DNA from: Jiangella anatolica | GTDB taxonomy: Bacteria > Actinomycetota > Actinomycetes > Jiangellales > Jiangellaceae | Direction: 5' to 3' | Assembly (NCBI RefSeq): GCF_003236295.1 | Contig: NZ_POTW01000076.1 | Coordinates: forward strand, 1 to 33,947 | Length of the DNA stretch: 33,947 nt | In this document: piece by piece, positions 1 through 33,947 of the stretch | Layout of the letters: each line of letters begins with the position of its first letter | Numbering within the stretch: position 1 is the first letter of the stretch | Made by a program: the position numbers and the translations under genes | The notes under the pieces: model-generated | Seen by the model: only the letters and a program-made list of their open reading frames with translations | What the model was told of the DNA's origin: nothing | The model's database searches: none

Positions 1-15
1 CCCCCTGCCCGCCGC

Positions 16-73
16 CCCATGATCATCAATGATCCGACCACCCATAGGGGGTTGGATCATTGATGATCATGGG
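16..73. repeat. Long palindrome, copy 1 (terminator-like dispersed repeat)
   Basis: Positions 16-39 pair with 50-73 to form a 24-bp stem with one mismatch (36/53, a G-U wobble in RNA read from the plus strand). The core of the arm is ATGATCATCAATGATCC and the loop is about 10 nt. The stop codon of the minus-strand gene to the right (67-69) lies inside the right arm. A second copy is at 20303-20362 with its asymmetric loop in the opposite orientation. A bidirectional terminator or a REP/MITE-like element are both possible. There is no clear T-tract. Confidence 0.85.
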
Positions 74-1179
74 AGCTCGGGGGCCGGCTCGGGATCGACG
101 ATGAGGACGACGGACGGCAGCAGGGCGTGCGGCACGTGCGGGGTGCGGGCCGTGCGGCGCCGGGCCCGGGCCGCGGTCACCAGCCGGACCCCCACCCACG
201 CCACGGCCATGAGGGCGGCCGCGACCACCGGTGCGATCAGCACGACGGCGCGGAAGAGGAACACCACCGGCAGCGCCTCGCCCAGGCCGGCGCCGGCCAG
301 CATGAGCGCGCCGACCAGCGCGGTCTCGGCCGAGCCGATGCCGGCCGGTGTCGGCGTGGCGGCCGACAGCGCGGTGCCGGCGAGGTAGGCGGCCATGCCG
401 ACGACGATGCTGATCTCGACGCCGAAGCCCTCGGCGGCCAGCGCGAACCCCGTCGCCAGGCACAGCGCCGCGGTCAGCTGGGCGCCCAGCGCGGCCACCG
501 CCAGGATCGGCCGGGCCCGCACCGCCGCCACGACCTCGCGTGCCGTCGCCCGGACTCGCTGCAGCTTGGTCGGCTGGCCGGCCGGCACGACGACGGGCAC
601 GGTGGACGGCGTCCGGGCGGCGCGCCGCGCGGCCAGCCGGCGCACCAGGAACCGCACCGCGAACACGACCACCGTCGCCACCGCGACGACGGTGAGCAGC
701 CCGCTCCAGCCCTCCCGCAGCCACGCGACGCCGAGCAGCAGGCCGGACGCATGCGCCAGCCCGCCCGCCACCGCCCACAGGGCCACCACGCCGGCGGCCG
801 CCGTGTTCGAGGCGCCGCCACGGTGCAGCGCGGCGACGAAGACGCCGGCCGCGCCGACGCCGGCCGGGACCACCCGGTTGGCGACCGTGCCGCCGATGTG
901 CGCGGTCGCGGCGCCGGACCAGGTGAGGTAGCCCGAGGCGATGGCCCGCTTGCCGGCGATGGCCGCGGTCGTCGCCATGATCCAGAACAGCGCGACCAGC
1001 AGCGGCACGTACGGGTTGCTGCGCGTCGCGGAGATCAGGTTGGGCAGCATCGAGGGCACGATCACGACGCACACGACCACGAGGATCGCGATCACGACCA
1101 GCAGACCGACGACCCGGCGAGTGCTGCCTGAAATCGCACTCCGCCGGGTCCGTGTGGTGGTCGTGTCCTCGGTCGCCAC
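67..1179 (-). CDS. Flippase-like membrane protein (LPG_synthase_TM / UPF0104 family)
   Basis: This is a polytopic membrane protein of about 370 residues. It belongs by pattern to the family of the transmembrane region of lysylphosphatidylglycerol synthase, whose members include putative lipid flippases. Visible signatures are ANRVVPAGVGAAG in the middle and ATPTPAGIGSAE near the end, in the place of the family's PAPGGxGxxE motifs. There are at least seven hydrophobic segments and a basic cytoplasmic linker rich in Arg and Ala. No aminoacyl-transferase domain is attached, so lysinylation is not expected. The start chosen is GTG 1179, because a -10-like CACCAT (1186-1191) lies exactly 6 nt before it, which suggests a leaderless message. 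An in-frame ATG at 1287 would overlap the upstream gene and adds residues that do not look coding. The stop codon is supplied by the palindrome at 16-73. The exact substrate is unknown. Confidence 0.75.
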   Translation of the reverse strand: MATEDTTTTRTRRSAISGSTRRVVGLLVVIAILVVVCVVIVPSMLPNLISATRSNPYVPLLVALFWIMATTAAIAGKRAIASGYLTWSGAATAHIGGTVANRVVPAGVGAAGVFVAALHRGGASNTAAAGVVALWAVAGGLAHASGLLLGVAWLREGWSGLLTVVAVATVVVFAVRFLVRRLAARRAARTPSTVPVVVPAGQPTKLQRVRATAREVVAAVRARPILAVAALGAQLTAALCLATGFALAAEGFGVEISIVVGMAAYLAGTALSAATPTPAGIGSAETALVGALMLAGAGLGEALPVVFLFRAVVLIAPVVAAALMAVAWVGVRLVTAARARRRTARTPHVPHALLPSVVLIVDPEPAPELP

Positions 1180-1185
1180 ACCCCT

Positions 1186-1191
1186 ATGGTG
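1186..1191 (-). promoter_or_regulatory. Putative -10 element of a leaderless promoter
   Basis: CACCAT on the minus strand is followed by six bases and then the GTG at 1179. The same geometry is seen before 27251, 29848 and 30592. It is assigned by pattern only, and no convincing -35 is visible. Confidence 0.4.
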
Positions 1192-1276
1192 ACCGACAGA
1201 AACGACCACAGTCTGTAGTAGAGGCGTACAACTGGCATCGAAACGGCTTCTCACCTGCAACGATGATCCAGAAAAT

Positions 1277-2500
1277 TCATCCGGCAACGCGCCGCAACCA
1301 GGTGAATCCGGTGTTCTCGCCGAGGCAGGTCTGCAGGATCACGTCGCACCGGTCGCCACAGGTCCACTGCTCCGCCGGTCCCAGCTCCGAGGCCCGGCCG
1401 GGCGCGATCACCCGGTCCACCACCTCGTACAGTCCGGCCTGCTCGCCGGTGAGCTGGACGTAGGACTGCAGCGGCAGCTCGTTCCACCAGGCGTTGCCCA
1501 GGAAGTCGTGCCCGACGACGAACACCCCGGCCGCCACCGAGGTGTAGTGGCAGCCGACGCCGTGCGGCAGCGCGTCCACGTCGGCCTGGCCGGCGCACGA
1601 GCGCACCGGGATCGTCGCCGCCTCGACCGCGGTCACGGTCAGGTCCGCGCTGGTCACCGGCAGGTAGCGGGTGCCGCCCGGGTAGACGGCCCGGTAGGTC
1701 GTGGGCGCCGACGGGGTCACGGTGGCGGTCGCGGTCCCGTCGGCCGACGTCGCCAGCGTCGACACGACCGTCCAGGAGTCGCCGGCCAGCGCCTGCAGCT
1801 GCACGTCGCCGATGATCGGCACGCCGGCCGCGTTGTGCCAGCCGATCGTCAGCGTCACGGCGCCGCCGGCGACCACCGGTGTGGCCGGCGCGGACACCGT
1901 CAGCGCCGACTCCAGCCGCGTCGCCGCGATGACGGCGACCTCGGCGGAGACCTGCGGGGCCAGCTCGTCGCTGCCCGGGTAGAGGAGCCGGTAGATCGCC
2001 GACGCCGCCACCGTCACGCCGGTCGAGGCGCGGCCGGTCGACGTGGTCAGCTCGGCGACGGTGACCCAGCCGGCGCCCTCGGCCCGCTGCAGCAGCACGA
2101 CGCCGTCGACGCCGTAGCCGTCGCCGTCGATCCAGGTCGCGGTGAACACCTCGGTCGCGCCGGGGTCGGTCAGGCCGGGCGCGGTCAGGTACAGCTGGGT
2201 CGGCGCCGGCCCCGCCGGTTCGGCCGGGCCGGCCGGCGACGACGCGGGCACGGACGGGACGGGCGTGGGCACGGGCGGCGCCGGCGTCGGGACCGGCGTG
2301 GCCGGCGCGGACGCGGACGGACGCGGCGCCGGCGTCGGCGCGGGCGCCGCCGCGCCGTCGGCGGTGTGCGCGGTCACCGGCTGCGCGGCCGACGGCACGT
2401 CGGGCAGCGCCGGCCGGTCGGCCGAGGACACGTAGAACGCGATCGCCGCGGCGACGGTCAGGATCGCCAGCACGATGCCGAGGGCGCGGTTCACGGCCAC
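1277..2500 (-). CDS. Membrane-anchored Ig-repeat protein with sortase-like C-terminal domain
   Basis: The 407-residue product has an N-terminal hydrophobic segment (about residues 5-24), which is either a signal anchor or a signal peptide. A Pro/Ala/Thr-rich stalk (about 35-95) and two Ig-like beta-sandwich repeats (about 100-190 and 200-300) follow. The last 83 residues resemble a sortase fold: a Gly-His pair (His331), a beta region, then LQTC with Cys392 and Arg403/404, which match the His-Cys-Arg triad in order and spacing. Two further cysteines (381 and 385) are unusual. The start is GTG 2500, which overlaps the end of the kinase gene by 10 nt, so translation is probably coupled to it. 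It could be an active divergent sortase or only a sortase-like binding domain. The sortase assignment rests on motif reading alone. Confidence 0.6.
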   Translation of the reverse strand: MAVNRALGIVLAILTVAAAIAFYVSSADRPALPDVPSAAQPVTAHTADGAAAPAPTPAPRPSASAPATPVPTPAPPVPTPVPSVPASSPAGPAEPAGPAPTQLYLTAPGLTDPGATEVFTATWIDGDGYGVDGVVLLQRAEGAGWVTVAELTTSTGRASTGVTVAASAIYRLLYPGSDELAPQVSAEVAVIAATRLESALTVSAPATPVVAGGAVTLTIGWHNAAGVPIIGDVQLQALAGDSWTVVSTLATSADGTATATVTPSAPTTYRAVYPGGTRYLPVTSADLTVTAVEAATIPVRSCAGQADVDALPHGVGCHYTSVAAGVFVVGHDFLGNAWWNELPLQSYVQLTGEQAGLYEVVDRVIAPGRASELGPAEQWTCGDRCDVILQTCLGENTGFTWLRRVAG

Positions 2501-4380
2501 TCACCCCCGGGCGTGCTCGTCGGCGGGCCGATCGACGGCCCGGTCGGGGTCGGCGACGGTGTGTCCGACGGCGTCGGCGACGGGTCCGGCGTCGGCGGCG
2601 GCCCGACCGCGACCACCAGCGTCACCGTCGAGCCGAGCCGCAGGCTGGTCCCGGCCGCCGGCTGCACCTCGAGCACCGTCCCGGGCGGCTCGCCGGCCAC
2701 CTCGACCGGCGTCTCCTCGACGGCGAACCCGGCATCCTGCACGCGGGCCCGGGCCTCGCCGATGCCGAGGCCGCGCGCCTCCGGGACCAGCTGGTTGCCG
2801 CTGGCCAGCGTCAGCGTGACGACGGCGCCCGGCTGCAGCTCCACGCCGACGGCGGGCTCGCTGGCCAGGACGGTGTCCGCCGGCCGGGCGGAGTCCTGCC
2901 GGTCCAGCTCGCCGAGCGCCAGCCCGGCCCGGTCCAGCAGCGACCGCGCCTCGGCCAGCGTCGCGCCCTCCAGCTGCGGCACGGCCACCGACGGCTGCGC
3001 CTGCGGCCCGCCGGAGACGATGATCAGCACCGCGGAGCCGGCCGGCACGGACGCCCCGGCGGCCGGGTCGGTCCGCACGACCAGCCCGGCCGGCACGGTG
3101 TCGTGCGCCTCGGTGCGCACACTGCCGTCGCGCGTCCCGGCCCCGGCCAGCGACTGCCGGGCCGCCTCGGCGCTCTGGCCGGCGACGTCGGGGACGGTGA
3201 CCGTGGCGGGCGCCTCCGGGCGCGGGCCGGCGAACAGCCACAGCAGCAGCGCGACCAGCCCGGCGGCCGTCATCACCAGCAGGGTCACCGGCCAGAGCGC
3301 CGACCGCTCCGCCGGCGGCTCCGGCGCGACCGGCGGCTGCGCCCGGACCACACGCGGCGGCTCCTGCCGGCGGCGCTCGGCCAGCTCCTGCGCGACCGGG
3401 ACCGGCACCGTCGCGGGACCGGCCGGGCGGCGCACCGGCGCGAACGCCGTCGTCGTCGAGACGCGCGGGATGACCTGGGTGGTGCTGTGGTCAGGCGCGG
3501 GCGCGCGCAGCTCACCGGCGACCCGCAGCACCTCGTCGCGCAGCTCCCTCGCCGTCGCCGGGCGATCGCCGGGCCGCTTGGCCAGCGTCCGCACCAGCAG
3601 CGCGTCCAGGGCCGCCGGCACCCCCGGCAGCCGCGCCGACGCCAGCGGCACGACCGCGGTGACGTGCATCAGCGCGACGTCGCGGACCTCGTCGGCGACG
3701 TACGGCGGCGCGCCGGTGACCAGCGCGAACAGCAGGCAGCCGACGGAGTACAGGTCGCTGCGGCGGTCCACCGGCAGGCCCTGCGCCTGCTCCGGCGACA
3801 CGTAGGCGACGCTGCCGTGCACGACGTCGGACTCGCCCTGCTGCTCGCCGACCGCCGCGATGCCGAAGTCGAGCACCTTGACCGCGCCGTCGTCGGTGAT
3901 CATGACGTTGCCCGGGCTGATGTCACGGTGCACGACGCCACGCAGGTGGGCGTGGTCCAGCGCGGCCAGCACGTCCGCCGTCAGCGTCAGCGCGTCGACG
4001 GGGTCGAGCGGCGGCGCCGCGCCGGCGGCCAGGACGTCGCGGACGGTGCGGCCGCGGACCCGCTCCATCGCGATCCAGCAGATCAAGGACCGGCCAGCTG
4101 GACCTTCTAGCTCGTCGGCGCCGACGTCGTGCACCGTCACGATGCCGGGGTGCGACAGCATCGCCGCCGCCGTCGCCTCGACCTGGAACGCGGCCTGCGC
4201 GGCGGAGTCGGCGGCCAGGCCGGGCCGGAGCACCTTGACGGCGACCGGCCGGCCCAGCCGGGTGTCGCGGCCGGCGAACACCGTCGCCGACCCGCCGCTG
4301 CCCAGGACCTCGCCCACCTCGAACCGGCCGCCGAGCACGGTGCCCGGCGGGACCAGCGGCGGAACGGCGAGGTCGGTCAT
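2491..4380 (-). CDS. PASTA-domain Ser/Thr protein kinase (PknB/StkP type)
   Basis: The 629-residue receptor kinase senses cell-wall material and phosphorylates proteins in the cytoplasm. The kinase domain has a glycine-rich loop (GSGGSATV, 27-34), the ATP lysine in AVKVL (Lys49), HRDISPGN with Asp153, DFG at 171-173 and an SPEQA motif in the place of APE. The catalytic loop reads HRDIS rather than the usual HRDxK, a variant also common in myxobacterial kinases (HRDVSPxN). A juxtamembrane linker, one membrane helix (VTLLVMTAAGLVALLLWLF) and three extracellular PASTA repeats follow, ending in a Pro/Thr/Ser tail. PASTA repeats bind muropeptides or lipid II in known relatives. The gene lies 4 nt after the transglycosylase gene and overlaps the Ig/sortase-like gene. 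Kinase, wall hydrolase and surface protein therefore appear to be co-transcribed. Confidence 0.93.
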   Translation of the reverse strand: MTDLAVPPLVPPGTVLGGRFEVGEVLGSGGSATVFAGRDTRLGRPVAVKVLRPGLAADSAAQAAFQVEATAAAMLSHPGIVTVHDVGADELEGPAGRSLICWIAMERVRGRTVRDVLAAGAAPPLDPVDALTLTADVLAALDHAHLRGVVHRDISPGNVMITDDGAVKVLDFGIAAVGEQQGESDVVHGSVAYVSPEQAQGLPVDRRSDLYSVGCLLFALVTGAPPYVADEVRDVALMHVTAVVPLASARLPGVPAALDALLVRTLAKRPGDRPATARELRDEVLRVAGELRAPAPDHSTTQVIPRVSTTTAFAPVRRPAGPATVPVPVAQELAERRRQEPPRVVRAQPPVAPEPPAERSALWPVTLLVMTAAGLVALLLWLFAGPRPEAPATVTVPDVAGQSAEAARQSLAGAGTRDGSVRTEAHDTVPAGLVVRTDPAAGASVPAGSAVLIIVSGGPQAQPSVAVPQLEGATLAEARSLLDRAGLALGELDRQDSARPADTVLASEPAVGVELQPGAVVTLTLASGNQLVPEARGLGIGEARARVQDAGFAVEETPVEVAGEPPGTVLEVQPAAGTSLRLGSTVTLVVAVGPPPTPDPSPTPSDTPSPTPTGPSIGPPTSTPGGEWP

Positions 4381-4384
4381 GGGG

Positions 4385-5152
4385 TCAGCTCCAGCTGGCG
4401 CGGGCGTAGCCGTTCGCGGTCTCGAGCACCCGCGCGGCGTACTCGGCCGACCGGTTGTAGGTGAGGACGGCGCGCTGCCAGGCCGCGCCGTCGGTGAGGT
4501 CGCCGCCGTCGGCGCACAGGTAGCGGCCGGCCGCCAGCGCGACGTCGTCGAGGTTGTGCACGTCGCTGACGCCGTCGCCATTGCCGTCGGCGCCCCACCG
4601 CCGCCAGGTCGACGGGATGAACTGCATCGGGCCGACGGCGCGGTCCCACACCGTGTCGCCGTCGAGCTCGCCGCCGTCGGTGTCCGCGATCGCGGCGACG
4701 CCCTCGCCGCCGTCCAGCGCGATGCCCACGATCGGGTCGGCGGTGCGGCCGTCGGCCCGGACATGGGTGCCGCCGTAGCTGCCGTGGTGCGACTCGACCG
4801 CGCCGATCCCGGCCAGCGTCGGCCAGCCGAGCCGGCACGCCGGCTGCTCCTCGGCCAGCCGCAGCGCCGCTGCGGCGTACGAGGCGAGCGCGCGGGCCGG
4901 GATGCCGGTCCGTGCGCCGACGTCGGACGCCCACTGCGCCGGCACTCCCGGCGCGGACGCATCGGCCGCCGCGTCCGCGGCCGTCACCGCCCCGGCCGGC
5001 GCCGCGCCGATCACCCCGTCCGTCACCGGTGCGACGACCAGCGGCCCGACGCCACCGCCGGGCACCGTCCGGGACACGACGAGCACCAGCCCGACGACGG
5101 CGACCAGCACGAACGCCGCCAGGACCGTCATGCCGCGCCCCGGCCCGGTCAC
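4385..5152 (-). CDS. Lytic murein transglycosylase (MltB-like, SLT fold)
   Basis: The product is about 255 residues with an N-terminal membrane helix (about 8-28), an Ala-rich linker and a lysozyme-like domain. The catalytic glutamate is in GAVESHHG (Glu120). [10 protein letters not shown] is the hallmark of MltB-type transglycosylases, which cleave peptidoglycan to 1,6-anhydro-muropeptides. The start GTG 5152 overlaps the pstB stop by 4 nt (GTGA), which favours it over the internal ATG at 5131. The gene sits between pstB and the PASTA kinase. Its products or substrate would be of the kind PASTA domains recognise, so a functional link with the kinase is a reasonable inference. Confidence 0.85.
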
Positions 5153-6012
5153 CCGAACCGTCCGTGCACGTAGTCGCTGGTCCGCTCGTCCTGTGGGTTC
5201 TCGAACATCACCGACGTCGGCCCGTGCTCGACGATCACGCCCGGCGTGCCGTGCGAGGCGAGGAAGAACGCGCACCGGTCCGACACGCGCGCGGCCTGCT
5301 GCATGTTGTGCGTGACGATGACGATGGTGACCTCGGCGACCAGCTCCGCGATCGTCTCCTCGATCCGCCGTGTCGACGTCGGGTCCAGCGCCGAGCACGG
5401 CTCGTCCATCAGCAGCACCCGCGGCTGGATGGCCAGTGACCGGGCGATGCACAGCCGCTGCTGCTGGCCGCCGGAGAGCGCGCCGCCGGGCTGGCGCAGG
5501 CGGTCGCGGACCTCCTTCCACAGCCCGGCCTTGGTCAGGCACGACTCGACCAGGTCGTCCTTGGTCCGCCTCGACGCGCGCAGCCCGGTCAGCTTCAGCC
5601 CGGCCACCACGTTGTCGTAGATCGACATCGCCGGGAACGGGTTCGGCTTCTGGAACACCATCCCGATCTGCCGCCGCGCGTCGGTCAGCCGCCGGTTCGG
5701 CGCGTAGATGTCCTGCCCGTCCAGCATGACCTCGCCGGCCAGCGCCGCCGACGGGATCAGCTCGTGCATCCGGTTGAGGATCCGCAGGAACGTCGACTTG
5801 CCGCAGCCGGACGGCCCGATCAGCGCGGTCACCTCGCCGGCGTGCATCGTCAGCGACACCCGGTCCAGCACCTTGTGGGTGCCGAACCAGGCCGAGATCG
5901 ACCGCGCGTCCAGCCCCGCCAGCGACCCGGCGTTCGCCGCCGCGCCGTTCGGCGACGGGCGGCTCGCGTGGACGGCGGGGAGGGCGGTGGTGTGGTCGGC
6001 CTGAGCGGTCAT
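5149..6012 (-). CDS. pstB: Phosphate ABC transporter ATP-binding protein PstB
   Basis: The 287-residue ATPase powers phosphate import through PstC/PstA. Walker A is GPSGCGKST (66-74). The signature [16 protein letters not shown], Walker [14 protein letters not shown] and the switch His in VTHNMQQA are all intact. The [10 protein letters not shown] region and the order of motifs are typical of PstB rather than of other ABC ATPases. An N-terminal extension of about 30 residues is low in complexity. SD AAGGA is well placed before ATG 6012. The gene is separated from pstCA by about 7 kb of surface-protein genes, which is unusual. No phoU was found in the window. Confidence 0.95.
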
Positions 6013-6039
6013 CGGGTGTCCTTCGCGGTTGACTCGGAT

Positions 6040-7158
6040 CTAGATCAGGTTGGGAAGCAGCCGGGCGACCTGGTCTGCGGTCGTCAGCCCGAGCGCGACG
6101 AGGACCGGGATGCCGAACACCCAGGCCTGCCAGCGGCCGAGGCGGTTGCGAGCCCACACCGTCGCGGCGACGGACAGCAGCAGTCCCTGCCCGAGCAGGA
6201 CCAGCGGGTACCAGGCCGCCTGGTCGGTGGCCATGGTCTGCTCGGCCTCGGTCAGCAGCGGCGTCGTCAGCACCTTCGGCGGCGCCGGATGCGCGTCCGA
6301 CACGAGCTCGGCGTCGACCCGCAGCACCCCGGACGGCAGCAGCGGCCGGCCGTCGGCCGTCACCAGCGTCAGCCGGCCGGCGCCGTCCGCCACCGCCGGC
6401 AGCAGGGGGTCGCCCTCGCGGCGCACGCCGAGGACCTCGTAGAGGTGCTGGCCCTGCCCGGTGACGATGGTGATCTGGTCGCCGCGCTCCAGCGTGTCGA
6501 TGCGGCCGAACGGCCCGCCGTAGGTGGTCCGGCGGCCCATGATCACGCTGGTGCCCTCCTGGCCCGGCAGCGGGGTGTCGCGCCGGTGCGCCGGCCCGGA
6601 CCGCATCACGTCGGACGTGGTGCCCTCCAGCACGACCTCGGTGAGGCCGAGCCGCGGGATCTCCAGCACGGCCACCGGCGTGCCGAAGGCCATCAGCCGG
6701 TCCTCGGCCTCCTCCTGCCCGCCGCTGTCCTCGCCGGGGCGCGGGACCCCGGGTGGCTCGGGCGGCTGGAGCTGGCCGACCGGCGCGATGCCGAGGGCGA
6801 GGTCGGCGCGGAAGTCCGCGTAGAGCGTCTCCTGGTCGCGGTCGTGCTGGAGCTGCGACACGAGCACGACGTCGACGATGAACCCGAGCGCGACGATCGC
6901 GAGGATCTGCAGCGCGACGGCCGGGACGTACGCGGCGGCCGACGGGACCCGCACGCGCCGCCGCTGCCCGCCCCTGGGCAGGGCCGAGCCGGCGGGCGGC
7001 GGACCGCCCGGCCCGCCACCCACTCCGCCCCCGGGCGGGTCACCGGGGACGGAGGGTGGCGGTGGCACGCGCGTGGAGTGCGGCGCGCCACCGTCGGCCG
7101 GGCCGGGATCGGCCGGCTCGGCCCGCTCCGTGGTGCCCGGCGGCAGCAGGGTGGTCAC
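6040..7158 (-). CDS. Catalytically degenerate sortase-fold membrane protein
   Basis: The 372-residue product has a Pro/Gly-rich cytoplasmic N-terminus (about 1-70) and a membrane helix (about 77-101). An extracellular sortase domain (about 160-285) is followed by two more helices (about 316-336 and 343-362). The domain keeps family landmarks such as VAVLEIPRLGL and RTTYGGPFGRIDTLERGDQI. Where active class E-type sortases have AGHRTTYG, however, this protein has MGRRTTYG (Arg209 replaces His), and where they have TLTTC it has TLVTA (Ala268 replaces Cys). Transpeptidation is therefore not expected. The start GTG 7158 has a GAGGG SD. It lies between a LAQTG surface protein and pstB, so a scaffold or adaptor role for surface proteins is possible. 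That role is inference. Confidence 0.8.
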   Translation of the reverse strand: MTTLLPPGTTERAEPADPGPADGGAPHSTRVPPPPSVPGDPPGGGVGGGPGGPPPAGSALPRGGQRRRVRVPSAAAYVPAVALQILAIVALGFIVDVVLVSQLQHDRDQETLYADFRADLALGIAPVGQLQPPEPPGVPRPGEDSGGQEEAEDRLMAFGTPVAVLEIPRLGLTEVVLEGTTSDVMRSGPAHRRDTPLPGQEGTSVIMGRRTTYGGPFGRIDTLERGDQITIVTGQGQHLYEVLGVRREGDPLLPAVADGAGRLTLVTADGRPLLPSGVLRVDAELVSDAHPAPPKVLTTPLLTEAEQTMATDQAAWYPLVLLGQGLLLSVAATVWARNRLGRWQAWVFGIPVLVALGLTTADQVARLLPNLI

Positions 7159-7277
7159 GTGGCCCTCACCCCGTCACCGTGCGGGTCGCTCATGAGGACG
7201 TCGCGAACCGAGTTCTTCGCCATCGTGAACGCCAGACGGACATCGTGGTCACCCGCGATGGCCGTTCGCCGTCGCAT
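7155..7277 (-). CDS. Possible 40-residue small protein between LAQTG protein and pseudo-sortase
   Basis: An ATG at 7277 lies 2 nt after the stop of the Ig/LAQTG gene. The frame runs 40 codons to a TGA that overlaps the GTG start of the pseudo-sortase by 4 nt, so it fills the gap exactly. The product begins MRRRTAIAGDHDV and is hydrophilic, with no signal, membrane helix or known motif. No SD of its own is visible, so it could only be read by coupling. Third-position GC is about 80%, lower than in the neighbours. A chance open frame in GC-rich DNA is quite possible. Confidence 0.3.
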   Translation of the reverse strand: MRRRTAIAGDHDVRLAFTMAKNSVRDVLMSDPHGDGVRAT

Positions 7278-7279
7278 GG

Positions 7280-8962
7280 TCACGGCTCGTCGAAGGTCAG
7301 CAGCTCGTCGCGGCGGCCGCGCCGGACGAACGCGTAGCCCGCGCTCACCGCGGCCAGGCCGAGCAGCACCGCCGGCCCGACGAGGAACACGCCGGTCTGC
7401 GCGAGGCTCCCGGAGCCGCCCGACGACCCGCCGGCCGCGCCGCCCGCCGCGCCCGCGGCGCCGCCGGTGTCCGTCCCGCCGGCCGCGTCACCGCCGGCCT
7501 CGGTGCCATCGTCGCCGTTCTCGCTGCCGGCCGGGTCCGCGATCTGGAACTGCCAGCTCAGCGTCTGGCTGGCGGCGGCGAAGTCCAACTGGTGCTGGCC
7601 CGGCGCGAGGTTGGCCGCGGTGAACTCGGTGGTGACGGTGCCTTCGTCGTCGGCGGCGATCGGGTCGCCGAGCTGCTGCGGCTCGTCGCCCTCCGGGTCG
7701 AGCGTGACGGTGACCGCCTCGTCGGCCTGGTAGCCCGGCGCCGTCAGCGTCACGACCTGCCCGTCGGCCAGCGTCGGGTTGGTGCCCAGCGGGTTGCCCT
7801 CCGCGTCGGCCGCGGTGATCTGCGGCCCGGGGTCGCCCTCGCCGACGGTGTACGTGACCGGCGCCGACGTCGAGTCGGTGAACGCCAGCTCGTCCGTCGG
7901 GGCGAACGCCGCCCGCAGCTCCAGCTCGCCCTCGGGCAGCTCGGACGTGGTGAGGACGGCGGTGCCGCTCTCCAGCGCCACCGGGTCCTCGAACGGCTCG
8001 CCGTCGACGCGGAACTGGACCTGCCCCACGGCGTCGGCCGGCGCCACCGTCGCGGTGAGCGTCACGGCCGTGCCGGGCTCCACCGGCGACTCCGGCGTCA
8101 CGGCGAGCGTGGTCGTCGTCTGCACCGCGTCCGGAGCCTCGACCGTCAGCGGGATGGCGGACGTGGTCGACGACTCGGCGAACTCCTCATCGCTGGGCTC
8201 GAACGTGGCGGTGAGCGCGTACGCTCCCGCCTCCAGGTCGTCGACGGTGACCGTCGCCGAGCCGTTCGAGACGGTGGCGGTGCCCAGTGACACCGGCTGG
8301 TCGGCGGGGTCGTTGGGGTCCTCGGCGAACACCTCGACGGAGCCTGGCGCCTCTGCCGGCGTCGTCGTCGCGATCACGTCGACCGGCTCGCCCAGCGGCA
8401 CGGTGTCCGCCGCCGCGCCGTCGACCTCGGTCCGGAGGTTCACCGACGTCAGCGTCGCCGTCGGCTCGTCCGGCGTGATCTGCCAGCCGGTGTCGTCCCA
8501 GGTCAGCCACGCGGATGCGGTCGGGGTCCAGACCGCACCGCTCGGGTCCGCCGCGAACAGGACGATCTCGTAGCTGCCCGGCTCCACCAGCCCGACCTGC
8601 AGACCGCCGAGGACATGGCTGGCGAATCCCTTGGGCGGGTCGCCCAGGAAGATGAGCGGAGTGGCGATCAGGAACGTGCTCGGGGAGTAGGTGTAGACGC
8701 CGGGCTCCGACAGGGTGCGGATCTCCATGCTGCTGGACGTGCCCCACGTCAGACCCTCCGCGACGAGTTCGGCCTCCATACCGCCGTCGGCCCAGAGGCC
8801 GCCGGCCGGAGTGGCGGTCAGCGTCGCCAGCTCTGGCGGCTCCGGCGACGCGTCCGCCCGGGTCGTGAGGCCGGCGGTGAGCATCGCCACCATCAGCCCG
8901 GCGGCGGCGGCCAACGCCGCGGCCCACCGCGCGCGCGGATACGCCAGGGTCGTTGTTCTCAT
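7280..8962 (-). CDS. Cell-wall-anchored Ig-like repeat surface protein (LAQTG)
   Basis: The 560-residue secreted protein has a Sec signal peptide (Arg-rich start, hydrophobic core, cleavage near RADA-SPEP). A mixed beta N-terminal part is followed by at least two bacterial Ig-like repeats of the Big_3_5 kind, recognisable by phrases such as PGTAVTLTATVAPADAVG and LPEGELELRAAF. An Asp/Gly/Ala-rich wall-spanning linker comes next. The C-terminus is a classic sorting signal: LAQTG (520-524), a hydrophobic stretch and a basic tail with RRGRR. LAXTG is the motif preferred by class E sortases. SD AGGA precedes ATG 8962. It lies next to a sortase-fold gene that lacks catalytic residues, so the enzyme that anchors it is probably encoded elsewhere. 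Confidence 0.85.
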   Translation of the reverse strand: MRTTTLAYPRARWAAALAAAAGLMVAMLTAGLTTRADASPEPPELATLTATPAGGLWADGGMEAELVAEGLTWGTSSSMEIRTLSEPGVYTYSPSTFLIATPLIFLGDPPKGFASHVLGGLQVGLVEPGSYEIVLFAADPSGAVWTPTASAWLTWDDTGWQITPDEPTATLTSVNLRTEVDGAAADTVPLGEPVDVIATTTPAEAPGSVEVFAEDPNDPADQPVSLGTATVSNGSATVTVDDLEAGAYALTATFEPSDEEFAESSTTSAIPLTVEAPDAVQTTTTLAVTPESPVEPGTAVTLTATVAPADAVGQVQFRVDGEPFEDPVALESGTAVLTTSELPEGELELRAAFAPTDELAFTDSTSAPVTYTVGEGDPGPQITAADAEGNPLGTNPTLADGQVVTLTAPGYQADEAVTVTLDPEGDEPQQLGDPIAADDEGTVTTEFTAANLAPGQHQLDFAAASQTLSWQFQIADPAGSENGDDGTEAGGDAAGGTDTGGAAGAAGGAAGGSSGGSGSLAQTGVFLVGPAVLLGLAAVSAGYAFVRRGRRDELLTFDEP

Positions 8963-9019
8963 CGCACTTTCCTTTCTGGTCGTCGCGCCGGGAATTCCTC
9001 GAATTGATAAAATCGGGGT

Positions 9020-9062
9020 GGCGGTGCGTCCGGGCGACCACATTTCGCCCGGACGCACCGCC
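9020..9062 (-). terminator. Strong hairpin terminator after the third PstS-like gene
   Basis: Positions 9020-9036 pair perfectly with 9046-9062, giving a 17-bp GC-rich stem and a 9-nt loop. In the minus direction it is followed after a few bases by GATTTTATC, a modest T-rich stretch. It lies between the gene ending at 9113 and the one starting at 8962, so the LAQTG gene probably has its own promoter. Confidence 0.75.
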
Positions 9063-9112
9063 TCTTTCAGTTCATCGCCCCAGCGATGCGGACGACGTAT
9101 CGCACTGCCGCA

Positions 9113-10294
9113 CTACGGCAGCAGGTTGGGGTAGGCCCGCAGCGCGGCGTCGCCGCAGTTCCACGGATCGGTGGGGTTCGCCGTGAGCAGGATGAAGCCC
9201 AGCGAGGTGATCGCGGACGTGTTCGTGCAAGTGGGCGGGGCGTCCGCGGTGGTGCCCGGGGTCGGGTCCCAGAACGCGAACTCGGTGTTGTTGTTCTTCG
9301 GCAGACCGTTGAGCTGCGCGGTCGGGACGATGTTGAACACCGGCCGGGTCACCGGGAAGTTCGGGTTCGTCGTGAACGGGCCGGTGCCGTTGGTCGCGTT
9401 GACGCCCGCGATCTGGTGCAGGACGGCGCCGTGGCGGCGGTCGGACGAGGCCGTGCCGTTGGCCTGCGCCACCCACTGCGCGATGCTGTAGGGGGTGATG
9501 GCGGTGGCGTTCAGCGAGGTGACGGTTCCGTCGTGCTCCTGGTTGATCGAACCACCAGTGGTGACCGGCTGGCCGGTGGTGGTGTTGTAACGGTCGAACA
9601 CGCAGGGGCCGAAGCCGGCCGGAGCGACCGTCGTCTGCCAGAAGCTGCGCGTGCCCGAACCGGACTGCGGGGCGAACAGGTCGACGTTGCCGCCGGGCTG
9701 GCTCGGGTTGAGCGTCGTGGCGCCGACGGTCACCGTCGCGCAGTCCTCGTACAGCGAGTTCAGCTGGGCCACGGTCAGGCTGACCCCGCTCAGCGCGCCG
9801 GGCGCGGTCGCCCAGCTCACCGCGTCGAGCGCGAACGGGATGTAGGTGACGTCACCGGACGCCGACACCTCAGCCGACGGCGGCTGGCTGGACGAACGGG
9901 CGAAGCCGAGGATTCCGCTGCCCACAGGCACCGACCGGTCGACGCCGCCCTGGACGGCCCAGGACGTGGTGACGTTGGCGCCCATCGACCGGAACAGGGC
10001 GTCCCGGCCCTCGCTGGAGCCGTTCGGCCGGGTGATGGTGACGCCCTTGACGACGATGGGGTCGTGGATCACGGTCACCGGCGGGGTGCCCACCTCGCGC
10101 GAGGCGTGCCAGTTCTCGATCAGGCCGCTCGAACCCGCCGACAGCGCCTGCACGACGTCCTGCGTCGTGTCCGAACCGGTGCCGGACAGCGCACCGGTGG
10201 GCGGCGGGTCGGCCTGGGCCGGCACCATCGCGGCGCCGACCATGGCGGTCGCCGCGAGCGCGATGCCCGCACACTTGACGAAAGTAGCTCGCAC
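9113..10294 (-). CDS. Secreted PstS-like substrate-binding protein (third in locus)
   Basis: The 393-residue product has a Sec signal peptide ending near VPAQA-DPPP. The mature protein begins with GTGSDTTQDVVQALS, in the place of the PstS anion-binding loop (GSGST-type). Later it has DLFAPQSGSGTRSFW, which resembles the second phosphate-contact SGTxxxF motif of PstS. A family-typical YSIAQW segment follows. No lipobox, sorting signal or C-terminal helix is seen, so the protein may be released or held by partners. The start GTG 10294 has GGGAG 7 nt upstream. The untranslated leader carries a GAAA-tetraloop hairpin (10313-10332). Ligand identity, phosphate or another oxyanion, is inferred from the context. 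Confidence 0.75.
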   Translation of the reverse strand: MRATFVKCAGIALAATAMVGAAMVPAQADPPPTGALSGTGSDTTQDVVQALSAGSSGLIENWHASREVGTPPVTVIHDPIVVKGVTITRPNGSSEGRDALFRSMGANVTTSWAVQGGVDRSVPVGSGILGFARSSSQPPSAEVSASGDVTYIPFALDAVSWATAPGALSGVSLTVAQLNSLYEDCATVTVGATTLNPSQPGGNVDLFAPQSGSGTRSFWQTTVAPAGFGPCVFDRYNTTTGQPVTTGGSINQEHDGTVTSLNATAITPYSIAQWVAQANGTASSDRRHGAVLHQIAGVNATNGTGPFTTNPNFPVTRPVFNIVPTAQLNGLPKNNNTEFAFWDPTPGTTADAPPTCTNTSAITSLGFILLTANPTDPWNCGDAALRAYPNLLP

Positions 10295-10312
10295 TACTTT
10301 CTCCCTTCTGTT

Positions 10313-10332
10313 CACCACTCTTTCGAGTGGTG
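10313..10332 (-). promoter_or_regulatory. 5' leader hairpin with GAAA tetraloop
   Basis: Positions 10313-10320 pair perfectly with 10325-10332. Read on the minus strand the stem closes on a GAAA tetraloop. It lies just before the GGGAG SD and the GTG at 10294. A second small stem (CCCAC/GTGGG) lies upstream. It probably stabilises the message. A regulatory role is not shown. Confidence 0.45.
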
Positions 10333-10378
10333 GTGGCCCCACCCTGCGTGGGACTGATCATCAACCTATTCACGAAGT

Positions 10379-10396
10379 CACATTGTGGCAATGCAT
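10379..10396 (-). promoter_or_regulatory. 18-nt shared upstream motif, copy C
   Basis: The minus strand reads TGCATTGCCACAATGTGA, with a perfect CATTG-N3-CAATG dyad. It matches two copies in the pstC leader (17209-17226 and 17233-17250) at most positions. It lies about 85 nt upstream of the third PstS-like gene. It may be the site of a common regulator. No known consensus was recognised. Confidence 0.4.
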
Positions 10397-10446
10397 TAAT
10401 GCGGTCGGACACCTGTACGTGAGGTCACGAGAAGGTAGCGTCCTGG

Positions 10447-13071
10447 TTAACCCGCTGGCGCACGCGGCCCCAGACGCAGCAGCGCCGGGCCGGCGAGGGC
10501 CCCGGCGAGACCGACGATGAGGACGACGAGCAGTGCATACTGCATCGGGCCGACCGGCTCGCCGGGCGTGGACTGGGCCACGAGCACGTCATCGTCTCCG
10601 CTGGGTGGCGCCGGGTTCTCGGTGCCGCCGCCCGGAGCCGGGGGCGCGGTCCCGCCGGTCGGGTCGTCACCGGCGGGCGACAGCGACGCCGGATCGGGTG
10701 CGTCGCCACTCCCGGGCGCGCCGTTGCCGGCCGGGTCGCTCCCGGGCCCGCCGGACGCGTCGCCACCGGGCGGCGGATCCTCGCCGTCCTCGCCCCGGCC
10801 CCCCGGCGTCAGCCCGGGCGGCTTCTCGACGGGGTCCTCCTGCACGAGCTGGGCCGCGACCGCCAGCGTCTGCTCCCGCATGTACTCGGGCAGCGGCAGA
10901 TAGCCCTCCGGCAGCTCTCCAGGCGACCACCCCGGGGTCTGACCGGCCCCGGCCGCGTGCTCGAGGAAGGTCGAGTAGTCGGCCAGCGCCTCGTCCTCCT
11001 GCTCCACCCGGACCGCGGCATACGTCACCGCCGGCAGCGGGTAGGCCGCCGGATCGGCCGCCTCGGGATCGACCTGGAGGACGCTTTCGATCTCGTCGCC
11101 GGGCAGCATCGCCTCCACGCCGGCGGCGATCCCGGCCTCCGTCGGCGCGACGAACTCGCCCGCGGCGTTCAGCAGCGCGGCCGTGCCGATACCGTACTGC
11201 GCCGCCGATACGCTGTCGGTGATCGTCAGCGCCGCGCCGGACGGACGCGGCTCCGGCCGGCTGTACCAGCCGCGACCCTGACCGCTCGGCGGCACGGCAT
11301 TCGGATCGTAGGCCCAGAAGTTGGTCTCGAAGATGCTGTTCCTGCGGGCGCCGTCCTCGAACCCGTTCGTGTACGGGAGCAGGTCCAGGCTGCAGTAGCG
11401 GGGACGCCGCGCGGACTCGTCCTCCTCCGACAGCACCTCGAAGCAGTACTCGACGTCGCGCGGCACGAAGTCCGGCGCGGTCCCCGCCTCCAGATGACCG
11501 GTCAGCACCTCGCCGAGAACCGGGTTGACCCTGATCCCGTTCTCATCGGGCTCGCCGCGCAGCCAGGCCGCGGCCTCCTCGTCGTGGAAGATCCACCGCC
11601 AGAGGTCGCGGACCGCGTCGGACGGCTCGACCGGCACCTTGAGCAGATTGGACGCATGCAACCGGAAGACCCCTGGGTCGACGTCGGGGTTGAGCTGCTG
11701 GAACCCGGGGTCGTCGAGGACGGTCTCCGGGTTCGCGCGGATCCACTCCGGCCGCTCGTCGGGCTGCCCCGCCGGTGGCGGCGCCGGCAGGCCGGGCAGG
11801 TCCCGCCAGTACGTCTGGGTGAGCAGCTTCGCCACCAGCAGCGGCGTGAGCCGCAGCTCGTCGATGCGCTCGCCGTCCGGCGCCACCAGGTTGAACCCGA
11901 TGGCCAGGCCCGAGATCGCCACCGGCGCGTGCACCACCGGGGCCGGGCCGTCGCTCTCGGTGACCGGCGCCGACGTGAAGCCCAGCCCCGGATTGCCGGG
12001 CAGGCCACCGGCCACCGTCTCCCGGGCCGTGGAGTCGCCCGCGGGGGTGAACCCGTAGACCGCGCCGTCGTCGGCGCAGAGCGCGCGCTGCCAGGAGTAC
12101 ATGGCCGCGCCCATGAAATCCGAGCCGATCGTCGGACGCTGCGCGGCCTCGATCGGGCAGAACAGGCCGATCGGCGCGAAGTCGAGCCGCACCTGAATGC
12201 GCTGGGCCCAGTTCGTAGGTGACAGCGGAGAGGTCCGCAGCATGGATGTCCCTGTCGGATCGTCGGTGACGGCGAATCCGTCGACCTCGTGCGTGCCGCG
12301 GGGTACGACGACCAGCCAGCAGTCGCGCACCTCCCCGTCCTCCAGCGTGCGCCCGCAGCCCAGGTGCGACGCCTCCGTGCCGTCCTGAAGGGTGAAATGC
12401 CGCTCACCGGTGCCGTCGGCCCTGGTCATGCCGAGGCGGAACTCATTGGTCGTCCACCGGTCGTAGTAGCTGACCGGGTCCCATACCGGCTCGTCTGCAC
12501 TGGCCGCCAGGAACGGGACCCGATGCCGGTTGATGGTCGGATCGAGGTACCCGGCCAGTGTGTCCTCGTCCAGCAGCGGATCGGCCGGCGCGGTCGCCAG
12601 CGACCTGAGCCCCGTGTCCCCGGGCATCGACGCGGTCCCGGGGAGACCGTCGGCGCCCCAGACACACGTCTCCGGGTCCGGTCCGGCGTTCTCGTCGCCC
12701 CAGCACTGCATCAGCTGCAGGTAGCCGGCAGCGGGCTGATTGCCACCACTGGTGATGACCGTGGGCACCCCGCCCGACCAGGTGACCTGCACTGACTGGG
12801 CCCGCACGTCCTCGGTCTGCGAGACGGTCACCTCGAGGTCGGCGAAGTCCTCGTACATCGGGTGGTCCGGGTCCCGCGGCGCGACGATGCTGTCGTCGGC
12901 GCCGACGATCCCTTCGGACCACGCGTACGTCCGCGCCGAGTCGCTCAGGTCGTCAGCCGTGGCGGCGTTCGCGGGCGGTGTGGCCGGCTGGCAGGCCAGC
13001 AGGCCGGCGCCGGCGACCAGCGCCAGCGCGGCGGACACTGTCCGGATGCGGAGGGCGGGCGAGACCTTCAT
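10447..13071 (-). CDS. Large PstS-like substrate-binding protein with lipobox and C-terminal anchor
   Basis: The 874-residue extracytoplasmic protein is more than twice the usual PstS length. The N-terminus has a signal with a lipobox-like LLAC. The C-terminus adds a Gly/Pro/Asp-rich linker and a membrane helix (about 844-866) with a basic end. The protein could thus be held at both ends, or the lipobox may not be used. PstS-like segments include YGIGTAALLNAAGEFV near the C-terminal third, matching the region of PstS that follows the GAIGYVEY motif. Much of the central part, rich in Trp, Cys and Asp, is not recognisable. ATG 13071 has GGAGG and overlaps the pstS stop as ATGA, which implies tight coupling with pstS. 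It may bind phosphate or extend the receptor; its function is unproven. Confidence 0.75.
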   Translation of the reverse strand: MKVSPALRIRTVSAALALVAGAGLLACQPATPPANAATADDLSDSARTYAWSEGIVGADDSIVAPRDPDHPMYEDFADLEVTVSQTEDVRAQSVQVTWSGGVPTVITSGGNQPAAGYLQLMQCWGDENAGPDPETCVWGADGLPGTASMPGDTGLRSLATAPADPLLDEDTLAGYLDPTINRHRVPFLAASADEPVWDPVSYYDRWTTNEFRLGMTRADGTGERHFTLQDGTEASHLGCGRTLEDGEVRDCWLVVVPRGTHEVDGFAVTDDPTGTSMLRTSPLSPTNWAQRIQVRLDFAPIGLFCPIEAAQRPTIGSDFMGAAMYSWQRALCADDGAVYGFTPAGDSTARETVAGGLPGNPGLGFTSAPVTESDGPAPVVHAPVAISGLAIGFNLVAPDGERIDELRLTPLLVAKLLTQTYWRDLPGLPAPPPAGQPDERPEWIRANPETVLDDPGFQQLNPDVDPGVFRLHASNLLKVPVEPSDAVRDLWRWIFHDEEAAAWLRGEPDENGIRVNPVLGEVLTGHLEAGTAPDFVPRDVEYCFEVLSEEDESARRPRYCSLDLLPYTNGFEDGARRNSIFETNFWAYDPNAVPPSGQGRGWYSRPEPRPSGAALTITDSVSAAQYGIGTAALLNAAGEFVAPTEAGIAAGVEAMLPGDEIESVLQVDPEAADPAAYPLPAVTYAAVRVEQEDEALADYSTFLEHAAGAGQTPGWSPGELPEGYLPLPEYMREQTLAVAAQLVQEDPVEKPPGLTPGGRGEDGEDPPPGGDASGGPGSDPAGNGAPGSGDAPDPASLSPAGDDPTGGTAPPAPGGGTENPAPPSGDDDVLVAQSTPGEPVGPMQYALLVVLIVGLAGALAGPALLRLGPRAPAG

Positions 13072-14861
13072 GGCGTCCTCCCAGGGGTCGCGTTGCGTGG
13101 GCCGAGCAGCCGGGTGATCAGGGGCGGGCCGATGACGACGCCGAGCAACAGCAGGCCGGCCAGCGCCATGAGCGTGTGCTGGAACCGCCACCCGGACGAC
13201 GCCTGCAGCGACACCGGCACGGCGGACACGTTCTGCCCGCCGCCCGCGTCGGTGCCGTCGCCGCCGATGACCTCGCCGGTCTCCGGATCGATGACGGGCG
13301 CGCCGGTGTCGGTTCCGTCGGCCGCGCCCGACGCCGTCCCGCCCGCGTCGGTGCCGGACGCGGTCCCGCCGGCGTCGGTCCCGGTGGCCGCGCCACCGGT
13401 GTCCGTCCCGGTGGCGGTGCCGCCGCCTCCGTCGGCTCCGGTGGCCGCGCCACCACCGCCGTCGCCGCCACCGCCGCCGCCGGTCCCGCCGTCGCCGCCG
13501 CCCTCGGTCCCGCCGCCCTCGGCGCCGCCGCTCGGCGGCGTGTCACCGGGCGCCCCGCCGGTGCCGGTCGAGCACTGCACCGAGCCCGGCCGGTCGCAGT
13601 CGGGCGGGTACGGCGCGTTCTCGGCCAGCACATTGGTGGTGCTGTCGCCGTCGGAGGAGAACGTCGGGTTGTTGCAGGCCGCCACGTTGATGTCGACGTC
13701 CTGAGCGCCCGGAATGCGCTCGACCTGGTCGAAGCCGGCGAGGACCAGGTTGATCGGCAGCGGCGAGTAGCCGAGTGCGGGCGCCTGCTGCTGGCCCTCG
13801 CAGAGGAAGTGCTGGGCGAAGGTGCCGAGCGTGTACCCCTTCTGCTCGGTGAAGCCGGACTCCAGCTCGGTGGGCAGGATCATGTAGGAGTACGACGAGA
13901 TCGGGTACGACCGCGGGTCGGCGTTGCGATAGACGTTCGTCAGGTCCTGGGTGAGGTAGTTCACCGACGCGGCGTTGTCGTTGATCTCGGCGCGGAGCAG
14001 CGCGACCGCCACCGCCTCCGGCGTCGGCTCGATGTAGTAGCCGGCGTCATTGAGCACCTTGGCGACCGGGAACCCCTGGTTGATGGCGTAGGAGTACTCG
14101 ACGTAGGTGATGGCGCCGGCCGCCTGGGACACGTAGCCGGCCACGCCGTTGGAGCCGGACTGTGAGATGAACGCCGAGCCCGGCAGGACCGGATAGTTCG
14201 ACGTCTGGGTGCACGGGTTGCGGCCGGCCGCGGCGCAGTAGGCGTTCCAGATGTCCGTCTGCTCGCTCACCATCCACGCGGTGAACTGCGCCGACGTGCC
14301 GGAACCGTCGGAGCGCACCACCGGCACGATCTGGATGGCGGGCAGGTTCAGCTGCGGGTTGTCCTCACGGATCGCCGGGTCGTTCCAGTGAGTGATCTGA
14401 CCGGTGAAGATCCGGGCGATGGTCGCGCCGGACAGCCGCAGGTTCGTGACCCGCTGCGCCCCGATGGTCAGGTTGTACATGATCGACGTGCCGCCCGCGA
14501 CGATCGGCATGTAGGCGTAGGCACGCGACGGCGGCGGGTCCTCGTTGTTGCCGTCGCGGATGCCGTACGGGATCTCCGAGACCCCGAAGTCCACGGTCCC
14601 CTCGCGGAACTCGGCCCGGCCTCGCGACGAGCCGTTCCCGGCGAAGTTGACCGTCATGCCGAACTGCTCGACGTTGCGCCGCCACGCCTCGACGGCGTTC
14701 TGGCTCCAGGTGGAGCCCGAGCCGGAGATCGTGACGTAGCTCCCCTCCGCCCGGGCGCCGGGTGCGGCGCCGGTGAGGACCGTCTGGACGATCAACGCCA
14801 CCGCCAGCAGGCCACCGGCCCAGCGCAGCACCAGGGCGCGGCCCCGTCGCCTCGACGTCAT
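13068..14861 (-). CDS. pstS: Membrane-anchored phosphate-binding protein PstS
   Basis: The 597-residue product has a Sec signal peptide and a phosphate-binding domain of about 370 residues. The domain begins VTISGSGSTWSQNAV (anion-contact loop) and continues with TVDFGVSEIPY, a switch region, SDGSGTSAQFTAW (SGT contact motif) and GAITYVEYSYA. A low-complexity Gly/Thr/Asp linker of over 120 residues and a C-terminal helix (about 563-582) with a basic tail follow. Most PstS proteins are lipoproteins of about 370 residues, so the long stalk with a membrane anchor is a departure. It would place the receptor well out in a thick wall. ATG 14861 overlaps the pstA stop (ATGA). Confidence 0.92.
   Translation of the reverse strand: MTSRRRGRALVLRWAGGLLAVALIVQTVLTGAAPGARAEGSYVTISGSGSTWSQNAVEAWRRNVEQFGMTVNFAGNGSSRGRAEFREGTVDFGVSEIPYGIRDGNNEDPPPSRAYAYMPIVAGGTSIMYNLTIGAQRVTNLRLSGATIARIFTGQITHWNDPAIREDNPQLNLPAIQIVPVVRSDGSGTSAQFTAWMVSEQTDIWNAYCAAAGRNPCTQTSNYPVLPGSAFISQSGSNGVAGYVSQAAGAITYVEYSYAINQGFPVAKVLNDAGYYIEPTPEAVAVALLRAEINDNAASVNYLTQDLTNVYRNADPRSYPISSYSYMILPTELESGFTEQKGYTLGTFAQHFLCEGQQQAPALGYSPLPINLVLAGFDQVERIPGAQDVDINVAACNNPTFSSDGDSTTNVLAENAPYPPDCDRPGSVQCSTGTGGAPGDTPPSGGAEGGGTEGGGDGGTGGGGGGDGGGGAATGADGGGGTATGTDTGGAATGTDAGGTASGTDAGGTASGAADGTDTGAPVIDPETGEVIGGDGTDAGGGQNVSAVPVSLQASSGWRFQHTLMALAGLLLLGVVIGPPLITRLLGPRNATPGRTP
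13300..13530. repeat. Imperfect tandem repeats coding for the PstS stalk
   Basis: Short GC-rich units resembling GGTGTCGGTCCCGGTGGCC recur and encode repeats such as GTDTGG, ATGTDAGG and TASGTDAGG, followed by a glycine run. Such tracts usually vary in length between strains. Confidence 0.55.
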
Positions 14862-16108
14862 CGGTCGTGTCCTTCCTGACTGACGGCCGCCGGCCGGGCG
14901 GCCTCGTAACGGCGGAAGCGCTCGGCGTCGTGGCGCGAGGCCAGCACGCGGCGGTGCTGCTGGCGGCGGCTCAGCTGGCCGGGGCCGCGTCCGCCCAGCG
15001 CCCGGCCCACGCCGAACAGCAGCAGCACCAGCAGCATCAGCGCGGCGGCGGTGCCGAACCCGCGCGCCACCATGTCCGGCTGCGGGTACCTGACCAGGTC
15101 GAAGACGAGCAGCGGCATCGAGACCATCGGCTCGTGGAACGGGTCGAGGTTGACCGCCGCGGTGAACCCGGCGGTGAGCAGCACCGGCGACGTCTCCCCG
15201 ATGCCGCGCGCGGTGCCCAGGATGACCGACGTCGTCAGTCCCGACCGCGCCGTGGGCAGCGTGACGTGCCAGACGGTGCGCCACTGGCTCGCGCCGACGG
15301 CGTAGGAGGCCTCCTTCAGCGTGCCCGGCACCAGCCGCAGCACGACGTCGGCGGCCCGGATCACGATCGGCAGCATCATGACGGTGATGGCGAGCCCGGC
15401 GGCGAAGCCGGACTGGTCGAACCCGAGCGCGATGATCCAGGTGGCGTAGATGAACAGGCCCGCGACGATGGAGGGCAGCGCCGTCATCGCCTCGCAGATG
15501 GTGCGCACGAGCCGGCTGAGCCGGCCGGGCAGCTCGCTCAGGAACACCGCGCAGACGACGCCCAGCGGGATCGTGATGGCCAGCGCGATCGAGATCATGA
15601 TCAGCGTGCCGATCAGCCCGTGCAGCATGCCGCCGGCGTCCAGGCCCTGCAGCGGCCCGGCGTCACGCATGTCCGCGGTGTAGAAGTTCGGGTACGGCAG
15701 CGCCTCGAGGCCGCGCAGGATCGTGAAGCTCACGACGAAGACCAGGCCGATGCCCATCAGCAGGGCCAGTCCGTGCACGGCGACCGCGGCCACCTTGTCG
15801 CGGATCGCCGGCCCGTCCTCGTCCAGCGACACGAGCAGCGCGTAGACCCCGAGGAACAGGAGGTACGCGACGACGACGAAGCCCAGCGTGCCGTCGAGCG
15901 GCAGCAACTGGACGAACAGGACGTAGGTGAGCGCCAGCGCGGCGGCCGCGGAACCGAGCAGGGCGAACAGGTCGCCGGCCCGCAGCGTCGTCAGGCCGCG
16001 CCGCGGCTCCTCCGGGCTGCCGGGCGGCACCGGCGGCGGCAGGGTGGTGCCGCCCGGCGCCGGGGTGTCGGTGACCAGGCCGGACGGCCGGGTGTCGAGG
16101 GCGGTCAT
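14858..16108 (-). CDS. pstA: Phosphate ABC transporter permease PstA
   Basis: The 416-residue inner-membrane permease has a Pro/Gly-rich N-terminal tail, three extra hydrophobic segments (about 45-140) and then the usual six-helix permease core. The EAA-type loop that docks to PstB is visible in the stretch EASYAVGASQWRTVWHVTLP. GTARGIGETSPVLLTAGFT is a typical PstA signature. The longer N-terminus makes it bigger than E. coli PstA. GAGGAGA precedes ATG 16108, 10 nt after pstC. The C-terminal tail is Arg-rich. Confidence 0.94.
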   Translation of the reverse strand: MTALDTRPSGLVTDTPAPGGTTLPPPVPPGSPEEPRRGLTTLRAGDLFALLGSAAAALALTYVLFVQLLPLDGTLGFVVVAYLLFLGVYALLVSLDEDGPAIRDKVAAVAVHGLALLMGIGLVFVVSFTILRGLEALPYPNFYTADMRDAGPLQGLDAGGMLHGLIGTLIMISIALAITIPLGVVCAVFLSELPGRLSRLVRTICEAMTALPSIVAGLFIYATWIIALGFDQSGFAAGLAITVMMLPIVIRAADVVLRLVPGTLKEASYAVGASQWRTVWHVTLPTARSGLTTSVILGTARGIGETSPVLLTAGFTAAVNLDPFHEPMVSMPLLVFDLVRYPQPDMVARGFGTAAALMLLVLLLFGVGRALGGRGPGQLSRRQQHRRVLASRHDAERFRRYEAARPAAVSQEGHDR

Positions 16109-16118
16109 GTCGTCTCCT

Positions 16119-17141
16119 CTACGCGTCGCTCACGGCGCCGGAGCGCGACCGGGCGATGATGGACGAGGCGGCGAAGTTGACCACCAGCGTCATCAGGAAC
16201 AGCGCGAGGCCGGCGGCCATCAGCGCGGAGAGATGGAAGTCCGACGCCTCGCCGAAGCGGAGCGCGATCAGCGACGACACCGAGCTGGCGCCGCTCTCGA
16301 GAATGCGGGGCTGGATGACGAAGATGGGCGAGATGACCATGTAGACGCCGATGGTCTCGCCGAGTGCCCGGCCCAGGCCGAGCATGGTCCCGCCGATCAT
16401 GCCGCCCTTGCCGTACGGCAGGACGACCGAGCGGATCATCCCCCACTTGGTGGCGCCGAGCGCGTACGCGCCCTCACGCTCACCGGCCGGGGCCTGCGAG
16501 AACACCTCCCGCATCACCGAGCAGGCGATCGGCGTCACCATCATCGCGACGACGATGCCGGCGATGAAGGTGGACGCGGTGTAGACGGTCTCCGTCGCCA
16601 GCGGGTCGCGGGGGTCGGTCCCCTCGACGGACAGGAACGGGATCCACCCGAACCACGTCGAGATCCAGCGCGACAGGCCGAGCACGTTCCACTGCAGGAA
16701 GAACGCGCCCCACAGGCCGTAGACGACGCTCGGCACCGCCGCCATCAGGTCGACCATGCTGATCAGCGTCGGCTTGATCCTCGCCGGCGCGTACTCGGAG
16801 ATGTAGAGCGCGGTACCGATGGCCAGTGGCACCGCGAGGCTGATCGCCACGAGCGCGATCAGGATCGTGCCCACCAGGACCGCGGCGATGCCGAACTCAC
16901 CGGCGTCGGGCTCCCACGACTCGGTCGTCACGAACGACCAGCCGGCCTCCCGCAGCGCCAGCAGAGCGCGATAGGTGAGGAAGACGCCGATCAACGACAT
17001 GATCGCCAGCACGGCGATCCCGCCGCCCCGCGAGACGCCGCGGAAGATGCGGTCACTGCGGCCGGTGGCGGCCCGCAGCGCGCGTGGCGCGTCCTCGGCG
17101 ACCTCACTCGTGGGCTCGACTCGTGTCGTGGTCGTCGACAT
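16119..17141 (-). CDS. pstC: Phosphate ABC transporter permease PstC
   Basis: The 340-residue permease has about six membrane helices. The family landmarks are DLMAAVPSVVYGLWG, the docking loop REGAYALGATKWGMIRSVVLP and LGRALGETIGVYMVI. The start is ATG 17141 (MSTTTTRVEP). A weak SD (GGAG) lies about 11 nt upstream, and longer in-frame starts would read through the promoter region. It is the first gene of the pst operon, with a PHO box about 130 nt upstream. Confidence 0.94.
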   Translation of the reverse strand: MSTTTTRVEPTSEVAEDAPRALRAATGRSDRIFRGVSRGGGIAVLAIMSLIGVFLTYRALLALREAGWSFVTTESWEPDAGEFGIAAVLVGTILIALVAISLAVPLAIGTALYISEYAPARIKPTLISMVDLMAAVPSVVYGLWGAFFLQWNVLGLSRWISTWFGWIPFLSVEGTDPRDPLATETVYTASTFIAGIVVAMMVTPIACSVMREVFSQAPAGEREGAYALGATKWGMIRSVVLPYGKGGMIGGTMLGLGRALGETIGVYMVISPIFVIQPRILESGASSVSSLIALRFGEASDFHLSALMAAGLALFLMTLVVNFAASSIIARSRSGAVSDA

Positions 17142-17208
17142 CAGCCAGAGTTCTCCGTCACTCGCGTCCCCTGCACACGTATGTCCCCATGAGCTGAATG
17201 GAGGTGAT

Positions 17209-17226
17209 TTACATCGCCATGATGCA
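17209..17226 (-). promoter_or_regulatory. 18-nt shared upstream motif, copy A
   Basis: The minus strand reads TGCATCATGGCGATGTAA. It repeats 24 nt from copy B with about 15 of 18 bases alike. It overlaps a perfect 14-bp palindrome (CATGATGCATCATG, 17218-17231). Confidence 0.4.
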
Positions 17227-17232
17227 TCATGC

Positions 17233-17250
17233 TCACATTGCCACGATGCA
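17233..17250 (-). promoter_or_regulatory. 18-nt shared upstream motif, copy B
   Basis: The minus strand reads TGCATCGTGGCAATGTGA, an imperfect CATYG-N3-CRATG dyad. It is shared with 17209-17226 and with the leader of the third PstS-like gene (10379-10396). It lies between the PHO box and pstC. Confidence 0.4.
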
Positions 17251-17268
17251 GGATCCGGGCCAACGAGG

Positions 17269-17290
17269 TGGCGATGAACGCTCGGTGAAC
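17269..17290 (-). promoter_or_regulatory. PHO box (PhoP-binding direct repeats) of the pst operon
   Basis: On the minus strand two 11-nt units stand head to tail: GTTCACCGAGC and GTTCATCGCCA. Direct 11-nt repeats starting GTTCACC are the established PhoP operator of Streptomyces. The box is upstream of and on the same strand as pstC. Phosphate-starvation control through PhoPR is the natural reading. The -10 hexamer could not be fixed. Confidence 0.75.
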
Positions 17291-17295
17291 GGCGA

Positions 17296-17323
17296 CCGCC
17301 GCCCGGCGCGAACCGGGCGGCGG
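17296..17323 (-). terminator. Hairpin terminator after the glycerophosphodiesterase gene
   Basis: Positions 17296-17306 pair perfectly with 17313-17323, an all-G/C 11-bp stem with a 6-nt loop. It starts 17 nt after the stop at 17340 and just before the PHO box. There is no T-tract, as is common in actinomycetes. Confidence 0.65.
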
Positions 17324-17339
17324 CCTCCAAGAGGAGCGA

Positions 17340-18200
17340 TCAGTCGACGACCTGGTCGAGCAGGCGGGGCAGCGAGGTCGCGATGCCGTCGACGCCGAGC
17401 CCGGCGAAGAAGGTCATCCGGTCCGACGTGTCGACGGTGTGCACGACGAGCTCCAGACCGAGCTCGTGCGCCCGGTCGACGAGGGCCTGGTCGGTCCACC
17501 GAGCCTCGACGTCGACGCGGTCGAGCGTCGCCGCGTTCTCGACCAGCGTCTCGTCCGCCGGCCGGAACTCGTGGATCACGCCGACACGGACGCCGGGGAG
17601 CAAGTCGTGGAAGCCGCTCACCACGCCGGAGTCGGTCGACTGCACCAGCAGGTTGCCGTTGCGCTGGACGCAGTTCAGGTACCACGAGTGGTCGAGGAGC
17701 TCCTCGGCGAGATCCTGCTCGATGCCGGGGTGGACGAAGGCGGCCGAGAGGTCGACGACCAGGCCGCGGTAGGCCCCGACCTCGTCGATGACCTGGTCGA
17801 GCGTCGGGACCCGCTGGCCGGCGAGCCGCGGGTCGAACCACGAGCCGGCGTCCAGCTGGCGGATCTCGGCGGCCGTGAAGGTGTCGACGTCCCACGGCGC
17901 GCGGTCCGGGAAGACCTCCTCGACGTTGGTCGTGCGGGCCAGCGACCGGTCCTGCAGCGCGACGAGCACGCCGTCGGCGGTGCGCTGGATCTCGATCTCG
18001 ACGGCGTCGGCGCCTTGGTTGAAGGCACGCCGGATCGCGCGGAGGGTGTTCTCGGGCGCCTCGCCGGAGGCGCCGTGGTGCGCGATGTTGTCCGGCTCGT
18101 CGTGGTATCCACTGGCCTGGGCCGGCGCGACGATTCCCGTCGCGCCGACCGCAGCAAGAGCTGACACCACGAGGGCGCGCTTGAGCAGGGTCTTTGGCAT
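17340..18200 (-). CDS. Secreted glycerophosphodiester phosphodiesterase
   Basis: The 286-residue enzyme hydrolyses glycerophosphodiesters to glycerol-3-phosphate and an alcohol. A Sec signal peptide ends near APAQA-SGYH. The catalytic block IAHHGASGEAPENTLRAI has HHG in place of the common HRG, and DAVEIEIQRTADGVLV supplies the metal-binding acidic residues. GLELVVHTVDTSDRM and VDGIATSLP near the end match the closing part of the GDPD barrel. Family length is normal. It lies upstream of the pst operon on the same strand but behind its own terminator. Scavenging of phosphate from deacylated lipids or teichoic-acid-like polymers fits the context. A PHO box was not seen in its own upstream region. 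Confidence 0.92.
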   Translation of the reverse strand: MPKTLLKRALVVSALAAVGATGIVAPAQASGYHDEPDNIAHHGASGEAPENTLRAIRRAFNQGADAVEIEIQRTADGVLVALQDRSLARTTNVEEVFPDRAPWDVDTFTAAEIRQLDAGSWFDPRLAGQRVPTLDQVIDEVGAYRGLVVDLSAAFVHPGIEQDLAEELLDHSWYLNCVQRNGNLLVQSTDSGVVSGFHDLLPGVRVGVIHEFRPADETLVENAATLDRVDVEARWTDQALVDRAHELGLELVVHTVDTSDRMTFFAGLGVDGIATSLPRLLDQVVD

Positions 18201-18306
18201 CTGACTGCCTTTCGGGCTGGTGCGGCTTGGACAGTCAGAGCCTGTCGATCAACAGTGTCACTCAGGTGTCTATGTCCTGAATTGTCACAAAATAGATCGG
18301 CCCAAT

Positions 18307-20193
18307 CTACTCGAACGGCGCCATGAACTCCGCCGGCGCCAGTGCCCGCCGGCTGATCCGGACGTCGCCGAGGAAGCCGTAGAAGCCCTGGCCGAAGCCG
18401 AGGTCCCAGCCGGTCGCGCCGAGCGTGAACGGCCGGCCGAGGGTGGCGATCCCGTGCGCCGGCTGACTCGGGTTGCGCGCGATCGGCGAGCCCTCGACCC
18501 ACACGACCGTCCGGGCCCCGTCGTTGACGACCGCGACGTGGAACCAGCGGCCGACCGGGAGGGCGTGGCTCCACGACGTCGGCGAGGCGTCCTCGACGTG
18601 CGGGTAGAGGACGTACTGGAGGTAGCGCTCGGGCGAGAGGTTGAGGCTGCAGGTCGGCTCCAGCGGCGAGTAGCCGGCCGTCTTGCCCGCGTCGCCGGCC
18701 CGGCCCTGCCAGCTGAGGATGCCCATCCAGGCGTGGTTGCCCTCGAACGGCTCGGGCAGCTTGACGAACACCTCGATGGTGTAGCCGCCGAGGAACTTCT
18801 CGGAGTTGATCGGCGCCGTCGCGACGGCCTCCAGGATCGCGCCGCGGTTCGGCGACTGGCCGCCGTCGAAGCGGAGGCTGGCGTGGGCCGGCGCGCCGTC
18901 GTGGTGGTCCAGGGAGCGCGTGAGCAGACCCGGCGCCGTCGAGTGCAGCCGGCGCACGACCAGGTCGTTGCCCTTGCGGGTGAGGTCCTGTGCGACGGCG
19001 CCGTCGGCCACCGTCAGGCCGTCCTCGACCCGGCCGCGCAGGCCGAGCGTGTCGAACCGCCAGTACGCGACGGTGTCCCGGCCGACGACGCGGGTCGGCG
19101 GGCGCGACGGCGGCAGCTGCTCCGGCGCGAACCCGGCGAACCGCTCGGCGAAGTCGACCGGCAGGCTGAACCGGTCGACGTCGCCGGTGAGCTCGATGAC
19201 CTCGGCGCCCAGGGGCGGCCGCTCCCCCGCGTCGCGCTGCAGGAACCACGGCGCGAACGTCTCGACGTCGATGGTGTTGCGGACCAGGTCGAACTGGTAG
19301 AGCCGGATCATCCCGGCGCCGCCGTAGTAGCGGTCCTGGTAGTTGGTGATGTGGACGTGCACGTCGTGGCCGGCGTCGTTGGTGAGGACGGTGCGCCCGG
19401 GCGGCCAGTAGTGCCCGCCGAGGGCGAGGACGATCTGGTCCTTGCCGCGAATCAGCCCGTCCCACAGCCGCTGCCCGTTGCCCGACAGCGTCGCCGCGCC
19501 CGCGTCGTCGGCGTAGGCGAGGTCGTGCGTGGTGACGATCGCGGGGAGCTTCGGGTGCGCGTCGACGACGCCGCGGGCCCAGGCCAGGCCCGCGTCGGAG
19601 ACCCGCCAGTCCAGCGCCAGCACCAGCCACTCGCGGCCGGCGGCGGGGACGACGTGGAAGCTGTTGTAGCCGTCGGGCGAGCTGCCGCCGAACGTCGGGC
19701 TGGCGGTGAACCGCGACGGGCCGAACGCGCGCAGGTACGGGGTGTCGCCGCGCTGGTCGTTGCCGCCGGGGATGTCGTGGTTGCCGGCCAGCACGCTGAA
19801 CGGCACGACGCCGTCGATGGCCTCGAACGTCTGGTCCGCGAGGTCGATCTCGTCCTGCGTGCCGTGCTCGGTGACGTCGCCGAGGTGGGTCATGAACGCG
19901 ACGTTGGCGACACCGCGCTGCTCGGTGAGATAGCGGAACGTCGAGGCCAGCGGCTCGGGGTCGGAGCGGTCCTCGTCGAAGAGGTACTGCGTGTCGGGCA
20001 GGACGGCGAGCGCGAACCGCGGGCTGTCCGGGTCGAACCCGGCGGGCGTGGGCGGGACGACGGGAGCGGCGGCGGCCGTGCCGTTCGCGCCGGCGCCGAT
20101 CAGGCCCGGGACGGCGAGCGCGGCCGGTGCGGCGACGGCGCCCTGGAGCAGACGGCGGCGGGCGACGCCGCGGCCGGCGGGGTTGTCAGGCAT
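18307..20193 (-). CDS. Tat-exported metallophosphoesterase with LamG-like domain
   Basis: The 628-residue product has a twin-arginine signal (ARRRLLQGAVAAPAALAVPG). The N-terminal half is a calcineurin-like phosphoesterase with metal-site motifs LPDTQYL, LGDVTEHG, AGNHD, TTHDL and GGHYWP. The last corresponds to GHxH with Trp in place of the final His. The C-terminal half (about 400-628) is a concanavalin/LamG-like beta sandwich, shown by the IEVFVKLPEPF and GRWFHVAVVNDG patterns. It probably acts on an extracellular phosphoester. Tat export suits an enzyme that folds with metal in the cytoplasm. ATG 20193 has GGAGGT 8 nt upstream. It lies 106 nt before the phosphodiesterase gene on the same strand. 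Confidence 0.88.
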   Translation of the reverse strand: MPDNPAGRGVARRRLLQGAVAAPAALAVPGLIGAGANGTAAAAPVVPPTPAGFDPDSPRFALAVLPDTQYLFDEDRSDPEPLASTFRYLTEQRGVANVAFMTHLGDVTEHGTQDEIDLADQTFEAIDGVVPFSVLAGNHDIPGGNDQRGDTPYLRAFGPSRFTASPTFGGSSPDGYNSFHVVPAAGREWLVLALDWRVSDAGLAWARGVVDAHPKLPAIVTTHDLAYADDAGAATLSGNGQRLWDGLIRGKDQIVLALGGHYWPPGRTVLTNDAGHDVHVHITNYQDRYYGGAGMIRLYQFDLVRNTIDVETFAPWFLQRDAGERPPLGAEVIELTGDVDRFSLPVDFAERFAGFAPEQLPPSRPPTRVVGRDTVAYWRFDTLGLRGRVEDGLTVADGAVAQDLTRKGNDLVVRRLHSTAPGLLTRSLDHHDGAPAHASLRFDGGQSPNRGAILEAVATAPINSEKFLGGYTIEVFVKLPEPFEGNHAWMGILSWQGRAGDAGKTAGYSPLEPTCSLNLSPERYLQYVLYPHVEDASPTSWSHALPVGRWFHVAVVNDGARTVVWVEGSPIARNPSQPAHGIATLGRPFTLGATGWDLGFGQGFYGFLGDVRISRRALAPAEFMAPFE

Positions 20194-20302
20194 CTGCGGG
20201 ACCTCCGATGGGGACACGTGATCCCGCATATCGGACCAATCGGAGGTGACCGACCGGCAGCTAGCACATGACCCCGCGCGTTCGCCCGGACGAACGCTGC
20301 CT

Positions 20303-20362
20303 CCCCATGATCATCAATGATCCAACCCCCTATAGGTGGTTGGATCATTGATGATCATGGGG
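20303..20362. repeat. Long palindrome, copy 2 (terminator-like dispersed repeat)
   Basis: Positions 20303-20327 pair perfectly with 20338-20362 (25 bp). After one mismatch three more pairs close on a TATA loop. It begins directly after the stop codon (20363-20365) of the FtsX-type permease gene. The arms are nearly identical to copy 1 at 16-73. The gene on the other side is transcribed away from it, so it would end only the peptide-export operon. Confidence 0.9.
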
Positions 20363-23167
20363 TCAGGCGTCGCGGGTCAGCGTCGACGCGACCGTCATGC
20401 GGCGCAGCGCGGCGGCGGGGACGAGGCTGGCCAGCACCGGGACCGCGGTGCCGCCGGCGATCGTCAGCCCCGCCGCGACCAGCAGCTCCGCGCGCAGCTC
20501 GCCGGCCAGCCCGGCGGCGACGGCCAGCCCGGCGAGGGTGCCGCAGACCGCGCCGGTGCAGCCGATCAGCGCCGCCTCGGCCAGCACGACGCGGCGCACG
20601 CGCCCGTCGCCCCAGCCGACCGCCTGCAGGACGGCGAACTCCGCGCGCCGGTCGCGCATGTTGAGGAAGACGACGTCGGCGACGGCGATGCTGGACAGCA
20701 GGATCGTCACCAGCACGGCGACGTAGTCGATGTCGCGCGCCCTGACGGAGACCGCGTCGCCCAGCACGGACCCGACGACGGCGCCGTTGAAGGCCAGCGT
20801 GATGCCGAGCAGCGCCGTCAGCGCCGCGCAGCCCAGCGCGACCGCCAGCACGCCCAGCCCGGTCCGCCCGGGCGAGCGGACGACGTTGGCGACGGCGAGC
20901 GAGCGCACCCCGCGCACCAGCGGCGAGCGCTGGCCGGGCCGGATCCGCGGCTGCATCGCCCCGGCGATGGACGGCCGCGACGCCCGCCAGGCCGGCCACG
21001 CCGCGGCGACCAGCGCGACGACCACCGCGACCGGCACGGCGACGGCGGCCCGGACCGCCGTCACCTCCAGGCCGGTGACCCAGCCCATCGCGACCGACAG
21101 CAGGGCGCCGACGACCCCGGCGGCGCCGCCGACCAGCAGCACCTCGGCCAGCAGCAGCCGCAGCAGGTGCCCGCGGCTCCAGCCGACCCGGCTCAGCACC
21201 GCCAGCTCGCCCCGCCGCGACCGTGCCGCCGCCGCCGAGACGTTCGCGACGAACAGCGTGCTCACGGCCAGGACCAGCACGAACAGCGCGACGCTCTTGT
21301 GGTCGATGGTCTGCATGACGGCCGCGACGACGCCCTGGCGCATCCAGGTCTCGGCCAGCGCCAGCTGCGGCCGGCCGAACGCGCCGGCCGGCAGCTCGAC
21401 GGTCTGCTGGGTGGCCGCACTGCCCAGGACGATGTCGACGTCGAGACCGGTGCGCAGGCGGATCTGGTCGGCCACCAACCGGACCCGCTCGCGCTCGACC
21501 GCGCTGACGCCGTCGACGCCGGCCACCCGCACCCGGATGGCGCTGATCGGCGCGTCCTGGTCGGCCAGCTCGATGCCCGAGCCGGTGAACGTGTCCAGGT
21601 CGGAGAGCCGCATGAACGCCGTCGGCGGGCCCAGGTGGTAGGCGGCCGGGCTGCCCGACGGCAGCAGCGGCAGCCCGCCGAGCAGCGCCTCGCTCCGGGC
21701 GTCGGCCGCGGGCAGACCGGGCGTGCCGGCGAACCCGGCCGCCTCGAAGTCGGTGGAGTCGAACGTGCCGACGATGCTCAGCTGCGGCAGCATCGCGCCG
21801 CTCTCGGATATCGCCGAGCCCTGGTGCGGGCGCACCTCACGGAACCCGGTGTCGGCGACGATCGGCGGCGTCGGCACGTAGCCCTCAGTGCGGACCGACG
21901 ACTGCCAGACGTCCTGCGGGTTGCCGACCGGACGCGGCTCCAGCACGCCGCCGGCGCCGACGTCGTACGCCGTCGGCTCGGTGGTCCAGAAGCTGTCCAC
22001 CAGGATGCTCACCGGGCGTTCGGTCGCCTCGCGGATGAGCTCCTGGTAGGCCTGGTCGGCGGTGATCGTGTCGGTCGCGACGACCGCCCCGGGCGTGGCC
22101 AGCAGCGCGCCGACCTCGTCGAGACCGAGGCCGGTCGCGAACTCCGCGGCCGCCTCGTCGGGCAGCAGCCGCACGCTCACCTCGGCCTGCGCGTCGACGC
22201 GCGGCTCGGACGCGACGACGACGGGGACCGGCCGGCTGCCGGTGCCGGTCGCGGCGCCGGAGCCGGCCAGCGCCCGCAGCGACGCGGGCACCTCGTCGCC
22301 GGACAGCGCGGCCTCCTGCTCCGGGTCGACCGCGGCCACCAGCACCGGGAACGACCACTCCAGCTCGACGGTGCGCCGCGGCGGCGCCTGCAGGTTGCGG
22401 GTGGCGGGGTCGGCGCCGGGCCGGGTGGTCGCGCAGGTGCTGCTGCGCTCGCGGGCGGCCTGGGCCGGCGAGCCGGCGATCTCGCCGCCGAGGGCGCGGG
22501 CCGGGCAGACCGGCACGGTGGACCCGTCCGGCCGGATCTCGGCGATGCTGTACGGCTCGCCGCTGTCGTCGAGCTGGCCGAGCACGGTCACGGGGTTCGG
22601 GGTGACGTAGGAGAACGACGCGGACGGCTGCTCGATCCGGGTCAGCCCGCGGTCGCTGGTGTGCATGACGTCGGCGACCAGCAGCTCGCGGCCGGCGTCG
22701 GTGCGCGGGCCGGCGTCGATCTCGACCTTGGTCGCGGTCATGATGTAGCCGACCATCGCGACCGGCGCGGCCACCTCGACGCCGCCGAGGGAGCGGATCG
22801 CGTCGTAGTCGGCCATAGAGATGCCGCCGAACTGGCCGGAGAGCTGGTACGGCCGGACCAGCCCGCGGTCGGCCTCGAGCTCGCTGCGGGTGCCCGGCGG
22901 GCGGACGAGGATGTGGTAGTCGCTCTGCGCGGCCACCACTTCGCCGCGCAGCTCCAGCCGCTCCACCTCCGACGCGCCGGTCAGCACGGTGAACACCGAG
23001 GTCGCGGCGACGACGCCGAGGCCGAGCGCGAGCGCGCGGCCCCAATGCGCCCGCAGCTGGGCTCGGACCAGCGGGCCGACGCCCGGCGCGGCGTCGCCGG
23101 GACCGGCGCCGGACCGCCGCCGCAGCCGGGCGAGCAGCCGGCGGACGGCGTCAGCGCGCGGCGGCAT
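20363..23167 (-). CDS. FtsX/MacB-type ABC transporter permease
   Basis: The 934-residue membrane protein has a first helix at about 44-64 and a very large extracellular domain (roughly 65-595) without recognisable motifs. A three-helix FtsX core follows, its first helix in the LFVLVLAVSTLFVANV region. A second copy of the FtsX core closes the protein. This duplicated layout belongs to the permeases that work with LolD/MacB-type ATPases in antimicrobial-peptide export or resistance. The matching ATPase is most likely the gene at 26308-27096. ATG 23167 has GGGAGG and overlaps the exporter gene by 17 nt. It is the last gene of the cysteine-rich peptide operon and is closed by palindrome copy 2. 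Self-protection or lipid/peptide release are possible roles. Confidence 0.88.
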   Translation of the reverse strand: MPPRADAVRRLLARLRRRSGAGPGDAAPGVGPLVRAQLRAHWGRALALGLGVVAATSVFTVLTGASEVERLELRGEVVAAQSDYHILVRPPGTRSELEADRGLVRPYQLSGQFGGISMADYDAIRSLGGVEVAAPVAMVGYIMTATKVEIDAGPRTDAGRELLVADVMHTSDRGLTRIEQPSASFSYVTPNPVTVLGQLDDSGEPYSIAEIRPDGSTVPVCPARALGGEIAGSPAQAARERSSTCATTRPGADPATRNLQAPPRRTVELEWSFPVLVAAVDPEQEAALSGDEVPASLRALAGSGAATGTGSRPVPVVVASEPRVDAQAEVSVRLLPDEAAAEFATGLGLDEVGALLATPGAVVATDTITADQAYQELIREATERPVSILVDSFWTTEPTAYDVGAGGVLEPRPVGNPQDVWQSSVRTEGYVPTPPIVADTGFREVRPHQGSAISESGAMLPQLSIVGTFDSTDFEAAGFAGTPGLPAADARSEALLGGLPLLPSGSPAAYHLGPPTAFMRLSDLDTFTGSGIELADQDAPISAIRVRVAGVDGVSAVERERVRLVADQIRLRTGLDVDIVLGSAATQQTVELPAGAFGRPQLALAETWMRQGVVAAVMQTIDHKSVALFVLVLAVSTLFVANVSAAAARSRRGELAVLSRVGWSRGHLLRLLLAEVLLVGGAAGVVGALLSVAMGWVTGLEVTAVRAAVAVPVAVVVALVAAAWPAWRASRPSIAGAMQPRIRPGQRSPLVRGVRSLAVANVVRSPGRTGLGVLAVALGCAALTALLGITLAFNGAVVGSVLGDAVSVRARDIDYVAVLVTILLSSIAVADVVFLNMRDRRAEFAVLQAVGWGDGRVRRVVLAEAALIGCTGAVCGTLAGLAVAAGLAGELRAELLVAAGLTIAGGTAVPVLASLVPAAALRRMTVASTLTRDA

Positions 23168-24992
23168 CGGCCGGCCTCCCGAACCCCTCGGCCTGCCGGC
23201 GGTACAGCCGGGCGTACTCGCCACCGGCGGCCAGCAGCTCCTCGTGCGTGCCCTGCTCGGCGACCCGGCCGCCGGCCAGCACGACGATCGCGTCGGCGTG
23301 CCGGACCGCGCTCAGCCGGTGCGTCACCAGCAGGCAGGAGCGGCCGCGCCGCTCGGTGCGCAGGTGCTCGTACAGCGCCGCCTCGGCGTCGGCGTCCAGC
23401 CCGGAGCTGGGCTCGTCGAGGATCATCAGCTCGGCGTCGTCGCGCAGCAGCGAGCGGGCCAGCGCCACGCGCTGCCACTGCCCGCCGGACAGCTGCACGC
23501 CGTCCGCCTCATCGGCGCCGCCGAAGGCCCGGCTCAGCATCGTCGCGTACCCCTGGGGCAGCCGGTCGAGGACGGTGTCCGCGCCGGCCAGCCGGGCGGC
23601 GGCGCGCAGGGCGGGCTCGTCGCCGAGCCGGCGGACGTCGCCGAAGCCGATGTTGTCCGCGGCGGTGAGGTCGTAGCGGACGAAGTCCTGGAACAGCACG
23701 CCGATGCGGCGGCGGACGGCGTCGGGCGGCAGGCCGGCGGCGTCGCGGCCGTCCCAGCGGATGCTGCCCGACATGGGCTCGTAGAGCCGGCAGAGCAGCT
23801 TGACGACGGTGGACTTGCCGGCGCCGTTGGCACCGACCAGGGCGACCATGGCGCCCGGCGGGATGGTGAACGTGACGCCACGCAGTACCGGCGCATGGTC
23901 GGGAGCGTAACCGAAGGCCAGGTCACGCACCTCCACGGTCGAGGGCCGGACGGCTCGCCCGAGCGGCCCGAGTGGTGGGGCCGGCGCGGCGGCGGCCGCG
24001 GCCGCCGTCGCCAGCACCGCCTCGAAGTGCCCGAACACCAGCGCGCTGTGGTGACCGTCGCCGGCCGAGCGGACCATCCCGGCGGCCGCGGCACGCAGCC
24101 CGGCCAGCCCGGTGACCAGCATGCTCAGGTCGCCGACGGTGATCGCGCCGGCCACCGCCTGGACGGCGCCCCACACCAGCGCGGCGGCGCCGAGGAGCGC
24201 GCCGGCGGCGGCCAGCCCACCCTGAGCCAGGGCAGCCCGCCGATCCACCGTCCGCTGCGCCCGGGCGATCGCGCGCAGCTCCGCGGTCATCCGCTCGTGC
24301 AGCAGGTCGCCGAGGCCGAAGACGCGGATCTCCTTGGCCGCGCCGGCGTCGGTGAGCAGGCCTCCGTAGAACATCTCGCGGCGGAAGCCGGGGGTGATCC
24401 GCCAGAGCACGCGGGCGCGTTCCCGGCTCTCGGCGAGGGCGGCCGCGACGGCGGGCAGGGCGCCGGCGAGCGTCAGCGGCACCAGCCACGGGTTGACCGC
24501 GGCCAGCACCGCGACCAGCCCGGCTGCGGCGACCGCCGCCCGCAGGGCGCCGAACACCGCCTGGACCAGCACCTGCGGCGCGCCGGTGCCGGCCTGCTCG
24601 GCCAGCCGCAGCCGGTCCAGGAAGGCCGGCCGTTCCAGCAGCTCCAGGCCGCCGATGCGGGCGACCGCGCTCAGCAGCGTGCTCTTCGCCCGCAGCGCGA
24701 CCCGGCGGGCCAGCTCGCTCTCCGCGTACCTCGTCAGCGCCGCGACGACCGCGGTCGCGACGGCCGCCACGCCCAGGAGCGCGACCACGACGACAGCGGT
24801 CGCGCTGCCGTCGGCGACGGCGTCCAGCGCGCGGGACAGCAGCCACGCGTCGACCGGCACCAGCACGCCGGCCAGCAGCGACAGCGCGGCGAACCCGGCC
24901 GACCAGCCCGGGGCCGCCGACCACAGCTGGGCGAGCGCCCGGCCCGCCGCGGCGGGTGTCGCCCTGATCGCGCCGGCGTCCGGCTCGGTCAC
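23151..24992 (-). CDS. ABC exporter half-transporter (membrane domain plus ATPase)
   Basis: The 613-residue product has an N-terminal membrane domain of about six helices (20-310) and an Ala-rich linker. The ATPase domain has Walker A GANGAGKST (387-395), signature LSGGQWQRVALARSLL, Walker B LMILDEPSSGLD and switch VTHRLSAV. It works as a dimer. No N-terminal C39 peptidase domain is present, so it would not remove a leader itself. The layout resembles peptide or lipid exporters found in bacteriocin clusters. GTG 24992 overlaps the stop of the MauE-thioredoxin gene by 4 nt (GTGA). Export of the cysteine-rich peptide is inferred from its place in the operon. Confidence 0.92.
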   Translation of the reverse strand: MTEPDAGAIRATPAAAGRALAQLWSAAPGWSAGFAALSLLAGVLVPVDAWLLSRALDAVADGSATAVVVVALLGVAAVATAVVAALTRYAESELARRVALRAKSTLLSAVARIGGLELLERPAFLDRLRLAEQAGTGAPQVLVQAVFGALRAAVAAAGLVAVLAAVNPWLVPLTLAGALPAVAAALAESRERARVLWRITPGFRREMFYGGLLTDAGAAKEIRVFGLGDLLHERMTAELRAIARAQRTVDRRAALAQGGLAAAGALLGAAALVWGAVQAVAGAITVGDLSMLVTGLAGLRAAAAGMVRSAGDGHHSALVFGHFEAVLATAAAAAAAPAPPLGPLGRAVRPSTVEVRDLAFGYAPDHAPVLRGVTFTIPPGAMVALVGANGAGKSTVVKLLCRLYEPMSGSIRWDGRDAAGLPPDAVRRRIGVLFQDFVRYDLTAADNIGFGDVRRLGDEPALRAAARLAGADTVLDRLPQGYATMLSRAFGGADEADGVQLSGGQWQRVALARSLLRDDAELMILDEPSSGLDADAEAALYEHLRTERRGRSCLLVTHRLSAVRHADAIVVLAGGRVAEQGTHEELLAAGGEYARLYRRQAEGFGRPADAAAR

Positions 24993-25975
24993 CGCACCGG
25001 ACGCGGGAGCTCGTCGACCGACGGCGCGACCGCCTCGACCAGCCCGTCACCGGTGACCAGCACGTACGTCGGGAACACGGCGATGCCGTAGACGTCGGCG
25101 AGGCCGGCGGCCCGGTCACCGACCAGGACGTGCGCGACGCCCGCGACGGCGGTCTCGATGTCCGTGCCAGCCGCCGGGTCGCCGACGATCGCGACGACGA
25201 CCCGGTCCGCACCGCCGAGCAGCCGTGCGTACGCGGCCAGCCGCGGCAGTCCGTCGCGGCAGGCCCGGCACGTCGCGGAGGCGAAGGCGACCAGCCGCAG
25301 GCCGCCGGCGCGCGGCGGCGGCACGCCCGGCACCGCCGGGGCCGGCGCACCGAGCTCCGGGCCGTTCGGCGGCAGCTCGACCGGGTGCTCTTCCGGGTGC
25401 CCCGCCCGGCGCCCGTCCACGGGCGGGTGCTGCTGCGGGGGGTGCAGTGCGACCCGGCGGGCGGCGAGCAGCAGCGCGGCCGCCGTCACGGCCGCCAGCA
25501 GACTGGTCGCGGCGCCGGTGCCGCCCACGGCCGCGTCTCCTGCGCCCGTCCCGCCGACGTCCGTCCGGCCGGCCAGCGCGAGCGCGGCGCCCGCGAGCGC
25601 CGTCAGCCCGGCGTTGCGCAGCACCGTCGTCCAGCCGACCGGCGCCGAGCCGGCCCCGAAGCACCGGCACGGCAGCGCGTCGGCACGCCGCGCCAGCACG
25701 ATCGTGCCGGCGGTCAGTCCCGCGCTCAGCGCGCCCGCCGCCAGCAGGCCGGCCGTCGCCGTCGCCGGTACCGCCACCAGCCCTGCCACGGCCGCCTCCG
25801 CCGTCAGCAACGCCACCGCCGCCGGACCGGCCAGCCGGGCCGGGACGTGCAGCCCGGCCCGCAGCGTCGCCGCCAGGCCGGACAGCCCGTCCGGCCACAC
25901 CAGTTTGCCGATGACCGCTGCGGCGAACACCAGCACGAGCGCCCAGCGGGCCAGCTCGGCAACGAAGGCGATCAT
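24989..25975 (-). CDS. MauE-thioredoxin fusion membrane redox protein
   Basis: The 328-residue product has an N-terminal half with four or more membrane helices and the MauE signature LPCRCFGAG (Cys103, Cys105). A His/Pro-rich linker (about 178-225) leads to a thioredoxin-fold domain with TCRAC (CxxC at 236/239) and the cis-Pro region VFPTYVLV. MauE and MauD (a thioredoxin-like protein) are needed for disulfide formation in the cysteine-rich light chain of methylamine dehydrogenase. Here the two are fused, much like VKOR-thioredoxin fusions. ATG 25975 lies 3 nt after the stop of the eight-cysteine peptide gene. Oxidative folding of that peptide is the obvious hypothesis. Confidence 0.85.
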   Translation of the reverse strand: MIAFVAELARWALVLVFAAAVIGKLVWPDGLSGLAATLRAGLHVPARLAGPAAVALLTAEAAVAGLVAVPATATAGLLAAGALSAGLTAGTIVLARRADALPCRCFGAGSAPVGWTTVLRNAGLTALAGAALALAGRTDVGGTGAGDAAVGGTGAATSLLAAVTAAALLLAARRVALHPPQQHPPVDGRRAGHPEEHPVELPPNGPELGAPAPAVPGVPPPRAGGLRLVAFASATCRACRDGLPRLAAYARLLGGADRVVVAIVGDPAAGTDIETAVAGVAHVLVGDRAAGLADVYGIAVFPTYVLVTGDGLVEAVAPSVDELPRPVR

Positions 25976-25978
25976 CGC

Positions 25979-26164
25979 TCAGCAGGCCCCGATCTGCTGC
26001 CAGGCGCCGCAGTAGTAGCTGCAGTCGGGCCGGTAGCAGCACTGCCGGCGCAGCAGCACCCCGCCGGAGCACACTGTTTCGTACCGGCAGTCGGGCGAAC
26101 ATTCGCGCATCGCGCTGACCGGCGCGAACACGGACCTGACCCTGGTCATCAAGCTGGCAGACAT
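25979..26164 (-). CDS. Eight-cysteine small peptide (candidate secreted disulfide-rich peptide)
   Basis: The 61-residue product has cysteines at 22, 26, 32, 42, 43, 48, 52 and 61, the last being the C-terminal residue. Residues 1-20 lack cysteine, contain three Arg and have no hydrophobic core, so they look like a leader rather than a Sec signal. The remaining 40 residues hold all eight cysteines, four Tyr and one Trp. ATG 26164 has GGGGAG about 6 nt upstream. The stop is 3 nt from the MauE-thioredoxin start. No lanthipeptide, radical-SAM or YcaO enzyme is in the window, so disulfides are the only modification suggested. A CSGG run recalls the methylamine dehydrogenase light chain, but similarity is too weak to claim homology. 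Bacteriocin, signalling peptide or redox carrier are all possible. Confidence 0.7.
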   Translation of the reverse strand: MSASLMTRVRSVFAPVSAMRECSPDCRYETVCSGGVLLRRQCCYRPDCSYYCGAWQQIGAC

Positions 26165-26202
26165 GGCGCTCCCCGAGATGTGCTTCTGGCGTTATGTCCC
26201 GT

Positions 26203-26225
26203 TTCTACCTTGCGCCTAGGTAGAA
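26203..26225. promoter_or_regulatory. Candidate operator dyad upstream of the peptide gene
   Basis: TTCTACCT (26203-26210) and AGGTAGAA (26218-26225) form a perfect 8-7-8 inverted repeat 39 nt before the peptide start. The size and symmetry suit a dimeric regulator, with the nearby PadR protein as the natural candidate. A -10-like CATAAC lies between the dyad and the start. Confidence 0.5.
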
Positions 26226-26307
26226 GGCACCCGCTCGCGCCGGACTGTCACGGACTGTTCGCCTGGGCGCGGCGCACCGCTCACCCACATGATCAGTCCA
26301 GTGAACG

Positions 26308-27096
26308 TCAGCCCAGGCCGGTGGCCCGCCGCAGCGTCTCGTCCGGCTGCGGGTCCCACAGCGCGTGGTCCGCGACGACCGCACCATCGCGGAGGCTGAC
26401 CAGCCGCGAGCACTGGGCCGCGACCGCCGCCTCGTGCGTCGCCAGGACGAGCGTCATGCCGTAGTCGGCCTGCACCTGCGCCAGCAGGTCGAGGACCTCG
26501 TCGCCGGTGCGCGAGTCCAGCGCGCCGGTGGGCTCGTCGGCCAGCAGCAGTTTGGGCCGCGCGACCAGCGCGCGAGCGATCGCGACGCGCTGCTGCTCAC
26601 CGCCGGAGAGATCCGCGACGCGGGCCGCGTGCTTGGCGCCGAGCCCGACCGCGTCGAGCAGCTCGCGGGCCCGCTCGTGCCGGTCGAAACCGACCTGGAT
26701 CGGCATCAGCGGCACGACGACGTTGTCCAGCGCGCTCAGCTGCGGCAGCAGGTGGTAGTGCTGGAAGACGAAGCCGATGCCGCGCCGGAACACCGCCGCG
26801 GCCCGCCGGGACAACTGCTCGACGCGCGTGCCGCCGACCTGGACCGTGCCCGTGTCCGGACGGTCCATACCGCCGATGACGTGCAGCAACGTCGACTTGC
26901 CTGACCCCGACGGCCCGACGACGGCGACCGACTCGCCGGCCCGTACGTCGAGCGTCACGTCGACCAGGGCGGGCACGTGGGCGCCGCCCTGGCGGTAGAA
27001 GCGCGTCACGTTGCGCAGCGAGATGGGCGCGCCCGGGAACCGGTCGTGACCCCCCGACCGGACGTCCCCGGCGTCGCCGGGACCCTGCCGACTCAT
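26308..27096 (-). CDS. LolD/MacB-type ABC transporter ATP-binding protein
   Basis: The 262-residue ATPase has Walker [28 protein letters not shown] in the Q-loop region, signature [15 protein letters not shown], Walker [13 protein letters not shown] and switch ATHEAA. The pattern is that of ATPases that pair with FtsX-type permeases, so the partner is probably the permease at 20363-23167. The start is taken as ATG 27096 with a distant GAGGG. An in-frame GTG at 27123 is possible but has no SD. The gene is 143 nt upstream of the peptide gene on the same strand and divergent from the PadR gene. Confidence 0.9.
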
Positions 27097-27238
27097 GTGA
27101 TCATCATGCCCTCGGCTCAACACGACATACGGCCAGGGCTGATTCTCTCACCCCTCCGCAACCCCCGCGACTGACATGACAGCCGCCACGACCACGGTTT
27201 ACGGCGCTTGAATGTCGATGGAACGGCCGGTTCACCCG

Positions 27239-27244
27239 TACAGT
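27239..27244 (+). promoter_or_regulatory. Putative -10 of leaderless padR-type gene
   Basis: TACAGT is followed by six bases and then GTG 27251. No SD precedes any of the possible starts (27212, 27245, 27251), which supports a leaderless message. Confidence 0.5.
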
Positions 27245-27250
27245 GTGAGG

Positions 27251-27847
27251 GTGCCGCTTCAGCATGCCGTTCTCGCCCTGCTGGCCGACGGACCCAGCTA
27301 CGGGTATGAGCTCAAGGCGAACTTCGAGAAGGCCGTCGGACCCCAGTGGGGTGGGCTGAACATCGGCCACGTGTACCAGATCCTCGACCGGCTGCATCGC
27401 GACGGCATGGTCAGCTCGCACACGGTGCCGCAGGACTCCCGGCCCGACCGCACCGTGTACCTCATCACGTCGGCGGGCCGCAGCGACCTCGACGAGTGGC
27501 TGGCCACCCCCACCACGCGCACGTCCGGCTACCGCGACGACTTCATCCTCAAGGTGCTCGCCGCGGGCCGCCGTGGCCCCGACGCCATCCGCGAGATCTG
27601 CCGCATACAGCACGAGTCGCGGATGGCGGAGCTGCAGACGTTGCGCACCAGCCGGCGCACCCACCAGCACGACGCGCTGGCGGCGCTCACCATCGAGGCC
27701 GCGATCCTGCACACCCAGGCCGACATCAAGCTGATCGAGGCGGTCGAGGCACGCGCCGACGAGCCGGTGACGCCGGTCGCCCAGGCACCGGGGGCGCAGG
27801 CCAAGGAGGCCGACGGGCCGGCCAGCAAGGCGCGGCACGCCTCCTGA
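27251..27847 (+). CDS. PadR-family transcriptional regulator
   Basis: The product is about 198 residues. The winged-helix N-terminus reads VPLQHAVLALLADGPSYGYELK, followed by HVYQILDRLHRDGMV and DRTVYLITSAGR, all typical of PadR (PF03551). The second half is a helical dimerisation region of the Vir_act_alpha_C type and a disordered Ala/Pro/Lys tail. PadR proteins repress efflux or peptide-export genes and let go on binding a ligand. It is divergent from the ATPase gene and probably controls the peptide/export cluster. The start GTG 27251 is chosen from the -10 spacing; ATG 27212 would add 13 residues. Confidence 0.88.
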   Translation: MPLQHAVLALLADGPSYGYELKANFEKAVGPQWGGLNIGHVYQILDRLHRDGMVSSHTVPQDSRPDRTVYLITSAGRSDLDEWLATPTTRTSGYRDDFILKVLAAGRRGPDAIREICRIQHESRMAELQTLRTSRRTHQHDALAALTIEAAILHTQADIKLIEAVEARADEPVTPVAQAPGAQAKEADGPASKARHAS

Positions 27848-27861
27848 CCGGCGGTCAGGAG
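27841..27861 (+). terminator. Short hairpin at the end of the PadR gene
   Basis: CTCCTGACC pairs perfectly with GGTCAGGAG across a 3-nt loop. The stop codon is inside the left arm. No T-tract follows. Confidence 0.45.
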
Positions 27862-27963
27862 GTCGCGGGCCCGCCGCGGCCACGTCCCGGGCACGCCGCC
27901 GCGGACGTCGGCGGCATGTCCGGCGCAGGACACCTGCCGTTCGCCGCCGCGCCACCGCGCCGC

Positions 27964-27969
27964 TACTCT
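27964..27969 (+). promoter_or_regulatory. Putative -10 of the substrate-binding lipoprotein gene
   Basis: TACTCT lies about 53 nt before the start at 28022. AGGGG (28007-28011) serves as SD. No clear -35 is seen. The rest of the gap from 27862 shows no gene. Confidence 0.35.
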
Positions 27970-28021
27970 CGCCGCTCAGTCTGAGCCGGTCGCGAGTCCT
28001 ACGTGCAGGGGTGAGCGTGAC

Positions 28022-29728
28022 GTGATGAGTTCCAGGACCCGGCCGACCCGGCGCCGGGTGACCACCGGTGCGCTGCTGGCGACCGCGGCGCTGCTGGCGA
28101 CGGCGTGCTCGGCGACCACGCGGAGCGACCCGCCCGAAGTCGGCGGGACGCTGCACTACCTGAGCAGCGCGCTCGAGATCCTCCACCTCGATCCGCAGCG
28201 CATGTACCTGCCCGAGGACATCGCGTTCGCCACGGCGTTCCTGCACCGGACGCTGACCGCGTACTCGTACGACGCCGACCCCGCCGACGTCGACCTGGTG
28301 GCCGACCTCGCCACCGACACCGGCACCCCGAACGACGACGCGACCGAGTGGTCGTTCACGCTGCGCGACGGCATCCGGTTCGAGGACGGCACCGACATCA
28401 CCTGCGCGGACGTCAAGTTCGGCGTGTCCCGCGCGTTCGACCCGGGGTTCATCCTGGCCAGCGGCGTGCCGCGGGCGATTCGGCTGCTCGATGTGCCTAC
28501 CGGGCCGGACGGCAACCCGGCGTACGCCGGTCCGTACGCGCCGGACCCGGGCGACGTCGCGGCGTTCGACCGCGCCGTCACCTGCTCGGCCGACGATCGC
28601 ACCGTCACGTTCCGGCTGGCCCGGCCGGCCGCCGACTTCGATCACGCCGTCAGCACGACCGTGTTCGGCCCGGTTCCGACCGGCACGCCGGCCGGCGACG
28701 GGTACGACCGGTCGCCGGTGTCGTCGGGTCCGTACCGGATCGCCGACGCGGCCATCGACCACCTCACCCTGGTCCGCAACGACGCGTGGGACGCCGGGAG
28801 CGATCCGCTGCGGCCGGCCTACCCGGACCGGGTGGAGGTCCAGCTCGGTCTCGACCTCCTCGCGCTCGACCAGCGGATGGCGGCCGACGAGGGCGCCGAC
28901 CAGGCCGCCATCGCGTCGGCTCCGGCCCCGGTCGCGACGGAGGACCCGACCGGCGCGGTGGACGAGGAGCGGGTCGTCAGCGGCCCGGGCCTCGGCGTCC
29001 GCTATCTGGCGATCAACACCGTCCTGGTGCCGCTGGCCGACCACCGCCGCGCCATCGCCGCCGCGATCGACCGGGACGGGGTGCGCGAGGCGCTCGGCGG
29101 CGACGTCGCCGGGACGCCGGCGGCCGGGATGCTGCCGCCCGGGCTGCGCGCCGACGACGCGTCGGCCGCGCCGAGCGGCCCGCCGGGCGGCGATCCGGAG
29201 CGGGCCCATGCCCTGCTGGCGGACGCGGGCGAGCCGATGCCGCCGCTGCGCTTCGCCTACATCGACTCGCCGGTCAACGCGGCCGCCGCGGAGGTGCTGC
29301 GCGAGTCGCTGGACGCGGCCGGGATCGCGCTGGAGACGGTGTCGCTCGCGCCGGCCGAGTACTATCCGGCGGTCCAGGACCCGGCCAGCCCGTACGCGCT
29401 GATGCTCAGCAGCTGGGCGCCGGCGTGGCGCGACGCGGCCAGGATCGCCGACCTGCTCACCCCGATCGGCGGCGCCGCCAACCTGGCCCGCTACGACGAC
29501 CCCGCGTTCACCGCCGACGCCGAGGCGGCCGCCGCCGAGCTCGACGACGACGCCCGCGCCGCGGCGTGGACCGAGCTGGACGCACGCGCCGTCGCCGACG
29601 CCGTCCTCGTGCCGCTCCGCTACGACCGGCAAGTTCGCGTCGTGGGCTCGCAGGTACGGAACGCGCATGCCTGGGCGCCGTACGGGTCGATCGCCTTCGG
29701 CGCCCTGTGGATCGACTCCGACGACTGA
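28022..29728 (+). CDS. Family-5 ABC substrate-binding lipoprotein (oligopeptide/dipeptide type)
   Basis: The 568-residue product has an N-terminal Arg-rich signal and the lipobox LLATAC. The body has the SBP_bac_5 layout: an early PEDIAFATAFLHRTLTAYS segment, then EWSFTLRDGIRFEDGTDITCADVKFGVSRAFD, which is the family's most conserved block. SGPYRI in the middle and PLRYDRQVRV near the end also fit. Members bind peptides, nickel or sugars for ABC importers. No permease or ATPase gene is next to it, so its partner is unknown. Start GTG 28022, followed directly by ATG 28025, has AGGGG about 10 nt upstream. Confidence 0.9.
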   Translation: MMSSRTRPTRRRVTTGALLATAALLATACSATTRSDPPEVGGTLHYLSSALEILHLDPQRMYLPEDIAFATAFLHRTLTAYSYDADPADVDLVADLATDTGTPNDDATEWSFTLRDGIRFEDGTDITCADVKFGVSRAFDPGFILASGVPRAIRLLDVPTGPDGNPAYAGPYAPDPGDVAAFDRAVTCSADDRTVTFRLARPAADFDHAVSTTVFGPVPTGTPAGDGYDRSPVSSGPYRIADAAIDHLTLVRNDAWDAGSDPLRPAYPDRVEVQLGLDLLALDQRMAADEGADQAAIASAPAPVATEDPTGAVDEERVVSGPGLGVRYLAINTVLVPLADHRRAIAAAIDRDGVREALGGDVAGTPAAGMLPPGLRADDASAAPSGPPGGDPERAHALLADAGEPMPPLRFAYIDSPVNAAAAEVLRESLDAAGIALETVSLAPAEYYPAVQDPASPYALMLSSWAPAWRDAARIADLLTPIGGAANLARYDDPAFTADAEAAAAELDDDARAAAWTELDARAVADAVLVPLRYDRQVRVVGSQVRNAHAWAPYGSIAFGALWIDSDD

Positions 29729-29729
29729 C

Positions 29730-29750
29730 CATCGACGACCGCCGTCGGTG
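29730..29750 (+). terminator. Hairpin after the substrate-binding protein gene
   Basis: CATCGACG pairs with CGTCGGTG (eight pairs, one G-U) across a 5-nt loop, immediately after the stop codon. It is modest and lacks a T-tract. Confidence 0.4.
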
Positions 29751-29835
29751 CCGCTGGTCCTGGTGCCCACACCGCCGGCGCGCTGTTGATCGAGCCCGCC
29801 GGCTGACCGTCGGAGCCGCGGCCGGGCCCACCTGG

Positions 29836-29841
29836 CATGCT
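29836..29841 (+). promoter_or_regulatory. Putative -10 of the leaderless response-regulator gene
   Basis: CATGCT is followed by six bases and GTG 29848, with no SD before the start. Confidence 0.45.
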
Positions 29842-29847
29842 GTGCGG

Positions 29848-30495
29848 GTGCGCGTCGTACTTGCCGAGGACTCCCTGCTGCTTCGTGAAGGACTGGTCCG
29901 CCTGCTGGGCGAGGCCGGCGCCGACGTGGTCGACGCCGTCGGCGACGGCGAGACGCTGGTGCGGTCGGTGTCCGAGCACCGCCCCGACGTCGCGATCGTC
30001 GACGTCCGGATGCCGCCGACGTTCACCGACGAGGGCCTGCGAGCGGCGCTGGCCGCCCGTGCCGCCGTCCCCGGGACCGGCGTGCTGGTGCTGTCGCAGT
30101 ACGTCGAGGAGTCCTACGCCGGCGATCTGCTCGCCGACGGCGCCGGCGGTGTCGGGTATCTGCTGAAGGACCGGGTGTCCGCGCTGGCCGACCTCTCCGA
30201 CGCGCTGGAGCGGGTGGCGTCCGGCGGGACGGTGCTGGACCCGGAGGTGGTGGCGCAACTCTTCGCCCGGCGCCGGCGCGATCCGCTGCAGACGCTGACG
30301 GCGCGCGAGCGCGAGGTGCTGGCGCTCATGGCGGAGGGCCGGACGAACGTCGCGATCGCCCGCCTGCTCGTCGTCACCCAGGGCGCGGTCGAGAAGCACA
30401 TCTCGTCGATCCTCACCAAGCTCGACCTCCCGCCCTCCGACGACGACCACCGGCGGGTTCTCGCGGTGCTGGCCTGGCTGCGCGCGGAGCACTGA
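29848..30495 (+). CDS. NarL/FixJ-family response regulator
   Basis: The 215-residue product has an N-terminal receiver domain with the acidic pair Glu7/Asp8, phospho-acceptor Asp52 in IVDVRMPP, LVLSQYVE and the conserved Lys in YLLKDRV. A LuxR-type helix-turn-helix follows (LTAREREVLALMAEG, then EKHISSILTKL). No sensor kinase gene is adjacent, so it is an orphan in this window. The start GTG 29848 is set by the -10 spacing and fits the usual MRVVLAED beginning of this family. Confidence 0.93.
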   Translation: MRVVLAEDSLLLREGLVRLLGEAGADVVDAVGDGETLVRSVSEHRPDVAIVDVRMPPTFTDEGLRAALAARAAVPGTGVLVLSQYVEESYAGDLLADGAGGVGYLLKDRVSALADLSDALERVASGGTVLDPEVVAQLFARRRRDPLQTLTAREREVLALMAEGRTNVAIARLLVVTQGAVEKHISSILTKLDLPPSDDDHRRVLAVLAWLRAEH

Positions 30496-30579
30496 CGCCG
30501 TCGCCGCGTCCCTGGTGAGACCCGTCCCACACCCACATCGGGGGCGTTCGTCGCAACACGCTCGTGACAGGATCTGTGT

Positions 30580-30585
30580 CACTCT
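30580..30585 (+). promoter_or_regulatory. Putative -10 of the leaderless ACT-domain gene
   Basis: CACTCT is followed by six bases and GTG 30592, with no SD. The geometry is the same as at 27239 and 29836. Confidence 0.45.
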
Positions 30586-30591
30586 GTGCGG

Positions 30592-31281
30592 GTGTCGTTT
30601 CTCATGCGCGTGGTCGTGCCGGACCGTCCCGGTTCGCTCGGAGCCGTCGCGACGGCCGTCGGCGCCGCCGGCGGTGACATCGTCGGCGTCGACGTCGTCG
30701 AGCACCGCGGCGACGGCTTCGTCGTCGACGATTTCCTGGTCGACCTGCCGGGCGGACGACTGCCGGACTCGCTGGTGACGGCATGTCGCTCGGTCCCGGA
30801 CGTGACGGTGGAGTTCATCGGGCACTACTCGCCCGGTGCCAGCCTGCACCGCGACCTCGAGGCCGTCGAGGCGATGACGGACGATCCCGAGCGGGCCGAG
30901 GAGATCCTGGTCGACCTCGTGCCCGGCATCTTCCGGTCCGGCTGGGGCCTGCTGCTACCGGCCGCCGGCTCGACGTTGAAGGTGCAGCGCGCCAGCGGCG
31001 GCGCCCCCGAGGACGACGGGTACGAGGCGCCCTGGCTGCCGCTCACCGAGCCGTCCCGCATCACCATCGGCCCCGACGCCCCCGAGCCCTGGCAGGACGT
31101 CGTCGCCGTCGGCGTCCCGATCGACGACACCGGCCGCGCCATCGTTTATGGCCGCGACGGCGGGCCCCGCATCCTCGACTCCGAGCTCGCCCGGCTGGTT
31201 CACCTGGTGGCGCTGGCCCAGGTGATCCGCCGCACCGCTCCCGCCCTCGACACCGACGCCCGCGACGCCGCGACCGGCTGA
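30592..31281 (+). CDS. ACT-domain amino-acid-binding protein
   Basis: The 229-residue cytoplasmic protein has an N-terminal ACT domain with the signature VVPDRPGSLGAVATAVGAAGGDIVGVDV, which usually binds an amino acid. The C-terminal part (about 95-220) looks like a GAF-like alpha/beta sensor region, but this is uncertain. No catalytic domain is attached, so a regulatory role is likely. Start GTG 30592 is preferred over GTG 30586 from the -10 spacing. It is on the same strand as the response regulator but has its own promoter-like element. Confidence 0.82.
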   Translation: MSFLMRVVVPDRPGSLGAVATAVGAAGGDIVGVDVVEHRGDGFVVDDFLVDLPGGRLPDSLVTACRSVPDVTVEFIGHYSPGASLHRDLEAVEAMTDDPERAEEILVDLVPGIFRSGWGLLLPAAGSTLKVQRASGGAPEDDGYEAPWLPLTEPSRITIGPDAPEPWQDVVAVGVPIDDTGRAIVYGRDGGPRILDSELARLVHLVALAQVIRRTAPALDTDARDAATG

Positions 31282-31284
31282 CAG

Positions 31285-31305
31285 GGCCTGCTGAGCCAGC
31301 TGGCC
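31285..31305 (+). terminator. Hairpin after the ACT-domain gene
   Basis: GGCCTGCTG and CAGCTGGCC form a 9-bp stem with one mismatch and a 3-nt loop, a few bases after the stop. The rest of the convergent gap up to 31456 shows no gene. Confidence 0.4.
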
Positions 31306-31456
31306 GCTCCTGCTGTCGTTGGTCGCGGCCCCAGCCCGCGGCTCACGGTGTGCGCCGCAGACTCTCGTCCTCAACCACGCACAGCCGCGGTACAACGCCC
31401 GGCTGGGCGACCGGTCAGGCGCGGGCCAGGCTTCAGGGACAGGTTCAGCGTCCGGC

Positions 31457-33568
31457 TCAGCCGGCGCTGGCCAGGGCGAACGGCAGCACCTGTCCGGCCC
31501 CGGCGCGTCGCACCTCCTTTCCTGCCACGGTGAGGGTCCAGCGCGAGTCGGCGAGGTCGTCGACCAGGAGGACGACCGGGTCGGGGCCGAGCGAGGCCAG
31601 GGCCGCCTGCGCCGCCGGGCCGACGCGCCAGGCGTCCCAGACCGACGCGAGGCGGAAGGCGCTGTTGCCGCCGGGCTCGGTCCCCGCGGCGGGACCGGCG
31701 CCGGTCGGCTCCAGCTCGCCGAGGTCGGCCAGCCCGCCCCTCGACGCCAGGTAGCGGGCGACGGACCCGACGAGTTGCGGGTGCCGCCGCGACGGCACGC
31801 TGATGACGGCATCGGGCCGGCGGTCCCATCGCCACTCGCGCAGCACGTCGATGCACGCCGCCAGCAGCGACTCCGGGGCGGGCGCGTCGTCGGCGTCGAG
31901 CAGCGACCGCAGCCGCTGGCCCCAGCCGAGATCGGTGAGCCGCGCGACCACCCGGCCCGGCTCGACCTTCTCGTCCGGGCCGATCTTGCCCTTGACGTCG
32001 ACGCCGAGGCGGGCCATGCCGGACGGCCACTGGACCCGCGGCTCCAGCAGCACGCCGGCCCGGGCCAGCGTGGTGCGCGCCGACGCCCGCGCCTCGGCCG
32101 GGACCTCGTCGGTGTACCAGGGCCCGGCGCAGACGTCGCAGCGACCGCACGCCGCCGCGCTCGGGTCGTCGAGCGCCGCCTGCAGGAACGCCATGCGGCA
32201 CTGCTCGCCGCGCTGGTAGACCAGCATCGACCGCGCCTCGGCGTCGCGGGCGGCGGCGACCCGCTCGTACCGCTCGGCGTCGTAGACCCAGTCCTGCCCG
32301 GTCGCCTGCCAGCCACCGCGGACCCGCTGCACCGCACCGTCGACGTCGAGCACCTTGAGCAGCAGCTCCAGCCGCGTCCGCCGGACGTCGACGACCGTCT
32401 CGAGCGCCGCCGTGGACATCGCCTCGCCCGCGGCCGACAGCGTCCGGATGACCGCGGCCGCCTGATCCTCCCGCGGCATCGACACCGTGGCGAAGTACTG
32501 CCAGATCGCCTGGTCCTCCGCCGCCGGGAGCAGCAGCACGTCGGCCCGCTCCGTGGCCCGGCCGGCGCGGCCGACCTGCTGGTAGTACGCGACCGGCGAC
32601 GACGGCGCGCCGAGATGCACGACGAAGCCGAGGTCGGGTTTGTCGAACCCCATGCCCAGCGCACTGGTCGCCACCAGCGCCTTGACCTCGTTGTGCAGCA
32701 GCGCCCGTTCGGCCTCGATCCGGTCGGCGGGATCGGTGCGGCCGGTGTAGGCGAGCACGTGGTGACCGGCCTCGCGCAGCAACGCGGCGGTGTCCTCGGC
32801 CGCGGACACCGTCAGTGTGTAGACGATGCCGCTGCCGGGCAGCTCACCCAGATGCGCGGACAGCCAGGCCAGCCGGTGCTCGGCGTCGTCGAGGGAGAGG
32901 ACGCCGAGGCGCAGGCTCTGCCGGGCCAGCGACCCGCGGATCGTGGTGACCTCGGCGCCGCCGGCGCCCAGTTGCTCGGCGACGTCGGCCACGACACGGG
33001 CGTTCGCCGTCGCCGTCGTCGCCAGCACGGGCGTGCCGGCTGGCAGCGTGCCGAGCAGGTCGCGGATGCGCCGGTAGTCGGGCCGGAAGTCGTGACCCCA
33101 GTCGGAGATGCAGTGCGCCTCGTCGACCACGATCAGGCCGGCGCTCGCGGCGAGCGTGGGCAGCTGCTCGTCACGGAAGCGCGGGTTGTTCAGCCGCTCC
33201 GGACTGACCAGCAGCACGTCGACGGCGTCGTCGGCGAGCTGTTTGGAGACCTCACCCCACTCGTCGGCGTTGGCCGAGTTGATGGTGACCGCGCGAACAC
33301 CCGCCCGCCCGGCCGCCGCCACCTGGTCGCGCATCAACGCCAGCAGCGGCGACACGATGACGGTCGGCCCGGCGCCGCGCGCCCGCTGCAGACCCGTCGC
33401 GACGAAGTAGACCGCCGACTTGCCCCAGCCGGTGCGCTGCACGACCAGCACCCGGCGCCGGTGCTCGACGAGGTCGCGCACGGCGTCCCACTGGCCGTCG
33501 CGGAACTCGGCCGCGTCGTTGCCGACGAGCCGCCGCAGCAGCGTTTCTGCTTCGTCCTTCAGATCCAT
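31457..33568 (-). CDS. recQ: RecQ-family DNA helicase with phosphoribosyltransferase-like tail
   Basis: The 703-residue SF2 helicase has Walker A QRTGWGKSAVYF, TVIVSPLLALMRDQV, the DEAH box in DEAHCISDWGHDFRPDY, ATTATAN, the ALGMGFDKPDLG region and QQVGRAGR. The zinc-binding region follows, with CRMAF and CGRCDVC. A long C-terminal extension ends in VLLVDDLADSRWT (about 666-678), which resembles the PRPP-binding loop of ComF-type phosphoribosyltransferases. This layout is seen in other actinomycete RecQ proteins. It unwinds DNA during repair and recombination. ATG 33568 has AGGAGA 6 nt upstream, only a few bases from the end of the IS110 transposase. Confidence 0.93.
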   Translation of the reverse strand: MDLKDEAETLLRRLVGNDAAEFRDGQWDAVRDLVEHRRRVLVVQRTGWGKSAVYFVATGLQRARGAGPTVIVSPLLALMRDQVAAAGRAGVRAVTINSANADEWGEVSKQLADDAVDVLLVSPERLNNPRFRDEQLPTLAASAGLIVVDEAHCISDWGHDFRPDYRRIRDLLGTLPAGTPVLATTATANARVVADVAEQLGAGGAEVTTIRGSLARQSLRLGVLSLDDAEHRLAWLSAHLGELPGSGIVYTLTVSAAEDTAALLREAGHHVLAYTGRTDPADRIEAERALLHNEVKALVATSALGMGFDKPDLGFVVHLGAPSSPVAYYQQVGRAGRATERADVLLLPAAEDQAIWQYFATVSMPREDQAAAVIRTLSAAGEAMSTAALETVVDVRRTRLELLLKVLDVDGAVQRVRGGWQATGQDWVYDAERYERVAAARDAEARSMLVYQRGEQCRMAFLQAALDDPSAAACGRCDVCAGPWYTDEVPAEARASARTTLARAGVLLEPRVQWPSGMARLGVDVKGKIGPDEKVEPGRVVARLTDLGWGQRLRSLLDADDAPAPESLLAACIDVLREWRWDRRPDAVISVPSRRHPQLVGSVARYLASRGGLADLGELEPTGAGPAAGTEPGGNSAFRLASVWDAWRVGPAAQAALASLGPDPVVLLVDDLADSRWTLTVAGKEVRRAGAGQVLPFALASAG

Positions 33569-33582
33569 GCGTTTCTCCTATG

Positions 33583-33947
33583 TCAAGCCGCTGCTGCGAG
33601 GTTCGGCGGGGTTGCGGTTGATGGGTTGTTCTTCAGGGTGTTGAAGACGGTTCGGGCGAGTCGTCGTTTGAGGGCTCGCAGGGCTTCGGTGGTGGTGTCG
33701 CCGGTGGTGATGCGTTTGTTGTAGTAGGCACGGCCCAGGCCGTGCAGTCTGATTTGGGTGACCGCGATGCGGTGCAGGGCGGCGTTGAGTTGCCGGTTGC
33801 CGGATTTGTTCATGCGCACGCGGCCCTTGGTCCGGCCCGACCACACGGGGACGGGGGCGACACCGGTGTGCATGGCGTACTTGGCTTCGCTGGCGAACCG
33901 GGTGATGCCGGCGGTCTCGCCGACGATCTTGGCTGCGGTCAGCTCCG
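33583..33947 (-). mobile_element. IS110-family transposase, C-terminal part (cut by window edge)
   Basis: The frame is open to the window edge, and about 121 residues are visible. It reads ELTAAKIVGETAGITRF, then YAMHTGVAPVPVWSG and RMNKSGNRQLNAALHRIA, ending in AYYNKRITTGDTTTEAL and an ALKRRLARTVFNTL helix. This is the Transposase_20 (IS116/IS110/IS902) domain with the serine-containing SG active-site region of IS110 enzymes. IS110 elements lack long inverted repeats, so the end of the element cannot be placed from this side. The stop codon is 14 nt before the recQ start. The N-terminal DEDD part and any bridge RNA lie outside the window. Confidence 0.88.

What the first reader, a model, noticed from the sequence alone, without database searches (positions are those of the whole stretch)
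16..73. Twin long palindromes at gene ends, one supplying the stop codon
Two near-identical 24-25-bp stems lie about 20.3 kb apart, both at the 3' end of minus-strand genes, with their asymmetric loops in opposite orientation. In copy 1 the gene's TGA is part of the palindrome. The AT-rich arms (ATGATCATCAATGATC) are unlike the surrounding GC-rich DNA. This suggests a dispersed element used as a terminator, or a mobile hairpin that targets gene ends.
Basis: partly seen in the sequence, partly recalled or inferred. Interest (0 to 1): 0.62.

Follow-up and report, generated by a model that had tools for sequence, protein, structure and literature searches.

The report
Mobile hairpins with their own gene
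The two hairpins are solo copies of a 52-base palindrome scattered over gene ends in a family of soil bacteria; fuller copies enclose one gene for a DNA-binding and perhaps DNA-cutting protein, and together they look like a mobile element.

Summary
The window lies in a Jiangella genome with 43 such palindromes plus at least 9 split by an insertion sequence. The unit is YCC-ATGATCAT-36 nt-ATGATCAT-GGR (52 bp in 38 of 39 own sites) with a variable, largely self-complementary core. It is typical of Jiangellaceae (20 of 22 genomes positive; 9 of 371 others of the class). Own copies sit at gene 3' ends (35 of 39, against 446 of 1506 random non-genic positions); 19 of 39 supply a stop codon. Few orthologous gene ends share it (5 of 95). 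Its likely full form is one gene (AbiEi_4 domain, weak DUF559 match) between two palindromes of one core type: of 60 genes, 44 have both, 10 one. Core type tracks protein relatedness (r=0.65); 39 of 39 own solos match a resident gene's core, but Phytoactinopolyspora solos do not. An IS1182-family IS lands on the dyad centre (9 of 9 own left ends). It works like REP/RAYT but fails that family's tested defining features. That the gene moves the palindromes is inferred.

The parts
15..73 (.). Solo palindrome copy 1 (unit 19-70, flanking CCCC/GGG); core type A (ATGATCCRACC)
   Evidence: one half of its core is identical in 16 of 16 bases to the half-palindrome beside the resident A-type gene on G000:C236
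43..46 (.). Dyad centre CATA of copy 1: the position at which the IS1182-family IS sits in other copies (empty here)
67..69 (-). TGA stop codon of the neighbouring gene, inside the palindrome arm
67..1095 (-). Gene with LPG_synthase_TM domain that ends in copy 1
   Evidence: own gene finder; Pfam PF03706 4.6e-12
20303..20362 (.). Solo palindrome copy 2 (unit 20307-20358, flanking CCCC/GGGG); core type A
   Evidence: empty at the orthologous locus in congener G011 (L350)
20331..20334 (.). Dyad centre TATA of copy 2 (IS target position, empty here)
20363..23167 (-). FtsX-type permease gene whose TGA (20363-20365) abuts copy 2
   Evidence: Pfam PF02687 4.7e-21

Best explanation
The two palindromes are solo, non-autonomous copies of a mobile palindromic element. 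SHOWN by sequence: (1) a dispersed family with conserved YCC-ATGATCAT arms, a 52-bp unit and a variable, largely self-complementary core; (2) placement at gene 3' ends, often with a stop codon supplied by the arm; (3) presence/absence differences at orthologous gene ends; (4) a fuller form of about 1.0-1.2 kb made of palindrome, one gene and palindrome, the two palindromes sharing a core type; (5) solo cores examined in four Jiangella genomes nearly all match cores carried by that genome's own genes; (6) an IS1182-family IS uses the dyad centre as its landing site. INFERRED: the gene product (AbiEi-type DNA-binding N-terminus; DUF559-like C-terminus, which I recall as Vsr/PD-(D/E)XK nuclease-like) recognises its own palindrome core, perhaps as a cruciform or hairpin, cuts there, and so causes the palindrome to be copied or moved to new sites in cis and in trans. 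Copies persist at gene 3' ends because there they disrupt little and bring stop codons. They may end transcription in both directions as a by-product.
For: Copies: 43 in the own genome; reversed-pattern control positive in 1 of 393 genomes. Length 52 in 38 of 39 own sites with 34-64 bp allowed. Gene-end placement: own 35 of 39, others 57 of 77, versus 446 of 1506 random non-genic positions. Polymorphism: 5 of 95 orthologous junction stretches carry it. Gene association: of 60 homologs of at least 55% identity, 44 flanked on both sides, 10 on one, 6 on none; 98 of 120 flanks filled, where about 0.7 would be expected from 7 hits in 356 kb of control sequence. Upstream and downstream cores of one gene differ at 2.69 of 16 positions, cores of different genes at 9.48. 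Mantel r=0.651, 0 of 5000 permutations as high, n=55. Solos close to a resident core (mean at most 5 of 16 mismatches): G000 39/39, G012 12/13, G009 6/7, G007 16/16; mean distance 4.34 to resident cores, 7.08 to other genomes', lowest of 2000 label permutations 5.24. Outside the family: a G026 homolog is flanked on both sides by CCATGATCATGAAG palindromes; 3 of 6 G034 homologs have palindrome pairs with other arms, and one of those arm types occurs 10 times in G034, always 42 bp, against 0 in three other genomes and 0 in reversed controls. Domains: AbiEi_4 in 21 of 21, DUF559 in 17 of 21 at E<=1. AbiEi antitoxins are reported to bind inverted repeats (PMC7319586, abstract).
Against: No movement was observed. 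The DUF559 match is weak: best 6e-4 among 21, and in the three proteins whose tables were printed it was below the curated cut-off (two) or absent (one); the only structure model failed (mean pLDDT 35), so nuclease activity is unproven. Solos listed for Phytoactinopolyspora do not match resident gene cores (G017 0 of 16, G018 1 of 5). The resident genome is the closest of 17 for only 30 of 96 solos, since core types are shared between species. Outside the own genome the solos come from a capped scan with the stricter arms (13 of 81 in G012, 7 of 39 in G009, 16 of 50 in G007). The protein-core correlation can arise from co-inheritance of a linked unit without recognition. No target-site duplication was found around solos or full elements. 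Homologs in G065, G234 and G259 show no palindrome pair although those genomes hold 5, 13 and 2 arm-pattern matches, and 3 of 6 G034 homologs show none; the scan had no control. Only one clean empty site was found. Of the 6 homologs without an ATGATCAT palindrome, five were rescanned: one (L416) has other palindromes on both sides, one (L455) on one side, three have none; the sixth, L435, ends beside an IS-split half.
Confidence: 0.68

Rival explanations
1. The palindromes are bidirectional transcription terminators kept by selection at convergent gene ends; the AbiEi/DUF559-like gene is a passenger that uses them at its own ends.
For: Strong hairpins; placement at gene 3' ends, 19 of 39 own sites between two 3' ends; flank positions 3 and 4 extend the pairing beyond chance (94 versus 75 and 50 versus 38 expected of 121).
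Against: No T-run; no excess of G.U over A.C on the mRNA strand (67 versus 63); a conserved 8-bp arm, a near-fixed length and gene-specific cores are not needed by a terminator; 90 of 95 orthologous junction stretches lack it.
Confidence: 0.3
2. The protein is a solitary AbiEi-type repressor and the palindromes are its operators; dispersed copies are regulatory sites.
For: AbiEi_4 domain in 21 of 21; AbiEi proteins are reported to bind inverted repeats (PMC7319586, abstract); an upstream palindrome lies 53-72 bp before the gene in 24 of 52 cases and 81-195 bp in 28 of 52.
Against: Own solos lie at 3' ends, not promoters (0 of 39 between two 5' ends, 6 of the 39 known on one side only); a second copy follows the gene within -1 to 17 bp in 44 of the 46 genes with a downstream palindrome; presence/absence turnover.
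Confidence: 0.12
3. The palindromes are miniature derivatives (MITEs) of the IS1182-family element found at their centre.
For: 9 of 9 own left ends of that IS lie at a palindrome centre; IS1272, of the IS1182 family, is reported to target inverted repeats (PMC5678879, abstract and passages).
Against: The IS ends (GAGCCTGTTGC) differ from the palindrome ends; one IS sits in palindromes of several core types and, in the two complete copies, duplicates the central 4 bp; its transposase was found at E<=1e-40 in only 2 of 12 genomes of the genus, whereas 12 of 12 have the palindromes.
Confidence: 0.03
4. A true REP/RAYT system with an undetected Y1 (HUH) tyrosine transposase elsewhere in the genome.
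For: Similar layout: a gene flanked by palindromes, plus extragenic solos.
Against: The flanked gene has no Y1 transposase match in Pfam; no GTAG or CGTC tag in the listed sites and flanks. A genome-wide search for Y1 genes was not run.
Confidence: 0.04

Closest known systems
REP elements with RAYT transposases, REPtrons (PMC3733652, passages; PMC2817692, search listing only)
   Same: Short extragenic palindromes in many copies; the full form is one gene flanked by palindromes; IS elements are known to insert into them (PMC1525189)
   Different: 52-58 bp with symmetric ATGATCAT arms and no GTAG/CGTC tag; the enclosed gene is AbiEi_4 plus DUF559-like, not an HUH tyrosine transposase; the core differs from one gene lineage to the next
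IS1182 family / IS1272 (PMC5678879, abstract and passages)
   Same: The IS inside the palindromes has an IS1182-type transposase and picks palindromes as targets
   Different: IS1272 is reported to replace its target inverted repeat without duplication; here the 28-nt halves remain and, in the two complete copies seen, the central 4 bp are duplicated
IS1397, ISPpu9 and other REP-targeting IS (PMC1525189, passages)
   Same: An IS with strict preference for a dispersed palindrome
   Different: The families named there are IS3, IS110, IS4, IS256 and IS5; IS1182 is not in the passages I read
AbiEi antitoxins of type IV toxin-antitoxin systems (PMC7319586, abstract and section list)
   Same: N-terminal AbiEi_4 domain; the profile hits AbiEi structures 6y8q and 9hlo weakly (E 0.06); reported binding of inverted repeats
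   Different: In the two copies examined the unit holds one long gene and no room for a second; the C-terminus resembles DUF559
DUS/USS inverted pairs at gene ends in Neisseria and Haemophilus (DUS-containing stem-loop families: PMC2267715, passages; terminator role recalled)
   Same: A conserved short word in inverted pairs at gene ends
   Different: Near-fixed 52-bp spacing, self-complementary core, resident gene; single copies of the arm were not surveyed genome-wide

Membership tests
REP/RAYT | GTAG or CGTC tetranucleotide tag at one end | tested here: not met
   Flanks are YCC/GGR with ATGATCAT arms on both sides
REP/RAYT | Flanked gene is a Y1/HUH tyrosine transposase | tested here: not met
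   AbiEi_4 in 21 of 21 and DUF559 in 17 of 21 members at E<=1; no Y1 transposase among the listed families
REP/RAYT | Many short extragenic palindromes | tested here: met
   43 in the own genome; 35 of 39 at gene 3' ends
MITE of a DDE insertion sequence | Target-site duplication | tested here: not met
   Direct repeats of 2-9 nt: at most 1 of 121 solos at any length; 0 of 43 full elements for 2-8 nt
MITE of a DDE insertion sequence | Ends shared with an autonomous DDE transposase element | tested here: not met
   The gene between the palindromes has no transposase match in Pfam or NCBIfam
Intrinsic terminator | Stable hairpin at gene 3' ends | tested here: met
   Window copies folded; placement
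Intrinsic terminator | T-run after the stem | tested here: not met
   Mean T fraction 0.09 in +1..+12 over 121 sites
Intrinsic terminator | Transcripts end at the hairpin | not testable with these tools
   No RNA data available
IS1182 family (the IS at the centre) | IS1182-type transposase | tested here: met
   NF033551 E 5.8e-47 for a contig-end fragment of 328 aa (160.7 bits, below the whole-protein cut-off of 270); PF05598 1.6e-13
AbiEi antitoxin | AbiEi_4 N-terminal domain | tested here: met
   21 of 21 members at E<=1, best 5.7e-13; above cut-off in the three printed tables
AbiEi antitoxin | Toxin partner gene in the same operon | tested here: inconclusive
   43 full elements are 983-1228 bp long; ORFs were inspected in two; genes beyond the palindromes were not surveyed
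DUF559 / Vsr-like endonuclease | DUF559 match above the curated cut-off | tested here: inconclusive
   Best E 6e-4 among 21 members (bits not printed); below cut-off in two and absent in one of the three printed tables; invariant E-L-D-G, H, R-D and R-D-N residues; structure model failed

The most novel reading that the evidence does not exclude
A class of mobile element outside the known transposase families, present in several actinobacterial lineages: a single AbiEi-DUF559-like protein, a palindrome reader plus nuclease, moves itself and many solo palindromes by acting on its own cognate hairpin. Each gene lineage and its palindrome core change together, so a genome's set of solos records which element genes it has hosted.
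Probability: 0.45. Interest if true: 0.9.

Novelty: new variant of a known kind. Interest (0 to 1): 0.76.

Why it matters
It gives a dispersed palindrome family in Actinobacteria a candidate gene. PMC3733652 (passages) notes that one of the two large REP super-families (CGTC) seems to lack a dedicated transposase, so a non-HUH candidate for moving palindromes would be useful. The system makes clear predictions: protein-core pairs, replacement of gene ends by incoming hairpins, and an IS that depends on the palindrome. Gene ends in this genus also appear to be rebuilt repeatedly by hairpins, which bears on how terminators and stop codons evolve.

Tried and rejected
RNA-level selection: no mRNA-strand bias of G.T over A.C. 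Strict base-pair covariation of the core: the B-type core varies mainly by transitions and, at some positions, not in step. IS1182 as the source of the palindromes: rejected by distribution and by the central duplication. Known RNA family: 0 Rfam hits in the window at gathering threshold. Phage origin: 20 viral contigs match the loose arm pattern and I did not examine them; the gene gave no viral relatives. Structure by AlphaFold2 from one sequence: mean pLDDT 35, unusable. Literature: searches for Jiangella+palindrom (three papers), a five-term Streptomyces/dispersed-repeat query (none), DUF559+palindrom (two papers), DUF559+mobile element and others (15 of 133 listed), AbiEi combinations (15 of 55 listed, seven) showed no paper that describes this system by title and start of abstract. 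Of these I opened only PMC3733652, PMC7319586 and PMC1525189, in part. The library holds no preprints and few subscription papers.

Errors and limits of my own: the first protein-core correlation (r=0.196) used wrong-strand translations for some genes and is replaced; the core distances do not depend on them. The first arm pattern (ATGATCATCA) was too strict; ATGATCAT is the conserved part. At least three listed matches of the relaxed pattern (G001:C2:174566, G002:C307:26539, G013:C212:7136; 59 bp) look like one shared stretch that is not a palindrome, so the single match in G002 is probably not the element and 19 of 22 is the safer count. The 116-of-121 length count allowed only 50-54 bp. The 77 'other' sites come from a capped scan and include at least one from an unrelated metagenome assembly (L231). 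Gene calls near sites come from a simple codon-usage gene finder of my own, not from annotation. The palindrome scan had no control.

Full report
What is there. Copy 1 (15-73) and copy 2 (20303-20362) are near-identical 59-60 nt palindromes in opposite orientation at the 3' ends of two minus-strand genes. The window is one contig of a 7.0-Mb genome in 256 contigs. A capped scan of named genomes found matching elements in named Jiangella, Phytoactinopolyspora and Haloactinopolyspora species. The first genome-wide pattern (ATGATCATCA arms) found 39 sites in the own genome and none with the reversed control: type A (the window's type, 13 sites including one of 42 bp) and type B (26 sites) share arms and length but not the inner sequence. 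With 34-64 bp allowed, 38 of 39 are 52 bp.

The unit. Relaxing the arms to ATGATCAT gave 43 sites in the own genome, 20 of 22 Jiangellaceae genomes positive with up to 132 matches each, and 9 of 371 other genomes of the class; the reversed control was positive in 1 of 393. The one match in G002 is probably not the element, so 19 of 22 is the safer count. Over 121 held sites with flanks (50-54 bp allowed) 116 are 52 bp. The flanks CC/GG are conserved, and flank positions 3 and 4 pair more than expected (94 versus 75 and 50 versus 38 of 121), so the palindrome runs 3-4 bp further out. Direct repeats were no commoner than one site, and no T-run was found.

Gene ends. With a codon-usage gene finder of my own, 35 of 39 own sites and 57 of 77 other sites lie within -50..+30 nt of a gene 3' end, against 446 of 1506 random non-genic positions. 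In 19 of 39 own sites a neighbouring gene's stop codon is the TGA of the arm, as in copy 1. None of the 39 lies between two 5' ends, though 6 are known on one side only; 9 of 77 others do, and 12 of 77 have no neighbouring 3' end at all.

Turnover. I took the 3' ends of genes beside 11 own sites and found 95 orthologous junctions in 11 congeners (four stretches were cut short by contig ends). Only 5 carry an ATGATCATCA element with at most 4 arm mismatches, although the genes are 77-94% identical; one more (G006 at L116) carries a half with the IS. A clean empty site for copy 2 is seen in G011 (CCTGA|GGGGAGCG against CCTGA-CCCC-[52]-GGGG-AGGCAGCG). At copy 1 the congeners' genes mostly run a few codons further to their own stop. 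A few orthologous places carry elements with the same arms and different cores at or near the same spot (L081/L133, L104/L136, L127/L128). Many far flanks could not be aligned, because intergenic DNA here turns over fast.

An insertion sequence uses the centre. An IS with ends GAGCCTGTTGC and an IS1182-type transposase has 9 left ends in the own genome; 9 of 9 lie at the centre of an ATGATCAT palindrome, in type A, type B and one other core. Halves are 28 nt in 8 of 9 cases and 27 nt in one. In the single-contig congener G006 both complete copies show a 4-bp duplication (CCGG, CGGG) of the exact dyad centre, 24+4+24 = 52, and 5 of 5 left ends lie in ATGATCAT halves. The transposase was found at E<=1e-40 in 2 of 12 genomes of the genus, so this IS is a user of the palindromes and not their source.

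The resident gene. Two own sites on contig C206 start 1053 bp apart around one gene of 313 codons, and congener G014 has the same layout. The product has an AbiEi_4 N-terminal domain (21 of 21 relatives) and a weak DUF559-like C-terminus (17 of 21 at E<=1, best 6e-4). Homologs occur in 21 of 22 Jiangellaceae genomes at E<=1e-10. I examined 71 loci, which hold all homologs of at least 55% identity listed except two short fragments: of 60 such genes, 44 have a palindrome on both sides, 10 on one, 6 on none. The same detection gives 7 hits in 356 kb of control sequence, or 0.7 expected in 120 flanks; 98 flanks were filled. Distances are regular: upstream 53-72 bp in 24 of 52 and 81-195 bp in 28 of 52; downstream -1 to 17 bp in 44 of 46. 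Full elements are 983-1228 bp and show no direct repeats at their outer edges (43 of 44 examined).

Core and gene go together. Upstream and downstream cores of one gene differ at 2.69 of 16 positions on average, cores of different genes at 9.48; for 29 of 44 genes the closest downstream core of all is their own. Protein distance and core distance correlate (r=0.651, 0 of 5000 permutations as high, n=55), and tree groups mostly hold one core type, for example type A: L435, L438, L439, L440 (support 98/89), type B: L413, L414, L418, L434 (support only 87/69) (cores). The own genome has three such genes with cores A (C236, its palindrome half split by the IS), B (C206) and CGGCGATC (C228), and 39 of 39 own solos match one of the three: 12, 24 and 3. 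One half of each window copy matches the C236 half-core at 16 of 16 bases. The solos held for J. muralis (12 of 13), J. endophytica (6 of 7) and J. asiatica (16 of 16) agree; they are only part of those genomes' 81, 39 and 50 matches. The two Phytoactinopolyspora genomes do not agree (0 of 16, 1 of 5): their listed solos may descend from lost genes, or the link is weaker there. Over all 96 solos, mean distance is 4.34 to resident cores and 7.08 to other genomes' cores (label permutations: mean 5.84, lowest 5.24 of 2000), but the resident genome is the single closest of 17 for only 30 of 96, because core types are shared between species.

Outside the family. Of the five non-Jiangellaceae genomes with two or more arm-pattern matches, G026 has a 59% homolog flanked on both sides by CCATGATCATGAAG palindromes. 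In G034 3 of 6 homologs have palindrome pairs with other arms, one of which (TGTGAAG..CTTCACA, always 42 bp) occurs 10 times in that genome, 0 times in three others and 0 in reversed controls; 7 of the 8 solos among them lie within -50..+30 of a gene 3' end. G065, G234 and G259 homologs showed no pair. The scan had no control. Paralogs of 31-33% identity in this family have yet another palindrome downstream (ATGATCAGGTGAC type: L431, L476, L477, L478, L481).

How it most likely works. The layout (gene between two cognate palindromes, many solos, turnover, no duplication) is that of a REP/RAYT system, but the tag and the HUH enzyme that define it are absent, so I do not file it there. I think the AbiEi-like domain reads the palindrome and the DUF559-like domain cuts it, and that repair copies the palindrome elsewhere. 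Binding of inverted repeats by AbiEi proteins is reported (PMC7319586, abstract); that DUF559 is Vsr/PD-(D/E)XK-like is recalled. Neither binding nor cutting by these proteins is shown. Terminator activity is possible but unsupported by a T-run or by strand-biased mismatches.

Papers seen: PMC5678879 (abstract and passages), PMC1525189 (passages), PMC2267715 (passages), PMC3733652 (passages, part of the abstract among them), PMC7319586 (abstract and section list), PMC2817692 (search listing only).

Noticed in passing
L358 and L365 (congeners G007, G010); L315, L316, L390 (G008, G006): Other long palindromes at the same gene ends: AATGATCACGT... paired with its complement in L358 and L365 (one arm also seen in L313 and L379), and AAGTTGATC(T/A)TGGAG-type palindromes in L315, L316 and L390. 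Different species carry different palindromes at one orthologous gene end.
   Followed up: partly
Inner edge of the upstream palindrome in full elements (e.g. L436, L450, L096): TRTCCACA, which resembles a DnaA box (recalled), lies within 20 nt inside the upstream palindrome in 18 of 44 full elements; its complement lies before the downstream one in 4 of 44; background about 0.004 per 20-nt stretch.
   Followed up: partly
L144, L146, L201 (Pseudonocardia spinosispora, P. eucalypti) and L249 (Caulobacter sp.): 64-bp sites with the same ATGATCATCA arms, some of them near-perfect hairpins, outside Jiangellaceae.
   Followed up: no
L127 positions 1-90 (own contig C69): The contig end holds what looks like Nextera adapter sequence (recalled), so the outer flank of that site is not genomic.
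   Followed up: no
L084 positions 1-92 (own contig C206): The first palindrome is extended by a further 20-bp perfect inverted repeat right at the contig start, which may be a fold-back assembly artefact. Several own contigs, the window included, start or end close to a palindrome.
   Followed up: no
L052 and L064 (own C181:50724, C223:52680); also own C223:102696: Single TGATCATCAATGATC sites without a second arm; L052 and L064 share flanking sequence.
   Followed up: no
L431, L476, L477, L478, L481: More distant relatives of the gene (31-33% identity) have a different palindrome (ATGATCAGGTGAC type) 14 bp downstream (65 bp in L431), so the gene-palindrome pairing may be a wider habit of this protein family.
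   Followed up: partly
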